A model generated the notes under the pieces. That model saw nothing but the letters and a program-made list of their open reading frames with translations, searched no databases and was not told the DNA's origin. A DNA stretch of 64,000 bases. Origin: Kiritimatiellia bacterium. GTDB lineage: Bacteria; Verrucomicrobiota; Kiritimatiellia; RFP12; JAAYLN01. Both the position numbers and the translations under genes were made by a program. Below, piece after piece: positions 1 to 64,000 of this stretch; positions within the stretch are counted from its first letter, which is position 1, and each line of letters begins with the position of its first letter. The stretch covers positions 1-64,000 of the forward strand of contig JAGCUY010000217.1 in NCBI GenBank assembly GCA_017962605.1, in the 5' to 3' direction.

Positions 1-639
1 GCCAACGGCGCACATTGGATTGTAGGCGGCCAGCCGCAGCAGCGAGTCGCGCCCCGCGCCGTCCTCCTCAAGCACAGCCCCGGGCGCCACGCAGTTGAGC
101 CGCAGGCGCGGTGCCAGCTCCTGCGCCAGCTCTCGCGACAGTTCGGCCAGACGCCGCTTGGCGGCCAGATATGCGGCGTGCGCGGCGTCCTCGCCGCCGG
201 CGACGCGCGCGTCGAGGATGTTCACCGCCGCCTTCTCATCCGCGCCCCCTGCCCCGGCCAGCAGCCGCAGCAGGGCCTCTGGCGCCTCTACATGGATGCG
301 CATCGCGCGGGCCAACGCCGCCGCGTCCGCTCCGCCAGCGCCTGTCCGGGCATACTCCGAGGCCGAGTTCACGACGATGTCCAGCCTCTCGCCCGTGGCG
401 GCAATCAAATCCTCGAACAGCGCCTCTGCGGCGTCCGGCACTGAAAAGTCACGGCGGAAGACCCATGTCCTCACACCGTGCGTAGAAGAAAGCTCCGACG
501 CCAGCGCATGCGCATCGGCGTCGGAGCGATTGCAATGGATTGCCACGTCGGCGCCGGCTGCGGCCAGCGAGCGGGCGATCGCGGCGCCAATGCGCCGCGC
601 CCCGCCCGTCACAAGCGCCACCTTGCCGGCGAGTTCCAT
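1..639 (-). CDS. Pteridine-reductase-like short-chain dehydrogenase (3' end cut by window)
   Basis: A Rossmann-fold SDR of which 213 codons are visible. The N-terminus carries the NAD(P) glycine motif TGGARRIGAA, followed by an NRS segment at the end of beta-2 that suggests NADPH preference. The YLAAK catalytic Tyr/Lys pair is present, and the usual catalytic Ser is replaced by Asp (NILDARVAGG). That Asp-Tyr-Lys arrangement is the one known from PTR1 pteridine reductases and FolM-like enzymes, so reduction of a pterin is the best guess. The ATG at 639 lies 6 bp after the oxidoreductase gene, so the two are probably cotranscribed. The C-terminus lies beyond position 1. A generic SDR on another substrate is the alternative. 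Confidence 0.8.
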   Translation of the reverse strand, partial: MELAGKVALVTGGARRIGAAIARSLAAAGADVAIHCNRSDADAHALASELSSTHGVRTWVFRRDFSVPDAAEALFEDLIAATGERLDIVVNSASEYARTGAGGADAAALARAMRIHVEAPEALLRLLAGAGGADEKAAVNILDARVAGGEDAAHAAYLAAKRRLAELSRELAQELAPRLRLNCVAPGAVLEEDGAGRDSLLRLAAYNPMCAVG

Positions 640-645
640 CGCTTC

Positions 646-1851
646 CTACTTCTTGAACGCGGTGCTGGAGGCGCCCATGTCAACCTCCTGCCCTGCCAGG
701 TCGTGGCTCGCGTTCTTCTTGAAGGTCGAGTTCTTGATGAGCTTCTTCAGGTGACGCTCGTAGGCCGCGCCGTCAAGCGGAAGATCGACCGTCTTGCCGG
801 TGAAGGAGGAATAGAGCATCGCGTTGCAGAGCTCGACCGCGTTGAGTCCCTCGGAGGCCGGGGCGATGAGCGGCGTCCCGTCGAGGATCGCATCGACGTA
901 GTTCTTGAGGATACCCTTGTGCTGCTCGCCGTTGCCCTTGGAGGGGATGGTGACAGTCCAGGTCTCGGGCTTCGCCCACATGTCCTGCTTGTTGGCGCGG
1001 AAGTCGTCAAGCGGCTCGGCGTTGCGCAGCCACTGGATGTCGCCGTCGGTGCCGTCGAGGACGACGCGGCCGCGGTTGCCCGCGATCTCAAGGCGATTGG
1101 TGCCCGGGGCCTCGCCGGTGGTGGTGATGAACACGCCAGTGGCGCCACTGGCGAACTTCATGTAGGTCGTGACGTTGTCTTCGACTTCAATCTTGTGGAA
1201 CTTGCCGATGTCGCAGAAGGCGCGGACCTGCTGCGGCATGCCGAAGAGCCACTGGAAGAGGTCGAGCTGGTGCGGGCACTGGTTCATGAGGACGCCGCCG
1301 CCCTCGCCGCCCCATGTCGCGCGCCAGTCGCCGCAGTCGTAGTAGTATTGGGTGCGGAACCAGTCGGTGATGATCCAGTTGATGCGGATGACGTCGCCCA
1401 GTTCGCCGCTGGAGATCAGCTCGCGGATCTTCGCGTACTGCGGGTTGGTGCGCTGGTTGAACATCGCCGCGAAGACGGCCTTCGGGTTGCGCTTGTGCGC
1501 ATCGACGAGCTTCTGGGCGTCGGCCTTGTGCACGGAGATCGGCTTCTCGGTGAGCGTGTGCAGGCCGTTGTCGAGCGAGTCAACGCCGATGGTGGTGTGG
1601 AAGTAGTGGGGGGTCGCGATGATGACCGCATCGACTTCGCCCGAGCGGATCAGGGCGCGGCTGTCGGTGAACTTCTTGTAGTCGCCGGAGAACTTCTCCA
1701 TCTTGCGCGAATCGATATCGCAGATGGCCGTTACCTTCGCGCGCGGGATGGCGCCGCTCTCAAATGTGCGGACATGGCTAGATCCCATGTTGCCGACGCC
1801 GATGACGCCGATGCGGACGAGATTGGGGGACTTCGTGGTGGACTTTTTCAT
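646..1851 (-). CDS. Gfo/Idh/MocA family NAD(P)-dependent oxidoreductase
   Basis: A 401-residue protein with an N-terminal Rossmann fold (IGVIGVGNMGSSH, residues about 12-25), the EKP motif typical of the family (TEKPISVHK) and a C-terminal alpha/beta domain. Family members oxidise or reduce sugars, inositols or related polyols at a ring carbon; the substrate cannot be read from the sequence. I chose the ATG at 1851 (MKKSTTK) because AAAGGCG precedes it; an in-frame TTG further upstream would add seven unlikely residues. A TATAAT at 1923-1928, embedded in the stop region of der, may drive this gene with a leader of about 70 bases. It is probably cotranscribed with the SDR that follows. Confidence 0.88.
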   Translation of the reverse strand: MKKSTTKSPNLVRIGVIGVGNMGSSHVRTFESGAIPRAKVTAICDIDSRKMEKFSGDYKKFTDSRALIRSGEVDAVIIATPHYFHTTIGVDSLDNGLHTLTEKPISVHKADAQKLVDAHKRNPKAVFAAMFNQRTNPQYAKIRELISSGELGDVIRINWIITDWFRTQYYYDCGDWRATWGGEGGGVLMNQCPHQLDLFQWLFGMPQQVRAFCDIGKFHKIEVEDNVTTYMKFASGATGVFITTTGEAPGTNRLEIAGNRGRVVLDGTDGDIQWLRNAEPLDDFRANKQDMWAKPETWTVTIPSKGNGEQHKGILKNYVDAILDGTPLIAPASEGLNAVELCNAMLYSSFTGKTVDLPLDGAAYERHLKKLIKNSTFKKNASHDLAGQEVDMGASSTAFKK

Positions 1852-1923
1852 TTTCGCCTTTTGGTTTTCCAAATGGAGGGTTCAGTTAGAGTGCGCCGGG
1901 AACCTTCCCAACGCGACATTAAA

Positions 1924-3441
1924 TTATATGCGTTTCCCTCGCGCGCGGCAACTCTTCGGCCGTTTCCCCTGCCCGGCCTTCGGCTTCGACTTGGGCTTTG
2001 TGGGTTTTGAACCACGGGCGTCAGGGCGCGGGGGCTTTGGCGCATCGTCATCGCCACGGGCGCGGTTGTAGTAGTCAACCACCACCGGCACGCCTTCCAG
2101 GCCAAAGGCCGCACGCAGCGCCTTCACCAGGTATGCGGTGTAGTTGGCTCCAGGTATCTTCGCGTCGTTCACGAAGATGCGGATGCGCAAAGGCTCGTTG
2201 CCTGTCTGCGTGGCGTAGAATATCTTGAAGTGGCGGCGACCGCTCGACGGCGGCCTCACCGCCTCGTAGGCGTCTCCTATGACCCTGTTGAGAAGGCCCG
2301 TCGGCAACTGCGCCCTCGTCCCCGCCGCAACGGCGTCGATCGTGTCCAGCAGCCGCCTCACGTTGTAGCCTGAGTTCGCCGAGGTGAAAACGACAGGGCA
2401 GAAGTTCAGGAAGGGCATTGCGGCCCGGAGTTCGGGTTCGTATTTGGTTTCCGTAACTTCGGTTTCGGGGTTGTCGTGCGCCACGTCCCACTTGTTCACC
2501 GCGACGACGCATCCCTTGTTCTCACGCGCTATCACTGCGGCGATGCGCTTGTCCTGCACGAGCGGCCCCGCCATCGCGTCGATGGCCAGCACCACAACAT
2601 CCGCCTCCTTGATGGCCGCCTCCGCGCGGAAGTGGCTGAAACGCTCGACGGCGTTGTCGATCTTGTGGACGTTGCGCATACCTGCCGTGTCGATGAAGCG
2701 GTAGTGTCGCGCCGATGCGCCCTCGCCAATCGTGAATGGAACTTCTATCGAGTCGCGCGTCGTTCCCGCCACATCGGAGACGATCAGCCTCACCTGGCGC
2801 AGGATGCGGTTGATGAGGGAAGACTTGCCTGCGTTGGGGCGGCCAACGACGGCCACCTTCAGTGGCCTTGTGCCTGTCGGCTCTGGCGCAGCCTTTGGCA
2901 AGTGCGGAAGGACGGCATCCATCATGGCGCCGAAGCCTCGGTCATGCTGCGCGGAGACGGGGAATGTCGGGAGCGCAAGCGAGGCGAAGTCGTCGGCGCG
3001 CGCCTCGTGGCGCGGGAGGTCGCACTTGTTCACCGCCAGGACGCACGGGACGCCCGCCTTGCGCACCATCCGCGCCACCTCCTCATCGACTGGCGTCAGG
3101 CCGGACTGCGCATCGACGACGAGGATCGCCGCAGCGGCGTCCTCAAGGGCGGCGCGCGCCTGGTCGATGGTTCCCTGCTGGATGGCGTCGCGGGTGTTGG
3201 CTCCGGCCAGATTGATGCCGCCGGTATCGACGAGATCGAATGCCTCGCCGCTCCAGGTGACTGGGCGGACGAGGCGGTCGCGCGTCACGCCGCTCTCGTC
3301 GTGGACTATCGCGATGCGCCTCTTCGCGATGCGGTTGAAAATCGCCGACTTCCCAACGTTGGGGCGTCCGACAATCGCCACTACCCTGCCGCGCGCAGTC
3401 TTCGCGCCGCCGCCCTCACTATTTGCCTCAATGTTCTCCAT
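1924..3441 (-). CDS. der: Ribosome biogenesis GTPase Der (EngA)
   Basis: A tandem two-GTPase protein of 505 residues that helps assemble the 50S ribosomal subunit. The first G domain has GRPNVGKS near residue 25, the second has GRPNAGKS near residue 200, each with a downstream DTAG/DTGG switch and NKxD motif. A KH-like domain follows, and the protein ends in a Lys/Arg/Pro-rich tail of about 50 residues. The start is taken as ATG 3441 (MENIEAN), because an extended -10 (TGCTATAAT, 3449-3457) ends only seven bases before it. An ATG at 3450 would sit inside the -10 itself. The mRNA is therefore predicted to be leaderless. Identification is secure. Confidence 0.96.
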   Translation of the reverse strand: MENIEANSEGGGAKTARGRVVAIVGRPNVGKSAIFNRIAKRRIAIVHDESGVTRDRLVRPVTWSGEAFDLVDTGGINLAGANTRDAIQQGTIDQARAALEDAAAAILVVDAQSGLTPVDEEVARMVRKAGVPCVLAVNKCDLPRHEARADDFASLALPTFPVSAQHDRGFGAMMDAVLPHLPKAAPEPTGTRPLKVAVVGRPNAGKSSLINRILRQVRLIVSDVAGTTRDSIEVPFTIGEGASARHYRFIDTAGMRNVHKIDNAVERFSHFRAEAAIKEADVVVLAIDAMAGPLVQDKRIAAVIARENKGCVVAVNKWDVAHDNPETEVTETKYEPELRAAMPFLNFCPVVFTSANSGYNVRRLLDTIDAVAAGTRAQLPTGLLNRVIGDAYEAVRPPSSGRRHFKIFYATQTGNEPLRIRIFVNDAKIPGANYTAYLVKALRAAFGLEGVPVVVDYYNRARGDDDAPKPPRPDARGSKPTKPKSKPKAGQGKRPKSCRARGKRI

Positions 3442-3448
3442 GCAACCC

Positions 3449-3457
3449 ATTATAGCA
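3449..3457 (-). promoter_or_regulatory. Extended -10 promoter of der
   Basis: TGCTATAAT on the minus strand, ending seven bases before the der ATG at 3441. The TSS would fall on or next to the start codon. The 23 bases beginning TGTGCTATAATGG are identical to those in front of the regulator gene at 13331. No convincing -35 is visible. Confidence 0.7.
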
Positions 3458-3483
3458 CAATGAGGACTTCTTCCTTGCCGGTT

Positions 3484-6042
3484 TTACTTCAGCAGCCGCA
3501 CGTTGCGGATCCAGTAAGAGAGCCGCCGTCCGGCGGGAGTGCCACCAAAGCGCAACGCGACGATTTTGTCCGCATCTGCGGGCACCACGGCGCGGCGGAT
3601 GCTCCACTCGCGGTATGGCCGCAGATAGGGCAGGTAGCGACACTGGCCGTCCGCGTAGAGCGCCATGACGACCACTTCGTAGAAGTCGTTCTCCACCTTG
3701 TCCTGGTCACTCTTGACCTCGAACTCGAGCATCCTGCCGCCGGCCATCGACTCTTCAGGCAGCTTGAGGTCGTGGACGGGGAAGAACCATGCGCCGCGGA
3801 TTGTCCCCGGCTTCCACTCCACGTCAAACCGCACGGCATCTTCTGCTTCGTCGTAGGTGCAGCGGTATTCGTCGGCCGAGTCGTTCCGGCGCCACGCCGC
3901 CGTGTTGTTTAGCGCCGGCCACGGCACGATTTCGCACTTCGAGAGGAAGCGCTTGCGGTGGAAGAACGGTATTTTCGCGCATGTGGAGACGCGGCCGTCG
4001 TCCGCGGCGAAGCGCAGCGTGAGGGTGAAGTCCAGGCCATCGCCATCCGGCGGGACGTATTCCGCATTGATGTCCGCCTTGCCGAAGGGCGGCAGGGTAA
4101 TGGAGGCGGGAATGCCGCGCAGTTCTCCGCCCTCTGCGACGACGCCCCCTGTCTTTGACTCCGGCGAGAAGTTCCAAAGTTCAAGTTCGATTGCGCACGT
4201 GTCGTTTAGGAGTTCCGCGAGACAGCGGCGGCCGCCGATTTCAACCTCTCCGGGCGGAAGGTGCGGGCGGACGACGACGGTGAGGTCCTCGTCCGATTCA
4301 GCCTGCTTACGCCCGAAGGTGCCGGACGGTGTTGCGGGGATATCGGCCGCGAGGCCGGAAAGGCCGCTCACATATTGTGGGTGCGCCGTGGCGGTGAGGC
4401 GCAGCGTGCCGCCCGCGGCGGCGGCATCGCGCGGCGTGCCCATGACATCGACGATGCGGTAGTTGCCATCCGCCGCCGGAATCGCGATTTCGGGATCGGG
4501 GGCGCTGGGAGGGACGCGCTTCTGCGCGTCCCCGGCATCCACGGCGGTCTCGCGCCAGAATACGAGGGTTTGCGCTGGGGGCGCGGGCGGCTCGCCCGCG
4601 GTTTCCGACTCTTCGGCGCGTTCCGCGTACAGGAACGCGCGCATGCCCTCCCCCACGCGCACTTCGCCGAGCATTTTCGCACCGCCCAGTTCGGCGTTGA
4701 GCGTCGCCAGCGCGGCGCAGATGGGCTTGACGCTGCCGTCGCGGCGCATCATCCCCCAGTCCTTCTCGCCGTGGCGTTCGTTGTAGCAACCGAAGAGGAA
4801 CCACCATGCGCGGTGGATGCCGCCGAACTGGAGAAGCACCATCCCCTTCGGGCAGATTTCCGCCATCAGCAATTCCTGCTCCGGCGAATGCGCCAAAATC
4901 CCCTCGCGCCCGCTTTCGCTTTTGCCGTGGCCTTCGAGGTTGGTGCCGAACTCCGTGAGCCAGACCTGGAAGTCCGGAACGTCGGCCTCGGCGAGGAAAC
5001 GCCGGATGCCGGCGAGCCATTTCGGGAAGGCCGCGGGGTTCTCGTAGGTGTGGAGGTTGAAGGCATCGACGTATTTGGCGATGTCGTTGTCGAACATCCC
5101 CTGGCAGAAGCCCTGGTGGTCGATGGCCGAGACGGAGCCAGGCAGGGCCGTCTTGGCTGAATCGCCCGCTGCAATGCCTAGGGAGAAGGCCTTGAGCGCT
5201 GCCGCGTATTCCCACACGGGCCCTGCGGCGGCAATGAGGTCCTGCTCGTTCCAAAACTCCCAGGCGTCGTAGCAGTCGCCGAACTCGACAACGGCCCGTT
5301 CCATGAAGCGATAGAGCGCCATGAGGTCGCGCGGCATCCGGCGTTTGGCCGACACGCCCATCCATGCGGGCGTGTCGCCGAAAAGGCCGAGGCACTGCGT
5401 GCCGCTGCGCTTCATCATTCGCGCGTTTTCGAGGTAGGGCGAATAATTGACCACGTCGCTCGACGGCGCCATGCGGCCGAGAATCATCCGCTCGCGGGTA
5501 TGCGAGACGCCGCAAAGGCCCATAAGCTCCGCCACGACGCGGAAAGAATCGCCGTCGTACCACGGGCAGTCGAACTCGCCGCGCTTCGCCCACATGGTGA
5601 AGGCCGAGTCGGCTGCGAAGAAGGAGTCGGGGTTGGGGTGGATGGCGGGAACGACGCAGAAGGAGTGGCTGGCGCCCGCATCTAGGAAATAGTATCCCGG
5701 AGGGAGGGGTTCGAGCGCGATGGTGCCGTCGTGTGCGGCCTCGCCTTGCCGCACCTCGCGCCCGCGCCAGTCGCGGACGATGAACGACGGAACGACAGGG
5801 ACATCTGCGACAACCGGAACTTCCGCAACGGGAGACTGTGACTCTTGGTCAGCAGTCCCAGTTGTCACACTAGTCCCAGCAGTTCCAGATGTCCCAGCCA
5901 CCTTGAAGACTGGGCTTTCCGTATCGCGGAAGACCCAACCAGGGGCATCGGTGGTTATGGTGGGCGAAGACGCCCGTGCGCCGGTGGCGAGACAAAGACA
6001 TAGGAAGGCGGCCATGCTCGACTTGTTCATTGCCGGTATCAT
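3484..6042 (-). CDS. Exported clan GH-A-like glycoside hydrolase
   Basis: A protein of about 852 residues with an N-terminal signal peptide (MAAFLCLCLATGARA), a Thr/Val/Pro-rich low-complexity stretch, then a TIM-barrel-like region. This contains WEFWNEQDL (acid/base Glu near residue 266) and WLTEFGTN (nucleophile Glu near residue 364), the paired strand-4 and strand-7 glutamates of clan GH-A retaining hydrolases. The C-terminal 350 residues look like beta-sandwich or carbohydrate-binding modules. The CAZy family (GH5, GH39 or new) cannot be assigned by eye. ATG 6042 overlaps the upstream stop as ATGA, indicating coupling; ATG 6030 is an alternative. Two perfect GC palindromes (4511-4532, 4582-4600) sit in a Pro/Ala-rich stretch of the coding sequence. 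Confidence 0.75.
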   Translation of the reverse strand: MIPAMNKSSMAAFLCLCLATGARASSPTITTDAPGWVFRDTESPVFKVAGTSGTAGTSVTTGTADQESQSPVAEVPVVADVPVVPSFIVRDWRGREVRQGEAAHDGTIALEPLPPGYYFLDAGASHSFCVVPAIHPNPDSFFAADSAFTMWAKRGEFDCPWYDGDSFRVVAELMGLCGVSHTRERMILGRMAPSSDVVNYSPYLENARMMKRSGTQCLGLFGDTPAWMGVSAKRRMPRDLMALYRFMERAVVEFGDCYDAWEFWNEQDLIAAAGPVWEYAAALKAFSLGIAAGDSAKTALPGSVSAIDHQGFCQGMFDNDIAKYVDAFNLHTYENPAAFPKWLAGIRRFLAEADVPDFQVWLTEFGTNLEGHGKSESGREGILAHSPEQELLMAEICPKGMVLLQFGGIHRAWWFLFGCYNERHGEKDWGMMRRDGSVKPICAALATLNAELGGAKMLGEVRVGEGMRAFLYAERAEESETAGEPPAPPAQTLVFWRETAVDAGDAQKRVPPSAPDPEIAIPAADGNYRIVDVMGTPRDAAAAGGTLRLTATAHPQYVSGLSGLAADIPATPSGTFGRKQAESDEDLTVVVRPHLPPGEVEIGGRRCLAELLNDTCAIELELWNFSPESKTGGVVAEGGELRGIPASITLPPFGKADINAEYVPPDGDGLDFTLTLRFAADDGRVSTCAKIPFFHRKRFLSKCEIVPWPALNNTAAWRRNDSADEYRCTYDEAEDAVRFDVEWKPGTIRGAWFFPVHDLKLPEESMAGGRMLEFEVKSDQDKVENDFYEVVVMALYADGQCRYLPYLRPYREWSIRRAVVPADADKIVALRFGGTPAGRRLSYWIRNVRLLK
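4511..4532. repeat. In-frame palindrome GGGACGCGC/GCGCGTCCC
   Basis: Perfect nine-base arms around a four-base loop, inside the GH-A-like coding sequence, where it encodes part of a Pro/Ala/Asp-rich linker. Confidence 0.85.
4582..4600. repeat. In-frame palindrome CGCGGGC/GCCCGCG
   Basis: Seven-base perfect arms with a five-base loop, 50 bases from the preceding palindrome in the same linker of the GH-A-like protein. Confidence 0.8.
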
Positions 6043-8690
6043 TTCAAGCCAGCCGGACGCCCAAGGGGGTCGAGCCACCTTTCCCCGTTCCAAGTCATGG
6101 TCTGGCCGGCCTTGCGGTCAAAATACGTCTCCAGGAACTCAGGGTGTTGGGGTCGCTCCGCCAGCGAATGGTCGAGGTTCACCGTTTTGAAATTCGTCCC
6201 CGCTCCAGCAGTCCAGAAGTTCTGTATGCCGAAGGCGGCGCCCTGGAGAGTGTAGGAGATGAACCCGTGCCAGGCCCCTGGCGTCTCTTCCGACGCACGG
6301 TGGTCGACTGCGCCGCCGGGGCAGTCGGGAATGAATGCGGCGTTGAACCTCTCTATGTTGAAGTCTATGGCCGTCAGGTGGCCGGAGCCTCCAAAGCGCG
6401 GAAGATACGCATTGCCCTCGTCGCAGCAGTTGATCATCGTTAAGGTCTTGTTGCCCCTATTGCGCATGGCGTAACCGTAGCAACAGCGCGCCGCGCTACA
6501 GTCCTTCATCACGAGATGATCAACGCCGTCAAACAGAAAGCCCGTGTGCAGGCCGCCGACGTTCACAAATTCATAGCCGACACGCGCCATTTCATCGTTC
6601 GACTCGTGGAGCGAGATAACGCCTACCGAACCTTTGGCCGGTGTCGCCGGCTTCCGGTGCAGGAAGCGATCGTCGAAATACCGCTCCGTGTAAATGCCGA
6701 CCAGGCTGATGAACATCGAGCCGAATCCGCTTCCGCTTATACCGCATATTGGCGCCGAGGCGTCATGGAGCAGTATTTGGAAGTTTGAGAAGTTCACATT
6801 GTTCACATGCGTCATGGTGAAGAAGTCGCCCTTGGAAGCAGGACGTAGCGCCGTTCCCCTAAAGACAAACTTCCGGCCGCCGCCACGCGCCGCCTCAACT
6901 GCGTCCTTAGTGACGTGGATACCGACGCCAAACCGGGTGTTGTAGGACTTGTTTTCCGTTGTCCCTTCGATGGTGATTGTCCGCGCTATCCCGTCGTTAA
7001 AGCCGAAGAGGACCGCCGTGTCGCCTTCCTCGCTGAAGGCGTCGAAGAAGTAGTCTCCGTCCGCCATCTTCAGTGTCCCGCCTCTTTTCAACCGTGCTAT
7101 TGCTGCGTTGAAAGTCCTTTCGTCATTCTTTCCCGTGCAGATGAAGTCAGCCGCCGCTTTGTCGGCTGCGGAGGAGTTCGCCGCGGCGATTATCAAGTGC
7201 CTTGGGGCATCCACAGAGCCGTTCAAAGCGAGGCCCTCGCGCCCCGCCTCGAAAATCCGCCTGACCTCCTCTTGCGAAAGCGCCCGCGTCCAGAGCTTGA
7301 AGCCGCTCACTTCGCCGTCAAGCTTGTGCGGATATGCGCCAGTGCCGTCCTGCCCAACGTGGAACGGGAGGCCGCATTCGACGATGATGTCCGGCACATT
7401 TGCGCTGCACCAGTGGAGGTTGCCATTGGAGCGCCCCTGGTAAACCGTCAGCACGCCTTCCGAATTTCGTGTGACGGCGTAGAATGTCCATTTATCGGGT
7501 TCGACATCGAATGTGCCCATGTCGATGCGCCCCCTGTCCGCACAACCGGCGTTGAAGCAGACGCCGGGAATCTCCACGCCATCCGTTCTCTTTGAGGCTA
7601 CGAGCGCGACGCCGGGGTTCGCGCCGTCCCTCCAGTCCTTGTTGGAGAAGAGCACCGGGTCCCCCGTCTGCCTTGCTGGCAGGCGGGCCCAGATAATCGC
7701 GGCAAAGTCGCCCCCATTCTCGAAAACTGGTCTTGCGCCATCCCCAGTTATGAGTCCATCATCAAGGGCACGCGACGCCGCACTGGCGGCGGCCGTCAGC
7801 GGCCGTCCGTCAAGGCCGAGCGCAACGGGGTCGAGGCCAAAGTGGGCCAGCGCCGTCGCCGTAATGTCGTAGTGGCGCGGGGAGCCGGGGAGGCGGCCGG
7901 AGGGGGTGTGCCGGCCAGAGATGACAAGCGGAATAGTCGATGCCTGTCCGCCCCACATGCCGTGTCCGCGTCCGTATCCGCCATGGTCAGCCGTGACGCC
8001 GATCAGCCAGTCTTCCCGGTCAAATGTCGGACGACTTTTTATCGCGGCGAGCGCGGAGGCGATGTAGGTGTCGATTGTCTCCAATGCTGGCAGGTAATCT
8101 GCGCCGAATGGGTAGAAGCCCGTCCCGTGGCCAGCGTCGTCGGGAAGGTTGATGAAATACTGTATGGCGTCAGGGGCATCCGGCGCGGAGAGCAGCTCGC
8201 CTATCCTCCTGCCGTTGTTCACGTCGGAGTCATGGATGAACCTCACATTCGGGGTGCGTGGGTACTGGTTGCCCTCGCCCCAGGCGAAGACAAAAAGCCC
8301 GCTTGTTCCGGGGACTTCCTTCGTCACCCTCGCCAGCCACGTGGGCCATCTGGCGTAGTCGCCGTCCTTGGTCTCGCCGTTATTGAAAACGCGCGACTTT
8401 TCGGCGTTCACGGCAGTGAGAATGGCCGTGTGGTTCGCGGCGCTGGAAGGCCGGGCGTCTGGAACCGTCTGCCCAGTAAGCGACCATGCGCCGGAATATC
8501 CCGGAGCCCAGGAGCCGTCGCGAAGGCTTTCGACGGCCGGCATCCGAGCAGCGGCCAGCGCGTCGGCCCGCGCGCCGTCAAGCATGATCAAAAGCGCCTT
8601 TGGCCTGCTGTCCAGTGCTATCTGGGGGCCAGCAGCGAAGGAATGTATGGCGGCGCCGAGCGCCGCAACGATGAATGTGAGGTTCTTCAT
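6039..8690 (-). CDS. Exported phosphodiesterase-LamG-beta-helix protein
   Basis: An 883-residue exported protein with signal peptide (MKNLTFIVAALGAAIHSFAA) and three parts. Residues about 28-300 are an alkaline-phosphatase-superfamily domain of the type I phosphodiesterase/nucleotide pyrophosphatase kind: a metal-binding LIMLDGARAD, a nucleophile Thr in SSAANHTAI and a DHGGYGRGHG metal site. Residues about 320-500 form a LamG-like lectin domain ending in WTRALSQEEVRRIFEAG. The C-terminal 370 residues resemble a right-handed parallel beta-helix of the pectin-lyase fold. The combination suggests a surface or periplasmic enzyme releasing a phosphate or phospho-substituted group from a bound glycan, but the substrate is unknown. 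It lies 11 bp after the preceding exported gene in an operon. Confidence 0.75.
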   Translation of the reverse strand: MKNLTFIVAALGAAIHSFAAGPQIALDSRPKALLIMLDGARADALAAARMPAVESLRDGSWAPGYSGAWSLTGQTVPDARPSSAANHTAILTAVNAEKSRVFNNGETKDGDYARWPTWLARVTKEVPGTSGLFVFAWGEGNQYPRTPNVRFIHDSDVNNGRRIGELLSAPDAPDAIQYFINLPDDAGHGTGFYPFGADYLPALETIDTYIASALAAIKSRPTFDREDWLIGVTADHGGYGRGHGMWGGQASTIPLVISGRHTPSGRLPGSPRHYDITATALAHFGLDPVALGLDGRPLTAAASAASRALDDGLITGDGARPVFENGGDFAAIIWARLPARQTGDPVLFSNKDWRDGANPGVALVASKRTDGVEIPGVCFNAGCADRGRIDMGTFDVEPDKWTFYAVTRNSEGVLTVYQGRSNGNLHWCSANVPDIIVECGLPFHVGQDGTGAYPHKLDGEVSGFKLWTRALSQEEVRRIFEAGREGLALNGSVDAPRHLIIAAANSSAADKAAADFICTGKNDERTFNAAIARLKRGGTLKMADGDYFFDAFSEEGDTAVLFGFNDGIARTITIEGTTENKSYNTRFGVGIHVTKDAVEAARGGGRKFVFRGTALRPASKGDFFTMTHVNNVNFSNFQILLHDASAPICGISGSGFGSMFISLVGIYTERYFDDRFLHRKPATPAKGSVGVISLHESNDEMARVGYEFVNVGGLHTGFLFDGVDHLVMKDCSAARCCYGYAMRNRGNKTLTMINCCDEGNAYLPRFGGSGHLTAIDFNIERFNAAFIPDCPGGAVDHRASEETPGAWHGFISYTLQGAAFGIQNFWTAGAGTNFKTVNLDHSLAERPQHPEFLETYFDRKAGQTMTWNGERWLDPLGRPAGLK

Positions 8691-8701
8691 TTGCCACGAT
8701 A

Positions 8702-9454
8702 TTACCTCATTATTATGACAAACAAGTCATCCCATGGCCAGTCGAGAGACGCTTCGAGCGGCGTTCCAAGCGGGTCACCGGAGCCGTCGAGAGCAGCAAG
8801 CCGCAATGTGTAGGCGCCTCGGGTTGTTGGGTGCTGAAAGGGAAATGCACCACTGGCGTCCGCGTCCCACGAGCCGAGGGTCTTCGTCTCGACGACGGCG
8901 CCGCCGTCGAGCGGTGCGCGATCTAGCGTTAGAGCCACGCTAGCCGCACCAGCGAACCAGCCAGTCGAATAGGCGACATCATGCGGGAGACGGTTCTGCC
9001 GCCCGTCCGCGTTAACAGCCCGCTGGAGTTTGTCCGCATCCATGTCAGCCAGCGTCTCAGAGGAGAAGCCGGAACCGACGCCAATCCCGACGTCGGCGGA
9101 GATTTCGCCGACAATGGCGTCGTTCTCATCGAACGAGCGCAGCACCAGATGGTGCGCGCCGGTCGCGGCAAGCGTCACAGAGCCGCTGGCCGAGGCCGCA
9201 GATGCGGGAACAAGTGTGTTCGTGGACGGGGAGAAGGTGCCAAAGTGCAGGATGTCGAGAAGTTCGACATGGCCTGCCACGGCGCCGCCTTCCACAAACA
9301 TGGTGTCGTAACGCACGGATGCCGGGGCGGCGCGGCGGGCGCTGCCGTCGCTCATGTCAATAGATGACGGTTGCGACCAAGCCGTCGCAGACACGTCAGC
9401 GAACGCCGGCGAGGCTGCGACTAGCAGAGCGCAAAGAATGGGGATTCGTCTCAT
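8702..9454 (-). CDS. Exported protein of unknown function
   Basis: 250 residues with a clear signal peptide (MRRIPILCALLVAASPAFA). ATG 9454 is preceded by a textbook AAAGGAGG Shine-Dalgarno. The mature part is Ala/Asp/Ser-rich and predicted all-beta, with two similar halves that look like repeated small beta-sandwich domains. It ends in WPWDDLFVIIMR. The neighbouring FGE-fold protein contains a related RWPWNNLVDI motif just after its signal peptide, which suggests a family-specific segment shared by exported proteins of this operon. I do not recognise a catalytic motif. Confidence 0.7.
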   Translation of the reverse strand: MRRIPILCALLVAASPAFADVSATAWSQPSSIDMSDGSARRAAPASVRYDTMFVEGGAVAGHVELLDILHFGTFSPSTNTLVPASAASASGSVTLAATGAHHLVLRSFDENDAIVGEISADVGIGVGSGFSSETLADMDADKLQRAVNADGRQNRLPHDVAYSTGWFAGAASVALTLDRAPLDGGAVVETKTLGSWDADASGAFPFQHPTTRGAYTLRLAALDGSGDPLGTPLEASLDWPWDDLFVIIMR

Positions 9455-9475
9455 GGCGTTTCCTCCTTTCAAATT

Positions 9476-10804
9476 CTATTTCGCCGTCACCACCACGCGG
9501 AAGCCGTAGATGCGGCTGGAGGCGGAAACCTGCTCGTGGTTTCGGTCATACACGGTCACCTGGTTTTCCGCGAAGGCATAGTTGCCGCCTCGCAGGATGC
9601 GGCCCTCCGTGAAATAAGTTGGATTTGCAGGATCCGTGCGCGGATCAACAAACGAATATCCGGCTCCCGTGGGACGCCTGGTCCTGTAGCCGTCGCCGCA
9701 CCATTCGGCGACATTCCCGAGCATGTCATAGAGTCCCCAGTTGTTTGGCGCGTAGGATCCCACCTTGCCGGTTCCGGCGGCCGTGGAGATCGTGCCATCC
9801 TTGCTGTTCATGGTGAGACCCGTCACTCCGGTTGGCGAATTCGCGGTGCGGGCGTAGTTCTTTATGGTGCTGGACGTCACGCCCGTCCAGCCAAACTCGT
9901 AGTCCGTCCCGGCGCGGGCCGCGTATTCCCACTGGGATTCTGTCGGGAGGTCAATCCATGTCATGCCGGTGCGCGCGCGGAGATTGGCGATGAACGTCCC
10001 AGCCACGCAGTTTGTCCCGCTGGCCGGATCGCTGTCCAACCAGCCGGTCTCCCCGCGAATTGCCTGGAAGGACACTTGCTCAACGGAGCGGGTGGCCCGG
10101 TATGTCGTGTTGGAGTAGAAACTGGGCCATGTGCCCTGGACCTGATACCACTGCTGCTGCGTGCACTCGAAAATACCGATGTAGAACGGCCACGAGTGCG
10201 TGACCTCGTGCGACGCCCAAGCGGAATTCGGGGAACTCATATAGCCGTCGTAGCCCATCGTAAAGGTCCCGGCGGGGCAGCGGCGGAGCCACATCTCCGT
10301 GGTGCGGCAGGTGTCATCTGAAATGTCCGGCGCCTGAGTGGTGTAGCGCACCGGGTATTCGCCAGCGCCAGCGCTGGGACCGGCGGAGAGGTCGATTACC
10401 ATGTAAACGGGCGCGGTGTCGCCAAGGGGCGTCACGGTGACACGAGCGGAGAAGTTGGAGGTGACGAGGCCGGGATACTGCGCTTCAAGATCCCAGGTGA
10501 GGCGATGCACGCCGTCGCCAGATACGATTGGCTCCGTCAGTAGCGTCGTTGCGCCCACCTCGTCGCCCTCGATGCCAGGGAAACGAGCCGCCACATCAAC
10601 CTGGTAGAGTGTTCCGGCATCCGTGCCAGAGAGGGTGAAGTCGATATCGACCAGATTGTTCCAGGGCCAGCGCTGACGCGCAGTGATGTCCGAAACATCT
10701 AGCGCGGACGAGGCCGACACAGTGCCGATTGCACAGACTGCCGCGAGGGAGGCACGGCGGATGGAGAATCCGTGCGCGGATGTTGATGAATTCATGAACT
10801 TCAT
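9476..10804 (-). CDS. Exported formylglycine-generating-enzyme-fold (SUMF1) protein
   Basis: 442 residues. A signal peptide is followed by a short beta domain beginning RQRWPWNNLVDIDF, then a SUMF1/FGE-fold domain from about residue 170. Family marks are PAGTFTMG, a TESQWEYAARAG helix, the GLYDMLGNVAEWCGDGY signature and the closing RGGNYAF...GFRVVV strand. Canonical FGE converts a sulfatase Cys or Ser to formylglycine, but exported members often serve other or unknown roles, and no sulfatase lies nearby. ATG 10804 is preceded by GAAAGG. It heads the operon running to 3484. Its leader (10805-10905) can fold almost end to end into a hairpin. Confidence 0.8.
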   Translation of the reverse strand: MKFMNSSTSAHGFSIRRASLAAVCAIGTVSASSALDVSDITARQRWPWNNLVDIDFTLSGTDAGTLYQVDVAARFPGIEGDEVGATTLLTEPIVSGDGVHRLTWDLEAQYPGLVTSNFSARVTVTPLGDTAPVYMVIDLSAGPSAGAGEYPVRYTTQAPDISDDTCRTTEMWLRRCPAGTFTMGYDGYMSSPNSAWASHEVTHSWPFYIGIFECTQQQWYQVQGTWPSFYSNTTYRATRSVEQVSFQAIRGETGWLDSDPASGTNCVAGTFIANLRARTGMTWIDLPTESQWEYAARAGTDYEFGWTGVTSSTIKNYARTANSPTGVTGLTMNSKDGTISTAAGTGKVGSYAPNNWGLYDMLGNVAEWCGDGYRTRRPTGAGYSFVDPRTDPANPTYFTEGRILRGGNYAFAENQVTVYDRNHEQVSASSRIYGFRVVVTAK

Positions 10805-10823
10805 GGTGTTGCCTTTCGCATGG

Positions 10824-10908
10824 TTAATTATTTCGTTCGCTAGGGCTTTCGGCCCTTGCCGCGGCCCCGGCCACGGGACACAGCCCAAGCGAACAATAAT
10901 TATTTTAC
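10824..10908 (-). promoter_or_regulatory. Promoter and long inverted-repeat leader of the exported-protein operon
   Basis: A TAAAAT -10 at 10902-10907 places the TSS near 10895. The predicted leader starts with TTGTTCGCT (right arm 10888-10904 on the plus strand) and pairs with AGCGAACGAA near the start codon (10824-10841), enclosing a second hairpin with arms AGGGC/GCCCT at 10842-10856. Almost the whole leader could be double stranded, leaving the SD region beyond the hairpin open. Confidence 0.5.
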
Positions 10909-10957
10909 ACCACGCCCCAATGAAAGAGTGCGACTTTTTGAAACTATTTTTTCCAAC

Positions 10958-12079
10958 TCACGAACGCAGATATTCCGCGAAAAACGGATCCGCCAGACGA
11001 CAGCGGCCACTAATCTGCTCTATGTGCCCGTCCTCTATAAGCTTTTTCTTCGCGGAATTGACGGTGGATGACGCGCCAAGCGAATGCCGGCTTCTATAGC
11101 CATCGTCGAACTCCGTGGCGCTTTCCCGCGCAAGGGCTAGCAGAAGTTTCTTCTGCGCTGCTGAGAAGTTGAGCATTAGCTGCTCATACTGATCCCGGTT
11201 GAATCCAGCCAGTCGCGCGTATGCGGCATCGACATCCTCCGGCCCTGCCATTCTTCGCCCATCATCGTCAACCAGGCGAAATGTCTCGAAGGCAAGCTGC
11301 TGGACATAATAGGGGATGTTTTCGATTTTCGTGACGAGCCGACGCGCCGCCGGGGCGGAAATGGACAGCCCGCCGCTCTTGAAGCGCTTCGCCACGAACG
11401 CCGCGCTCTCCTCTTCCGGAGGCTTGTCAAGCAGCATCGTCAAGGCGGATTTGTAAAAAGGCCGGTTGTGGTCGGTGAACATTCGGCGGAGGATGTGGTA
11501 GCGACTTCCAAGAAACAGATACGACACGTCTCCATGCCTTTGGATGACAGAGCGCATGACCCCTTCGAAGCCGTCTTCTGGCAGTAAATCCTTAACCTCC
11601 TGAAATTCATCCAGCACCACGACAACGCGCCGTCCGGAAGCAAGTTTCTGCGGGAGGTCCAGCACTTCGGAAAGCTCCTCCTGCCCCATCGCGGCAGCCG
11701 CCGCGTCAAATGAGACCCCCGCCTCCCCGTTCGCGTCAATTGTCAGCTTGGGGCGCAATCTCTTGAAAAAGGATGCGACCTGCCCGACACCGAACCGCAC
11801 TGGCGCCAGCTTCCGGTAAATTTTCGTCGCGTAGGCGTTGATGAAAATGTCCAGTGTCGGCATCTTCACCATATCCAGTGACACGCATATCACGCCGGCC
11901 TTTTCCAGCGACGCCACCAGTTCCGCGACAAGCGAACTCTTCCCATAGCGCCTAGGCCCATATAGGACGACATTCGTCTGCCCGCTCAGGAAGCGCGAGC
12001 GCAAGTCCGCCAGCATTTCCCGTCGATCATAGAAATTCTCGCCCGTGGCCAGCTGAAGGTAATTGAAAGGATTTTTCAT
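10958..12079 (-). CDS. P-loop ATPase with C-terminal winged-helix region (archaeal-ATPase-like)
   Basis: 373 residues. The N-terminal YDRREMLADL segment and Walker A GPRRYGKSS (about residues 41-49) are typical of the AAA-like ATPases grouped with the archaeal ATPase and MNS2 families. VVVVLDEFQEV is Walker B and SRYH fits sensor 1. The C-terminal 100 residues (NFSAAQKKLLLAL... STVNSAKKKLIEDG) look like a winged helix. Such proteins are often orphan genes near mobile or stress loci and their role is unclear. A TGGTAGTAT extended -10 ends six bases before the ATG, so a leaderless mRNA is predicted. Nothing around it suggests a partner. Confidence 0.75.
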   Translation of the reverse strand: MKNPFNYLQLATGENFYDRREMLADLRSRFLSGQTNVVLYGPRRYGKSSLVAELVASLEKAGVICVSLDMVKMPTLDIFINAYATKIYRKLAPVRFGVGQVASFFKRLRPKLTIDANGEAGVSFDAAAAAMGQEELSEVLDLPQKLASGRRVVVVLDEFQEVKDLLPEDGFEGVMRSVIQRHGDVSYLFLGSRYHILRRMFTDHNRPFYKSALTMLLDKPPEEESAAFVAKRFKSGGLSISAPAARRLVTKIENIPYYVQQLAFETFRLVDDDGRRMAGPEDVDAAYARLAGFNRDQYEQLMLNFSAAQKKLLLALARESATEFDDGYRSRHSLGASSTVNSAKKKLIEDGHIEQISGRCRLADPFFAEYLRS

Positions 12080-12085
12080 GCAGAA

Positions 12086-12094
12086 ATACTACCA
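12086..12094 (-). promoter_or_regulatory. Extended -10 promoter of the P-loop ATPase gene
   Basis: TGGTAGTAT on the minus strand, six bases upstream of the ATG at 12079. This spacing would put transcription start at the start codon. Confidence 0.6.
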
Positions 12095-12167
12095 AAGTCC
12101 TCACGAAAAATCAAACGAGAACTGACGAAGAATTACGTTACTTAGAATTTCGTCAGCAGCGTGGCGG

Positions 12168-13331
12168 TCACAGTCGCGTCCGGCGCCATTCGCGCATGGA
12201 GACGTGGAAGCGGGAGAGGAAGAGCTTGCGCAGTTCGCCGTCCGTGCGGAAGCCGCAGAACGTGGCGATGGCGCCGATGGGGACGTCGCGCCTGGCCAGC
12301 AGTTCCAGGACCCGTTCGAGGCGGACCTGCAGAATTTCCTCAAGGACGCTATGCCCCATCGCTTCGCGGAAGCGCATCTCGAACAAATGACGGGAGCCAC
12401 TGAATCGCGAGGCCAGTTTCGCAGCGGTCAGGCCATCGCACGCCTTGGCGCGAATCGTCTCGACCGCCTTCAGTATGTATGGTTCGCGTCGCCCGCGCCC
12501 ACGCGTCGAAACGCGGCGCTCAACCAGCAACGGACCAAAGGTGAGGGTGCCTCCGCCAAGAGCCTTCGCGGCCAAATAGCCTGCAAGTTCATAGTCAATG
12601 CGGACGCTGGAAGTCAGCAATTCGCGATTCTGTTCCGGAGGGCTGACCACATTGTCGGCGCCAACGAGGGTGGCGGCGTATGGGAGCGAACGCCAGACAG
12701 ATTTGAACGCTCGTGAAACCTCATACGCGGTAACATCGTTGACCGCGAAGACTGCGCTGCGTGGCGGGAGCGCCGCAGCCCATTTGGCCAGCCGCACCTC
12801 CCGGGCCTCCAGCGTCTCTCCGTTCCGGGCGGGAAACGTCGCGCACGACACTCCGGCCTCCTGGCAACACGCGCGAAATGCCGCGACGCGGTCGCGCGAC
12901 CACTGGCATGGCTTGCGGTATCCAACCGCCGCGTATGCTTGCGGAAGCCCAAGGGATAGTTCGCGGAAGGCCATCTGCGCCACGGCTGCGTTGTCGCAGA
13001 CCACGGATGCCACACTGCGCCAAGGGAGTCGCTGCGGCGGGTCAAGATAGACAACAGGGGTCTTGCCGAAAAGGCGAGGCGGGAGACTGCGGATGTCAAA
13101 GCGCGCAGAGCATTCGGCGATGCAGCCCGCCACACGGACACGGGCGAGAAGTTCCGGCAAAGTCTCCGGCTCTAAGCGCTCCATCGTCGCAACCCGGAAT
13201 CCATGCTGCTTGGCGAAACGTCGGACGCCAGCCAGTTCCCGCCGGTACTTCTCCTCCCCTGCGTGGAAGTCGAGGCAGAGGATCGTTCCAGCGGACCGGC
13301 CGTCCTGATGGCTATTTCGCGCCCTGTCCAT
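12168..13331 (-). CDS. AraC-family regulator with XylR/LacI-type sensor domain
   Basis: 387 residues. The N-terminal 270 residues resemble a periplasmic-binding-protein (LacI/XylR-type) ligand domain (VATMERLEPETLPELLARVRVAGCIAE...). The C-terminal 100 residues form an AraC double helix-turn-helix ending in CGFRTDGELRKLFLSRFHVS. This architecture matches the XylR class of sugar-responsive activators. ATG 13331 (MDRARNS) lies seven bases after TGCTATAAT, so the transcript is predicted to be leaderless; an ATG further upstream would be inside or above the promoter. It is divergent from the nitrilase-GDPD gene 90 bp away, the obvious candidate target. The ligand is unknown. Confidence 0.85.
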   Translation of the reverse strand: MDRARNSHQDGRSAGTILCLDFHAGEEKYRRELAGVRRFAKQHGFRVATMERLEPETLPELLARVRVAGCIAECSARFDIRSLPPRLFGKTPVVYLDPPQRLPWRSVASVVCDNAAVAQMAFRELSLGLPQAYAAVGYRKPCQWSRDRVAAFRACCQEAGVSCATFPARNGETLEAREVRLAKWAAALPPRSAVFAVNDVTAYEVSRAFKSVWRSLPYAATLVGADNVVSPPEQNRELLTSSVRIDYELAGYLAAKALGGGTLTFGPLLVERRVSTRGRGRREPYILKAVETIRAKACDGLTAAKLASRFSGSRHLFEMRFREAMGHSVLEEILQVRLERVLELLARRDVPIGAIATFCGFRTDGELRKLFLSRFHVSMREWRRTRL

Positions 13332-13338
13332 GCAACCC

Positions 13339-13347
13339 ATTATAGCA
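13339..13347 (-). promoter_or_regulatory. Extended -10 promoter of the AraC-type regulator
   Basis: TGCTATAAT on the minus strand, ending seven bases before the ATG at 13331. Its surrounding 23 bases match the der promoter exactly, including the first bases of the coding sequence. Confidence 0.7.
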
Positions 13348-13401
13348 CATCGATGCGGCGACCCCGGCGGTTTTGCCAGCATGGATTCCTTCCCGCCATT
13401 G

Positions 13402-13410
13402 TGCTACCAT
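13402..13410 (+). promoter_or_regulatory. Extended -10 promoter of the nitrilase-GDPD gene
   Basis: TGCTACCAT on the plus strand, ten bases before the ATG at 13421, giving a leader of about three bases. It faces the regulator promoter 55 bp away. Confidence 0.55.
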
Positions 13411-13420
13411 AGATGCTGCC

Positions 13421-15052
13421 ATGAAAGCACGCATCATCCAATACCGCTTCGGCCCGGAGCCATCCGACCTCGACGCCAATTTCCAATGGATTCTCAATGA
13501 GCTCGACGCCTGCGACGACTCGCTTGACGTCATTGTCCTGCCTGAGGGCTGCGACGCGCCGGCACCGGATGCCCCTCCGGCGCCAGGTTCATCCGCCGCT
13601 TCGGCGGCTAGCCACGCGGGCTCGCGCGAAAAGCCCCTTCTTGCGGCTGTCGCCGCGACGGCGCGGCGCTGCCATGCCGCCGTATTCGTGAACTCCTATG
13701 CCGAAACCCCTACCGGCACACGCAACCGCACTTTCGCCTACGGCCCCGACGGCGAGTTTGCCGGCTTCTACGACAAGCAGAACCTCACACCGGGCGAGCA
13801 CAAGAAGCTCGACGACTCCTACACGCGTGAACCGTCGGCGCCGACTGTCATCAACATTGGCGGCGTCCGCTACGCCTTCCTTACCTGCTACGACTTCTAT
13901 TTCGTCGAGCAATGGGCCGCCCTGGCGCGCGTGCAGCCGGATGTCATCATCGGCTGCTCGCGCCAGCGCACCGACACCCACGAGGCGCTGTCCTTCCAGA
14001 ACCGCACCTGCGCCTACGCAACCGGCGCCTACCTCCTGCGCGCCAGCGTGAGCATGGGCGCGGACAGCCCCACCGGCGGCTGCTCTTGCGCCATCGCGCC
14101 CGACGGCAAAGTCCTCGGCGAATTCACAAACGAGGTCGGCCACTTCGACGTCGAGTTCGACCCGCACGCCAAGTATCTCAAAAAGGCCGGCTATGTCGGC
14201 AACATCGTATCCACGCACCCCGAATACGTGGAGCGCGGACGGCGTCCATGCAAATACCGCCCGGGCGGCAGCGCCATCGCGCCCTTCTTCGCAGAGCTGC
14301 CCGCGAAGCGCCTCTGCGCCCACCGAGGGCTACACGGAGCGGCCATCCCCGAAAACAGCCTCCCTTCGCTTGCCGCCGCCACGGCGCTCGGCGCTTCGGA
14401 AATCGAGTTCGACCTCTGGCCAACCGCCGACGGCATTCCCGTCTCGCTCCACGACAACACGCTGGAGCGCGTCAGCGACGGCAATGGCAACATCCGCGAA
14501 AAGACATTCGCGCAACTGGCCGGCATCGATTTCGGCAACAAGGCCGACCCCTGCATGGGCGGACTCGGCGTCCTGACCTTCAAGGCGCTGATGGACAAGC
14601 TCGCCTGCCATGCGTCGATGAACATCCACATCAAGGGGCGCGGGGCCAAGGACGGCGATTGGAGCGATGAGGCACTGGCATCCGTCGTCCGCGAAATCGA
14701 CGACCACGACGCACGCCGCCACGTCTATTTCATGACCAGCGACGGCGACCTCCAGCAACGCCTTGCAGCAATTGCGCCCGACATCCCCCGCTGCATGGGC
14801 AACGACAGCCTTCAAAACCTGAACCGCCCCGACATCGTGGACTACGCCATCAAATACAATTGCCAGATGGTGCAGCTATTCAAGCCATACTTCACGCAAT
14901 CGACCATCGACAGGGCGCGTGAGGCCGGCATGCGGATAAACGTTTTCTGGAGCGACGACCCTGAGGAGGCGAAGCGCTTCCTCGAAATGGGCGCGGACAC
15001 CATCCTCACCAACAGCTGGCTAAAGCTCCACAAGGCGCTCGCCATGAACTAG
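13421..15052 (+). CDS. Carbon-nitrogen hydrolase fused to glycerophosphodiester phosphodiesterase
   Basis: 543 residues with two catalytic domains. Residues about 1-290 are a nitrilase-superfamily amidase: catalytic Glu in VIVLPEGCD, Lys in GEHKKLDD and Cys in FLTCYDFYF. Residues about 305-540 are a GDPD: HRG near residue 310, PENSLPS, EIEFDLW and HDNTLERVSDG, the metal-binding and catalytic set. A low-complexity Pro/Ala/Ser insert with a CCGCCG/CGGCGG palindrome follows the catalytic Glu. The two activities in one chain suggest a substrate with both an amide and a glycerophosphodiester, for example an N-acyl glycerophosphoethanolamine; this is inference. I chose ATG 13421 because the promoter overlaps the upstream in-frame start. 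No signal peptide is seen, so it should be cytoplasmic. Confidence 0.85.
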   Translation: MKARIIQYRFGPEPSDLDANFQWILNELDACDDSLDVIVLPEGCDAPAPDAPPAPGSSAASAASHAGSREKPLLAAVAATARRCHAAVFVNSYAETPTGTRNRTFAYGPDGEFAGFYDKQNLTPGEHKKLDDSYTREPSAPTVINIGGVRYAFLTCYDFYFVEQWAALARVQPDVIIGCSRQRTDTHEALSFQNRTCAYATGAYLLRASVSMGADSPTGGCSCAIAPDGKVLGEFTNEVGHFDVEFDPHAKYLKKAGYVGNIVSTHPEYVERGRRPCKYRPGGSAIAPFFAELPAKRLCAHRGLHGAAIPENSLPSLAAATALGASEIEFDLWPTADGIPVSLHDNTLERVSDGNGNIREKTFAQLAGIDFGNKADPCMGGLGVLTFKALMDKLACHASMNIHIKGRGAKDGDWSDEALASVVREIDDHDARRHVYFMTSDGDLQQRLAAIAPDIPRCMGNDSLQNLNRPDIVDYAIKYNCQMVQLFKPYFTQSTIDRAREAGMRINVFWSDDPEEAKRFLEMGADTILTNSWLKLHKALAMN

Positions 15053-15062
15053 GGCCGGCGAC

Positions 15063-16658
15063 CTACTTCAGCCGCCATATCCTGAGCGGCGTGTGCTCCT
15101 GCCCGAAATCCGGGACAATGCAATCCAGCACGTAGCGCTCCGCCAGCGCGGCATCGATGACCGCTCGTTCCGCGTCGTTCTTCTTCAGTTCAGGCGCCGA
15201 CATCGAAAAGGCGTAGTCCGACAGCGCAACCAATTGATAGCGCCCGCTTCGAATCGCCTCAAGCGCCAGGTTCCTGTTCAGCACGTGGAAGCGGCGCGCC
15301 TCGTCGTCGGACAAGTCGGCAAAATAGCCAAAGGGCCCCATCTCAAACCCCGGCGGCACGCTGCGTCCAGAGTCAACGGCCAGATAGGCGTCCTGCGTGA
15401 GAAGCGGCTCGCCAGGAGGGAACATCACATCCACATTCCGCGCCGTCAAATGCATGGCCCAGACATCGGGCTTCGCCTTCTTCTCAACCCAGAAGCGATC
15501 CTTGCGCAGGACAAGCCACGACTCGTTCATCGGCGACGTGAAGGCGAACAGCGCCGCAGCGACGGCGAAGGCAAACAGCAGCGGCCCCTGGCGCGACTCG
15601 TCGGCTGCAGACCAGAACAGCGCCGACGCGGCAATGGCTGCCAGCGGCATGATGGGGGTCTGGTAGTCGTCGTAGGGGAACGGTGCTGACACATGGACAA
15701 GGAAGGCCGCCGCGAAGGCGGCAAGGGCCATCCAGCAGAAGCCGCGAAGGCAACCCTGACTCGCGGGCCCTTCATCCTGACTCACGGGCTCCGCCCCGCG
15801 TACACATTCTCCCCCTCCCCGTGCAATCGCAATAATTCCAAGCATCACCAATGGCATGTAGTTCCGCGCGAGCCTGGAGACCGACCCCAGCGGCAGCGAC
15901 AATCCGCCGCCGGCGCGGCCGCCGTGGAAGAAATTGGCGAAGGCGAATGCCTCCCAATCAGCCATAACGAAAGGCAGAAGCCCCGCAGCGAGGCCAAGCG
16001 CGCCGCCTATTCCAAACCAAAGCCAAAGCCCCGGATGACGCCGCCGCACAGCCAGCAGCCACAGGCCAATGACCGGAAGCATCGCGCCCAGGGAAAGGCG
16101 CGTCGCCGCAGCCAGGGCCAGCAACGCACCTCCAGCAACGCCGCACGCCACCACAATTGCGCGCCTGCTAGCAGTCCATGCGCAAGCCAAAGCAAGGGCG
16201 CCGCCGGAGACGAACAGCGAGGCCAACGCGTATGTCTTGGGGATAACCGTGAAGTAGGAATGCGCCACGTTGCACTGGAGAAGCAGGAAAACCGTAGCTC
16301 CGGCGACCAGGCGCCTCCCCTGCCCCGCAAGGCGCGCCGCCGCCAGCGACGCCAGCACCGATGCCAGCAGGCCGAACTGCGCCGTCAGCATGCGCCCGCC
16401 AAGAACGCCAATGTGCGACCATTGCGAGACCAGCGCTCCGTAAACGGCCGGCATCATAGGCGCCTGCGTGAAGAAGAAGTCGCGATAGGGCCGCGCCCCG
16501 GCGGCGAAGTTCCTCGCCGCGAGCAGATACCACCCCTCGTCCAGGTTCAGCGGGCCGAGGACGGTGTTCGCCACAATTAGAGCCAATGCCAGAAGCACCG
16601 CCAGCACCACGGCGGCGGACAGCCAGAGGTTTTTTATTTTTGCGGCATCAACCTTCAT
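15063..16658 (-). CDS. GT-C-fold membrane glycosyltransferase (family 39-like)
   Basis: 531 residues with about ten predicted membrane helices through residue 370 and a soluble C-terminal part of about 140 residues. The first extracytoplasmic loop has NLDEGWYLLAARNFAAG followed by PYRDFFFTQAP, the acidic Asp-Glu motif of GT-C polyprenyl-phosphate-sugar-dependent transferases. It probably adds a sugar from a lipid-linked donor to a cell-surface acceptor on the periplasmic side. A Ser/Gln/Glu-rich insert lies near residue 295. The start at 16658 (MKVDAAK) is chosen over a GTG two codons earlier. A long AT-rich repeat (16664-16845) lies immediately upstream. Confidence 0.78.
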   Translation of the reverse strand: MKVDAAKIKNLWLSAAVVLAVLLALALIVANTVLGPLNLDEGWYLLAARNFAAGARPYRDFFFTQAPMMPAVYGALVSQWSHIGVLGGRMLTAQFGLLASVLASLAAARLAGQGRRLVAGATVFLLLQCNVAHSYFTVIPKTYALASLFVSGGALALACAWTASRRAIVVACGVAGGALLALAAATRLSLGAMLPVIGLWLLAVRRRHPGLWLWFGIGGALGLAAGLLPFVMADWEAFAFANFFHGGRAGGGLSLPLGSVSRLARNYMPLVMLGIIAIARGGGECVRGAEPVSQDEGPASQGCLRGFCWMALAAFAAAFLVHVSAPFPYDDYQTPIMPLAAIAASALFWSAADESRQGPLLFAFAVAAALFAFTSPMNESWLVLRKDRFWVEKKAKPDVWAMHLTARNVDVMFPPGEPLLTQDAYLAVDSGRSVPPGFEMGPFGYFADLSDDEARRFHVLNRNLALEAIRSGRYQLVALSDYAFSMSAPELKKNDAERAVIDAALAERYVLDCIVPDFGQEHTPLRIWRLK

Positions 16659-16663
16659 CACCA

Positions 16664-16845
16664 ATTCCTATTCCCAAATCCCAATTCTCAAATCTTAAAT
16701 ATCAAATATAAAATCTTAAATCTCAAATTCAAAATTCTTAGATTTCAAATCTCAAATCCCTTTTCCTCTTCTCAAATTTCAAATTTCAAATACCCAATCT
16801 CAAATCTCAAATCTTAAATCCCAGATTCCCATTTCCAGTCTTCAA
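16664..16845. repeat. AT-rich degenerate heptamer repeat (TCAAATC-like)
   Basis: About 180 bases built from variants of TCAAATC, TTAAATC and TCAAATT on the plus strand, with no internal coding potential. It separates the 98-residue gene from the GT-C gene and ends abruptly at both coding sequences. Confidence 0.85.
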
Positions 16846-17138
16846 ATGCGCACCAGCCGGAAGACAATCCAGAAAGCCGCAAGCCCCAGAAGCCACGCAA
16901 CAACCACGCCCTTCCTGTCCGGAACGACCGCGCGCTCCTTCTCCTCCTCAACATCGGCCCGGATTACACCCATCCGCAAGAAGTGGTGAAGCTTCGCGTC
17001 ATCCAAATCGGATCTCAGTTTGTCCGGGCCGTGGTCGTCGCGCACGTCCAGGCGCCAGTCCATCTTGTGGCCGTCAAAGTGCCAGAGCCAATTCCCATGC
17101 CCCTTCGAGTGTTCGGGCCTGCTTTCAAACTCCGACAT
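16842..17138 (-). CDS. Small tail-anchored membrane protein, unknown
   Basis: 98 residues: a hydrophilic His/Asp/Lys-rich N-terminal 75 residues and one C-terminal membrane helix (GVVVAWLLGLAAFWIVFRLVRI), giving a tail-anchored topology. No family recognised. It starts 37 bp downstream of the LysM lipoprotein gene on the same strand and may be cotranscribed with it. Confidence 0.6.
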   Translation of the reverse strand: MSEFESRPEHSKGHGNWLWHFDGHKMDWRLDVRDDHGPDKLRSDLDDAKLHHFLRMGVIRADVEEEKERAVVPDRKGVVVAWLLGLAAFWIVFRLVRI

Positions 17139-17174
17139 AACCTTAGACCTTGCGACCTGCGACTTTGGATTTAA

Positions 17175-18005
17175 TTAAGGAATGATGAGCACATCCCCAG
17201 GCTTTACCCTGTCGCCGTTCTTCACCTTGTCGGGGTTCGCATCGCGAATTCGCGGCCACTGTGTCCTGTCGCCATAGACATATTCGGCGATTACAGAAAT
17301 GCTGTCGCCCTTGCGGACTTCGTATGTCTGCAGGACTTTCTCTTTCCCGTCCGTGTCCGTAATGGTAACCGAATCCAGCTTCCCGGCATTGACGCCATCC
17401 GTGGGCGAGGACTGTATTCGCTTGATCCAAAGCAGCTGGTTGTCGATCTTGTTGTTCAAACGAACAATCTCCGCGCGCAATGTGGCATTGGACTCCGCAA
17501 GCGTCTCGTTCTGCGCTGACAGTTTCGCCACCTTGTTGTCGAGTTCCGCGTAGTTCTTCCTGATGCGGACGCCCTCGCTGTCCTCGCTGTCGGCAATCGC
17601 GCGGACATACTGCGCGGAGAGCAACTGCCCGACTTTCTCAATGCGGTTTGAGACTATCGTGAAGTCTCGCGTGGCCCCCTTCCCATTGGAATTCATCCCG
17701 GCTGTTTCAATGTAGCGGCGATAGTGGTAGATGGCGGCGAGGTAGTCGCGCCTGTATTCATGCAGGAGCAGCGCCAACTGCAGATGCGCCAGCGGCGCCG
17801 ACTTGTAGGCGTCGATCGTATCCTGGTAAAGCTTGATGGCGCGGTCGTATTCCCCCAGGCGCTCGGCGGCAATCGCCTCCTGCATCTCGCGGGACGACGC
17901 GGCATCCCCGTCTTTTGCGCGCCCATCCTGGCGCGCGCATCCCGCCGCCACCATCAATAGGCAAATGTTCGCTAAAACAATCTTCGTTGAAATCATCTTC
18001 ATCAT
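17175..18005 (-). CDS. LysM-domain lipoprotein with TPR-like and coiled-coil regions
   Basis: 276 residues. The signal peptide has a lipobox (VAAGC, Cys near residue 23). Residues about 35-110 are helical and TPR-like (AAERLGEYDRAIKLYQDTIDAYK). Residues about 150-200 are a coiled coil, and the last 50 are a LysM domain (YEVRKGDSISVIAEYVYGD...GDVLIIP) that binds peptidoglycan. It probably links the outer or inner membrane to the cell wall. I chose ATG 18005 because an upstream extension would run into the tRNA gene at 18031-18107. The tRNA lies immediately upstream on the same strand, so readthrough from the tRNA promoter is possible. Confidence 0.82.
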   Translation of the reverse strand: MMKMISTKIVLANICLLMVAAGCARQDGRAKDGDAASSREMQEAIAAERLGEYDRAIKLYQDTIDAYKSAPLAHLQLALLLHEYRRDYLAAIYHYRRYIETAGMNSNGKGATRDFTIVSNRIEKVGQLLSAQYVRAIADSEDSEGVRIRKNYAELDNKVAKLSAQNETLAESNATLRAEIVRLNNKIDNQLLWIKRIQSSPTDGVNAGKLDSVTITDTDGKEKVLQTYEVRKGDSISVIAEYVYGDRTQWPRIRDANPDKVKNGDRVKPGDVLIIP

Positions 18006-18030
18006 CTGACGGCGCAGTTGTCGGTCATCA

Positions 18031-18107
<77 letters not shown>

Positions 18108-18124
18108 AAAGAAAAGTGGAAAAT

Positions 18125-18133
18125 ATTATACCA
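18125..18133 (-). promoter_or_regulatory. Extended -10 promoter of tRNA-Arg
   Basis: TGGTATAAT on the minus strand, 17 bases before the tRNA 5' end. It overlaps the divergent promoter region of the exported protein gene at 18184. Confidence 0.7.
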
Positions 18134-18183
18134 CTTTAGTAGAATGTTTGCGTATTCTCTTACAAACCAAACTCTTTTTCACC

Positions 18184-19098
18184 ATGAACAAACGCGCATC
18201 ATTCGTTGCCTCCGCAACTTTCCTAGCCATCGTCGCACACCTCGCCGCAGCCCCGGCAATCCCGCCCACATCAACCATTGCGGCGAAGATCAACATGGCC
18301 AAGGCGCAGTCCCTGCCCGCCGCCTCGCAGGCCATTGACTGCCTCCTCGCCGAGGTGCCAGACATCCGCACCGCCGTGAAGATGATATCCCAGTCCTTCG
18401 GCGTCGATGTCCGCAAAGACGTCTCCACAGTCATCGCCTTCTCCGATGGCTTTTCATACAGCGACGGCCGCGTATCCCTCAAGGACGCCTCCTCCCTCGC
18501 AAGCGGCAAGTTCGACACTGCCCGCATGTCGGCCGCCGTGAAGAAGGCCCCTGGCTTCACGAGTGTAAACGCCAGTGGCCTGGAGGCAATGACGGCGGAC
18601 TTCTCAAAAGGACGCTGGGTAGCCTTCCCTTCCGGCAACACCGTCCTTGCCTCCTCCACGAAGTCCGCCATTACCAAGGCCGCCGCCGCACTGGCCGCTG
18701 TCTCTGACGCCTCCCAAGGCTTCCTTGCAAAGTCAATCGACGCAGACTGCGCGGCCGTGGTCGCCATTGACGGCTCCAAGGGGGCGCCAAACCTCACCAC
18801 TCTCACCAGCGGACTCCTAAAAGCCGACGCCCGCAGCATCGTCGCCAAGATTACAGAACCCACCCCTGGCACCGCCCGCCTCGACGTTGACATGGTCTTC
18901 GACAACGAGACTATTGCCGCCCAGACCTTCGCCACCATCAATGGAATTAAGATGCTTACGGCGCTGCGCCAGGCGCAGGATCCCTCCGCTCCATCATTGC
19001 TTCAGCGCCTGGTGGAAGCCGATGTTAACTGCTCCGGCTCAAAGGTCCATTTCGCGATGACCGCCAGCGCGAAAGACCTTTCCTCCCTCAAGTTGTAG
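18184..19098 (+). CDS. Exported protein of unknown function
   Basis: 304 residues with a signal peptide (MNKRASFVASATFLAIVAHLAAA). The mature part is Ala/Ser/Lys-rich with regular alternation of helices and strands and no recognised motif. The segment around residues 150-165 (FPSGNTVLASSTKSAITKA) resembles parts of exported proteins in which a value computed per element is compared, but no function can be assigned. A TAGAAT lies about 50 bases upstream, giving a leader of roughly 35 bases. It converges with the GDPD gene with only four bases between stops. Confidence 0.72.
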   Translation: MNKRASFVASATFLAIVAHLAAAPAIPPTSTIAAKINMAKAQSLPAASQAIDCLLAEVPDIRTAVKMISQSFGVDVRKDVSTVIAFSDGFSYSDGRVSLKDASSLASGKFDTARMSAAVKKAPGFTSVNASGLEAMTADFSKGRWVAFPSGNTVLASSTKSAITKAAAALAAVSDASQGFLAKSIDADCAAVVAIDGSKGAPNLTTLTSGLLKADARSIVAKITEPTPGTARLDVDMVFDNETIAAQTFATINGIKMLTALRQAQDPSAPSLLQRLVEADVNCSGSKVHFAMTASAKDLSSLKL

Positions 19099-19102
19099 GG
19101 CG

Positions 19103-19879
19103 CTAGGCCAGCAGTTCGACGCCGCCTATATTCCGCGCCCACTCAAAGGCCTTGCGCCAGTGGTTGCAGGTAAAGGCCTCCGCGCCTATGTCCCGCGCCA
19201 CCGTCAGCGCCTCCGGCGTGTTCACGCCGTAAACGCGAAAAGACATCCCCGTCGCGCGCACGGCGTCGGCTTCGTCTGGCGTCAGCGGCCTGTCGTTGGC
19301 GCAAAGCCCGGGACAAAAGGCCCAGAAGCCCGCCTCCGCGCACTGGGCCGTTTTCGCCGCGACGTCAACGTCGCCATTCTTCGGCACACCCAGCAGAAAC
19401 AGCGTCCGATATTTCGGCAGCCTTTTGTGGAAATCGAGCAGCGCTTCAAACTTGAAGGACGACACGACGATGTTTTCCTCAGTCAGTCCGGCCGCGCGAA
19501 CCGCCGCGTCAAAGAGCTCCGGATAGTCTGGCGCGTAGCCTTTGATCTCGGCCTGAAGGGTTCCGTGGCGCGGCACTGTCGCTAGCACTTCGTCAAGAAG
19601 CGGGATTCTCTCCCCTTCCCCGTTCGGAGGCGTAAGTCGCAGAGTCGCCACTTCCTCGGGCGTCAAGTCAACGATGGCCTTTTCGCAGCCGGTGTAGCGC
19701 CTCAGTTCGTTCTCGACATGGATGCAGACCATCTGCCCCGCCGCCGTGCGGTGGAAGTCGGTCTCCACCCATGTCGCCCCTGCCTCCCATGCGAGGCGGA
19801 ATGCCTTGAGAGTGTTCTGCGGAACGCTGTCGTCCCAGATGCCCCGGTGGGCGATGTTGCGGATCTTCACATTTGCCAT
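19103..19879 (-). CDS. Glycerophosphodiester phosphodiesterase family protein
   Basis: 258 residues with the GDPD TIM-barrel motifs: AHRG near residue 11, PQNTLKAF, WVETDFH (Glu-x-Asp metal ligands), LQAEIKG and a C-terminal GVNTPEALTVARDIGAEAFTCNH. In canonical enzymes the His of the HDxxLxR motif is followed by Asp; here it reads IHVENELRR, so the Asp is Val while the His is kept. Activity is likely but may be altered. The start at ATG 19879 (MANVKIR) is chosen; an in-frame ATG at 19903 would overlap a TAGAAT -10. No signal peptide, so cytoplasmic. Confidence 0.82.
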   Translation of the reverse strand: MANVKIRNIAHRGIWDDSVPQNTLKAFRLAWEAGATWVETDFHRTAAGQMVCIHVENELRRYTGCEKAIVDLTPEEVATLRLTPPNGEGERIPLLDEVLATVPRHGTLQAEIKGYAPDYPELFDAAVRAAGLTEENIVVSSFKFEALLDFHKRLPKYRTLFLLGVPKNGDVDVAAKTAQCAEAGFWAFCPGLCANDRPLTPDEADAVRATGMSFRVYGVNTPEALTVARDIGAEAFTCNHWRKAFEWARNIGGVELLA

Positions 19880-19947
19880 TTTCGTTTTTCCCAAAGCAAC
19901 CATTCTAGCAATTCCGCCGTTCCCTTTCCACAACGACGGGCTCTCTA

Positions 19948-19956
19948 TGCTATAAT
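19948..19956 (+). promoter_or_regulatory. Extended -10 promoter for the membrane protein gene
   Basis: TGCTATAAT, followed by a leader of about 42 bases containing GAAGG before the GTG start at 20006. Confidence 0.6.
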
Positions 19957-20005
19957 GGATGCAAAGGGCGATAGACGCCATTTGAGAAAGTGAAGGTTTG
20001 ACATT

Positions 20006-20533
20006 GTGGATGTAATCCATGCAAAGGCCATAACGGCCGCACTATTTGGAATCCCCGGCGCCTTTGCGCTGCTGGCGCCGGCGGCGGCGCGCCGCGTGGC
20101 AAAGGTCTTTCCCGACAACGCCGTCGCAGGCCGCATCCTCTCGGCCGCCGCGCTCCTTTGGGCTGCGGCGCTGATCTACTACACGCCACTCGACTTCCTG
20201 GCGAAGTTCCGCGTCGCGATAACGGTTTTCCTCATCGTCGCCGTTCCGCTCTCTTGGGCATGGACGCCGACGCTCCTCGCCGCACGTTCCCTTGGAGGGC
20301 TATGGTGTCTGATTCCGGCGCCGGTGCTGGTGGCTGTTAGGTTCGCCCCCGGAAGCGGGCGGCTGGTGACGGTCTCATTAATGTATGTCATGGCAGTGGC
20401 CGGAATGTTCTCCACCTTCTCGCCTTACCTCCTCCGCGACGCACTCTTCAAATTTTCGGATTCAAGCAACACCATGGCAAGAGTCATCGGGCTGCTGTTG
20501 CTGGTAGCCGGGACTGCCGCAGCTGCCGCATGA
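20006..20533 (+). CDS. Integral membrane protein, unknown
   Basis: 175 residues with about five predicted membrane helices (ITAALFGIPGAFALLAPA, ILSAAALLWAAALIYY, VAITVFLIVAVPLSWAW, LWCLIPAPVLVAV, VIGLLLLVAGTAAAAA). It starts with GTG at 20006, preceded at about 11 bases by GAAGG. No family recognised. It precedes the Lpt block, which has its own promoter, so a functional link is not established. Confidence 0.65.
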   Translation: MDVIHAKAITAALFGIPGAFALLAPAAARRVAKVFPDNAVAGRILSAAALLWAAALIYYTPLDFLAKFRVAITVFLIVAVPLSWAWTPTLLAARSLGGLWCLIPAPVLVAVRFAPGSGRLVTVSLMYVMAVAGMFSTFSPYLLRDALFKFSDSSNTMARVIGLLLLVAGTAAAAA

Positions 20534-20582
20534 GGCGTCGCGCCACATGGTCCACGCGGGTGTTGCCCTTAATGTCCCCTTT

Positions 20583-20591
20583 TGATATACT
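20583..20591 (+). promoter_or_regulatory. Extended -10 promoter of the Lpt-PTS block
   Basis: TGATATACT, 14 bases before the ATG at 20606, giving a leader of about seven bases. It is the only promoter-like element found before the eight-gene block. Confidence 0.5.
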
Positions 20592-20605
20592 TTCAGACAG
20601 TTGAG

Positions 20606-21166
20606 ATGTTTTTTGCTCCCGCCAAGATGCTTCTAAACTCCCGCGCCAGATGCGCGGTGGTGGTGCTTTGCACCGCCGCCTGCATGGTTTCGTCGCACGC
20701 GCTTGCCGACGAGGAAGAGGTCCGGCGCATAGACGATGAACTTGTCTCGGCCTGGCGCCTTGGCGGAGGCTCAGCCGGCGCCGCCATGCCGATGGAGGAC
20801 CTCTCATTCCCAATCGACCACTTCGAAGACGGATCCGTCCGCGCGCAGTTCAACGCAGACTGGGCCCTCGTGCCTGACGACGAAGACGACTTCGTCCGCG
20901 CCAAAGGCATAAGAATCGACCTCTACGACGAAGAGGGCAACGTCATTGGCTGCTACGTGGCGGAAAACTGCATCTTCGACCGGGCGACGCGCACCGGCTA
21001 CTGCGAAGGGCCGGTGAGAATCGAATACAAGGCGCCTGGGCGCAACATCAAACTTGAAGGCATGGGCATGCAGTGGAACCTTGCCACGCGCAACGCGAAG
21101 ATACTTTCGGAACCAATACTCGAAATGTCCCAGATCATGGGCGAACTCGGAGGGGCTTTTAGATGA
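20606..21166 (+). CDS. LptC/OstA-like LPS-export protein
   Basis: 186 residues with an N-terminal signal or anchor (CAVVVLCTAACMVSSHALA) and a beta-rich periplasmic domain (VRAKGIRIDLYDEEGNVIGCYVAENCIFDR) that fits the OstA/LptC jellyroll. Position decides the call: it overlaps the lptA-like gene by ATGA and is followed by lptB, the usual lptC-lptA-lptB order. LptC passes LPS from the LptBFG transporter to LptA. ATG 20606 is chosen from promoter spacing; ATG 20627 is possible. Confidence 0.65.
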   Translation: MFFAPAKMLLNSRARCAVVVLCTAACMVSSHALADEEEVRRIDDELVSAWRLGGGSAGAAMPMEDLSFPIDHFEDGSVRAQFNADWALVPDDEDDFVRAKGIRIDLYDEEGNVIGCYVAENCIFDRATRTGYCEGPVRIEYKAPGRNIKLEGMGMQWNLATRNAKILSEPILEMSQIMGELGGAFR

Positions 21167-21663
21167 ACCTAGGAATCAAGCGGATTTCCGCAATCATGGC
21201 GGCTTTTCTGGTGACCGGCGCGGCATGCGCGGCCGGCGCCGTCAAGGGCGACACCACCATCACTTCCAGCCGCATGGAATACGACTACTCGCGCTCGTCG
21301 ATTATCTTCGAGGAGAACGTGAAGATCGCCAACCCCGAATACACCATGACATGCGAGCGCCTGGTGGTAATGCTCAACTCGACGAACGACGTCAAGTGGA
21401 TCAAGGCCACGAAGAACGTGATCCTGGTGAATGGCGACCGCAGCGCCAAGTGCGACGAGGCCGTTTACACCAAGGCCGACGGTAAGGTTGTTATGACAGG
21501 GCGCGAGGTGATCGTGCAACGTGCCAAGGACCAGATGACCGGCACGAAGATCACCATTTGGCTGAACGAGGAGCGCGTGGAGTGCGAACCGGCACGCATG
21601 GTGATTCAGGAGACAACGGTAAACTCCGGCAAGGGAGGCGCAGGCAACATCCTGCATAAGTAA
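21163..21663 (+). CDS. lptA: LptA-like periplasmic LPS-transport protein
   Basis: 166 residues with a signal peptide (ISAIMAAFLVTGAACAA) and an OstA-fold domain: TTITSSRMEYDYSRSSIIF, then repeated beta strands VKIANPEYTMTCERLVVML and KWIKATKNVILVNGD. LptA proteins polymerise as a jellyroll bridge that carries LPS across the periplasm. The gene overlaps lptC-like by ATGA and is followed three bases later by lptB, which confirms context. Confidence 0.85.
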   Translation: MNLGIKRISAIMAAFLVTGAACAAGAVKGDTTITSSRMEYDYSRSSIIFEENVKIANPEYTMTCERLVVMLNSTNDVKWIKATKNVILVNGDRSAKCDEAVYTKADGKVVMTGREVIVQRAKDQMTGTKITIWLNEERVECEPARMVIQETTVNSGKGGAGNILHK

Positions 21664-21666
21664 CAC

Positions 21667-22425
21667 ATGCAAGCGGGCGACAACCAGAACACGGCCATCA
21701 GGCCGCCGGACATAGAGGCAATCGGCCTTGTGAAGTCCTACCACGGACGCACCGTGGTGAAGGGCGTGTCGATTTCCGCCCGCTGCGGCGAGACCGTCGG
21801 CATCCTCGGCCCCAACGGCGCAGGCAAGACGACTTCCTTCTACATGATTGTCGGACTGGTAAAGCCGAACGCGGGGCGCGTCCTCTTCCAAGGCGAAGAC
21901 GTCACGCGCATGCCCGTTTACCTTCGAGCCCGAAAGGGGCTTGGCTATCTGGCGCAGGAGGCGTCGGTATTCCGCAAGCTTTCGGTTCAGGACAACATCA
22001 TGGCGATTCTGGAATCGATGCCCATGACGCGCGCCGAGCGCCGCGACCGCCTGCAGGAACTCTTGTCGGACCTGCGGCTGGAGCATGTGGCGAAGCAGAT
22101 GGCCTTCACACTTTCCGGCGGCGAGCGCCGCAAGCTTGAAATCGCCAGGGCCCTGGTCAGGCGCCCGACGATACTGATGCTTGACGAGCCTTTCAGCGGC
22201 GTCGACCCGCTTGCGGTTCACGACATCCAGGAGATTGTCCGCGACCTCAAGCGGCGCGGGCTTGGCGTGATGATCACCGACCACAACGTCCGCGAGACGC
22301 TGTCCGTCGTGGACAGGGCATACCTCATCTACGACGGCGGAGTGCTCCGCGAAGGTTCAAGCGAATTTTTAATCAACGATCCCGAAGCGCGCAAGGTCTA
22401 TCTTGGCGACGACTTCAGGATGTAA
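21667..22425 (+). CDS. lptB: LPS export ABC transporter ATPase LptB
   Basis: 252 residues. Walker A GPNGAGKTT, Q-loop GLGYLAQEASVFRKLSV, signature LSGGERRKLEIARAL, Walker B ILMLDEPFSGVDP and switch His in ITDHNVRETL. The LAQEASVFRKLSVQDN segment is highly characteristic of LptB. It powers extraction of LPS from the inner membrane with LptF and LptG, which are not in this window. Confidence 0.95.
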   Translation: MQAGDNQNTAIRPPDIEAIGLVKSYHGRTVVKGVSISARCGETVGILGPNGAGKTTSFYMIVGLVKPNAGRVLFQGEDVTRMPVYLRARKGLGYLAQEASVFRKLSVQDNIMAILESMPMTRAERRDRLQELLSDLRLEHVAKQMAFTLSGGERRKLEIARALVRRPTILMLDEPFSGVDPLAVHDIQEIVRDLKRRGLGVMITDHNVRETLSVVDRAYLIYDGGVLREGSSEFLINDPEARKVYLGDDFRM

Positions 22426-22446
22426 CAAAACAAAAGGAGAACTAAA

Positions 22447-22746
22447 ATGGCAATAGAAGCAACGGCACGTGACAAGGAAATCCCGGCGGCGGCATTGGAC
22501 TACGCGAAGGGCCGCGCGGCGGCAATCGAAAAGGATTTCGAGAAGGTCTCTCAAGTCCGCGTGGTGCTCGACACCGCGCGCCACCTCTACACGGCGCAGT
22601 TCACGGCCACCGTGGTCGGCGAAAACTTCGCCGCCGAGGCCGAGGACGACAGCAGCTTCACGAAGGCCGTCGATGCGGCCTACGAGAAGATTTTCTCGCA
22701 GATCCGCAAGCGCCGCGACATCGTTGGCGACAACAGAAAAGCCTGA
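22447..22746 (+). CDS. hpf: Ribosome hibernation promoting factor (short HPF)
   Basis: 99 residues matching the short HPF/RaiA N-terminal fold: ALDYAKGRAAAIEKDFEKV, a central beta pair (QVRVVLDTARHLYTAQFTATVVG) and AVDAAYEKIFSQIRK, with the usual basic C-terminus. It binds the 30S decoding region in stationary phase. AAGGAGA lies eight bases before the ATG. In proteobacteria hpf sits in the lptB-rpoN-hpf-ptsN cluster; here rpoN and ptsN are absent and hprK follows. Confidence 0.85.
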   Translation: MAIEATARDKEIPAAALDYAKGRAAAIEKDFEKVSQVRVVLDTARHLYTAQFTATVVGENFAAEAEDDSSFTKAVDAAYEKIFSQIRKRRDIVGDNRKA

Positions 22747-22759
22747 GGCGCGGTAGGCA

Positions 22760-23725
22760 GTGCCAGATGATGCAAAGACTGCGGCCGCCCCGACGACCGT
22801 AAAGAAGTTTCTTGAAGCTGGGAAGAAGCGGCTCTCGCTCTCGCTTGTAGCGGGCGAGAGCGGCCTCGACAGGCAAATCCGAGAGCCGGCCATCAACCGG
22901 CCAGGGCTTGCCTTGGCGGGCTTCTACAAGTTTTTTCCCGTGAAGCGCATCCAGGTGGTGGGGCATGCGGAGTTCTCCTACTACATGTCGCTCCCCGAAG
23001 ACCTTCGGCGGGAGCGCATGGAGAGGCTCTTCGCCACTCGCGTCCCATGCATCGTCTATTCGCGGCGGCGCAAGCCCGACGACGCGGCCTGCGCCCTGGC
23101 TAACAAGTATTCGGTGCCACTGCTAAGGACGCAGATGATCACCGGCCCCTTCGCCAATGCGGCCACCATAATAATGGAGGAGCTGACCGCCCCAAGGGCG
23201 CGTATCCACGCCACGATGATGGAGGTCGCCGGTATGGGCATTCTCATCGAGGGGCCTCCCGGCATTGGCAAAAGCGAGACGGCGCTCGGCCTCATCAAGC
23301 ACGGCTACGCGCTTGTCGCCGACGACTGCACCGAGGTCCGGCGCAACGGCGACGGCAGTCTCGTAGGGTCGGCAGTTCCGCTCACGCGCTTCTACATGGA
23401 AATGCGCGGGCTTGGCATCATTCACGTGCCTTCGATCTTCGGCGCGGCATCTGTCCGCGGCGAGAAGAAGGTCGATCTCGTGGTCACGCTCAAGCGCCAG
23501 TCAGAGTGCGGCGACGAAATCGACCGCACCGGAGAGAATGTCCTATACAGGACTTTCCTTGGCGTGGATGTGCCGCAGGTGGTGGTTCCCGTGGCGCCGG
23601 GCCGCGACCTGGTGAACTTTGTCGAAACTGTTGCCCAGGAATTCAGCCTTCGGCTCTCCGGCCAGATCGCCCACATCGACCTTGACGAAAGAATCAAACG
23701 CCGCAACGTCCAGCTCGCCCAGTAG
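22760..23725 (+). CDS. hprK: HPr kinase/phosphorylase
   Basis: 321 residues. The C-terminal domain has the P-loop GPPGIGKSE near residue 170 and the HprK signature MEMRGLGIIHV; the N-terminal domain carries a GHAEFSYY segment typical of the family. It phosphorylates and dephosphorylates Ser46 of HPr in response to the energy state. The start is GTG 22760 with only a weak SD, 13 bp after hpf. Its substrate ptsH lies directly downstream. Confidence 0.94.
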   Translation: MPDDAKTAAAPTTVKKFLEAGKKRLSLSLVAGESGLDRQIREPAINRPGLALAGFYKFFPVKRIQVVGHAEFSYYMSLPEDLRRERMERLFATRVPCIVYSRRRKPDDAACALANKYSVPLLRTQMITGPFANAATIIMEELTAPRARIHATMMEVAGMGILIEGPPGIGKSETALGLIKHGYALVADDCTEVRRNGDGSLVGSAVPLTRFYMEMRGLGIIHVPSIFGAASVRGEKKVDLVVTLKRQSECGDEIDRTGENVLYRTFLGVDVPQVVVPVAPGRDLVNFVETVAQEFSLRLSGQIAHIDLDERIKRRNVQLAQ

Positions 23726-23763
23726 GCATGGGCAAACGAACGAAAGAACGCAAAGGAAAAGCA

Positions 23764-24051
23764 ATGGCAGAAGAAATCCACGAACGCAAAATGACGCTCC
23801 TCAATAGATACGGGATGCATGTGCGACCGGCGGGGCTTTTCGCCAAAATCGCCTCGCGGCACGATGCCGCGATCACCGTTGAGAAGGACGGCAATTCCGT
23901 GTCGGGCAAGAGCATCATGGCTCTCCTCACGCTGGAGGCGGTTTGCGGCTCCGTCATCACCGTCCGGGCCGAGGGCCCAGACGGCGAAGAGGCGCTGGAT
24001 GACCTTGAGGCGCTTGTATCCCGCAAATTCGACCTGCCCGACGAACAGTAG
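23764..24051 (+). CDS. ptsH: Phosphocarrier protein HPr
   Basis: 95 residues. The active-site His is in GMHVRPAGLFAKIA and the regulatory Ser in SVSGKSIMALLTLEA, so both phosphorylation sites are present. ATG 23764 is preceded by AAAGGAAAA. It is the substrate of both HprK (Ser) and enzyme I (His), encoded on either side. Confidence 0.94.
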   Translation: MAEEIHERKMTLLNRYGMHVRPAGLFAKIASRHDAAITVEKDGNSVSGKSIMALLTLEAVCGSVITVRAEGPDGEEALDDLEALVSRKFDLPDEQ

Positions 24052-24060
24052 TTTCACTCA

Positions 24061-25824
24061 ATGGAACGCGAACGCAAATATACTGGCATAGGAGTCTCGC
24101 CCGGAGTGGCGATGGCCCACGCCTATGTCCACCGTCCGGCCGCCATTGACCCGCCACACCGAATCCTGCCCGATGGCGATGCCGCCCCAGAGTGGGAACG
24201 CCTCGTGGCCGCGAAGGGAGTTGCACGCCACCAGATCCAGCAGATGCTAGACGCCCTTGGCCTTGAAGCCTCTGGTGGCGAGGGCGGCATCCTCGAGGCA
24301 CACCTGATGACTCTAGACGACGAGATGCTCATCGGCGCGCTTCGCCGCGAGATTTTCGAGAAGCACCACAACGCCGAATGGGCTGTCAGCGATATCGCCA
24401 GCGATTTCGCAAACCGGCTGCGTTCCTCCAAGAACCCACTGTTGGCAGAACGCGCTGGAGACATAACCGACGTGGCCCGCCGTTTGCTCCGCGCCCTAAT
24501 GGGAACGCAGGACACAATCTCCTTCACCTTTGAAGACCGCCGCATCGTGGTGGCCGAGAACCTGACTCCTTCCGAAGCGCTGTCGCTGCCCCGCGACCGC
24601 GTTGCTGGCGTCGCCCTTGACCGTGGCGGCATCACATCCCACGCGGCCCTGCTTGTCCGCGCGCTTGGAATACCGGCGGTCTTCGGCCTAGGCGACTTCT
24701 CCTCGAATGTGGAGTCCGACGCCATCGTGGCAATCGATGGCAATGCGGGCGAGGCACTGATTTCTCCAGGTGAGAACGAAGAGGCCCATCTGAACCGACT
24801 TGCCGCCGAACGGGAGGCTCTGATTCGCACCGTCCGCGAGCGCGCCTGCGAGAAGGTAGCCACTCCCGATGGCGTCGAGGTCCGCTGCATGGCGAATATC
24901 GAAGACGCCGATGGAATAAATGAACTTCTAATGGAAGGCGCCGATGGGGTCGGCCTGTTCCGAACGGAGTACCTGTGGCTCTCGGAAGGTCGCCCCGTCG
25001 AAGAAGACCGCCAGGTTGAAACCTACGCCACCGCCGCAAAAGCGCTTGTGGACAGGCGTCTCGCCATTCGGGCATTCGATTTGGGGGGCGACAAGTTCCG
25101 CGGCGGCGCTGGCATGGGGAAGTCTGAAGACAACCCCTTCCTAGGCACGCGATCCATCCGCTTCCTTCTCGCAAACAAGACATTCTTCAAAATCCAAATC
25201 CGCGCCATCCTCCGCGCCTCCGCAGTTGCCGGACGCGCCATTGACTTCACCATCCCCATGGTGAGCGACATAGGCGAACTCGTCCAGACACGCCACCTTA
25301 TCGAGGATTGCGCCGACGAGCTTGCGAAGCGTGGAACCCCCTATGTCCTCCCGCGCGTTGGCATCATGGTCGAAGTGCCTTCGACCGCCCTCTGCGCCCG
25401 CGCCTTCGCCAGCCACTGCGACTACTTCTCTCTCGGCACCAACGACCTCACACAATACACGCTTGCCGTTGACCGCTGCAATGCGTCGGCAGCCCACCTC
25501 TACCAGCCACTCCACCCATCTGTCCTCTCACTCGTGCGGATGACGGTCGATGCGGCCGGCAAGGCGTCGATTGGAGTCTCGGCTTGCGGCGAGATGGCAG
25601 GAGATCCGCTTAGCGCCCTCGTGCTCCTTGGCCTAGGTGTTCGTGAGTTCAGCATGGCGCCATCCGCAATTCCACTTGTCAAGGAGACTTTCAGGAGAGT
25701 TCCGGCGGCTAAGGCCGCTAAGGTCGCCACGCTCCTCGGCAGCGCCTCCACGGCGAAGCAAATCCGCCACTGTGCGCGCAACATCCTTGCGCATTTCGCG
25801 CCGGAGATTTTAAGGCAATGCTAG
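24061..25824 (+). CDS. ptsI: PTS enzyme I (phosphoenolpyruvate-protein phosphotransferase)
   Basis: 587 residues, normal for the family. GIGVSPGVAMAHA opens the N-terminal domain. The phosphorylated His is in GGITSHAALLVRALGIP (about residue 195). The PEP-binding TIM barrel has GLFRTEYLW, DLGGDKF and FSLGTNDLTQYTLAVDR. It transfers phosphate from PEP to HPr. No EIIA, EIIB or EIIC gene lies nearby, so the phosphate destination is not encoded in this region. The stop overlaps the next start. Confidence 0.95.
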   Translation: MERERKYTGIGVSPGVAMAHAYVHRPAAIDPPHRILPDGDAAPEWERLVAAKGVARHQIQQMLDALGLEASGGEGGILEAHLMTLDDEMLIGALRREIFEKHHNAEWAVSDIASDFANRLRSSKNPLLAERAGDITDVARRLLRALMGTQDTISFTFEDRRIVVAENLTPSEALSLPRDRVAGVALDRGGITSHAALLVRALGIPAVFGLGDFSSNVESDAIVAIDGNAGEALISPGENEEAHLNRLAAEREALIRTVRERACEKVATPDGVEVRCMANIEDADGINELLMEGADGVGLFRTEYLWLSEGRPVEEDRQVETYATAAKALVDRRLAIRAFDLGGDKFRGGAGMGKSEDNPFLGTRSIRFLLANKTFFKIQIRAILRASAVAGRAIDFTIPMVSDIGELVQTRHLIEDCADELAKRGTPYVLPRVGIMVEVPSTALCARAFASHCDYFSLGTNDLTQYTLAVDRCNASAAHLYQPLHPSVLSLVRMTVDAAGKASIGVSACGEMAGDPLSALVLLGLGVREFSMAPSAIPLVKETFRRVPAAKAAKVATLLGSASTAKQIRHCARNILAHFAPEILRQC

Positions 25825-26675
25825 CCAAAGGCGCAAAACTGACTGTCCTCGCGGTGAAGGTCTCTATTCTGGCCATCGCCGTAGCGTTCCTCTACGGGCT
25901 TACAACCTTCTACCTCTTCGGCGGACGCTTCCTCGGCCTTGAGGAGAAAGGCGTGCAGATTACAGATGTTGAAATCAACACTGGTGAAACCGTGACGCCC
26001 GACATACTCATGGGCTGGCTGGGAGTGGAACGCGACGCACCGCTCTTCGCCTCGCGCAGATTTGGAGCCAACGACCTACGCGCCGCCATGGTCCGCGCCA
26101 TGGCCAACCCAACCCTTGCATCGCTATATGTCTCGCGCGAGTTCACTGGCAAGGTAACCATCCATGCCACGGAGCGCAAGCCTCTCGCCCGAATCGCTGG
26201 ACGCGGCCTCGCCATCGACCGTGATGGCTATGTATTCGCCTTCCGCAAGACGGGAAAGGACAGCCTCGTCGATATTGAAGGTTCAGTTCCCGCAGGACTT
26301 CAGGCAGGGAACAGAATCGTTCCTTCGTCGCTAGACGCCTCTATCGCCATGGCGCAGGGCCGCTCAGTTCCATCCGCCATGGGTGTCGCCGCGCTCCGAC
26401 TCATAGACTATCTGGCCGAGGGCTCATCCCCTCTTCCGCTCTCCGCGATTGGCTCCGTCAACACCGATAATCAGGACTATCTGAAAATAATCTTCAAAGA
26501 TGGCCGCACTGCACGGTTAGCGTGGGACTGCATGAAGTCCTCGCAGGCAGCCGACGGACTCGACTACCTCGCCGCGCAAATTGCAGGCCTCGCCAAGGCC
26601 ATGACCTCTCGGGAAGGCCGCGCCCACCGCCACTTTGACTTTACCATCAAGGGGCGTGGATACGGACTTCGGTAG
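25818..26675 (+). CDS. FtsQ-like cell-division protein
   Basis: 285 residues: a single N-terminal membrane helix (LAVKVSILAIAVAFLYGLTTF), a POTRA-like domain (VQITDVEINTGETVTPDILMGWLGVERDAPLF) and the FtsQ/DivIB-like segment SREFTGKVTIHATERKPLARI followed by AIDRDGYVF. This order matches FtsQ, which links the divisome across the periplasm. It overlaps ptsI by seven bases and lies far from any mur or fts cluster, so the name is by resemblance only. Confidence 0.65.
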   Translation: MLAKGAKLTVLAVKVSILAIAVAFLYGLTTFYLFGGRFLGLEEKGVQITDVEINTGETVTPDILMGWLGVERDAPLFASRRFGANDLRAAMVRAMANPTLASLYVSREFTGKVTIHATERKPLARIAGRGLAIDRDGYVFAFRKTGKDSLVDIEGSVPAGLQAGNRIVPSSLDASIAMAQGRSVPSAMGVAALRLIDYLAEGSSPLPLSAIGSVNTDNQDYLKIIFKDGRTARLAWDCMKSSQAADGLDYLAAQIAGLAKAMTSREGRAHRHFDFTIKGRGYGLR

Positions 26676-26731
26676 CCACCCCTGATTCGCCCGTCATCAA
26701 GCGCCCTCCCTCGCCACCGTTCTCCCTCTTC

Positions 26732-26886
26732 CCCTCTGTTCTGTGCCACGCATGTCGCGGCTTCCCTCCTGGTGCGCAGGCTCAGTCCTGCGCTGCCGTT
26801 CCCCTTCTTCCACCCTCTGTCCTGTGCCATGCCATGCATTGCGCTTTTTTTTGTCCTGACGCGCAGGCTCAGTCCGGCGCTGCCGT
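26732..26886. repeat. Two imperfect tandem copies of an ~80-base unit
   Basis: The convergent gap between the ftsQ-like gene and the 342-residue gene contains two copies of a unit beginning CCCTCTGT(t/c)CTGTGCCA. Bases 26774-26799 and 26861-26886 match at 25 of 26 positions (GCGCAGGCTCAGTCC core). The stop codon of the minus-strand gene overlaps the last copy. Confidence 0.8.
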
Positions 26887-27914
26887 CATGCGCTAGCCCG
26901 CTCGCCCACGCCAGTTCTCCATTTTGCCCTCCACATTGTCCTCCACCCTGCCTGCGTGAACCTTTCCGCAGGCATTTCCCCCAATCTCTTCTCTAAAATC
27001 CTTTCCAGCGCCGTCACCCCTCTTCCTCGACCATTTTCTTCTCCGCACCGTAGTCTTGTGGAAGCTTCTCCCCCACATTCGCCTAGGATTTCGCGTGCGC
27101 ATTTCCACGCAGATTCCAGTGCATCCGCCTCGAGCGCGTATGTCCCGCTTACAGTCCTCCCCCCTCGAAGACCATTCTTCTTTTTCATCCGCACTGTAAT
27201 CTTTCCACATTTGCCACCGCCGAGAGGCTGCAGGGTTGCTTCTGCGCCTTCAGCCAGCAACGCTGCAGCTGGAATGGGATCTGCGGCTCCAGCCGCCTGC
27301 CTAAACTTCTCAGCCAACCCTTTGTAGCGCATCGCATTCTTGTAATGTGAAAGCAGTTCTGGGCAGTTCTCCCTAAGCCACCCCTTGATTCCCGGATTGC
27401 GACCGACTATTTCACCATCCACGTTGCGGAGCAAAGAATTGTCGCAATACGCTTCAAGATCACAGAGCATGGAGCCGAACCGTAACGCCTCTATTGCACC
27501 AGTTCCAGCCTTCGCATACTGCATCAGCAACTCCTCTGGCTTCGGACACGGGCTTGTCGTGAAGCGGTCGCGGACGCGCCGCCGCTCCTTCGCAAGACGC
27601 TCCCTGCGGCTCCGCTCCTGCGGATAATACTTAGGCCGCCGCATTTTTGCAAGAAGGACACGGGACATCTTGGCAACAGCCCATATTCCCATCCCTACGG
27701 AGACTTGTCCTGCCGCAAGCGTCAAGCCCGCCAGAGCACCAACGGCCTCCGATCCAATAGACAAGTTTTGGTATGGGTTCATGTGCTGGCCAATGGCCGC
27801 ACCAGCCCTCACTTCGGCCATACCGACATTGATAAGGAGGCGCAGCATGTCGCGCCCGTTGAGGAAATCGAAGGCTTCGCCAAAAGCCTTCCTACGAAGT
27901 GATGAATATCTCAT
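26886..27914 (-). CDS. Unknown protein, basic, partly helical
   Basis: 342 residues, no family recognised. The N-terminal 90 residues include two hydrophobic stretches (LLINVGMAEVRAGAAIG and AVGALAGLTLAAGQVSVGMGIWAVA). The middle is strongly basic (RRPKYYPQERSRRERLAKERRRVRDR). A helical segment NPGIKGWLRENCPELLSHYKNAMRY resembles motifs in accessory or phage-like proteins, and the last 90 residues are Arg/Gly/Glu-rich. ATG 27914 (MRYSS) lies seven bases after TGCTATCAT, so the mRNA is predicted to be leaderless. The C-terminus runs into a duplicated intergenic unit. This may be a recently acquired gene. Confidence 0.6.
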   Translation of the reverse strand: MRYSSLRRKAFGEAFDFLNGRDMLRLLINVGMAEVRAGAAIGQHMNPYQNLSIGSEAVGALAGLTLAAGQVSVGMGIWAVAKMSRVLLAKMRRPKYYPQERSRRERLAKERRRVRDRFTTSPCPKPEELLMQYAKAGTGAIEALRFGSMLCDLEAYCDNSLLRNVDGEIVGRNPGIKGWLRENCPELLSHYKNAMRYKGLAEKFRQAAGAADPIPAAALLAEGAEATLQPLGGGKCGKITVRMKKKNGLRGGRTVSGTYALEADALESAWKCAREILGECGGEASTRLRCGEENGRGRGVTALERILEKRLGEMPAERFTQAGWRTMWRAKWRTGVGERASA

Positions 27915-27921
27915 GAAATCA

Positions 27922-27930
27922 ATGATAGCA
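27922..27930 (-). promoter_or_regulatory. Extended -10 promoter of the 342-residue protein gene
   Basis: TGCTATCAT on the minus strand, ending seven bases before the ATG at 27914. Confidence 0.6.
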
Positions 27931-28011
27931 GAAAGAAGAGGGGATTTCAAGACTACGGAGAGGAAAGGATAATGGAGGGGGTGAAAACTTGCGTCTAATG
28001 GGGTGTTGAGG

Positions 28012-28017
28012 TATCAT
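28012..28017 (+). promoter_or_regulatory. -10 element of the sirtuin gene
   Basis: TATCAT, ending seven bases before the ATG at 28025. It contains the earlier in-frame ATG at 28016, which therefore cannot be the start if this is the promoter. Confidence 0.5.
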
Positions 28018-28024
28018 GGAAGGC

Positions 28025-28780
28025 ATGCAAAATAATACTAATACGATTGCATCTCTTATCGACGCTATCTTCTCCGCCAGCGCACCTTACTTCTTCACAG
28101 GCGCCGGAGTATCCACCCTCTGCGGGATTCCAGACTTCCGCGGCCCAAACGGACTCTACCGCGACCCAAATGTGGCCCGGATGTTCGAGATAGACCTCTT
28201 CGACGAAGACCCTTCCTATTTCTACAGCATGGCCGACACTCTCGTTTACGGAACATCTGCAATCGAACCCGGCCCCGTCCACCGCGCAATCGCGGCGCTT
28301 GAGCACACAGGGCGCAGCTTGGGTGTCGTCACGCAGAACATCGACGGCCTCCACGAGCGCGCAGGCTCCTCACCCGTCTATGCCGTGCACGGCTCGGCTG
28401 CAATGCACCACTGCCGCCGATGCGGTGACGCCAAGACCTTCGATGAAATCGTCGCCATCCGTGGCGGCATCAAGGGCGCCGTTCCACATTGCGCCAAGTG
28501 CGGCGGGGTTTACAAGCCAGACATAACCTTCTTCGGCGAGATGCTACCCGAGGCGGCGTTCGACGGCGCAATGCGCCTTGCCGACAAAGCAGACCTTGTC
28601 GTCGTCCTAGGCTCATCGCTCACCGTCCACCCTGCGGCCTCTATTCCCCTCCGCACCTTGCGTCGCGGCGGGAAAATGGCCATCGTGAACCGTGGCGAAA
28701 CTCCGTACGACGATCTAGCGGAATTCCTCTGCGACGACCTCGCCGAGTTCGCAGCCGCCCTCTTCGCACGGCTACCCTAA
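28025..28780 (+). CDS. Sir2-family NAD-dependent protein deacylase
   Basis: 251 residues. The NAD site GAGVSTLCGIPDFRG, the TQNIDGLHERAG motif with the HGS catalytic His (VHGSAAMHH), zinc ligands CRRCG and CAKCG, and FFGEMLPE and GSSLTVHPAAS are all present, so a class III-like bacterial sirtuin (CobB type). It removes acyl groups from lysines using NAD+. The start at 28025 (MQNNTN) is set by the -10. Its stop overlaps the stop of the convergent activase gene. Confidence 0.92.
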   Translation: MQNNTNTIASLIDAIFSASAPYFFTGAGVSTLCGIPDFRGPNGLYRDPNVARMFEIDLFDEDPSYFYSMADTLVYGTSAIEPGPVHRAIAALEHTGRSLGVVTQNIDGLHERAGSSPVYAVHGSAAMHHCRRCGDAKTFDEIVAIRGGIKGAVPHCAKCGGVYKPDITFFGEMLPEAAFDGAMRLADKADLVVVLGSSLTVHPAASIPLRTLRRGGKMAIVNRGETPYDDLAEFLCDDLAEFAAALFARLP

Positions 28781-29466
28781 TCGCCACGCTTCGCCAGCGG
28801 ATAGGCGCGCCCTAGCATAGGATACTTTGCGCCAGCGGCCGCATTGTATGGCAGCCACTCGACTTTCGCCCCTGCTGCCAGAGCCTCTAATGCCGCCCTA
28901 TCGGCGGCACTGTCGTTCACGCCAGGAATCAACGGCACGCGGAAGACAAAGGGCACTCCGCTCGTGCGCAGCCAGGTGACATTCTCCAGCACCAGCGCCA
29001 AATCGCCGCCAGTCCAGCGGCGGAAGGCATCGGCATCGTGGTGCTTCAAGTCCTGATAGACGAAATCCATCCGCGAGACTACGGATCGGAAGTCCTCTTG
29101 CGGAGCGTGGCCGCTCGTCTCAATGGCGAGATGGATGCCATGGGCGTGGAGGAGGTCTGAAACCTCGCAGACGAATTCGGCCTGCGCCAGAGGTTCCCCT
29201 CCGGAGAAGGTGACTCCGCCGCCGCTCTGAAGCATGATGTCGGCGTTTATGAGAAGTTCCCTGGCAAGAGCTGACGCCTCCCAGTCAACGCCACATGGAA
29301 TCTCCTCGCCGTCGCGTCGGCGCATGGTCTCGACCTCGAACCTCTGCCCCTCGGGGTTGTGACACCAGGCACAGCGCAGCGGACACCCCTTCAAAAAGAC
29401 GGTAGTCCGCACGCCCGGTCCGTCGTGCAGCGTGAATTCGCGAATCTCAAAAACCCGCCCCTTCAT
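28777..29466 (-). CDS. Glycyl-radical-enzyme activating protein (radical SAM)
   Basis: 229 residues. The radical SAM cluster motif CPLRCAWC lies near residue 29, followed by HNPEG and FSGGEPLAQ. It uses SAM and a [4Fe-4S] cluster to abstract hydrogen from a Gly of the partner enzyme. No cysteine-rich ferredoxin insert follows the SAM cluster, so it is of the short PflA-like kind. The ATG overlaps the stop of the partner gene as ATGA, so the two are translationally coupled. Anaerobic function is implied. Confidence 0.92.
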   Translation of the reverse strand: MKGRVFEIREFTLHDGPGVRTTVFLKGCPLRCAWCHNPEGQRFEVETMRRRDGEEIPCGVDWEASALARELLINADIMLQSGGGVTFSGGEPLAQAEFVCEVSDLLHAHGIHLAIETSGHAPQEDFRSVVSRMDFVYQDLKHHDADAFRRWTGGDLALVLENVTWLRTSGVPFVFRVPLIPGVNDSAADRAALEALAAGAKVEWLPYNAAAGAKYPMLGRAYPLAKRGD

Positions 29467-31556
29467 GGCGCGGCGAGTTCAACGCGCTTGATGATCTGAT
29501 CCTGGAACTCCTTGTCAAGCTCAACGAAGTAGCCGCTCCAGCCCCAGACGCGCACAATTAGGTGGCGATGCTTCTCCGGGTGCGCCTGGGCGTCAAGCAG
29601 CGTCTCGCGGTCAATTGCGTTGATCTGCAACTGGTGGCCGCCGCGCATGACGAAGAAGCGCACGAGCTCCGCCACCTTGTCCACGCCATCAGGCATTGCA
29701 AATGCGGAGTCGTGGATTTCAATCGTCAGAGGGCCGCCATTGGAGACGAGCCCCAAATCAGGCTCAGTGAACGAGCGCACCACCGAGACAGGCCCCTTGA
29801 CAGGGAAGTCGAGCGATGGCGCCCAGTTGGCAGGATACGGCTGACCGGAGAGGCGGCCTGACGGAGACGCCTTGAGCTCGCGGGCGTGCCAGACATAATA
29901 CATGGCGCTGCCGGTGCCGGGACGGAAGATGCCGCCACGGTCATTGCGCTTGCCGTCAAAAGCATGGCCCCAGAAGGCGATTACACGCTGCGCAATCTCA
30001 TCGGCGCGGGCGTCGGCATTGCCCATCTTCGGTGCGGCCTTGGCGGCGGCGAGAACATCGGGGCGACCAGCGAAGTCGGTGTCGAGCAGCGCCACAAGCT
30101 CCTGCAAGGAGACAAGTTTCTTTTCAAAGACCAGCTCGCGGACGGCGGCCAGAGAATCCACGGCCACGGAGATGCCGGTGCCATGGATGCCGAAGTTGTT
30201 GTATTTGGCGCAGCAGGAGAGGTCGCGGGCGGACGCGATGCACCCAGCCGAGATCGCCGAGACAAACGGCCCAGGCAGCACCTCTACATGCGAGTATTTG
30301 GCGACGAGCGCGTCGGCGCGCCGCTTGACCTCGGCGAGGAATGCGGCCTCGATGGCGGCAAAGGACGGGGGCTCAGCCCCCGAGCCCCCAGACGCAAGGG
30401 TTCTTAGCGTGGTGTCGAGGGCGCCGGGGAAGTTCACGGCGTCGATGTTGTCGATGTCCAGGGCGCAGCCGGGGATGATGAACTCCCAGCATGCAGCCAC
30501 GGTGTAGTCGCGGGCGTCCTCGGGCGCGTAGCCCCAGCGCTCAAGCGCCGGGATGACCACATCGTCGTTGGCATATTGCGGGAAGCCAAGACCCTTGGCG
30601 GTAAGTTCGGTGCCAAGGCGATAGATCTCAATTGGCGTCTCCTTGTTGACGCGGAGGTTGATCTTGGGATCGACGAGCTTCAGTTCGCCACATGCCTTTA
30701 GGCAAAGGCGAGAGAGGTCGTTGAAAGCCGGCTTGCCATCGCGGGTCACGCCGCCGAGCATTACGGACTGGCCGTTGTCGCCCTGCTGGACGCCGATGTA
30801 GAGGTCGCTGTCGCGGTTGCAGGCGATGAAAAACTCCTCAAGGAGCTCAAGCGCGCCGTCCTCGTCCAACTGGCCCTCGCGGATGTCGGACTCGAAATAT
30901 GGCAGAAGATACTGGTCGATGCGGCCAAGGCCGCAATGGTATTCGCCCTCGCACCACATCGCATAGTGGAGGATGCGCAACGACTGAAGAGCCTCGTGGA
31001 AAGTCCGCGCGCCAAGGCGCGGGACGCGGGAGAGAATCTCCACGATTTCCGTTAGGCCGCGCTCCTCGGCGGCGGCGCGATAGCGCTCCACCAGCCCCAG
31101 CACCGCCTCGACGGAGAGGATCGAGTTCTCGAGGAACTCGATGCCGGCGGCATCGTCCTCGGCGCGGGCGCGCTCAAGACGAGAGCGCATCTCGGAGAGG
31201 CGGGCGTCGAGGCCATCGCGGATAGACGGACCGAAGTCTGCCGTGATGTTGAAGACAACGCCCTTCTCACCGAAGGCCGTACCTGTGGCGCGGCGCGCGT
31301 CCATCTCCGCATCGCTGTGGAGGTCGGGGATCTGGCGGACAGTGCGAGTGAAGGCGATGCGCTCGCCGTCAAGGAAGGCAGGCTTCTCGCCCTCGGCGCG
31401 AAGCATCTCGCAGAGGCCGATGCGTGCGCGCGCCATGTCTGGCGTTTTCTCCGCGACAAAGCGCTCCAGCAATGGCGCCCAGTCGGCATCGCGGCGGAGG
31501 GCATCCTGCCGACGGTCGAAGGTGTAGTCGAGAAGAGAGCTGATTCTGTCAGTCAT
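29463..31556 (-). CDS. Glycyl radical enzyme, function unassigned
   Basis: 697 residues, shorter than PFL (about 760). The glycyl radical loop is RVWGWSGYFVEL (Gly near residue 672). The thiyl-radical site reads AACWEFIIPG, with Cys near 356 and Glu near 358. That is the Cys-x-Glu arrangement of dehydratase- and lyase-type glycyl radical enzymes rather than the Cys-Cys of pyruvate formate-lyase, so a PFL label would be misleading. ATG 31556 is preceded by GAGGTAA. It lies 41 bp downstream of a GH36 alpha-galactosidase and 5' to its own activase, so the substrate may derive from a galactoside, but this is inference. An in-frame GGGGGCT/AGCCCCC palindrome lies at 30367-30381. Confidence 0.88.
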   Translation of the reverse strand: MTDRISSLLDYTFDRRQDALRRDADWAPLLERFVAEKTPDMARARIGLCEMLRAEGEKPAFLDGERIAFTRTVRQIPDLHSDAEMDARRATGTAFGEKGVVFNITADFGPSIRDGLDARLSEMRSRLERARAEDDAAGIEFLENSILSVEAVLGLVERYRAAAEERGLTEIVEILSRVPRLGARTFHEALQSLRILHYAMWCEGEYHCGLGRIDQYLLPYFESDIREGQLDEDGALELLEEFFIACNRDSDLYIGVQQGDNGQSVMLGGVTRDGKPAFNDLSRLCLKACGELKLVDPKINLRVNKETPIEIYRLGTELTAKGLGFPQYANDDVVIPALERWGYAPEDARDYTVAACWEFIIPGCALDIDNIDAVNFPGALDTTLRTLASGGSGAEPPSFAAIEAAFLAEVKRRADALVAKYSHVEVLPGPFVSAISAGCIASARDLSCCAKYNNFGIHGTGISVAVDSLAAVRELVFEKKLVSLQELVALLDTDFAGRPDVLAAAKAAPKMGNADARADEIAQRVIAFWGHAFDGKRNDRGGIFRPGTGSAMYYVWHARELKASPSGRLSGQPYPANWAPSLDFPVKGPVSVVRSFTEPDLGLVSNGGPLTIEIHDSAFAMPDGVDKVAELVRFFVMRGGHQLQINAIDRETLLDAQAHPEKHRHLIVRVWGWSGYFVELDKEFQDQIIKRVELAAP
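30367..30381. repeat. In-frame palindrome GGGGGCT/AGCCCCC
   Basis: Seven-base arms in the glycyl radical enzyme gene, encoding a Ser/Gly/Pro insert directly after TLA at a likely surface loop. Confidence 0.7.
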
Positions 31557-31597
31557 GGCAATTACCTCAGTTATGGAGAATGATAAAATTCGCCGGC

Positions 31598-33784
31598 TCA
31601 GACGCGGCGGATGGGAAGACGCATAGACGCCGCATCGTGGCATGGAACCGGCACGGGGATGCCGGCACCCATGAGGGTGTCACCGGACCAGACGCCAAGC
31701 TCACCGACTTCGTAACGAGCGGCGGGGTCAAGCCCGCGCAGGCGCAGGACGACATCGTTGCCATTGGGAACGGCGCGGCGCCGGACAACGGAAAGGAGGC
31801 CGCTGGAACGGTCCTTTGCGACGAACATCCAGGCATCCACGGCGTTGTCGCTCCAGGCATTTGAGAGGCGGTAGTGGTCGCCAGCCAGAGTCAACGGGTG
31901 GTAGCGGTGGAAGTCGGCAATCTGCTTGGGAACGAGAGCCCTGTCTTCGTCTGAGAGCTTCGTCGTGTCGAGTTCGTAGCCGAAGGCGCCGGCGAGAGCG
32001 ACTGTGGCGCGAGTCTCGAACGGGGTGATACGGCCGACCTGGTGGTTCGGGCATGCGTAGACATGCGCGCCCATCGTCGAGCAGGGGTAGAAAATGGAAG
32101 TTCCGCCCTGGATGCGGGTGCGCTCGACGGCATCGGAGTCGTCGGAGCACCAGATCTGCGGCGTGTAGCGGAGCATACCGGCGTCGAAGCGTCCGCCGCC
32201 GCCCGAGCAGCCTTCGACGAGCAAGCCAGGGCAGCGCTCAAGGAGAAGGCGGTGGAAGCGGTAAACGCCGAGAATGAAGCGGTGCGCGGCCTCTCCCTGG
32301 CGCTCGGGCGGCAGGGCGGCTGCAAAGGCCTCGGTGTGGTTGCGGTTCATGTCGTATTTGAGATAGTCTATGCCGGCGCGGCTTGCGAGGCCCGCGACGG
32401 TATCGACAACCGCATCGACAATCTCCGGGCGAGTGAAGTCGAGCAGATATTGGTAGCGGCCGATGGAGCGGTCGCGGCCGGGGATGCACATAACCCAGTC
32501 GGGATGGGCGCGGAAGATTTCGCTATCCTCGCCAATCATCTCCGGCTCGAACCAAAGACCGAACTTGATACCGAGGTCATGGACGCCGCGCACGAGGTCA
32601 GCCATGTCGCCGACCTTGGCGGAGTTCTCAAACCAGTCGCCCATGGAAACCTTGTCGTTGTCGCGGCGGCCGAACCAGCCGTCGTCCACGACAATCATCT
32701 CGGCGCCGAGAGAGGCCGCGTCGCGGGCGATGGCCAGGATCTTCTCAGCATTGAAATTGAAGTATGCGGCCTCCCAGCAATTGACGAGCGCGGGGCGCGG
32801 CACCTTCGCCCACTTCTGGTCGATGAGATGGCCGCGCATGAAGTCGTGGAAGCGGCGGCTCATGCCGCCGACGCCCTCCGCCGAGTAGGCAAGGAAAACC
32901 TCCGGCGCCTGGAAGGATTCGCCGGGGGCGAGCTTCCAGGAGAAGGTGTCAGGCGCAATGCCCGTAACGGCGCGGGTGGAGCCGAAGGGGTCGGTATCGA
33001 CATCGGCCCTGAAGTTGCCGCTGTAGCAGAGGACAAAGCCCCAGGCATCGCCCTGAGACTCGGTGGCATCGGACGAGAGCAGCGCAAAGGCGTTGTTCAT
33101 CGAGTGGCCGGTGGCGCCACGGACGCTACGCATCGTGTGGATACCGCCGCCGAGGGGGAGTCGCTCGGCGTGGCGCTCGCGCGCCCATGCGCCGGGGAGT
33201 TGCAGGAGATGGAGGCCATCGCGGCGGAGGTCAAGCTGCGCACTGGCAACGCGCTCGATGGTGAATGGAGAATCGGTCGTGTTCTCGATGCGGACGCTGC
33301 GGACGATTACATCGGTCGCCGGGAAGACAGTGTAGAGGAGATGGAAGGAAGCGCCGCGCGCGGCGTCGCGGGCGAGAATGTCGAGAGTTTCGACATCCTT
33401 GTCATCGCCGGCGAAGGCGCCGGGGAGGTCGCCCATATCGAGCGCGCCCGGGCGGATCTCGTGCGACACATAGCGCAGATCGGCGGCGAGGGAGCCATCA
33501 TCCCAGCGGATGGAAAGGCCGGGAACGCGGTAGTCGCCAGTGTTGACACCCGACATCTCCTGCGGGGCGGTGTCGCGTGAGAACGGCCAAGGGACACCGG
33601 CCGGCTGCGGCTGGAAGGATGGGCGCTGCTCGCGGCGGGCGAGAGCGACCAGGGCGTCGCCGTCAGACACACGCGCGCCGTAGTGCAGATGCAGCAGAAA
33701 GCCGTTGGGGTCGGCAAAGAAAGCGTAGGAAGTCGTCCGCGTATCGAGGCGGAACACTTTAGAGTTAGGGAAGTAAGTAATCAT
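31598..33784 (-). CDS. GH36 alpha-galactosidase
   Basis: 728 residues. An N-terminal beta-supersandwich precedes a TIM barrel with IVVDDGWFG, the nucleophile Asp in DYLKYDMNRN and the acid/base Asp region WCSDDSDAVERTRIQGG, plus EGCSGGGGRFD. This is a standard GH36 layout. It removes alpha-1,6-galactose from raffinose-type oligosaccharides or galactomannan. No signal peptide, so intracellular. ATG 33784 (MITYFPN) is ten bases after TATAAT; an ATG at 33796 lies inside that -10. It heads a likely operon with the glycyl radical enzyme and activase. Confidence 0.92.
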   Translation of the reverse strand: MITYFPNSKVFRLDTRTTSYAFFADPNGFLLHLHYGARVSDGDALVALARREQRPSFQPQPAGVPWPFSRDTAPQEMSGVNTGDYRVPGLSIRWDDGSLAADLRYVSHEIRPGALDMGDLPGAFAGDDKDVETLDILARDAARGASFHLLYTVFPATDVIVRSVRIENTTDSPFTIERVASAQLDLRRDGLHLLQLPGAWARERHAERLPLGGGIHTMRSVRGATGHSMNNAFALLSSDATESQGDAWGFVLCYSGNFRADVDTDPFGSTRAVTGIAPDTFSWKLAPGESFQAPEVFLAYSAEGVGGMSRRFHDFMRGHLIDQKWAKVPRPALVNCWEAAYFNFNAEKILAIARDAASLGAEMIVVDDGWFGRRDNDKVSMGDWFENSAKVGDMADLVRGVHDLGIKFGLWFEPEMIGEDSEIFRAHPDWVMCIPGRDRSIGRYQYLLDFTRPEIVDAVVDTVAGLASRAGIDYLKYDMNRNHTEAFAAALPPERQGEAAHRFILGVYRFHRLLLERCPGLLVEGCSGGGGRFDAGMLRYTPQIWCSDDSDAVERTRIQGGTSIFYPCSTMGAHVYACPNHQVGRITPFETRATVALAGAFGYELDTTKLSDEDRALVPKQIADFHRYHPLTLAGDHYRLSNAWSDNAVDAWMFVAKDRSSGLLSVVRRRAVPNGNDVVLRLRGLDPAARYEVGELGVWSGDTLMGAGIPVPVPCHDAASMRLPIRRV

Positions 33785-33794
33785 GGTGAAAAAC

Positions 33795-33800
33795 ATTATA
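33795..33800 (-). promoter_or_regulatory. -10 of the GH36-glycyl-radical operon
   Basis: TATAAT on the minus strand, ten bases before the ATG at 33784. The same bases contain the TAA stop of pyrC. Confidence 0.6.
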
Positions 33801-34929
33801 GAAAACGGCCATCATGGCCGCAAGCGGCCGAGCCGTTTCGAATTATGCGGGCGGATACTTGCCAGCCAGCGAAAGGGGTGGAATGACCTTTTGAGAGGAA
33901 GCGAGAGGGGTCGATGGTGTCATTGACGCCTATCGCCACCTCAATTGCGTCCTTCTCCGCCGGAGGCAGACCAAAAATTGCGCGAGGGCGCGTGGACATC
34001 CTGTCTATGAGCGCGTCAAGCGTCAGAACCCCCTTCTCCACCAGATAGGTGTAGCAGAGGGCGAAAGAAGTCTCAAGCCCGACAATGCCAAAAGCGCTCC
34101 CGGAAAGCCCACGGGACTTCTCCTCCGCAGAGTGCGGCGCGTGGTCGGTTGCGATGCAGTCGATTGTTCCATCGGCTAGAGCCTCGCGCAGGGCATCGCG
34201 GTCATCTGCGCCACGGACAGGCGGATTCATCTTGAAACGCCCCTCGTCGGCCAGGTCATCGTCGCAGAGGAGCAGGTAGTGAGGCGCAGTCTCGCAAGAG
34301 ATGCGAAGACCGTCGCGCTTTGCCTCGCGGACAAGCATCGCGCTCTCCTTGGTCGAGACATGGCAGATATGATACTGGACGCCGGTGTCGCGCACAATCT
34401 CCAGGTCGCGCTCCACCATGCGCCACTCGCTTGACGAAGGGATGCCAGTGAGGAAATGGGCGCGGGCGTATACGCCATCGTGGACGCAGCCGCCAGCGGG
34501 AACCAGAGAATTCACCTCGCAGTGGGCGGAGATTGGCCGCCCGACTTCACGGGCCGCCGCGAATGCCTCACGCGCCAGCCCGATGTCCTGAAGGCCGTGG
34601 CCGTCATCGGAGAAACCCACGACATGCGGCGCAAGCGCGGCGAGGTCGGCGAGTTCACGGCCAGCCTGCCCCTTGGTTATTGCGGCGAATGGGTGGACGC
34701 GCACCCGCGCCGAGCGCTCGATGGCCTCAAGCTCGACCTGCAACGCATCAAGGCAGTCCGGCACGGGGTTGAGGTTAGGCATCGCGCAGATGTCGGTGAA
34801 GCCGCCAGCCGCCGCGGCAGCAGTGCCGCTGGCTATCGTCTCCTTATATTCTGCTCCAGGCTCGCGCAGGTGGACATGGCAGTCCGCCAGCCCCGGAAGC
34901 AGGATGTGCTGGATTTCGCTAGTCCCCAT
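33796..34929 (-). CDS. pyrC: Dihydroorotase (class I)
   Basis: 377 residues. The metal motif HVHLREPG, MPNLNPVPD, FSDDGHG, SAHCE, CHVSTKES, TAPHYLL, FKMNPPVR and ATDHAPHS are all present, so the enzyme cyclises carbamoyl aspartate in pyrimidine synthesis. The Asp in FSDDG stands where some class I enzymes carry the metal-bridging Asp. It lacks about 45 N-terminal residues of the usual amidohydrolase beta-domain, starting directly at MGTSEIQHILLPGLADC. ATG 34929 overlaps the secretin gene by 11 bases. The last 14 residues are encoded by a terminator-like palindrome and look non-conserved. Confidence 0.92.
   Translation of the reverse strand: MGTSEIQHILLPGLADCHVHLREPGAEYKETIASGTAAAAAGGFTDICAMPNLNPVPDCLDALQVELEAIERSARVRVHPFAAITKGQAGRELADLAALAPHVVGFSDDGHGLQDIGLAREAFAAAREVGRPISAHCEVNSLVPAGGCVHDGVYARAHFLTGIPSSSEWRMVERDLEIVRDTGVQYHICHVSTKESAMLVREAKRDGLRISCETAPHYLLLCDDDLADEGRFKMNPPVRGADDRDALREALADGTIDCIATDHAPHSAEEKSRGLSGSAFGIVGLETSFALCYTYLVEKGVLTLDALIDRMSTRPRAIFGLPPAEKDAIEVAIGVNDTIDPSRFLSKGHSTPFAGWQVSARIIRNGSAACGHDGRFL
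33802..33839 (-). terminator. Hairpin at the 3' end of pyrC
   Basis: Outer arms AAACGGC/GCCGTTT enclose inner arms GGCCGC/GCGGCC. On the minus strand the hairpin ends in TTTTC and lies within the last codons of pyrC, just before the next promoter. It looks like an intrinsic terminator embedded in the coding end. Confidence 0.55.
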
Positions 34930-36880
34930 TTGCGTCTTTCGGGTCCGGGTATTTGATTCCTGTCTTGAGCTGGAGCGCGGAAGATGTGGCGCTGGCGTCG
35001 GCCGGAGCCGCGATGATGGTCGGAGTAACGAAGACAAGCAGGTTCGTCTTCTCCTCGACGTCGTTCTTGTAGCGGAAGAGCCAGCCAAGCAGCGGGATCG
35101 AGCCGAGAATCGGAATGCGGTGCTCGACCTTCTTCACCGTCGTGCGAGTCAGGCCGGCGATAACGATTGTCTCGGAGTTCGGCACCGTAACGGTCGTCTT
35201 GGCGGAGCGCTTGGCGATGGTGGGGTTGAGGGCGTCGGTCGCGCTAGTCACGGAGGCGATTGTCGGCTCAAGCGCCATGCGCACCAGTTCGCCCGGCACG
35301 ATGTATGGCGTGAACTTCAGCGTAACGCCCACCTCCATGCGGTCGATAGTCTGGACAGTCTCGCGGTCGGAGCCGGTTCCCTGAATGTTGGACTTGGCAT
35401 AGGGGATGTCATCGACGATCTTCACCTCGGCCTCGATGTTGTTCTGCGCCTGAAGAGAGGTTTCGGAAACGATGTTGAAATGGCTGTCGCTCTTCAGCGC
35501 CTCAATGGCGATGATGCCAGGATAGGAGACGCGAAGATTGCCGGAGGCGTCGTAACCCGTGCCATGCGCGAAGGCCGCAGTCAGGCCCTGCGGCAGGATG
35601 GCGTTGGCGGCGCCCTCGATGACGCTCCCGCTGTCGGAAGTCATGCGGGAACCTGCCGAGACGCGAGTCTGGCCGCTCCTGCCGGGGGAGTCGAGCATCG
35701 TCAGCTGTGGATTCCAGTTGAAGCCGTCGCCATCGGTAACCTCGGCGATCATCACGCTCACGTGGACCTGACCAGGAAGGACATCCATCGCCTCGACGAG
35801 CGAGCGCACCACGCGGAAGTCACCGGGTAGGGCATCGACGACAATTGCGTTATTGACTGGACTTGCCTCAACGGAAATCTTGCGCAGTTCACCGCCGCCC
35901 TGCGCGCGCATGGCCGACTTCTCCAGCAGCGCGGAAAGAGTCTTGGCGACGTCCTCGGCCTTGAGGTATTGCAGCGAAATGGCGTTAAGCGTGCCGCGCC
36001 CGGTGGGGACATCGACATCCAGCTCCGCTACGAGCGCCTTGAACTCCGCAACCTGCGCCTCTTGTCCGACAAGGACAACGGCGTTGGCGGTTGGCGACGG
36101 GATGGCGACGCCGGCGGCAAGCATGGCTCGCGGCGTGACCGCGCCGTTGCCGGCCAGACGCTGGGCCACGGCCGCGCCCTCGCTCTGCACAGACGTGGCC
36201 GCGATGGCGTTAAGCTGCGCCGCGATGGCGTCGGCGTCGGCGAACTTTAGATTGACGATCTCCGTGGTGCGAGCCAGCCCAGGCTTGTCCAACTCGGCGA
36301 CAAGAGCCGCCACGCGCTCCAGTGTTGGGGCGGTGTCGGTGACGACGATAAGGTTGGCGCTTTCGAGCATCGTGATCCAAGACTTGCGGCCGCTGCCGCC
36401 CTCAAGGACGCGCCGAACCTCGTCGGCAGTGGCGTTCTTGAGGCGGAAGACCCGCGTCATCAGGCCATGCGGTGCTGGGGAGGGAGATTGGACAGACTCG
36501 GTTTGACCTTCGCCATTGCCGCCGGGTGCGCCGACAGCAAGGCCGCCGCCTTCTGGCAGGCTCACGATGCGGCAGGTGTGACCGTCATCGACCACGGAAA
36601 GACCCGCCGAAGCGAGGATGGAAAGGCCGAAAGTGTAGATTTCATCGGGAGAGAGGGCCACCGGATCGCCGTCGGGCACCAGCACCGAGAACTCGTTGTC
36701 GAGGCCGCCGGAGATGGCGAAGGGGCGGCCGGAGGCGTCGCTCATCATCTGGGCGAGAACATCGATCTTCACGCGCTCCATAGGACCGAGGCCGATGGTT
36801 GGCGCGGCCTCGCCGGAGGCCGTTGTGGCCGCCATTGCGGCGGCGATTAGTGGTGCGACTAAAGCAATCTTCATTTTCAT
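34919..36880 (-). CDS. Type II/IV-like outer-membrane secretin
   Basis: 653 residues with a signal peptide. Three secretin N-domains follow (VFRLKNATADEVRRVL, EIVNLKFADADAIAAQLNAI, AISLQYLKAEDVAKTLSALL), each with the NAIVV-type strand. The C-terminal secretin domain has VEVGVTLKFTPYIVPG and PILGSIPLLGWLFRYK. It forms a ring channel in the outer membrane for type II secretion or pili. No GspE, F or pseudopilin genes are nearby, so it is a solitary secretin here. Its ATG overlaps the methyltransferase stop (ATGA). Confidence 0.9.
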   Translation of the reverse strand: MKMKIALVAPLIAAAMAATTASGEAAPTIGLGPMERVKIDVLAQMMSDASGRPFAISGGLDNEFSVLVPDGDPVALSPDEIYTFGLSILASAGLSVVDDGHTCRIVSLPEGGGLAVGAPGGNGEGQTESVQSPSPAPHGLMTRVFRLKNATADEVRRVLEGGSGRKSWITMLESANLIVVTDTAPTLERVAALVAELDKPGLARTTEIVNLKFADADAIAAQLNAIAATSVQSEGAAVAQRLAGNGAVTPRAMLAAGVAIPSPTANAVVLVGQEAQVAEFKALVAELDVDVPTGRGTLNAISLQYLKAEDVAKTLSALLEKSAMRAQGGGELRKISVEASPVNNAIVVDALPGDFRVVRSLVEAMDVLPGQVHVSVMIAEVTDGDGFNWNPQLTMLDSPGRSGQTRVSAGSRMTSDSGSVIEGAANAILPQGLTAAFAHGTGYDASGNLRVSYPGIIAIEALKSDSHFNIVSETSLQAQNNIEAEVKIVDDIPYAKSNIQGTGSDRETVQTIDRMEVGVTLKFTPYIVPGELVRMALEPTIASVTSATDALNPTIAKRSAKTTVTVPNSETIVIAGLTRTTVKKVEHRIPILGSIPLLGWLFRYKNDVEEKTNLLVFVTPTIIAAPADASATSSALQLKTGIKYPDPKDANGD

Positions 36881-37746
36881 TTAACCTTCTTTCCCACTCC
36901 CCTGCCCTTTTCAGGCGCAATTCCACCGCAACCGATCCACGCCACTTCAAGGCCCTTGAACCGCCGCTTCATCACGGCAATCGCGTCCCGATTGGAATCG
37001 ACGAGCACGCAGTTCCGGCCAAGGCTGTGAGCGCTTTCGCCAAGGGTTCCCGAGCCGGCGAAGAAGTCCATGACCAAGTCACCCAGCTTCGAGTGAATCC
37101 TGACGATGCGGTCGATGACGCCGCGTGGCTTCTGGGTCGCGTAGCCGGTCTTCTCCCGCCCGTTTGGGCTGACGATGGTGTGCCACCAGACATCGGTGGG
37201 CGTCTTACCGCGCGCAGCCTTCTCAGGGCCGACAAGCCCCGGCGCCATGTACGGGATGCGCGGCATGTCGTCGTAGTTGAAAGTGTAGTGCTTCGGATCC
37301 TTGGCATACCAGAGGATGTTGTCGTGCTTGGCGCTCCACTTCACCTTCGAGCGCGCGCCGTAGTCGTATGCCCAGATGATCTCGTTGATGAAGGAGCTGC
37401 GGCCGAAGATGGTGTCGAGCATCACCTTGCAGTAGTGGACCTCGCGGAAATCCATGTGGAAGAATAGGGATCCGTCCGGCTTGAGAATGCGGTAAGCCTC
37501 GACCATGCGCGGCTGCAGGAATCCGGAAAAGTCATCAAAGGAGTCAGGGTAGCCGTAGCTACGCTCCGCGACCTTCTCCCCGCCGCGCTTGCTGAATCGC
37601 GTCCGCAGCTGACGATGGCCGGTATTGAAGGGAGGATCGATGTAAATCAAATCCACGCTCTCCGACGGCCAACCCCGGAGAACCTCCAGGTTGTCGCCGA
37701 AATGGACTTCAATGCCCGGGCGCCTGCTGGCGGGCTTAGACTTCAT
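36877..37746 (-). CDS. Orphan site-specific DNA methyltransferase (beta-class)
   Basis: 289 residues. Motif IV (DLIYIDPPFNTGHRQ) comes near residue 34, and motif I (VMDFFAGSGTLGESA) near residue 235. This order (IV before I) is that of beta-class amino-methyltransferases, which methylate adenine N6 or cytosine N4. No restriction endonuclease is adjacent, so it is probably regulatory or defensive without a partner. It is coupled by ATGA overlaps to lpxA upstream and the secretin downstream. The recognition sequence cannot be predicted by eye. Confidence 0.9.
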   Translation of the reverse strand: MKSKPASRRPGIEVHFGDNLEVLRGWPSESVDLIYIDPPFNTGHRQLRTRFSKRGGEKVAERSYGYPDSFDDFSGFLQPRMVEAYRILKPDGSLFFHMDFREVHYCKVMLDTIFGRSSFINEIIWAYDYGARSKVKWSAKHDNILWYAKDPKHYTFNYDDMPRIPYMAPGLVGPEKAARGKTPTDVWWHTIVSPNGREKTGYATQKPRGVIDRIVRIHSKLGDLVMDFFAGSGTLGESAHSLGRNCVLVDSNRDAIAVMKRRFKGLEVAWIGCGGIAPEKGRGVGKKVK

Positions 37747-38510
37747 GCAATGACTCCGCGCTGGGACTTTTCGATGAAGTCCAGCAGATGCTCGACCTCA
37801 GGGCAGCCAAAGATGTTCTCGCGCACCTTGGCGATGGCGTTGGAGCGGTTCAGCCCCTCGTGCCAGATGATGCGGTAGGCCTTCTTCAGCGCGGCGATGG
37901 ACTCCTCAGGCACGCCGCGACGCTGGAGCCCCACGAGATTCAGCCCGATCACCTCGGCCGGCTCGCGCGAAACGAGCATGTAGGGCGGAACGTCCTGCGT
38001 GATGCGCGGGGAGCTGGTCATGGACATCGTGCCGATGCGCACGAACTGGTGGACGCCAAGCATCCCGGAAATCACTGCCTTGTCCTCGACCTTCACCTCG
38101 CCGGCAAGCATGGCGGAGTTCGACATGATCACGTCGTCGCCGACCTCGCAGCCGTGGGCGATGTGGCAGTAGGCCATCACGAGGCAGCGCTTGCCGACCT
38201 TGGTGACCTCGCCGTCACGCGTGCCGAGATGCACGGTGGAGAACTCGCGAAGCGTCGTGCCGTCGCCGATGTCGGCGTAGGTGGTGCCGCCGTTGTATTT
38301 CAGGTCCTGCGTCGGCATGCCCACGCAGGCGAAGGGGAAGATCTTGCAGTCGCGGCCGATGGTGGTGTGGCCGTCGATGAAAGCGTGGGCCTGCACGACC
38401 GTTCCCGCGCCGATCTTGACGTTGGCGCCGATGATGGCGTATGGTCCGACCTCGACAGTCGGGTCGAGGATTGCGCCTTCGTTGACGATTGCGGTAGGAT
38501 GAATCTGCAT
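37743..38510 (-). CDS. lpxA: UDP-N-acetylglucosamine acyltransferase LpxA
   Basis: 255 residues with a left-handed hexapeptide-repeat helix from residue 1 and the catalytic His in MAYCHIAHGCEVGD, with GVHQFVRIG following. It starts lipid A synthesis by O-acylating UDP-GlcNAc. It lies 59 bp after the V-ATPase A gene, and no other lpx gene (D, B, K) is present. Confidence 0.96.
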   Translation of the reverse strand: MQIHPTAIVNEGAILDPTVEVGPYAIIGANVKIGAGTVVQAHAFIDGHTTIGRDCKIFPFACVGMPTQDLKYNGGTTYADIGDGTTLREFSTVHLGTRDGEVTKVGKRCLVMAYCHIAHGCEVGDDVIMSNSAMLAGEVKVEDKAVISGMLGVHQFVRIGTMSMTSSPRITQDVPPYMLVSREPAEVIGLNLVGLQRRGVPEESIAALKKAYRIIWHEGLNRSNAIAKVRENIFGCPEVEHLLDFIEKSQRGVIA

Positions 38511-38569
38511 GGCGTTGCTCCGATTGAAATGTCCTTATGTCCTTTGCGAGCCTTGTGACAAAAACATCA

Positions 38570-40312
38570 TCACTGCTTTATGGCGTCTTGGAGAAGCTTC
38601 TCGATCTTGGCCTTAAGTTCGCCGTATGCGGCGCTGTCCTTCGCGGCCTGGTGCCAGTCCTTGAAGGTCTGCGTCATCGTGAGGAAGAAACGGCGCGCGG
38701 CGTCCTTGTCGTCGCCGAAGTCGAACTCGGAATTGATGATCTTCTCCAGGAGGTCGAAGACCTCGCGCTGGCGGGCGACCGGCACCGCAGAATCGACCTC
38801 GTGGAAGGCGTCCTGCTGCAGATAGACGGCATCGAGCAGCTCGCTCTTGAGATAGACGAGGAAGTCGGCCATAGCCGTGCCCTCTTCGCCAACGACCTTG
38901 GTCATCTGCAGGACCTCGTTGCCGCGCCGCAGAACGGCGCGCAGGGCCTCGACGCGCGGCTGCTCGACGACGCTTTCATACTTGCTCCAGCTGTCGAGCG
39001 GATCGATAGCCGGGAAGCGGCGGGCGTCGGAGCGGGCGCGGGAGAGGCCGTGGAAGGCGCCCACGACCTTGAGAGTGGCCTGGGTGACGGGTTCGTCGAA
39101 GTTGCCGCCGGCGGGCGAGACGGTGCCGCCGATGGTGACGGAGCCAATGGAGCCGTCGCGTAGGCGGACACGCCCGGCGCGTTCGTAGAAAGCCGCAACG
39201 ACCGACTCGAGGTAGGCGGGGAAAGCCTCCTCGCCGGGAATCTCCTCAAGGCGGCCTGACATCTCGCGCAGCGCCTGCGCCCAGCGCGAGGTGGAGTCGG
39301 CGAGCAGCAGGACGTTCAGCCCCATCTGCCGGTAGTAGGAGGCGATGGTGACAGCCGTATAGACGGAGGCCTCGCGTGCCGCGACTGGCATCGACGAAGT
39401 GTTGCAGATGATGACGGTGCGGTCCATCAGGGAGCGGCCGGTGCGGGGGTCGGTCATCTCCGGGAACTCGCGGAGAGTCTCCACGACTTCGCCGGCGCGT
39501 TCGCCGCAAGCGGCCAGCACGACGATGTCCACCTCGGCGTGGCGGCTCGTCACCTGCTGGAGGACGGTTTTGCCGGCACCGAAGGGGCCGGGGGTGCAGT
39601 AGGTGCCGCCAAGGGCCACTGGGAAGAAAGTGTCGATCGTGCGCTGCTGCGTGATCATCGTCTCGTTGGGGGAGAGGCGTTCCTCGAAGCAGTTCATCGG
39701 CACCTTTACGGGCCAGCGCTGCGCCATCGCCACGTCGCGTGTCGCGCCCTGGGCGTTCTCGATGACGGCGACCTTGTCGGTAACGGAGTATTCGCCGGCC
39801 TTGGCGATCTCCTTGACCGTCCAGGTGCCGATGGCGCTAAAGGGGACCATGATGCGGTGCTTGAAGATGCCCTCGGGAACGGTGCCGAGAGTGTCGCCGG
39901 CGAGGACCTTGTCGCCGACTTTGGCGGTAGGCTCGAAGGCCCACTTCCGGTCACGCGGCAGCGGGTCGAGGTAGGTGCCGCTCTGGAGGAAGAAGCCGCA
40001 CTGCTCGGCAAGGCGAGGCAGCGGGTTCTGGAGGCCGTCGTAAACCTGGCCGAGTAGGCCGGGACCGAGTTCCGCAGAGAGAAGGTCGCCGGTGAACTCG
40101 ACTGTATCTCCGATGGCGAGGCCGGTCGTGTCCTCGAAGACCTGCATGTCGGCGCGAGTTCCGCGAATACGGACGACCTCGCACATCAGGCGGTGCTGCG
40201 CGCCTTCCGCGCCAGTGACGGCGTAGCCGACTTCGTTCTGCGCAACTGCGCCGTCGAAAAGAACGGAAATCATGTTTCCGTTCACCATTGAGATCTTACC
40301 GGTAGTTTTCAT
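38570..40312 (-). CDS. ntpA: V-type ATP synthase subunit A
   Basis: 580 residues. The Walker A GPFGAGKTVLQQ, the V-type-specific non-homologous insertion before it and SRWAQALREMSGRLEE are present, so this is the catalytic A subunit. The ATG at 40312 gives the normal length; no strong SD is visible. Subunit B would be expected next, but the following gene is lpxA. It is separated from the DUF2764 gene by a G-rich repeat (40343-40440). Confidence 0.95.
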   Translation of the reverse strand: MKTTGKISMVNGNMISVLFDGAVAQNEVGYAVTGAEGAQHRLMCEVVRIRGTRADMQVFEDTTGLAIGDTVEFTGDLLSAELGPGLLGQVYDGLQNPLPRLAEQCGFFLQSGTYLDPLPRDRKWAFEPTAKVGDKVLAGDTLGTVPEGIFKHRIMVPFSAIGTWTVKEIAKAGEYSVTDKVAVIENAQGATRDVAMAQRWPVKVPMNCFEERLSPNETMITQQRTIDTFFPVALGGTYCTPGPFGAGKTVLQQVTSRHAEVDIVVLAACGERAGEVVETLREFPEMTDPRTGRSLMDRTVIICNTSSMPVAAREASVYTAVTIASYYRQMGLNVLLLADSTSRWAQALREMSGRLEEIPGEEAFPAYLESVVAAFYERAGRVRLRDGSIGSVTIGGTVSPAGGNFDEPVTQATLKVVGAFHGLSRARSDARRFPAIDPLDSWSKYESVVEQPRVEALRAVLRRGNEVLQMTKVVGEEGTAMADFLVYLKSELLDAVYLQQDAFHEVDSAVPVARQREVFDLLEKIINSEFDFGDDKDAARRFFLTMTQTFKDWHQAAKDSAAYGELKAKIEKLLQDAIKQ

Positions 40313-40342
40313 GAAAGTAGTAGGGGGCAAGTTGGGGGTCAA

Positions 40343-40440
40343 AAGTGGAATTGTGAATTTGAAATTAGGGATCAGGGATTAGGGGTCAGGGATCAGGGGT
40401 CAGGGGCCAGGGGTCAGGGATTGGGGATGCGGGGTTAGGG
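40343..40440. repeat. Degenerate G-rich repeat (GGGRTYAGGG), G-quadruplex prone
   Basis: More than ten runs of three or more G at three- to five-base spacing on the plus strand, with unit variants of GGGATCA, GGGATTA and GGGGTCA. It lies inside the V-ATPase operon on the template strand for these genes, so the transcript is C-rich here. Confidence 0.85.
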
Positions 40441-41019
40441 ATTAGAAGTTAGCGATTTGAACTTCTCCATACCTTTGTCGTCCTCGATGGAGAACCTGCG
40501 GGCATTGAGTGCGAGCTTCCCGGCGTATGACAGAACGGCCGCCTCGGTAAAGGGCGCGATGCCCTGAAGTTCGTCGAGGATGCGCCAGCGCAGCGCGTCA
40601 AGCGCCCGCTCGCGCTGGAGCGGGTCTTTGGCGGCGAATGCCTGCGCCACGCCCTGGGTGATCATCGCCTCGCAGCCATGAGCATCGCGGGGCGCGGGGC
40701 GAGTCGCGCCAAGGCGGCGCGCACGTTCGGCCGCAACGGCGTTGCGCAGCTGAATCTCGCGGTCGCGCCACTCGGCGAGGAACGGGTGCGAGGAAGGCGC
40801 GGTTTGAAGAACCGCGCCGACAGGACGGGAGGACGCGGAGTTAGGACTGGAAGGCGGGGCGTCTGGACGGGAGGACGCGCCGAGCATTTCATTGGCGGCC
40901 GCCGCCAGCGCCGGGTCAAGCTGATCGCCGCACATTTCCGCAAAAGCCGCCGGCGAAATCTTCGCCGGCTGGTCTTCCAGCAGCATCGGCAACGAGGATA
41001 TGAAGTATTCCAAATTCAC
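40435..41019 (-). CDS. DUF2764-like V-ATPase operon protein
   Basis: 194 residues. The opening MNLEYFISSLPMLLEDQPAKISPAAF resembles the DUF2764 family found between V-ATPase E and A in Chlamydiae and other V-ATPase bacteria. Its place here, between E and A, supports the call more than the motif does. A Pro/Ser/Ala-rich insert near residues 55-80 is encoded by a region with a nine-base palindrome (GGCGCGGTT/AACCGCGCC, 40796-40818). Function in the complex is unknown. Confidence 0.65.
   Translation of the reverse strand: MNLEYFISSLPMLLEDQPAKISPAAFAEMCGDQLDPALAAAANEMLGASSRPDAPPSSPNSASSRPVGAVLQTAPSSHPFLAEWRDREIQLRNAVAAERARRLGATRPAPRDAHGCEAMITQGVAQAFAAKDPLQRERALDALRWRILDELQGIAPFTEAAVLSYAGKLALNARRFSIEDDKGMEKFKSLTSNP
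40796..40818. repeat. In-frame palindrome GGCGCGGTT/AACCGCGCC
   Basis: Perfect nine-base arms with a five-base loop (TGAAG) within the DUF2764-like gene, in its Pro/Ser-rich insert. Confidence 0.85.
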
Positions 41020-41086
41020 GGCGCCAAACCTCCAGACATCAAAACTTCAAGGGCGCTTTCGTCAAACCTACAAAAATCCATAAACC

Positions 41087-41689
41087 TCACTCACGCATGA
41101 GCGCCGCGAGTTCAGGACGCAGCAGGCGCCCGAGAGCATCGGAAATTGCATCGGCAGTAAAGCACTGCTCCACGCGCCCGCCATCGAGCTTGATTGTAAA
41201 ACCATTCGGGAACGCGGGGCTCGCCTCCACGGCAATGCCGCCATTCGCGGCCTTTGCGGCCAGCGCGGCCTTCACGGCTGACGCCATCTTGGCCGCGTCG
41301 CCGCCAAGCGCCACGGCAATGCCCTTCTCTCCCTGCGCAAGATAGCCATCGACGGCCTTGGAAATCCACGCGGAGACTGCGCCTTCATCGGCAAGAGCGC
41401 CCTTGACACCGGCGGCGATGAAATCGGAAACCTGCGCCTGCAAATCAGAAGCGAGCTGGAGCTTGACATCGCGCATAGCCTGGCGGACGGTCGCCTCGGC
41501 GCGCGCGGCGAAGTCGGCCGCTTCGCGCTTAGATTGCTCGCGGGACTTCTCCGCCGCCGCTTCCGCCTTGGCGCGGATCTCGGCGGCTTCCTTCTTCGCG
41601 GCATCGACGATGGCCTTCGCCTCGGCCTCGGCCTTGCCGATTCCGTCGCTCTTGATTTTGTCAAGCAGTGATTGCAGTTCTTCTGACAT
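41087..41689 (-). CDS. ntpE: V-type ATP synthase subunit E
   Basis: 200 residues. The N-terminal 80 residues form an Ala/Lys/Glu-rich coiled coil (KAEAEAKAIVDAAKKEAAEI), followed by a globular C-terminal domain, the peripheral-stalk E layout. AAGGAGA lies close to the ATG at 41689, and TGGTATATT (41716-41724) is its promoter. The gene order E-DUF2764-A matches other V-ATPase operons up to this point. Confidence 0.9.
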   Translation of the reverse strand: MSEELQSLLDKIKSDGIGKAEAEAKAIVDAAKKEAAEIRAKAEAAAEKSREQSKREAADFAARAEATVRQAMRDVKLQLASDLQAQVSDFIAAGVKGALADEGAVSAWISKAVDGYLAQGEKGIAVALGGDAAKMASAVKAALAAKAANGGIAVEASPAFPNGFTIKLDGGRVEQCFTADAISDALGRLLRPELAALMRE

Positions 41690-41715
41690 TACTTTCTCCT
41701 TAAAATGATCAGTTC

Positions 41716-41724
41716 AATATACCA
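41716..41724 (-). promoter_or_regulatory. Extended -10 of the V-ATPase operon
   Basis: TGGTATATT on the minus strand, followed by a leader of about 20 bases with AAGGAG. Confidence 0.6.
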
Positions 41725-41753
41725 AATTTGCGCTTGCGGTGCATCTCCCCTTA

Positions 41754-41762
41754 TGCTATCAT
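41754..41762 (+). promoter_or_regulatory. Extended -10 of the rubrerythrin gene
   Basis: TGCTATCAT, followed by AAGGAG and the ATG at 41785; divergent to the V-ATPase promoter 30 bases away. Confidence 0.6.
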
Positions 41763-41784
41763 TTTTCCCAAGGAGTTAACACAC

Positions 41785-42318
41785 ATGAACCTCAAAGGAA
41801 CAAAAACCGAAGCAAACCTCAAGACCGCCTTCGCTGGCGAGTCGCAGGCCCGCAACAAATATTCCTACTTCGCCTCCCAGGCAAAGAAGGAAGGATACGA
41901 GCAGATCGCCGCCCTCTTCGAGGAAACGGCCGCCAACGAGAAGGAACACGCCAAGCTCTGGTTCAAGCACCTCGGCGGCATCGGCAAGACCGCGGAGAAT
42001 CTGGCCGCGGCAGCCGCCGGCGAGCACGAAGAGTGGACGGAAATGTACAAGCAGTTCGCCGAAGAGGCCCGCGCCGAGGGTTTCGAGGCTCTTGCCAAGC
42101 AGTTCGAGGGCGTCGCCGCGATCGAAAAGCACCACGAAGAGCGCTACCTCAAGCTTCTCGCCAACATCGAGAAGGACGAGGTCTGGGTCAAGGTGGGCGA
42201 AAACCGCTGGCAGTGCCGCAACTGCGGTCACATCTATATCGGCGAGAAGGCTCCCGAAGTCTGCCCGGTGTGCTTCCACCCGAAAGCCTACTTCCAGGTC
42301 GAGGCGGAGAATTACTAG
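41785..42318 (+). CDS. rbr: Rubrerythrin
   Basis: 177 residues. The N-terminal four-helix diiron domain has [27 protein letters not shown] and [15 protein letters not shown]; the C-terminal rubredoxin domain has [22 protein letters not shown]. It reduces hydrogen peroxide in anaerobes. The ATG at 41785 has AAGGAG 10 bases upstream. Confidence 0.95.
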
Positions 42319-42321
42319 GCC

Positions 42322-43626
42322 ATGCACAGTAAGACAGCGGCAATAGCCACAGCAACCGCCGCCCTCGCGTTTCTCGCGGGCTGCGACATTACAGGCACGA
42401 AGAAGACCGCCGAAAAGACGGCCTTCTCAACCGCCACCGTAGCGCGCGGGTCCGTCGTCCAATCCGTGTCCGCAACGGGGACAATCGAGCCGGAGGAACT
42501 GGTCGATATCGGCGCCCAGGTCTCCGGCAAGATACTCTCCTTCGGCACCGGCCTCGACGGCGAGGTGCTCGACTACTGCTCGCTTGTCACCAACGGCATG
42601 ACGCTCGCCAAAATAGATGACGAGACCTACATCGCCGACCTCAACGTCGCGGAGGCGCAGCTGCAGCGGGCTCGCGCCTCCGAGGCCGTTGCCTCCGCAA
42701 GCCTCGTCCAGGCCCGCGTGAATGCCGACCAGGCGCGGCGCGAGTGGGAGCGCGCCCAGAAAATCGGCGTTGGCTCCGCCCTCTCCCGCACGACCTACGA
42801 GAACTACGAGGCAGCCGCGCAGAACGCCGAGGCAGCGCTCGGCATCGCCGAAGCTCAGGTGAAGCAGTCGCAGGCAAGCGTCGTCGAAGCCGAGGCAAGC
42901 GTCGACAAGGCGAAACGCAACCTCAGCTACTGCGAGATCGTGTCGTCAGTCGATGGCGTCATCATCGACCGCCGGGTGAACGTCGGCCAGACCGTCGTCT
43001 CTTCGATGAGCGCATCCTCCCTCTTCCTCGTGGCGCGGGACCTCTCCCGCGTGCAGATATGGGTCGCGGTGAACGAGGCCGACATCGGCTCGATCAAGCC
43101 AGGCGGCCGCGTCACCTTCACCGTCGATACCTTCCCCGGCCGCATCTTCGAGGGCGTCGTGAAACGCATCCGCCTGAACGCGACCGTCACCTCCAATGTA
43201 GTCACCTACACCGTCGAGGTCGAAACCGACAACTCCAACCACATCCTCCTCCCCTACCTCACGGCCAACGTGCAGTTTGAAATCGCACGCGCCGACGGCG
43301 CCATCGTGGTTCCCGCCAAGGCGCTGCGGTTCCGCCCCCCTGCCCCGCCTGACGCGAAAAGCCTGCCGACAGGCGATGCGGTCTTCGTCGTCGATGGCGA
43401 CAACCCGCCGCGCCGCATTCCCGTGAAAGTGCTGCTTTCAAATGGCGTCGATACGGCCATAGAGCCGCTTGAAGGCGCAACGATTGCGGAAGGCGCGAAA
43501 GTCATCACCGGCATCACCACCGCGTCGTCAATCGGCGGCCCAGCCGGAAACGATGGCAGCAGTCCCTTTATGCCGAAGATGCCCAAGCGCAACAAGAGAG
43601 GCAACAGCGGCCCGCCGCCACCCTAA
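42322..43626 (+). CDS. macA: MacA-like periplasmic adaptor lipoprotein
   Basis: 434 residues. A signal peptide with lipobox LAFLAGC anchors it. Beta-barrel, lipoyl and coiled-coil hairpin regions follow (VVQSVSATGTIEPEELVDIG, then LNVAEAQLQRARASEAVA), and SSVDGVIIDRRVNVGQTV is the lipoyl half. It is the adaptor of a MacAB-TolC type exporter encoded downstream. It follows rubrerythrin by only three bases and may be cotranscribed with it. The C-terminus is Pro/Lys-rich. Confidence 0.88.
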   Translation: MHSKTAAIATATAALAFLAGCDITGTKKTAEKTAFSTATVARGSVVQSVSATGTIEPEELVDIGAQVSGKILSFGTGLDGEVLDYCSLVTNGMTLAKIDDETYIADLNVAEAQLQRARASEAVASASLVQARVNADQARREWERAQKIGVGSALSRTTYENYEAAAQNAEAALGIAEAQVKQSQASVVEAEASVDKAKRNLSYCEIVSSVDGVIIDRRVNVGQTVVSSMSASSLFLVARDLSRVQIWVAVNEADIGSIKPGGRVTFTVDTFPGRIFEGVVKRIRLNATVTSNVVTYTVEVETDNSNHILLPYLTANVQFEIARADGAIVVPAKALRFRPPAPPDAKSLPTGDAVFVVDGDNPPRRIPVKVLLSNGVDTAIEPLEGATIAEGAKVITGITTASSIGGPAGNDGSSPFMPKMPKRNKRGNSGPPPP

Positions 43627-43720
43627 TGAATGTGAAATTGTGAAAATGTGAAAACAGCCAACAGCCAATAACCAATGAAAAATAGCACTTTTTCACGTTT
43701 CCACATTTCCGCACTTTGAT
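43627..43720. repeat. Imperfect inverted repeat of GTGAAA units
   Basis: Between macA and the SGNH gene, GTGAAATTGTGAAAATG on the left can pair with the complement of TTTTTCACGTTTCCACATTTCC on the right (about 20 of 26 positions) around a CAGCCAACAGCC core. AT-rich, non-coding. Confidence 0.65.
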
Positions 43721-44809
43721 ATGGACATCACCAAAATCGACCGCAATTTCTCCGCCGCCACAGTGGGCGGCCGTGAAATCAACTACTACGACGTGACCGA
43801 TGCGCCATTCTCCCTTGAGGGCTTCCCTTGGGGGGATCCTAAAAAAGGCGAGTTCTTCCGTCTTCCTCCCAATTTCAAGGCGCCGGAAGACATCAACGAA
43901 GGGGCGCTTTTCAATGGCCATCATTTGGCCTCCGGCGGATGCGCCCGCTTCCGTACCGACGCATCATTCATAGCAGTTCGCGCAACGCTCGCAGACAGCG
44001 CCGACATGAACCACATGCCACGCTGCGGCTCTGCCGGATTCGACCTCTATGTCGGCCCCTCCGCCGCATCGCACCATGTCGGCACGGCGCAGCCCTCGCG
44101 CGATGAAGTCGCGCTGGAGCGCGTTCTCATTGACCTTCCCGGCTGGAGTGGCGAAGAGCGGGAATTCCGCCTGAACTTCCCCCTCTACGGCGGGGTGAAG
44201 AAGGTTGAAATCGGCCTGCCACCCGGCGCAGTGTTAAAAGCGCCCGCGCCGCATGCGCTGAAGCCAATACTCTTCTACGGCTCATCAATAACCCAGGGCG
44301 GATGCGCCTCGCGTCCCGGCAACAACTACTGCTCAATGCTCTGCCGCGCCCTCGACGCCGAACAGATCAACCTCGGGTTCTCGGGTTGCGGCAGGGGCGA
44401 ACCGGCCGTAGCCCGCGCCATCGCCTCGCTTGACCTCTCGGCGTTCGTGATGGACTACGACCACAACGCGCCCAACCCCGAACATCTTGAGGCGACGCAC
44501 TGGAACTTCTTCTCCATCGTCCGCGAGAAGAATCCCGACCTGCCAATCCTTCTTCTTTCAAGATGCGACATCTGGCGCGACCGTGCCTATGAGTACGACT
44601 GCCGCCGCCGCGCAGTAGTCAAAGCCACCTACGACCGCGCCATCGCCGCAGGCGACAGGCATGTGTTCTTCATCGACGGAGAGACACTCTTCGGCGGCGA
44701 GGGCCGCGAGGAGTGCACAGTTGACCGAACCCACCCCAACGACCTTGGCTTTTTCCGCATGTTCCAGACAGTCCTGCCCGTGCTGAAAAAGGCCATAGCG
44801 AAAGCGTGA
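43721..44809 (+). CDS. SGNH/GDSL hydrolase
   Basis: 362 residues. The N-terminal beta domain contains the GFDLY motif of the family, and the catalytic domain has FYGSSITQGG (nucleophile Ser), GFSGCGRGEP, and the Asp-His pair in DRTHPNDLG. It fits the Lipase_GDSL_3 group and probably removes acyl groups from a carbohydrate. No signal peptide is evident. It sits between macA and the macB ATPase gene. Confidence 0.85.
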   Translation: MDITKIDRNFSAATVGGREINYYDVTDAPFSLEGFPWGDPKKGEFFRLPPNFKAPEDINEGALFNGHHLASGGCARFRTDASFIAVRATLADSADMNHMPRCGSAGFDLYVGPSAASHHVGTAQPSRDEVALERVLIDLPGWSGEEREFRLNFPLYGGVKKVEIGLPPGAVLKAPAPHALKPILFYGSSITQGGCASRPGNNYCSMLCRALDAEQINLGFSGCGRGEPAVARAIASLDLSAFVMDYDHNAPNPEHLEATHWNFFSIVREKNPDLPILLLSRCDIWRDRAYEYDCRRRAVVKATYDRAIAAGDRHVFFIDGETLFGGEGREECTVDRTHPNDLGFFRMFQTVLPVLKKAIAKA

Positions 44810-44817
44810 GATCCAAC

Positions 44818-45525
44818 ATGGCGCTTATCGAGCTAGAGAATATCCGCAAAACCTACGCCCTCGCCGGAACGGAGGGCGTCGAGGTCCTGAAGGGCGTTAC
44901 CCTGAAGATAAACGAGGGGTCGCTCGTCGCACTCATGGGCGCGTCCGGCTCCGGAAAATCGACGCTCATGAACATCCTGGGCTTCCTCGACACCGCCACT
45001 TCGGGACGCTACCTCTTCGACGGCCGCGACGTCTCAAAGCTCTCCGCCAACGACCGCGCCGACCTCCGCAACGAGCGCATCGGCTTTGTCTTCCAGAACT
45101 TCAACCTCCTCTCCCGCACATCGGCGTTGCAGAACGTCCTGCTGCCCCTCGAATACCAGCGGAAGCGCCGCCCCAAAGCAGAGAACCGCGCCTGGGCCGC
45201 CGAACTGCTGAAGCGAATGGGGCTAGCCGACCGCATGGACCACGCCCCCAACCAGCTCTCCGGCGGCCAGCAGCAGCGCGTTGCAATCGCACGCGCCCTG
45301 GTGAACCGCCCGCGCATCCTCTTCGCCGACGAACCCACAGGCAACCTCGACTCCAAGACGACTGTGGAAATTCTCGAGATGTTCCGGAACCTCAACAAGG
45401 AGGAGGGCATCACCATCGTCATCGTAACGCACGACGCCGAAGTCTGCGACTACGCCAAGGAGACAATCCAGATCCGCGACGGCCTTGTCGTAGGGGGGGC
45501 CTTTGGACAGGAGGGAGGCAAATGA
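44818..45525 (+). CDS. MacB-type ABC transporter ATPase
   Basis: 235 residues. Walker A GASGSGKST, Q-loop FVFQNFNLLSR, signature LSGGQQQRVAIARAL, Walker B ILFADEPTGNLD and VTHDAEV. It is the LolD/MacB class of ATPase. A GTG at 44806 overlaps the previous stop; the ATG at 44818 is preferred. The ATPase and permease are separate genes here rather than one MacB polypeptide. Confidence 0.93.
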   Translation: MALIELENIRKTYALAGTEGVEVLKGVTLKINEGSLVALMGASGSGKSTLMNILGFLDTATSGRYLFDGRDVSKLSANDRADLRNERIGFVFQNFNLLSRTSALQNVLLPLEYQRKRRPKAENRAWAAELLKRMGLADRMDHAPNQLSGGQQQRVAIARALVNRPRILFADEPTGNLDSKTTVEILEMFRNLNKEEGITIVIVTHDAEVCDYAKETIQIRDGLVVGGAFGQEGGK

Positions 45526-46880
45526 TTTCGTTTCGGGTCATAGTCACCGCCCTCTCGGCGTTGCGGCGCAACCTGCTGCGCTCCATCCTCACGATGCTCG
45601 GCATAGTCATCGGCATCGCATCCGTCATCGCCATGATGGAGATTGGTGCGGGCGCGTCGAAGCAGATGAGCGAGCGCATCTCGAGCATGGGCTCCAATGT
45701 CCTCATGATCTCGCCGGTAGCCATCTCATCGGGCGGCGTCTCAGCCGGATCGGGCACCGGCATCACCCTCACCAGCGGCGACTGCGAGGCTATCATCCGC
45801 GACTGCCCCGCAGTCAAGGCCGCAACGCCCGTCCTCTCGCAGGGCGGCATACAGGTAGTCGCCGGCAGCCGCAACTGGAGCCCAAACCGCATCGAGTCCG
45901 GCACACCCGACTACCTCGAAGTCCAGAACTGGCAGGTGGCCGAAGGCGCGTGCTTCACCGAACGCGACGTCACCACCGCGGCAACCGTCGGCCTGCTCGG
46001 GCAGACAGTCGCCGACGAACTCTTCGGCGAGGGCTCGTCACCCATCGGCGCGGACATCCGCATCAAAAACGTGACCTTCCGCGTAGTTGGCCTTCTCGCC
46101 AAGAAGGGCGCCAACCTCATGGGAATGGACCAGAACGACGTTGTCATAGTGCCATGGACGACCATGCGCAACCGCCTCGCCCGCAGCGGCGGCACCGCAT
46201 CCACCGCCTCCAGCAGCCACACATATTCCCGCAAGGACCTCTACCCCATCACCTCGGTGGCCCTCTACCCGTCGCGTGATGCCACCCAGACGTCCAACTA
46301 CCAGATGCCGATTCGATTCAACAACATCAACCGCATCCAGGCATCCGCCGCATCCGCCGACACAATCCAGACCGCCATCTCGCAGATCGAGGAAACCCTC
46401 CGCCTGCGCCACAGGATCGCCGATGGCGCCGAAGACGACTTCGAAGTCCGCAACATGAGCGAGCTTCTCGACACGCTCACGTCAACTTCCACCCTCATGA
46501 CCAACCTCCTGCTGGTCGTGGCGCTGATATCGCTCGTCGTTGGCGGCGTGGGCATAATGAACATCATGTTCGTCTCCGTCACCGAGCGGACGCGCGAGAT
46601 TGGCCTGAGGATGTCGATTGGCGCGCGCGGGAGCGACATTCTCGTGCAGTTCCTCGTTGAGTCGGTGATCCTCTGCGTTTCGGGCGGACTATTCGGCATC
46701 CTGGCGGGGCGCGTAGCCTCGATGGTCATAGCCTCCGTGCTGAACTGGCCAACGGCCACCTCGCCCAGCGCCATCGCCATATCGTTCGCCGTCTCGGCGG
46801 CCATCGGCATTGTCTTCGGTTTCTACCCCGCCTGGCGCGCCTCGCGCCTCAACCCCATTGACGCCCTGCGCTATGAATAG
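45522..46880 (+). CDS. MacB-type FtsX-like permease
   Basis: 452 residues with one N-terminal helix (LLRSILTMLGIVIGIASVIAMM), a large periplasmic domain with MacB_PCD features and three C-terminal helices (TNLLLVVALISLVVGGVGIMNI onward). FVSVTERTREIGLRMSIGAR and FYPAWRASRLNPIDALRYE are diagnostic. The ATG overlaps the ATPase stop (ATGA). With the adaptor and TolC homologue it completes a tripartite exporter. Confidence 0.93.
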   Translation: MISFRVIVTALSALRRNLLRSILTMLGIVIGIASVIAMMEIGAGASKQMSERISSMGSNVLMISPVAISSGGVSAGSGTGITLTSGDCEAIIRDCPAVKAATPVLSQGGIQVVAGSRNWSPNRIESGTPDYLEVQNWQVAEGACFTERDVTTAATVGLLGQTVADELFGEGSSPIGADIRIKNVTFRVVGLLAKKGANLMGMDQNDVVIVPWTTMRNRLARSGGTASTASSSHTYSRKDLYPITSVALYPSRDATQTSNYQMPIRFNNINRIQASAASADTIQTAISQIEETLRLRHRIADGAEDDFEVRNMSELLDTLTSTSTLMTNLLLVVALISLVVGGVGIMNIMFVSVTERTREIGLRMSIGARGSDILVQFLVESVILCVSGGLFGILAGRVASMVIASVLNWPTATSPSAIAISFAVSAAIGIVFGFYPAWRASRLNPIDALRYE

Positions 46881-48306
46881 CCGCCATTTATACACCTCAT
46901 TTCATGCAACGCTCGCACTGGCGCTGCCGCTCGCAATGATAGTGCCGCTCGCCCTGATAGTGCCGCTTGCCCTAACGGGCTGCGCTTCGGGGGCTAAAGC
47001 CCCCCGCTCCGATATCTCAGAGGCAACTAAAGCCACAGGCTCCGATATCCCGGCGGCGATTGAAGCCCCCGGCTCCGATGCCTCGGCGCCACAGTGCGCC
47101 ATTATGGCAAACGAGCCGGCCGTGGTTGCACTTTGGGAAATCGCCGCCACGAACAACCTCACCGTCCTGCAGGCCGTGCAGCGCATTGAGGCATCGCGCG
47201 CCGCGCTTGCAGGCTCACGCGCCGAATTCTGGCCTAGCGTTGGCTTCTCTGCCGGAACATCCAAGGCCAAGAACTACAACCCCGACGGCTCGTCGGAGCG
47301 CTCATCGCTGGGATTCGACGCCTCGTGGGAGATCGACCTCTTCGGCAAGGTGCGCCGCTCCGTCGAGGCCGCCAAGGCCGAATTCGAGGCCACCGAATAT
47401 TCGCTCGGCGACGTCATGGTATCGCTCCGCGCCGAAATCGCCGCCGAATACGTGAACCTATGCCTCCAGAGGCAGCTTCTGACATTGGCGCGGCGCAACC
47501 TCGAGGCGCAGCAAGAACTTGCCGACATCGCCAAGTCCAAGTTCGACGCCGGACTCACCACCGAACTCGACTGGCTCTCCGCCAAGGCGCAGCTTCACTC
47601 CGCCGAAGCCACCATACCCGCCACGGAAGCCAACGCCACCGGATGCATCCGCCGCATCGAGATGCTCTGCGGCCTTGAACCTGGCGCATTGGGGGAAATG
47701 GAGGCTGAGGCCACCATCCCCGACATTCCAGCGGCCTCGGAGCCACCGGTCATTGACTCGGCGCTTCTTCGCCAGCGTCCAGATGTGCTGCGCGCGGAAC
47801 GCGCCTACACGGCCGCCCTCGCCCGCATAGGCGTGGCAAAGGCCAACTACTATCCATCCGTATCCATCGGCGCCGGACTATCCCTCTCATCCGACTCCTT
47901 CGCAAGCTGGAGCGACGCGATGCGCTCCATCTCCTTTGGCCCATCGCTGAACTGGAGCATCCTCTCGTTCGGGCGCAACAAGGCACGCGTCGCCCAGGCG
48001 CGCGCAAATGCCGAGGAGGCCGCCCTCGCCTACCGCGAGGTCGTCCTAAAGGCATTCCACGAAGTCGAGGACGCCGCCATCGCCCTTGCCCGCGACAACG
48101 CGCGCGAGGCGCCAATCGTGGCCGCATACGAGGCACAGAAGGGAGCCGATGCCCTTGCCCTCAAGCTCTACCGCGAAGACCTCGGCGAATACCGCGACGT
48201 CCTCACCGCCCGCCAATCGCTCATCGCGCAGGAACGCACCCTAGCAGAACTCCGCGCCAACCTCATCCTTTCGCGCATCGCCATCGACAAGGCCCTCGCC
48301 CTTTAA
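46873..48306 (+). CDS. TolC/NodT-like outer-membrane efflux lipoprotein
   Basis: 477 residues. The signal peptide ends in a lipobox (PLALTGC). Its hydrophobic core is built from an 18-base tandem repeat (PLAMIV-PLALIV-PLALTG). Directly after the Cys come three 11-residue repeats encoded by a 33-base unit (46993-47091). The rest has the two-copy helical TolC pattern (RIEASRAALAGSRAEFWPSVGFSAG, GLTTELDWLSAKAQLHSAE). It overlaps the permease by eight bases and is the outer-membrane duct of the MacAB system. Confidence 0.9.
   Translation: MNSRHLYTSFHATLALALPLAMIVPLALIVPLALTGCASGAKAPRSDISEATKATGSDIPAAIEAPGSDASAPQCAIMANEPAVVALWEIAATNNLTVLQAVQRIEASRAALAGSRAEFWPSVGFSAGTSKAKNYNPDGSSERSSLGFDASWEIDLFGKVRRSVEAAKAEFEATEYSLGDVMVSLRAEIAAEYVNLCLQRQLLTLARRNLEAQQELADIAKSKFDAGLTTELDWLSAKAQLHSAEATIPATEANATGCIRRIEMLCGLEPGALGEMEAEATIPDIPAASEPPVIDSALLRQRPDVLRAERAYTAALARIGVAKANYYPSVSIGAGLSLSSDSFASWSDAMRSISFGPSLNWSILSFGRNKARVAQARANAEEAALAYREVVLKAFHEVEDAAIALARDNAREAPIVAAYEAQKGADALALKLYREDLGEYRDVLTARQSLIAQERTLAELRANLILSRIAIDKALAL
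46989..47004. repeat. In-frame palindrome GGGGGCT/AGCCCCC
   Basis: Same arms as the palindrome in the glycyl radical enzyme gene, at the start of the 33-base repeat block. Confidence 0.7.
46993..47091 (+). repeat. Three 33-base tandem repeats in the TolC-like gene
   Basis: Units encode AKAPRSDISEA, TKATGSDIPAA and IEAPGSDASAP in frame, with a GGCTCCGATATC core shared by the first two and nearly by the third. Confidence 0.85.
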
Positions 48307-48312
48307 CGCCAC

Positions 48313-49482
48313 ATGAACAAGCGCATCCTCTTCATCGCATCCCAGCCCTTCTTTGAAAAGCGCGGATCCCCCATCCGCCTGGGCTTCGACCTCCTCGCCC
48401 TATCGCAGCTCGGCTACGACGTCGAATTCCTCACGCTGCCCATCGGGGAGCGCCGCACCGTAGAAGGCGTGAAGATCGTCCGCGCGCCAAACCCATTCTT
48501 CGCCCGCAAGATATCCATAGGCCCATCGCCGCTAAAGCTGGCCTTCGACTTCTTCCTCTTCTGGATGGCCCTCTGGCGCGTCATCTTCCGCCGCTACGCC
48601 GTGGTTCACGGCGTTGAGGACTGCGGGATAATCGCCCTTGTCTGCGGCCGCATCGGGCGGGCGCGCGTCGTATTCGAGCGCCACTCCGACCCAGCCAGCT
48701 ACGGTGGCTCCCGCGGCCTCAAGAGCAAGCTTGCGCACATCTACGCAAAGGTCGAGCGCTTCACGATGCGCCACGCCGACGCCGTCATCGGCACCGGCCC
48801 GGGGCTCGTCGAGGACGCCATGCGCCATGGCCGCGCCTCCCGCGCCTGCCTGATTCCCGACATTCCCTCATCGCTTGCCGAAGCCGACCCGGATGAAATC
48901 GCCGCCGCGCGAACGCTCCACTCCCGCGCACCCACGGACATCCTCATCGGCTATGTCGGATCATTCGCCGCCTATCAGGGAATCGACCTGATATTCTCCG
49001 CAATTCCGCAGGTCGTGGCGAAGGAGCCACGCGCCAGGTTCGTCATAATCGGCGGCAGCGACCGCGAAGTTGCCGACCGCCGCGCCCAGCTCGCCAAAGC
49101 AGGATGCCTGGATGCCGTCGATTTCGCCGGGTTCATCGACCCCGACGCCCTTCCGGCGCATCTCTCTTCCTTCGACATACTGCTTTCGCCGCGCCTCACC
49201 GGCATGAACACACCTCTGAAGCTCCTCGACTACCTCAAGGCTGGCGTGGCGATTGCGGCCACGGACACCCCTGCGAACCGCCTTATCCTCGACGAAAAGA
49301 CGGCAGAACTTTCAAAGCCCGATTCTGAGTCCTTTGCGGGAGCCATCCTGCGGCTCTGCGCAAACCCCGCGCGACGCGAAGCCCTCACCGCCGGGGGGAA
49401 GAAGATACTGGAAGACCGCCACAACTTCGCTTTTTTCCGCGACGGCCTCCGCCAGTGCTACGAATATATCCTCACAAAGTAG
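48313..49482 (+). CDS. GT4-family glycosyltransferase
   Basis: 389 residues, GT-B fold. The N-terminal FASQPFFEKRGSPIRL is the acceptor-domain glycine/proline loop. The C-terminal half has IGYVGSFAAYQGIDLIFSAI and LLSPRLTGMNTPLKLLDYLKAG, with a Glu replaced by Asn/Thr near the usual EX7E site. It transfers an activated sugar to a surface glycan or lipid. It starts seven bases after the TolC-like gene and may be cotranscribed. Confidence 0.85.
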   Translation: MNKRILFIASQPFFEKRGSPIRLGFDLLALSQLGYDVEFLTLPIGERRTVEGVKIVRAPNPFFARKISIGPSPLKLAFDFFLFWMALWRVIFRRYAVVHGVEDCGIIALVCGRIGRARVVFERHSDPASYGGSRGLKSKLAHIYAKVERFTMRHADAVIGTGPGLVEDAMRHGRASRACLIPDIPSSLAEADPDEIAAARTLHSRAPTDILIGYVGSFAAYQGIDLIFSAIPQVVAKEPRARFVIIGGSDREVADRRAQLAKAGCLDAVDFAGFIDPDALPAHLSSFDILLSPRLTGMNTPLKLLDYLKAGVAIAATDTPANRLILDEKTAELSKPDSESFAGAILRLCANPARREALTAGGKKILEDRHNFAFFRDGLRQCYEYILTK

Positions 49483-49590
49483 GCGGCATTGTCGCCACAA
49501 ACATAAGCGACGGCTCGAATGGGCCTCAAATTCTGAAGCCGCCTCTATGCAATTAATAATTCTTTCCTTTTGTCTTGCAATTCACGCGTT

Positions 49591-49618
49591 TTGCGATTTT
49601 CCGGCGTTGTGGTAGTAT
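49591..49618 (+). promoter_or_regulatory. Promoter of tsaB (-35 TTGCGA, extended -10 TGGTAGTAT)
   Basis: TTGCGA at 49591-49596, a 16-base spacer and TAGTAT at 49613-49618. The ATG follows ten bases later, for a leader of about three bases. The gap before it (49483-49590) has no other feature I can see. Confidence 0.6.
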
Positions 49619-49628
49619 GGGATACGAC

Positions 49629-50279
49629 ATGACTGTGCTTGCAATAGACAGATCGACGCCGCGAGGGACATTCGCGGTTGTCTGTGACGACGAGGAGATC
49701 ACCTTCAGCGTGTTTCGCGAGAAGGCGCCACGCTCTCCTGAGTGGTTTCCCACACTTGTGGCCGCGCTGAAGAAGTGCGGTCTGGCTCCGGCGGCGCTTG
49801 ACGCCATCGTCATCGGCACCGGCCCCGGATCGTTCTCCGGCATCCGGGCGGTGCTGGCCGCCGCGCAGGGCCTGGCCCTGCCCTCGGACACGCCTGTGTA
49901 TGGGGTCCTGTCATCGTCGGCCCTGGCGGCCGCCGAGGCAAGTCGCGCCAGCGCCAGCCGCGTCGCCGTAGTCGGCGACGCCCGACGCGGCAGCCTCTGG
50001 CTTGCAATCCTGGATGATGCCGCGCCGACACCTCCGCGCCTGGTACCATACGACGCCGCGCCGACTGCGCTGGAGAAACTTGCCGACGCCCGCATCGTAT
50101 CGCCAGATGCCGACCGCGTCCGCGCCATCCTCGCGCAGCGCATGGAGCGGCCGCCGGAAATCTTCGAGGCGCTCCCCACGGCACGCGACGTCTCCGCATT
50201 CTTCGCCGCGCACCCTGAGGCAGCCGTTCGAGACCCCACCCCCGCCTATCTCCATCCGGCCGTCGATCCGCACAAGTAA
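49629..50279 (+). CDS. tsaB: tRNA threonylcarbamoyladenosine protein TsaB
   Basis: 216 residues of the ASKHA fold: LAIDRSTPRGTFAV at the N-terminus and GTGPGSFSGIRAVLAAAQGLA, the TsaB signature. It forms the complex with TsaD and TsaE that makes t6A in tRNAs reading ANN codons. ATG 49629 is set by promoter spacing. It converges with the ABC-F gene. Confidence 0.9.
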   Translation: MTVLAIDRSTPRGTFAVVCDDEEITFSVFREKAPRSPEWFPTLVAALKKCGLAPAALDAIVIGTGPGSFSGIRAVLAAAQGLALPSDTPVYGVLSSSALAAAEASRASASRVAVVGDARRGSLWLAILDDAAPTPPRLVPYDAAPTALEKLADARIVSPDADRVRAILAQRMERPPEIFEALPTARDVSAFFAAHPEAAVRDPTPAYLHPAVDPHK

Positions 50280-50280
50280 G

Positions 50281-50300
50281 GCGGCCCCTCCAGAGGCCGC
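50281..50300. terminator. Hairpin between tsaB and the ABC-F gene
   Basis: Arms GCGGCC/GGCCGC around an eight-base loop directly after the tsaB stop and just before the ABC-F stop. Without a clear T-run on either strand it may act from both sides. Confidence 0.5.
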
Positions 50301-50303
50301 GCC

Positions 50304-51830
50304 CTAGGCGAATTCGAGGCAACGCAGGGAAACGTTCCCCTGCCCTTCTTTTTCAAGGCGCCATTCCTTCTCCACGATACGCGAGAGGAAGCGACGGTCG
50401 TGGCTCACGACAATCATCGCGCACGGGCAATCAGCAAGCGCCTCTTCCAGGCACTCAATGCCCGAGAGGTCAAGGTGGTTTGTCGGCTCATCCATCACCA
50501 GCAGGTGGATGCCCCTGTTCACACCAAGCGCGAGAAGCAGCTTGCGGACCTCCCCAGGACTTGGCACCTCGCTCTGGAGAAGGCGCCCCGGCCGCGAGCC
50601 AAGCCGGCTCACGCTCGTCATCACGCGGCCGAGCATGTCGTCATGCAGGGCCTTCGCCTCCGCGAGTATCTTCGCCGACTCCTCAGCCGTTATCTCCTGC
50701 GGGACGACAAGGAGTTTTTCTTCCGGCACATTTGCGAACTTGAGGATGTGGCGCAGGAGAGTCGTCTTGCCTATGCCGTTCGGGCCAGTGAGCGCAATGC
50801 GATCCGACGGCGCCACGCGAAGGTCCGGAAAACGCAGAGTCCGGCCGCAGCCAATGCCAATGGCGCCAGCCTCGACAGACAGGACGACATTGCGCGACGA
50901 GGCTTCGGAACCGTCCAGCCAGAAGCCCGTCTCGTATTCCTTGCGCGGATGGAGACGCGAACGCGCCGCCTCGGCCTTTGAGGCGCGCCTGGCCAGGGAT
51001 GCGGACTTCGTCACCGCCCAGGCGTCCTTGCCGGTAAGCTTGGCGAGGTTGCGCTTGGCGCGTCCGTCGTGGTCGTTGGCGGGGATTTTCCTATTGCGGG
51101 CGGCCTTGTTCTTCGCGGCCAACTGCTGTGCGGCCTCGAACTGCCTGTGGGCGGAATCGCGCAGACGACGCGCCTCGCCGCGGGCCTGCTCGTCGCGATC
51201 GCGGGCGAACTCCTGCTCCCGGCGGTCCTCGCGCTCGCCGTCCGTAACGCCGCCAGGCCGCACTGTGGCTGCTGGAGGGAAGATGAAGACGCACTGCGAG
51301 CAGAGGGCGTCGAGGAAGTCGCGGTCGTGGCTTACGACAAGTCCAGCGCCGCGGAAGGAGCGGAGGGCGTTGAGTAGGGCGTCCTTTGCCTGGGCGTCAA
51401 GGTGATTGGTTGGCTCGTCAAGCGCAAGGACTCCGGGGTTGCGCCAGAGGGCCGCGCCAATCTGGATGCGCTTTCGCTCGCCGTGGCTGAGCGTATCCCA
51501 ACGTCCGGCAAGGTCTGGGCCAATCCCCAGCCGAGCGCGCCAGAGGATGGCTTCGGAATCGACCGCATCCATGAAGTCCTCGTAGTCGGCTGGCGGGAAG
51601 TCGGTGCGCTGCTCGACGGCAATGGCGCTGCCAAGCGAGGAGACAGAGCCGCGCTGCGGCTCCAGGACGCCAGTCGCAAGGCGCAGGAAGGTGGTTTTTC
51701 CGCAGCCATTTGCGCCGACTACGCCCGTCCAACAGCCCTCCGGGAAGTGGGCCGTTACGCCTTCCAACAACGGGCGCTCCATGCCGTCGTAGGCGAAAGT
51801 CACGTTCTCGAATTTCAGGAATCTTCCCAT
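50304..51830 (-). CDS. ABC-F family ATPase
   Basis: 508 residues with two ABC domains and no membrane region. Domain 1: GANGCGKTT, LSHGERKRIQIGAAL, LALDEPTNHLD. Domain 2: GPNGIGKTT, SPGEVRKLLLALG, LLVMDEPTNHLD. The linker (about residues 200-290) is rich in Arg, Glu and Lys, as expected for the P-site tRNA-interacting motif. ABC-F proteins act on the ribosome in translation or antibiotic protection; which applies here is unknown. TGGTATAAT lies ten bases upstream. Confidence 0.92.
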   Translation of the reverse strand: MGRFLKFENVTFAYDGMERPLLEGVTAHFPEGCWTGVVGANGCGKTTFLRLATGVLEPQRGSVSSLGSAIAVEQRTDFPPADYEDFMDAVDSEAILWRARLGIGPDLAGRWDTLSHGERKRIQIGAALWRNPGVLALDEPTNHLDAQAKDALLNALRSFRGAGLVVSHDRDFLDALCSQCVFIFPPAATVRPGGVTDGEREDRREQEFARDRDEQARGEARRLRDSAHRQFEAAQQLAAKNKAARNRKIPANDHDGRAKRNLAKLTGKDAWAVTKSASLARRASKAEAARSRLHPRKEYETGFWLDGSEASSRNVVLSVEAGAIGIGCGRTLRFPDLRVAPSDRIALTGPNGIGKTTLLRHILKFANVPEEKLLVVPQEITAEESAKILAEAKALHDDMLGRVMTSVSRLGSRPGRLLQSEVPSPGEVRKLLLALGVNRGIHLLVMDEPTNHLDLSGIECLEEALADCPCAMIVVSHDRRFLSRIVEKEWRLEKEGQGNVSLRCLEFA

Positions 51831-51840
51831 GTCTCAGTCG

Positions 51841-51849
51841 ATTATACCA
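51841..51849 (-). promoter_or_regulatory. Extended -10 promoter of the ABC-F gene
   Basis: TGGTATAAT on the minus strand, ten bases before the ATG at 51830. Confidence 0.6.
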
Positions 51850-51888
51850 GTTTCCGCCATTGAAGATGTTGCCTCATATCCGGCGATA

Positions 51889-51897
51889 TGCCATAAT
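51889..51897 (+). promoter_or_regulatory. Extended -10 promoter of the GH78 gene
   Basis: TGCCATAAT, followed by a leader of about 30 bases containing AAAGGACC before the ATG at 51932. Confidence 0.55.
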
Positions 51898-51931
51898 GTC
51901 TGGCATCTGAAAGGCAATTGAAAAGGACCAA

Positions 51932-54316
51932 ATGAACATTTCACGCATCTTCCGCACCGAACGCCACACGCGCGGCGACACGAACATCACGCCCCAGCAA
52001 CCAATCGACGAGGCATCGTGGATCTGGCGCAAGGGCTGCGACCGCTGGGGCGGCGCCGTCTTCGCCGAAACCCGCCCGACGCCAGAGTCGCTGGCAAAGG
52101 AAACGCAAATCTTCCTGCGCTTCCGCTGCGACTTCGAAGCCGCGCCCGATGGCGAGGCGCTTGACATCGACGTCTCCGCCGACGAGCGCTTCATCCTCCT
52201 GCTCGACGGAGAGGAGATTGGGCGCGGGCCAAACCGCGGCCTTCCCAACCGCTGGCACTACCACAGCTGGCGCATCTCCGGCCTTGCGCAGGGAAGCCAC
52301 CGCATCGAGGCCATCTGCTGGCAGATTGCCGAACACGCGCCCCTCGCGCAGCTTTCCGTGCGCGGTGGCTTCATCCTCAAAGCCTCCGGAGCATACGATG
52401 ACGCACTCACCACCGGCAAGGCCAAGTGGATCGTGGCGCCACTCTCCGGCACCAGAATGACCGACAAAGGCAAGTCGGGCGCCTTCGGCGTAGGCTCGCA
52501 GTGCGAAGTGCGCGGCGCTTCAATCCTGGACGAGGAGCCACACCCCGGCTCCTGGGAGGAGGCCGCAGTGGTGCGCGGTCCTGTCAGCACCTGGGCCGGA
52601 CTCCGCATCCAGGGCTGGCTGCTCTTCCCGACGCCCCTCCCCGACATGATCCACGAGCGCAAGAAGCCCGGGTGCGTGAAAGAGGGAACGGATTGCCATG
52701 CCCCCTTCACGGGATTGCAGGTTCCCCCTCGCACGCGGCGCGTCCTCTTCTGGGATCTAGACAACTACTACTGCGCCTACCCCGAACTGATCGCAAGCGG
52801 CGGCAATGGCGCACGCATCCAGTGGGACTGGGCCGAGTGCCTTACCGGCCCCGATGGCAAGAAAGGCGACCGCGCCGCCTGGCAGGGCCTCGACATGCCC
52901 AAGCCATTCGGCGACACCTTCCTTCCAGACGGCCACTCCGGCGCGCGCTTCACCACCCCATGGTGGCGCGCCGGCCGCTGGGTTCGGCTGACCATTGAAA
53001 CCGCAGACGAGCCTCTCACCATCGACGACATCGCCATTGTCGAAACCCGCCTGCCCGCCAAAATGGAGGCATCTTTCGAGGCGCCACTGCAACCTGACGA
53101 AAAAACACTTCAGGCCATGCAGGAAGTCTGCGAGCGCTCGCTCCAGATGTGCATGCACGAAATGTTCTTCGACTGCCCATACTACGAGCAGCAGATGTAT
53201 CCCGGCGACAGCCGAGTCCAGTATCTTGTGGCCACGCTCTTCGGCGAGACTGGCCGCCGCGCCGTTCGAAACGCAATTGCGCTCTACGACGCCGACCGCC
53301 GCGAGAACGGCCAGATGCCCATGAACTGCCCAACGCGCGGCACCCAGGAGGCCCTGCCCTTCACCTGCTGCCAGGCAATGATGCTGGGCGACCTGGCCTG
53401 GAACCACGATGACGAGGCTACGGTCCGCGCCCGCTTCCCCGGCCTTGTCCACACCCTCATGGGCATGGAGGCTTTTACTTCTTCCGATGGGCTGCTTGAC
53501 CGGACTCCGGGATGGAACTTCGTCGATTGGGTCGAAGGGTGGCCTAATGGCGTTCCGCCAGACGGCGACAGCGATCGTCCAAACGCTGAGATCAACCTCG
53601 AATACCTCCATGCGATTCTCTCGGGCCTCCGCTCCGCAGAGGCACTGGGCGAGACTCACCTGGCAGCCCATTGGCGCGACCGCGCAGACCACCTGCGATC
53701 CGCCATCCGCTCCACCTTCTGGTGCCCCGACAAGGCCCTCATCGCAAGCGACGAGGCGCACACCGTCTTCTCCCAGCACTCGCAGGCACTCGCACTTCTC
53801 GCCGACGTTCTGCCCCCGGAGGAGGCCGCGCGCTGCTTCGAGGCGCTTACAAAGCCCGAGATTCCATTGGCCACAGGCTCAATCTACTTCCGCCATTACC
53901 TCTTCGCGACCTTCTTCAAGTTCCACCGCCCGGACCTCTTCTTCTCAAGCCTGGACTTCTGGCGGAACTGCCTCGACTGGCACTGCAAGACGATTCTTGA
54001 AGTTCCGGACACCAACTCGCGCAGCGACTGCCACGGCTGGGGGTCGCACCCGCTCTGGCACCTGCATACGGGCGTGGCCGGCGTCCGAAGTGCAGCTCCA
54101 TTTTTCAGGAGCGTCCTCGTCGAGCCGCAGCCGGCGCACCTGCGGGAAATCCATTCGCGGACGCCAACTCCTCACGGCATTGTCGCGCTAGACCTTTCCT
54201 TCGATGGGGACAGGGTCAATGGCACCGTCGCGCTGCCTGACGGCATGGACGGAACATTCATCTGGCGCGGCAATAAGCTGGCGCTTGGACAGGGCGTTAC
54301 GAAAATCGACCTCTGA
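51932..54316 (+). CDS. GH78-like alpha-L-rhamnosidase
   Basis: 794 residues. Beta-sandwich N-terminal domains (DEASWIWRKG, FLRFRCDFEAAPDGE, SADERFILLLDGEEIGRGP) precede an (alpha/alpha)6 barrel with FDCPYYEQQMYPGDSRVQY and a later SRSDCHGWGSHPLWHL, which correspond to the GH78 catalytic regions. It should release rhamnose from pectic or other glycans. No signal peptide, so it may act on imported oligosaccharides. AAAGGACC precedes the ATG. Confidence 0.88.
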   Translation: MNISRIFRTERHTRGDTNITPQQPIDEASWIWRKGCDRWGGAVFAETRPTPESLAKETQIFLRFRCDFEAAPDGEALDIDVSADERFILLLDGEEIGRGPNRGLPNRWHYHSWRISGLAQGSHRIEAICWQIAEHAPLAQLSVRGGFILKASGAYDDALTTGKAKWIVAPLSGTRMTDKGKSGAFGVGSQCEVRGASILDEEPHPGSWEEAAVVRGPVSTWAGLRIQGWLLFPTPLPDMIHERKKPGCVKEGTDCHAPFTGLQVPPRTRRVLFWDLDNYYCAYPELIASGGNGARIQWDWAECLTGPDGKKGDRAAWQGLDMPKPFGDTFLPDGHSGARFTTPWWRAGRWVRLTIETADEPLTIDDIAIVETRLPAKMEASFEAPLQPDEKTLQAMQEVCERSLQMCMHEMFFDCPYYEQQMYPGDSRVQYLVATLFGETGRRAVRNAIALYDADRRENGQMPMNCPTRGTQEALPFTCCQAMMLGDLAWNHDDEATVRARFPGLVHTLMGMEAFTSSDGLLDRTPGWNFVDWVEGWPNGVPPDGDSDRPNAEINLEYLHAILSGLRSAEALGETHLAAHWRDRADHLRSAIRSTFWCPDKALIASDEAHTVFSQHSQALALLADVLPPEEAARCFEALTKPEIPLATGSIYFRHYLFATFFKFHRPDLFFSSLDFWRNCLDWHCKTILEVPDTNSRSDCHGWGSHPLWHLHTGVAGVRSAAPFFRSVLVEPQPAHLREIHSRTPTPHGIVALDLSFDGDRVNGTVALPDGMDGTFIWRGNKLALGQGVTKIDL

Positions 54317-54320
54317 GACA

Positions 54321-54348
54321 ATAGGCGCAGTTGAACTACTGCGCCTAT
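54321..54348. terminator. Strong hairpin between convergent GH78 and exported-protein genes
   Basis: Perfect 11-base arms ATAGGCGCAGT/ACTGCGCCTAT with a six-base loop. It overlaps the stop codon of the minus-strand gene. The arms share GGCGCAGT with palindromes in coding sequence elsewhere in the window. Confidence 0.65.
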
Positions 54349-56039
54349 CTCTGGTTGCCGATGATATGGTCAAGCAAAATGTTGCCGATTTGGCGCTGGT
54401 CGATGCGTCCCATTATCGAGAACGCCAAAAGTTCCGTAGTGGAGACAGACGTCTCGAATATGAATTCGCCATCCTTGCGCGATACGCGCCAAACTAGGCC
54501 GCTGCCGTAGCGCGGAAGCTGGCGGCAAATGGGCTCCATTCCTGGCATGCCCTGGAGAATCGAAACGAAGGTCTGTGTTGGGCGGAGTTCCCCAGCCCCC
54601 ATGAGGGTCTCACCGTCGGAGAGTTGCGGAAGCGATTTTGCGAGTTCGCCGACGCTGCGCCTTATGCGCGATGACTGCGGGAGGAACAGCAGCTTTTCAA
54701 TCGCGCCGTATGGGCCGGATACGACTACCAGGTTGTTGCCGTCTATCGCAAACTCGATGCAGTTTAACTGGGCGAGGAGGATGAGCGCGCTGGCGGCGAA
54801 GTCCTCGGCGGTTTCAGGACTGGCCTGCCGCTTCGCGTTGTAGCCGTAGATGATATGGCGGCCGACGGAACGCGGCAGGCGGAAGGTTGCCTGCTTTGTG
54901 TCCGTTCCCCATGGAAGGAGAGTGCGAAGTGCGGCGGCGGCGCCAATTGGGTTGGACAAGGTGAAGGTCTGAACACGCGTAGGAGGTTCGCCAGGCGCGA
55001 TATTGAACCCTGCTGCCGATTCTCCGGTGAGGAATGGGGCCAGGGCGTCCTCGGCGGCTTTATCCCCGAGGCCGGGGAACAGACGCCGGCCTACGAAGAA
55101 GGAGTAGGCGGAAGAGCCGTAGCGGGTGTAAACGGATGAGGGGACAAATGGCGCGAAGGGGGCAAGGGCGCCATCAGAGGCGCAGTATGCGTCTCGCGGC
55201 AAGGCAGCAAGCGGCGCCCCCGCAACCTCGATTTTGGAGGGGTGGGCTTCGGTCTTCCCTGCCGTAGGCGAAAGCCGCGCCGCCAAATCCCATGAATGGA
55301 TGCTCGGGGTAAGTGAAATGTGCAGTGAGTCCAGCGGCGTGAGGAGATCGCGTAGCGAGTGAAGCAGCTTGACGACGGAAGCGGTGTCTTCGGTGGTCTC
55401 TGCGCCAGCGAGGAGCTTGTCCAGAACATCGCCCATGAGCTCCGCGTCGAAGAATGCGGACAGCGTGGCGCCTTCGCGGACGTCGGGAATATTGGGGATG
55501 GTGCCGGCGCGCCAGTGGCGGGCGATCCACTGCAGGCTCTCGCGGCTGCTGGCGACGTATGCGGTGTCGCGCATGATTATCACGGACAGTGCAACCAGAT
55601 TCGCCTCATCGCGAGGCTCGGAGCAATACAGGACGCTTCTGCCGCTGATCTTGCCGTAAGCTTCGGAGAGGGATTGCCTCAGGCGATTCTCGCCATTGAC
55701 CGGCGAAAGGGGGATGATGGCGACCTGGTCTGGCAACTCCTGCCCCTCCGGCGGCGAGACGAGGATAACGGTTGCGCGGCGTGTAAGGTCGGCGCAGTCG
55801 AGCGACGGCAGCAAGGTAAGCCAGGTGACAATGGCGTTGGCGATATCTGAGGCGCCTTCCACGCCAATGCCGGACAGACCGTCGTAGATGCCCTGCCGCG
55901 CATTGGTGATGGAGGAGAAGGTGACGACCGCGACCTGCCCCTTGCCGGCGGCGCCCTCTTCTATGCGTGTTGAGCCCACGTATGCGGCGTGGGCGGATGC
56001 GGCGCACAGCGCCAAAGCCATGGCCAGTGCTCTTTTCAT
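54345..56039 (-). CDS. Exported protein of unknown function
   Basis: 564 residues with a signal peptide (MKRALAMALALCAASAHA). The mature part alternates short helices and strands, with several two-residue hydrophobic strands (GQVAVVTFSSITNA, LVALSVIIMRDTAYV, NLVVVSGPYGAIEKL), and no recognised catalytic motif. The ATG overlaps the stop of the lipoprotein gene (ATGA). Its operon partners, a lipoprotein and uxaC, do not show its role. Confidence 0.7.
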   Translation of the reverse strand: MKRALAMALALCAASAHAAYVGSTRIEEGAAGKGQVAVVTFSSITNARQGIYDGLSGIGVEGASDIANAIVTWLTLLPSLDCADLTRRATVILVSPPEGQELPDQVAIIPLSPVNGENRLRQSLSEAYGKISGRSVLYCSEPRDEANLVALSVIIMRDTAYVASSRESLQWIARHWRAGTIPNIPDVREGATLSAFFDAELMGDVLDKLLAGAETTEDTASVVKLLHSLRDLLTPLDSLHISLTPSIHSWDLAARLSPTAGKTEAHPSKIEVAGAPLAALPRDAYCASDGALAPFAPFVPSSVYTRYGSSAYSFFVGRRLFPGLGDKAAEDALAPFLTGESAAGFNIAPGEPPTRVQTFTLSNPIGAAAALRTLLPWGTDTKQATFRLPRSVGRHIIYGYNAKRQASPETAEDFAASALILLAQLNCIEFAIDGNNLVVVSGPYGAIEKLLFLPQSSRIRRSVGELAKSLPQLSDGETLMGAGELRPTQTFVSILQGMPGMEPICRQLPRYGSGLVWRVSRKDGEFIFETSVSTTELLAFSIMGRIDQRQIGNILLDHIIGNQR

Positions 56040-56596
56040 CTAAACCCCCGGTTGGAAACGATTGCCTCGATAATGGCGTCAACGACACCTGTTAGTTCCG
56101 GATTATTGGTGCGGACACGGAATGGCTTGCCATTGAGTTTGGCGGTGATGGTGACTATGCCGGCGGAGGCGTCGGAGCGGTCCTTGTCGTCAAGCTTCTT
56201 CATGCGCTTATGCTCCTTGGTAAGGCCGGCATCGACAAACAGCTGCATCATCCAACGGGCCTGCGCCGGGGTGACGCCCAACTTCTCCTCGATGATGTCG
56301 CCCCATGCCGGGTTGTCGACGTCCTGGGAGAATGAGTCGAACACCAGCGGGGAACGGCCCTGCCGGAACTCCACCGAGCCGACGCCGATGATTTCAAGGC
56401 GGCATGGCGCGGTGCCGTTTGCCGGATGGTATCGGGCGGTGAGCCAGTTGAGCTGCGAATCGTTAACCTCAGTGAGCGGCTTCTCGCTGAAAAGCGCGCA
56501 GCCGGAGAGGGCTAGGGCTGCGGCGCAAAGCGCCACAGCCATGGCAGACGCAGTCTGGAAGACTGCGCCAAAAGGACGGTGAAGACGGCGCATCAT
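56036..56596 (-). CDS. Lipoprotein of unknown function
   Basis: 186 residues with signal peptide and lipobox (LALSGC). The mature domain (LNWLTARYHPANGTAPCRLEI) is unfamiliar. It starts one base after the uxaC stop and is coupled to the exported gene downstream. Its signal-peptide coding region contains a palindrome (56549-56567, CGCAGTC/GACTGCG) that reads through as FGAVFQTASA. Confidence 0.7.
   Translation of the reverse strand: MMRRLHRPFGAVFQTASAMAVALCAAALALSGCALFSEKPLTEVNDSQLNWLTARYHPANGTAPCRLEIIGVGSVEFRQGRSPLVFDSFSQDVDNPAWGDIIEEKLGVTPAQARWMMQLFVDAGLTKEHKRMKKLDDKDRSDASAGIVTITAKLNGKPFRVRTNNPELTGVVDAIIEAIVSNRGFR
56549..56567. repeat. In-frame palindrome CGCAGTC/GACTGCG
   Basis: Seven-base arms (eight with the inner T-A pair) in the signal-peptide region of the lipoprotein gene. 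The GCGCAGT core is shared with the hairpin at 54321. Confidence 0.75.
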
Positions 56597-56597
56597 G

Positions 56598-58019
56598 CTA
56601 TTCCCCGAACCTAAAGAAGCGGGCGGCGTTGTGGTGGCAGATGTCCTCGACGATGGAACCCGCCCAGTCGAGGTCGTGCGTCATGTCGCCGGCGTCGATT
56701 TCCGAGCCGATGATGTCGCAGAGGACACGCCGGAAGTATTCGTGGCGCGGGTAGGAGAGGAATGAGCGGCTGTCCGTGAGCATTCCCACGAAGTTGGCGA
56801 GGAGGCCAAGTTCGGAGAGGGCGTCGATCTGGGCGCGCATTCCGTGCTTCTGGTCGTTGAACCACCAGCCGGAGCCAAGTTGTATCTTGCCGGCGTCGGG
56901 GCCGCGCTGGAAGGCCCCCATCATCACGGCGACGAGGTAGTTGTCGCGAGGGTTGAGGTTGTAGATGATGGTGCGCGGGAGGTTGTCGTCGCGGTCGAGG
57001 GCATCGAGGAGGCGCGCCAGGCCGGCCGCAACGGGGAGGTCGTGGATCACGTCGGCGCCGGCGTCGGGGCCGATTGCCTCGAATAGGCGCGTGCTGACGT
57101 TGCGCATCGGACCATAGTGGATCTGCCATGTCCAGTCGGAGTCGGCGTCGAGGTGGCCGAGTTCGACAAGCGTTCCGAGGCGGAAGGCATTGACCTCCTC
57201 AGGTGTGGCGCGGCCACCGGTGCGCACCTTGCGGAAGATGGCGTTGATGGCTGATGGCGCCGGTATCTCGACATCTGGAACCGTCTCGATGCCGTAATCG
57301 GAAAGGCGGCATCCGTTGGCGGCGAAGAACTCATGGCGCTCGGCCAGTGCGTTCATCATGTCGTCGAAGTCGCAGCAAGGGGCGTTCGTGACGGCCTCCA
57401 GACCGTCGAGCCACTTGTTCCAGGCTGACGGGCGGTCAATGGCGAGGGCCTTGTCTGGACGCCATGCAGGCAGCACTTTTACGGGGAAGCCGGACTCGCG
57501 GATCGCGGCATGCCATTCAAGGGTGTCGGTTGGATCGTCGGTTGTGCAGACGACCTCGACATTGCTGCGGGTGATGCAGGAGCGCGCGGAGAAGCCGCCG
57601 GAGGCAAGTGCGGCGCGGGTCTGCTCCCAGATGTGGTCGGCAGTGTCCGGCGAAAGGACTTCGCGTATGCCGAAGAAGCGCGCCAGTTCGAGGTGCGACC
57701 AGTCGAACATCGGGTTGCGCATGAGGCGCGGCATGGTTGCGGCGAAGGCGTCGAACTTCTCGCGTGGCGAGGCGTCGCCGGTGATGAGGCGCTCGTCAAT
57801 GCCGTTGGAACGCATGCAGCGCCACTTGTAGTGGTCGCCGCCCAGCCAGAGGTCGGCCAAGTTGTTCCAGCGGGTGTCCTCGGCTATCTCGCGAGGAGGA
57901 AGGTGGCAGTGGAAGTCGATGATGGGAAGCTTCTCCGCATGCTCATGGTAGAGGTAGCGGGCGCTTTCGCCGTGGAGAAGGAAGTCATCGGTAATGTAGA
58001 AGGGGGTATCTTTATTCAT
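56598..58019 (-). CDS. uxaC: Glucuronate isomerase
   Basis: 473 residues, normal for UxaC. IDFHCHLPPREIAEDTRWNNL is the metal-binding N-terminal motif, followed by WLGGDHYKWRCMRSNG; the C-terminal LTDSRSFLSYPRHEYFRRVLCD is diagnostic. It interconverts glucuronate and fructuronate (or galacturonate and tagaturonate). TGGTATAAT ends nine bases before the ATG. It leads an operon with the two genes that follow. Confidence 0.95.
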   Translation of the reverse strand: MNKDTPFYITDDFLLHGESARYLYHEHAEKLPIIDFHCHLPPREIAEDTRWNNLADLWLGGDHYKWRCMRSNGIDERLITGDASPREKFDAFAATMPRLMRNPMFDWSHLELARFFGIREVLSPDTADHIWEQTRAALASGGFSARSCITRSNVEVVCTTDDPTDTLEWHAAIRESGFPVKVLPAWRPDKALAIDRPSAWNKWLDGLEAVTNAPCCDFDDMMNALAERHEFFAANGCRLSDYGIETVPDVEIPAPSAINAIFRKVRTGGRATPEEVNAFRLGTLVELGHLDADSDWTWQIHYGPMRNVSTRLFEAIGPDAGADVIHDLPVAAGLARLLDALDRDDNLPRTIIYNLNPRDNYLVAVMMGAFQRGPDAGKIQLGSGWWFNDQKHGMRAQIDALSELGLLANFVGMLTDSRSFLSYPRHEYFRRVLCDIIGSEIDAGDMTHDLDWAGSIVEDICHHNAARFFRFGE

Positions 58020-58028
58020 AGCGGAAGT

Positions 58029-58037
58029 ATTATACCA
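58029..58037 (-). promoter_or_regulatory. Extended -10 promoter of the uxaC operon
   Basis: TGGTATAAT on the minus strand, nine bases before the ATG at 58019. Confidence 0.65.
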
Positions 58038-58084
58038 AAAGCGGGAAAAACACTACACAATCCCTCCCGCATTCTCGCTTATGG

Positions 58085-58107
58085 GAAGTGACGGGCTTCG
58101 TCACTTC
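58085..58107 (-). terminator. Hairpin downstream of the HNH gene
   Basis: Arms GAAGTGAC/GTCACTTC with a seven-base loop, ten bases after the HNH stop and before the uxaC promoter. There is no T-run. Confidence 0.5.
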
Positions 58108-58116
58108 AGCGACCTT

Positions 58117-58659
58117 CTACTTAGCGCCCTTGCGGCGGTTGCAGTCGCGGCATAGCATCTGGCAGTTGTCGGGGATGGTGCGGCCGCCCTGCCTCCACGG
58201 CGTGATGTGGTCGGCCTCCATCTCCTCCAGCTCGAAGTGCTCCCGGCAGATGGCGCACAGGCCATGCTGACGCTCGTATGCCTCCAGCCTCGTGTTCCCG
58301 TCGAACGCGCGGATGTTGAGGTGCCGCTCGTCGCCGTCCAGCACGTATTCCCAGATGCCGCTCTTCCGCTGCACGTCGCTGTCCGCCACAAGCCGCGCTA
58401 TTTCAACTTCCAGCATCTTGGCGTCGAGCGGCGCTTCCGCGAACTTGTTGTAGAGGCACCCCCAATCCACGTGTTTCATCGGCGGCCGCGTCTTCGGGAA
58501 TGTCGCCTTGACCCAGCTGATGACTTTCTGGAAGTAGAGCCAGAGCGGCGTCGCGTTTGGGTCGTGCTGGTGGAGCGCCTTGTAGAAGCGCGGGTCGGCG
58601 CCGTCGCTGTAGCCGTCCACGAGGTCGCGGATTCTGATTTCGTGCAGTTCGATTTTCAT
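58117..58659 (-). CDS. HNH endonuclease, apparent deletion product of a DUF262-HNH protein
   Basis: 180 residues. The C-terminal HNH domain is complete: CAICREHFELEEMEADHITPW, then NCQMLCRDCNRR, with the catalytic His and zinc cysteines. The first 22 residues (MKIELHEIRIRDLVDGYSDG) look like the start of GmrSD-type DUF262 proteins, and the region from HQHDPNATPLWLYF looks like their C-terminal third. The nucleotide-sensing core of roughly 200 residues that should lie between is missing, with the frame kept across the join near 58593. This is from memory of the family and needs alignment. It may be a remnant or a functional stand-alone HNH nuclease. Confidence 0.7.
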   Translation of the reverse strand: MKIELHEIRIRDLVDGYSDGADPRFYKALHQHDPNATPLWLYFQKVISWVKATFPKTRPPMKHVDWGCLYNKFAEAPLDAKMLEVEIARLVADSDVQRKSGIWEYVLDGDERHLNIRAFDGNTRLEAYERQHGLCAICREHFELEEMEADHITPWRQGGRTIPDNCQMLCRDCNRRKGAK

Positions 58660-58683
58660 GGATGGTGCCTTACATCGGGGTTG

Positions 58684-59268
58684 CTACTTGACGAAAAAGA
58701 CTGAGCCATCGCGGTGGGCGGCGACTGCCACTGCTGCGGCATTGGGTAGGCCGCGCACGGTTTCACGGACGCAATTCCAGAGGTCGATGCGCCCGACGGA
58801 GGCAAGAAGCGGCAATGCGTCGGCGAGAATCGGGACATTGTTCTCAAGAATTGACAGCGAGGCCGCCTCGCCTTTGGAGTCGATGCGGACGAACACCGAA
58901 AGCGTCTTTTGGGGATTCGGCGAAGAAGGTGACTCCGCAAGCGTCTCGCCAGTAATCGGCGATGACGCGATCCATTCGCCTGCATCCCATCCAATCTTGA
59001 AGGAGGCCTCTGGCCAATCGAGCGCGTCGTCGAAGTTGGAGTCGCGGCCAAAGACAAGTTCGACGCAGTTCGTAGGTGTGGCCATGAAAGTGATGGTCGC
59101 GGAAAGAGTGCCAGGGGCTTCTATTGAAATGTCGGCGGAAGCGGTCGCCTCGCCGTCGGCAAAAGCAGTCGGCGTGGGTTGGGGAATGCTGACAGTCGCC
59201 GCACTGCTTGAAGAGAATGATGCGTAAAGCGCTGTAGCCAAAACGCTCGTTATGAATTGATTCCCCAT
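58684..59268 (-). CDS. Small exported protein, unknown
   Basis: 194 residues with a signal peptide (ITSVLATALYASFSSSSA). The mature domain is beta-rich (FVRIDSKGEAASLSILENNVPIL) and unrecognised. The SD GGAGG lies next to the ATG at 59268. It follows the 218-residue exported gene by 37 bp in the toxin-like locus. Confidence 0.6.
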   Translation of the reverse strand: MGNQFITSVLATALYASFSSSSAATVSIPQPTPTAFADGEATASADISIEAPGTLSATITFMATPTNCVELVFGRDSNFDDALDWPEASFKIGWDAGEWIASSPITGETLAESPSSPNPQKTLSVFVRIDSKGEAASLSILENNVPILADALPLLASVGRIDLWNCVRETVRGLPNAAAVAVAAHRDGSVFFVK

Positions 59269-59305
59269 GGCACCTCCGGTTTGCTAATTGCAGCAAAAAC
59301 AACGG

Positions 59306-59962
59306 TCATAATTGCGGCACAGAATTCGTAAGTTGCTCCATTGCGTATTCAAGCGAAAACCGCTCCCAGTTATCCAGAAATCTTCTCTCTTCTCTCGAAT
59401 CGCTGTCGAATACGCTTTGAAAGTAGTCGGCAATTTGATTGTCATTGGTGGGGAACAAGTTCATTGTCCTGATAAACAAATTGCTCACGCCTGGTTTGTC
59501 TGAATTGATGAACGCATACCTGTAAAGAGGAGTTGTAGCCGCCTCATAGACTTCCCTGATGAAAGCAGCGCTGCACCTGTTTGTGTCTACTTGGCAAATG
59601 TCGATGAGTCCGTCCCACACGCCCAAGAGAGCATTGGTTCCTGCAAAGCCAACTATGTTCGGGATGATAAGCCTCATCGTTTCATTCGTCCAGTAGTAGT
59701 CCCAATCTGCCACAAGCGATGACCAGTCGTTGGACATTGCGGCGATTGTGTTGCAAAAAGGTTCTGTTCCGCATATGCCCGACGGGAAGCCCCACTCGGC
59801 GATTTGACTTAAATTGCAGTATTGTGAAGTTGTGCAAAAGTAACTTAATTCGTCAAGAGTGGCTCTCGTTTGAGTTTGATCACCCTTGCAAGGTATGACT
59901 GTTGTTGAAGCAGCCATAAAGAGGATTGTGCGACATGTCGCATTTACTGTGCTAATTTTCAT
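59306..59962 (-). CDS. Exported cysteine-containing protein, candidate immunity protein
   Basis: 218 residues with an N-terminal signal peptide (RTILFMAASTTVIPCKG) and five cysteines in the first half of the mature region (SYFCTTSQYCNLS, GICGTEPFC, DICQVDTNRC). The rest is helical. By hand count the coding region is about 42-48% GC, well below the rest of the window. ATG 59962 overlaps the stop of the amidase-tipped gene by 11 bases and has GGAG upstream, so it is translated from the same message. No homologue recognised; an immunity role is inferred from position, export and composition. Confidence 0.6.
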   Translation of the reverse strand: MKISTVNATCRTILFMAASTTVIPCKGDQTQTRATLDELSYFCTTSQYCNLSQIAEWGFPSGICGTEPFCNTIAAMSNDWSSLVADWDYYWTNETMRLIIPNIVGFAGTNALLGVWDGLIDICQVDTNRCSAAFIREVYEAATTPLYRYAFINSDKPGVSNLFIRTMNLFPTNDNQIADYFQSVFDSDSREERRFLDNWERFSLEYAMEQLTNSVPQL

Positions 59963-62881
59963 CGTTACTCCATTTATTAAGGCCGGAAGACCCGTCAAGA
60001 AACATAACAAATTGCCTATTGACATTTAGTGTTCCTGCGGCGATTCCCCATCCATCATAGTCAACAATTCCGCAATGACCTGATCCGCCAGAATTTGGAT
60101 GCGCTATGACAAATCCTGGCTCAAGTGCTACAGTGGCAGGAGCGTGAATCCACGGCGCTATGTTTTCGCCTGATGCCCAGTCATTGGCTACTGGCGGATA
60201 CTTGCGCCATGGCGTAGTTTGCGTCGAAGCGACAGGGAGACCTGATTGTGAAATGCAGCATGCCACAAAAGCGTTGCATTTCCAGTCGCCGTTCTTGACG
60301 CTCCGAAATCCGAAGTAAGACGGCAAGAAACAATCGCGAGCGAAAGCCGTGCTGCCCAGATGCGACAAAGCGGTGTTCCGCAATGCGATCTGCCATTGCT
60401 CGGACGCAACACCGATGTGGTCGTAGCCGCCCACATGGTAGTTGCTTTCCGGCGGGTCGAAGTCGTTTCGCGACGCGATTTTGTAGTATGTCTCCCGCGT
60501 CGCCCCGCAAAGTGTCATTTCCACCTTGACGCGATATATCCCGCCCGTCACCATTGTTGGCGAGAACGTGTCTCCCGGGATGTCGTCGCCTATCTTGACC
60601 CAGCCCTCGTGGCCTCCATTCCTCGTCCTCCGCCCGACATGCCAATCGCATTCGGCATCGTCAAGGTTCGCACCGGCGGGGACGCAAACCGCCGACATCG
60701 GCACCTCGCTCCCGGCGAGGACCACAAGTCCCGACGCCGGCGCGCCGGGCACCGCCACGCGGTCGAGCGACACCGCCGTCGAGTTGGCAGTGCAATACGC
60801 ATTGCCCCCGCCATCTCGGACAAGCTCCGCCTCCAGCACGATGTCCCCGGATACCGACGACACCGTCGCCGCGTGTATGACCCCAGTTGCACAGAACTCA
60901 TGGCTCTCGCCGTCAAGCGCGAACGTCCACGGCAACCCGCCGATAAGCGACTGCGACAGGCTCGCGTCCGACACAGTTATCTCGCCCGCCGCCGGCTCGT
61001 CGGCCCAGTAAGTGACCACGACGTCGGCGTCTTCCCCGGCGAAGAACGCTGGCGGCAACGAGATGCCGACGAGCGTCAGCGGCGCGGTTCGCCTCCCCCT
61101 GTGGATTAGCGCTTCGGAGGTGGCCGACCAGTCACCTATGCGGCATGTGAGCGTTATCCTTCGCGAGGCCCAGTCCACGTCGTCACCGTAGCCATCGAAA
61201 AACCACGCCGCGCCAGTCGTCCGCGAGTTGGGGGAGTATATCTGCACGTAGTCGGCGTCGTTCTCGTCGTCGTCCACGAAAGACCATTCCCATGAATCGA
61301 CGACCGCCGGGTCCGCCCCGACGCAGACGCCCGTGAACTCGTGGATTTCGCCAGACCCGTAGCAGTACTGGTCCCCGGGGGCGACCGCCACGCCGGCCGG
61401 CCTCAGCGTGACCGTCCCGGAAACCCCGCCCCCATTGAGCGAAACCAGCGCGTCGGATCTAGACGCCGAAAAACTGGCCGCGCATGGCGGGGTGACTCCG
61501 AACTGGTATTCCGGCCCGACGTTCAGCAGAAACCCGTATGTCCCGTTCTCGTTCGCCACAACCCGCTGCCCGCCGACGCTTACCAGCACTTCCGGCGGAC
61601 CCTGCACGTCGCCGCCATATTGCCCGACGCCATCAAGCTCGACATAGAAGACGTAGCGCCTTTCCCCGTCGTCGCCATCAGTCTGCGACAGGAGGTAGTC
61701 GTCGTAGCCCATCGAGATTATCTCGGACGAATTCGTGAAGGTGGCGGCAATCCACGCGCTGGACTGCCCGAAGGCGGCGCCGCACGAAACAAGTGGCGCC
61801 TGATCGAAGCCGTCCGCAAGACCGTCGCCGTCGGTGTCGAAATCGAACGGGTCTGTTCCCGAAACAATCTCCGCACCGTCGCCTAGTCCGTCGCCGTCGG
61901 TGTCGGCCACGAGGGGGTCGGTGCCGAGGAGCATCAGTTCGTCGTAGTCGGTCAGGCCGTCTTCGTCCGTGTCGCCGGTCCCGTCCCCGTATGCGGACAC
62001 GTCGGCGAAGTAGATCGACGAGGCGCGTGAGATCGCGCCGGTGACGGAAGAGGTCTCGCCGGGAGGCACGGAGGCGCCGGGGCCGCCAATTGAGAACGTG
62101 GCATTTGTGAGCGCGTCAATCGCGTCTGTGTCGCCGTAGCGGTAGATGAAGTCGCCGTTCCGCAGAAACTCAATCTGGAACGAGAGCGGCTGCGCCGTGT
62201 CGCGGTCAAGCAGCGCGCATTCCCATGCGACGATGGTTGAGGCGGGGGACGACGCCGTCCAGCAGCGGGACGTGACGCCGCACTCCGCCCACTTGCCCTC
62301 GGCGACGAACGACATCGGGGCGTGGAACGGTTCGAGATAGGCGGCATCTCCATTGCCTAGAATCGCCTTGGCGCGGCCGTGCGAAAAAACCATCAGGCGG
62401 CGCACATCGTTCGTGCCGATACGCACCGGCGCATTCGTAGGCGGCGTGACTGCGAAGTAGTCGTCGAATACGCCCGTCGCCAGCCATGACGCCTTTGCAA
62501 CGGCGTTGCTCGTCGTGTCAAATAAGGCCCACACATGGTCTGCGCCGTTGATGCATCGACTGGCCACCGCCGCAGGATTAGTGACGCAGGCGAAGCCCAG
62601 CGCCTGTTCCGCCTCGGTGAACGAGCGCGGCTCCTGCGGGTCGCCGGCGGCGGGGACGCCTCGCGGCGCGGGTCGCCGCCACCGCCGCCGTCGCCGCTAT
62701 CGCCCTTGCCTCCGCCGTATATCACCGCCGCGGCGAAGAAGGCGCAGACGGCGACGCGCATGTATGGGGGTTCGCGCGAAAGCGCGGCGCGCAATACGGA
62801 CAGTCCCCGCAATCGCCAGACAACAGGCGCCGCCATTCCGGCAAACACGAGAAAGACCACTATTTCAAGCGTCCATCTCAT
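59952..62881 (-). CDS. Exported thrombospondin-3-repeat protein with C-terminal cysteine-amidase domain (frameshifted)
   Basis: About 975 residues in two frames. The first 70 residues hold two hydrophobic segments (LEIVVFLVFAGMAAPVVW, VAVCAFFAAAVIYGG) before a Gly/Asp-rich stretch. The frame then changes between 62600 and 62696, consistent with one missing base in a GC-rich run. The body has three Asp-rich thrombospondin type 3-like repeats (DTDEDGLTDYDE, DTDGDGLGDGAE, DTDGDGLADGFD) and beta-rich modules. The last 170 residues look like an NlpC/P60 or CHAP cysteine peptidase/amidase: KCNAFVACC (Cys), then GSGHCGIVDYDG (His). GC falls from about 70% in the shaft to about 42-55% across this tip. 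Calcium-dependent folding and cell-wall attack are inferred. Confidence 0.72.
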
Positions 62882-62933
62882 CTTCGGCCTTCCTTGGCGC
62901 CCCCCGTTGCAACCCTCTACAAGATGGGTGCAT

Positions 62934-62957
62934 GTGAAGCGGCTAGGGCCGCTTCAC
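62934..62957 (-). terminator. Hairpin after serA
   Basis: Arms GTGAAGCGGC/GCCGCTTCAC around a four-base loop, one base after the serA stop. There is no T-run, so its terminator role is probable rather than certain. Confidence 0.55.
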
Positions 62958-62958
62958 G

Positions 62959-64000
62959 CTAGATTTCGATGCAAAGCGCGGACTTAGCCTTCACCTCGGC
63001 CGAAATCTCGGCGAGCGTGGCGTCGTCCACCGGCTGGCTGAGCTTCAGGATCACGAGCGAACGGCCCGTCTTCGGGTCATGCGGATTGCGCATGTCCTCG
63101 ATGTTGATGCCCTTGTCGGCAATGCGGCGGGAAATGGCCGCGATCACGCCGGGACGGTCGTCATAGATGCAGCAGAGAATCGGGCCCTGCGGCTCGAAGT
63201 AGAGGCCATCGAACTCGTTGATGCGGGCGACCATCAGGCGGCTCTCGGCGACTGTGCCGCGGAGGCTGATGCGCTTCAGGCTGTTCGCACCGTCCTCGAC
63301 GAGGACGTCGATCGTCATGGAGTTCACATAGTGCTTGGCGTTGTCGGCCTTGCGGTTGGTGTATTTGATGCCCGCGTCTTCGAGGAACCGGATGGCGGCC
63401 TTGCGGTCGTTGAGGCGGTCGAAGTTGTCGCAGACGCCTGCCAACACCGGCACAATCAGCCAGTCGGCGAAGGGCTCCAGTTTGCCGTAGAAGCTCGTCT
63501 CGATCTCGCGGATCGGGTTGGCCTCGCCGGAGAGGAGGCGCGCCATGTGGGCGATTGTCCAGGCAAGGTCGCAGTAGGAGCGGTCGAGGCCGTCGGGGAT
63601 GTCGCGGTTCACGATGCAGGCGGTGACGCCGCGCTCATCGAGGTCGATCAGCTCCTCGGCGGCGCGCTTGGCCGCCGTGCGGTTGGCTTCCTTCGTGGAG
63701 GCGCCGAGGTGCGGCATCATGATGTCGGCCACGTCGGCGATGCTCTTGGGGCCTTCGATGTCCTTGGGGTAAACGTCGTTGAGGTAGCGGAGCTTCTTCA
63801 CCGGCTTGGCGGCGCGGAGGGCGTCCTCGTCCACGATGCCGGCGCGGGCGCAGTTCACAATCGTTGCGCCGGTCTTCATGCAGGAGAGCAGCTCGGTGGA
63901 GAGCATCTTGCGGGTGGAGTCGGTCTCCGGGATGTGGAGGGTGACGATGTCGGACTCCGCGAAGAGCTCCTCAAGGGGCATCGGCTCGATGCCGGAGGCG
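62959..64000 (-). CDS. serA: D-3-phosphoglycerate dehydrogenase (5' end beyond window)
   Basis: At least 347 C-terminal residues. The NAD-binding half shows LHIPETDSTRKMLS and GATIVNCARAGIVDEDAL; MMPHLGASTKEAN is the PGDH motif with the catalytic His. An intervening domain and a C-terminal ACT domain (RPGVIAAISRRIADKGINIEDM) follow, the long PGDH form that serine can regulate. It makes phosphohydroxypyruvate, the first step of serine synthesis. A hairpin follows its stop. Confidence 0.93.
   Translation of the reverse strand, partial: ASGIEPMPLEELFAESDIVTLHIPETDSTRKMLSTELLSCMKTGATIVNCARAGIVDEDALRAAKPVKKLRYLNDVYPKDIEGPKSIADVADIMMPHLGASTKEANRTAAKRAAEELIDLDERGVTACIVNRDIPDGLDRSYCDLAWTIAHMARLLSGEANPIREIETSFYGKLEPFADWLIVPVLAGVCDNFDRLNDRKAAIRFLEDAGIKYTNRKADNAKHYVNSMTIDVLVEDGANSLKRISLRGTVAESRLMVARINEFDGLYFEPQGPILCCIYDDRPGVIAAISRRIADKGINIEDMRNPHDPKTGRSLVILKLSQPVDDATLAEISAEVKAKSALCIEI

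What the first reader, a model, noticed from the sequence alone, without database searches (positions are those of the whole stretch)
13421..15052. Nitrilase-superfamily amidase fused to a glycerophosphodiester phosphodiesterase
Both catalytic sets are complete in one 543-residue chain. An amide hydrolase joined to a phosphodiesterase suggests a two-step degradation, for example of N-acyl-glycerophosphoethanolamine to a fatty acid plus ethanolamine. A divergent sugar- or ligand-type AraC regulator 90 bp away suggests inducible expression.
Basis: partly seen in the sequence, partly recalled or inferred. Interest (0 to 1): 0.5.

Follow-up and report, generated by a model that had tools for sequence, protein, structure and literature searches.

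The report
Conserved nitrilase–glycerophosphodiesterase fusion enzyme
Some bacteria, many of them from animal guts, carry one enzyme made of an amide-cutting part and a phosphodiester-cutting part; the joining is shared by many species and seems undescribed, but what it digests is still unknown.

Summary
The fusion is real. The 543-residue chain at 13421-15052 is a nitrilase-superfamily domain joined to a GDPD domain. It is no annotation accident: 27 of 161 genomes of the window's order, 39 of 387 of its phylum by my reading of the match ranges, and up to 44 of 394 of a clostridial order (two match only in part) carry it. The nitrilase tetrad (E42, K119, E126, C156) is complete. The GDPD set is not canonical: both catalytic histidines and two metal ligands are kept, but the third, Glu in known GDPDs, is His403 in 79 of 79 distinct fusions and 13 of 13 further ones. 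GDPD-only relatives are scattered inside the fusion clade (11 changes), so the nitrilase part was probably lost repeatedly. One relative (G046) keeps the two as neighbouring genes with a PgtP/GlpT-like transporter fragment. R183 and R207 mark GDPD-linked or very close nitrilases. I favour sequential cleavage of an amide-bearing phosphodiester. N-acyl-glycerophosphoethanolamine is untested; the regulator is not a conserved neighbour. New variant of a known kind; substrate unknown.

The parts
13421..15052 (+). fusion gene, 543 aa, nitrilase domain then GDPD domain
   Evidence: full-length relatives
13427..14125 (+). carbon-nitrogen hydrolase domain (residues 3-235)
   Evidence: Pfam PF00795 E 3.6e-15
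13544..13888 (+). nitrilase catalytic tetrad codons: E42 13544-13546, K119 13775-13777, E126 13796-13798, C156 13886-13888
   Evidence: E42 in 78 of 79 (the one miss, L030, is cut off by its contig start), the other three in 79 of 79; all four in 13 of 13 further fusions. That these four are the catalytic set is recalled and agrees with the alignments
13967..14041 (+). two invariant arginines of the nitrilase domain, R183 (13967-13969) and R207 (14039-14041)
   Evidence: 79 of 79 fusions; both in the nitrilase-only L134 and in the G046 nitrilase beside a GDPD; neither in 9 of 9 other nitrilases, of which L167 has an Arg one place after 183
14126..14320 (+). end of the nitrilase domain and short junction (residues 236-300), with invariant G273, R274, P276, Y279, R280, G283
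   Evidence: invariant columns; pLDDT block means 76-98
14321..15016 (+). GDPD domain (residues 301-532)
   Evidence: Pfam PF03009 E 1.9e-29; Foldseek 3qvq_A E 1.2e-18, TM 0.88 by target length
14627..14629 (+). His403 codon (CAC) at the third metal-ligand position, Glu in the solved GDPDs aligned
   Evidence: role of that Glu from passages of PMC4926365
12168..13382 (-). divergent regulator, Peripla_BP_3 plus AraC HTH_18; a neighbour, conserved partnership not shown
   Evidence: adjacency not conserved

Best explanation
A cytoplasmic two-domain hydrolase that breaks down phosphodiesters carrying an amide (or ureido) group. The GDPD domain would cut the phosphodiester bond with metal-assisted acid-base catalysis by H301 and H344, and the nitrilase domain would hydrolyse the C-N bond through a Cys156 thioester with E42, K119 and E126. 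Shown: the fusion, its conservation, the intact nitrilase tetrad, the Glu-to-His change at the metal site, the neighbouring-gene pair in one relative, GDPD-only relatives scattered in the fusion clade. Inferred: cytoplasmic location (the chain begins directly with the first strand of the nitrilase fold; no signal peptide seen by eye), that both domains act on one compound, and that the nitrilase part sees an anionic, perhaps phosphate-bearing, substrate (invariant R183 and R207). Not known: the compound and the order of the two steps.
For: Both active sites are kept in fusions down to about 32% identity. In G046 a GDPD with the same N-x-H-x-K site is followed 55 bp on by a nitrilase and then by a truncated MFS gene scoring best to the PgtP and GlpT phosphoester transporters. 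R183 and R207 are shared by the fusions, the G046 nitrilase and the close nitrilase-only L134, and absent in nine other nitrilases. The model is confident in both domains (mean pLDDT 91.2) and each half matches its known fold. Some relatives lie beside glycoside hydrolases, a sugar kinase, a sugar isomerase and an SGNH esterase, in line with nutrient salvage, though the neighbourhood is mixed.
Against: No substrate evidence. No conserved neighbour: 43 of the 78 loci in which the gene caller gave the target have no close same-strand partner, and the partners of the others are diverse. GDPD-only copies occur repeatedly, in several genomes beside a full fusion, so the phosphodiesterase part has a use without the amidase. 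G865 has a nitrilase-only relative, L134, that also bears R183 and R207 with no GDPD beside it. The G046 GDPD looks secreted (by eye) while its nitrilase does not, so there the two would not share a compartment. That pair was seen once. The distance between the active sites could not be measured.
Confidence: 0.5

Rival explanations
1. The two domains serve different reactions; the nitrilase part cleaves a free small amide (as in omega-amidase or metabolite repair), and fusion serves co-expression or assembly.
For: Closest solved sequence relative of the nitrilase part is an uncharacterised carbon-nitrogen hydrolase (3p8k), then N-carbamoyl-D-amino-acid hydrolases. The nitrilase part seems lost repeatedly and once stands alone. 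Neighbours are diverse.
Against: Domain order and both sites are kept in two phyla; separate genes side by side in G046; R183 and R207 set this group apart from nine other nitrilases.
Confidence: 0.27
2. One reading: degradation of N-acyl-glycerophosphoethanolamine to fatty acid, ethanolamine and glycerol-3-phosphate.
For: The bond types fit; many relatives come from gut and rumen samples (record titles), where lipids are plentiful (general knowledge).
Against: No lipid gene was recognised among the 50 neighbour proteins scanned. The GDPD metal site differs from known glycerophosphodiesterases. Paired arginines in the nitrilase part suggest a polar anionic ligand rather than a fatty acyl chain (inference).
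Confidence: 0.1
3. The nitrilase part is an ammonia-producing or acyl-transferring domain (as the glutaminase part of NAD synthetase, or apolipoprotein N-acyltransferase) and the fusion remodels rather than degrades a compound.
For: Nitrilase-type domains in synthetases exist (NadE; abstract of PMC6946656 in the listing; 5kha); weak match to lnt, E 1.2e-5.
Against: No further domain in the chain by Pfam; lnt score 24.7 against a cut-off of 132.9.
Confidence: 0.1
4. Assembly or annotation artefact joining two genes.
For: None beyond the fragmented draft genome (231 contigs).
Against: 79 distinct fusion proteins from many separate assemblies.
Confidence: 0.01

Closest known systems
Glycerophosphodiester phosphodiesterases (GDPD, PF03009), e.g. 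T. tengcongensis 2pz0, Oleispira 3qvq, UgpQ-type PRK09454
   Same: Fold, HR...EN...ExD...HD motif, both catalytic histidines, two of three metal ligands.
   Different: Third metal-ligand Glu is His; fused to a nitrilase; scores 103.4 bits against the PRK09454 cut-off of 264.
Nitrilase superfamily (CN_hydrolase, PF00795), e.g. 3p8k and N-carbamoyl-D-amino-acid hydrolase
   Same: Fold and E-K-E-C tetrad.
   Different: C-terminal GDPD domain; R183 and R207; the residues after the catalytic Cys are Y-D-F-Y-F, not the N-D-R-R-W of the carbamoylase aligned.
Other nitrilase fusions: NitFhit and glutamine-dependent NAD synthetase
   Same: A nitrilase-type domain joined to an unrelated catalytic domain (abstracts of PMC9913352 and PMC6946656 in the listing).
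   Different: Partner here is a GDPD; the paper searches showed no title on such a fusion.
GDPD-only relatives with N-x-H-x-K site (L096, L098-L104; Firmicutes)
   Same: Same altered metal site in the seven whose protein could be cut out (L101 failed).
   Different: No nitrilase domain; in 6 of the 7 loci L098-L104 the two genes upstream are two clustered permease genes, identified as oligopeptide-type ABC genes on L099 only. The layout recalls AccF with the AccA importer (abstracts of PMC4526662 and PMC7356202 in the listing).

Membership tests
Nitrilase superfamily | significant match to the family model | tested here: met
   PF00795 E 3.6e-15, 56.5 bits over a cut-off of 23.2
Nitrilase superfamily | Glu-Lys-Glu-Cys catalytic residues | tested here: met
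   E42, K119, E126, C156; identity of the tetrad recalled and consistent
Nitrilase superfamily | hydrolysis or transfer at a C-N bond | not testable with these tools
   needs pure protein
N-carbamoyl-D-amino-acid hydrolase | arginine pair just after the catalytic Cys that binds the carboxylate (function recalled) | tested here: not met
   carbamoylase CNDRRW aligned to CYDFYF of this family
GDPD | significant match to the family model and the GDPD fold | tested here: met
   PF03009 E 1.9e-29; 3qvq_A TM 0.88 by target length
GDPD | HR...EN...ExD...HD motif with two catalytic histidines | tested here: met
   H301, R302, E311, N312, E329, D331, H344, D345; motif as stated in passages of PMC4926365
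GDPD | third metal-ligand glutamate | tested here: not met
   His403 in 79 of 79 and 13 of 13 fusions. Passages of PMC4926365 say that Ala at any of the three ligands inactivates ttGDPD; His is not mentioned there. The position varies in the wider family: the own genome's 8 GDPDs read, by eye, as E (3), D (2), Q (1), H (2), so membership in PF03009 is not in doubt
UgpQ-type glycerophosphodiesterase (PRK09454) | score above the equivalog cut-off | tested here: not met
   103.4 bits against 264
GDPD | release of glycerol-3-phosphate from glycerophosphodiesters | not testable with these tools
   needs pure protein

The most novel reading that the evidence does not exclude
A so far undescribed family of two-step enzymes, shared between Clostridia and Verrucomicrobiota of gut and rumen, that consumes a class of amide-bearing phosphodiester metabolites not yet recognised there, using a GDPD site rebuilt around a histidine metal ligand and a nitrilase pocket with two arginines that hold the phosphate.
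Probability: 0.3. Interest if true: 0.62.

Novelty: new variant of a known kind. Interest (0 to 1): 0.42.

Why it matters
Fusions hint at linked reactions. A fusion this widespread, with many carriers from gut and rumen, points to a nutrient whose breakdown needs both a phosphodiester and a C-N cut. The His metal ligand marks a GDPD subgroup that general models simply call glycerophosphodiesterase, so substrate calls made by name alone may be wrong. Test objects are at hand: fusion, GDPD-only and nitrilase-only relatives.

Tried and rejected
Artefact: rejected, because many separate assemblies carry the same fusion. Neighbourhood as a guide to substrate: genes of 89 sequences (88 fetched loci and a slice of the window) were clustered; 40 neighbour proteins were scanned with Pfam (three of them beside GDPD-only loci) and 10. 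Apart from the fusion itself the clusters span few loci (the ABC cluster of ten loci is largely from GDPD-only ones), so this gave no substrate. Seen once or in a few loci: SDF symporter, radical SAM, FGE-sulfatase-like, fucose isomerase, FGGY kinase, GH2, GH18, GH20, ABC exporter, SGNH esterase. Plasmid carriage: 0 of 292 matching plasmid records cover 80% of the query. Horizontal transfer: in the GDPD tree the window's order groups with Clostridia rather than with the other Verrucomicrobiota, but holding the two Verrucomicrobiota groups together is not rejected (p-AU 0.115), so I claim nothing. The promoter scan of 13100-15300 found none. An inverted repeat of 9 bases, 89% complementary, at 13374-13382 and 13413-13421 is short and was not tested against chance. 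The model's coordinates are not given, so the distance between the active sites and the place of R183, R207 and His403 in space were not measured. Paper searches: one search found none; two searches found 3 and 8 papers that hold both words, whose titles show nothing on the fusion (listings only, not opened); searches likewise; on the metal ligand found none. The library holds open-licence papers only.

Rows dropped: 84 fusion proteins became 79 after removal of identical ones, the window's included; L084, whose frame is interrupted by a stop, L089, cut by its contig, and L101 were not among them. Alignment A1 was given 75 of these: the window plus 74 loci, incomplete chains and duplicates left out. 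The 13 further fusions are 13 of the 32 fusion genomes outside the window's order. In one search one row, L147:7313-8665, a second GDPD frame overlapping the end of that fusion, had no letters at the 401-405 columns and is not counted, and L132 repeats L126. Of the 11 nitrilase places outside the fusions and G046 listed, 8 were fetched, plus one. The tree used 79 chosen rows, not all. The gene caller takes the longest non-overlapping frames and can pick antisense frames in GC-rich loci: it gave a target in 81 of 89 sequences, missing L034 and L035 among others; five loci showed no target and their GDPD or fusion was found.

Full report
What is there. The frame 13421-15052 codes for 543 residues. 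Pfam places a carbon-nitrogen hydrolase domain at residues 3-235 and a GDPD domain at 301-532. A predicted structure from 75 aligned fusions has mean pLDDT 91.2 and pTM 0.79, and Foldseek matches the model to GDPDs (best 3qvq) and to nitrilase-superfamily enzymes such as 3hkx and 3ivz.

Is it a true fusion? Yes. In the window's own order 30 of 161 genomes match at E 1e-20; 27 of these, the window's included, have a match over both domains (G077 starts at query residue 71, G058 ends at 524). The other three are GDPD-only matches. A pattern-based scan of one genome for each of 84,980 species gave 71 loci: 59 include the nitrilase part, at 41-70% identity, one of them cut by its contig (L089) and one interrupted by a stop (L084); 12 match only in the GDPD part. 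Their titles name Verrucomicrobia or Kiritimatiellae and Clostridia, Oscillospiraceae, Lachnospiraceae and the like, many from rumen and gut. In a clostridial order (that of the genome of L045) 44 of 394 genomes match at E 1e-60; G292 and G338 match only up to residues 376 and 351. In the window's phylum 45 of 387 genomes match at E 1e-30; by my reading of the match ranges 39 hold both domains (one, G890, with a TGA inside the match), 5 only the GDPD part and 1, G865, only the nitrilase part. The titles of the closest named relatives make the window's organism most likely a member of Kiritimatiellae or a near relative.

Active sites. Across 79 distinct fusions the nitrilase residues K119, E126 and C156 are invariant and E42 is present in 78, the exception being a row cut off by its contig. 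GDPD residues H301, R302, E311, N312, E329, D331 and H344 are invariant. The position that is Glu in the solved GDPD 2pz0 (NIEIK) is His403 in all 79. Thirteen further, more distant fusions from elsewhere in the phylum show the same residues at every one of these positions. According to passages of PMC4926365 the three acidic residues hold the metal, and Ala at any of them inactivates the T. tengcongensis enzyme. Of 12 distinct GDPD-only relatives, 11 have His and one (L131) has Asp at this place. Of the more distant GDPD-only rows, L003 has Gln and the window's own gene at 19103-20020 has Glu. The window genome's 8 GDPDs read, by eye, as His in the fusion and its near paralogue, Glu in three, Asp in two and Gln in one.

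Evolution. In a tree of 79 GDPD domains the GDPD-only rows fall among the fusions; 12 changes between the two states are needed, or 11 with nine older outside rows left out. The tree gives no direction, but the window genome's GDPD-only paralogue (G000:C33) begins with a stretch that resembles the first residues of the fusion (MKFTLIQPPF against the consensus MKACIIQPPYS) and then runs straight into the GDPD domain, which looks like an internal loss of the nitrilase domain. Five genomes hold a fusion and a close GDPD-only copy (G000, G150, G159, G117, G569). The phosphodiesterase part therefore seems the more widely needed one.

Linked genes. In G046, same order, the functions sit in neighbouring genes: an 812-residue protein with a C-terminal GDPD bearing the N-x-H-x-K site (its N-terminal part looks LamG-like and secreted, by eye), then 55 bp on a 295-residue nitrilase, then a 218-residue MFS fragment scoring best to PgtP (1.4e-25) and GlpT (3.4e-21), then a gene that looks like a LacI-type regulator by eye. 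This is the only such pair I found; a search for that nitrilase in 240 genomes of the class gave one other, weaker relative, G666. Elsewhere the neighbourhood is mixed: of 78 loci in which the gene caller gave the target, 43 have no same-strand partner of 100 or more residues within 60 bases.

Nitrilase pocket. R183 and R207 are invariant in the 79 fusions. Both are kept in the nitrilase-only relative L134, which has no GDPD beside it, and in the G046 nitrilase. In nine other nitrilases of the order and class neither is present; L167 comes nearest, with an Arg one place after position 183 and Gln at 207. This is a correlation in a small sample. That these arginines bind an anionic group of the substrate is inference, not seen in a structure.

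Regulator. The divergent gene is a Peripla_BP_3 plus AraC-HTH protein. In the fetched DNA of the five nearest named relatives (L034-L038), some on short contigs, tblastn at E 1e-8 finds a homologue only in L038, 39% identical and about 3.5 kb from the fusion. L129, a GDPD-only locus, has a 46%-identical one about 2 kb upstream, and weaker blastp matches (25-30%) occur in L106, the same contig as L036, and in L116, L122 and L123, none of them the gene next to the fusion. Co-regulation is possible but not shown.

Mechanism. I favour stepwise breakdown of one amide-bearing phosphodiester (0.5). N-acyl-glycerophosphoethanolamine is one candidate among many (0.1). Independent functions joined for convenience remain the main rival (0.27). 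The paper searches showed no title on this fusion in the open-licence library; subscription journals were not searched.

Noticed in passing
19103-20020, - strand: A second, separate GDPD gene lies 4 kb from the fusion in the window; it is not a close relative and has Glu (AEIK) at the third metal-ligand position.
   Followed up: partly
L124:5456-6268 (G000:C33): GDPD-only paralogue whose first residues look like a remnant of the fusion's nitrilase N-terminus, as if the nitrilase domain had been cut out.
   Followed up: partly
L126:5798-10853 (G046): GDPD, nitrilase, a half-length PgtP/GlpT-like transporter fragment and a LacI-like gene in a row; the transporter ends after 218 residues.
   Followed up: partly
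L131 (G159:C262): GDPD-only relative with Asp, not His, at the third metal-ligand position.
   Followed up: no
L098-L104: GDPD-only relatives with the N-x-H-x-K site; in 6 of 7 loci they lie downstream of two clustered permease genes, of the Opp type where tested (L099): a possible phosphodiester-uptake operon in Firmicutes.
   Followed up: partly
L147:7751-8668 (G645): A second, less related GDPD frame overlaps the end of the fusion gene.
   Followed up: no
18031-18107, - strand: tRNA-Arg (tct), the only tRNA found in the window; the GTG start of the ORF 17175-18065 as listed reads into it, so that start is probably too far upstream.
   Followed up: no
9476-10888, - strand: FGE-sulfatase-type protein near the fusion; two such proteins also sit upstream of the fusion in L122. 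Whether this exceeds the background of these genomes was not tested.
   Followed up: no
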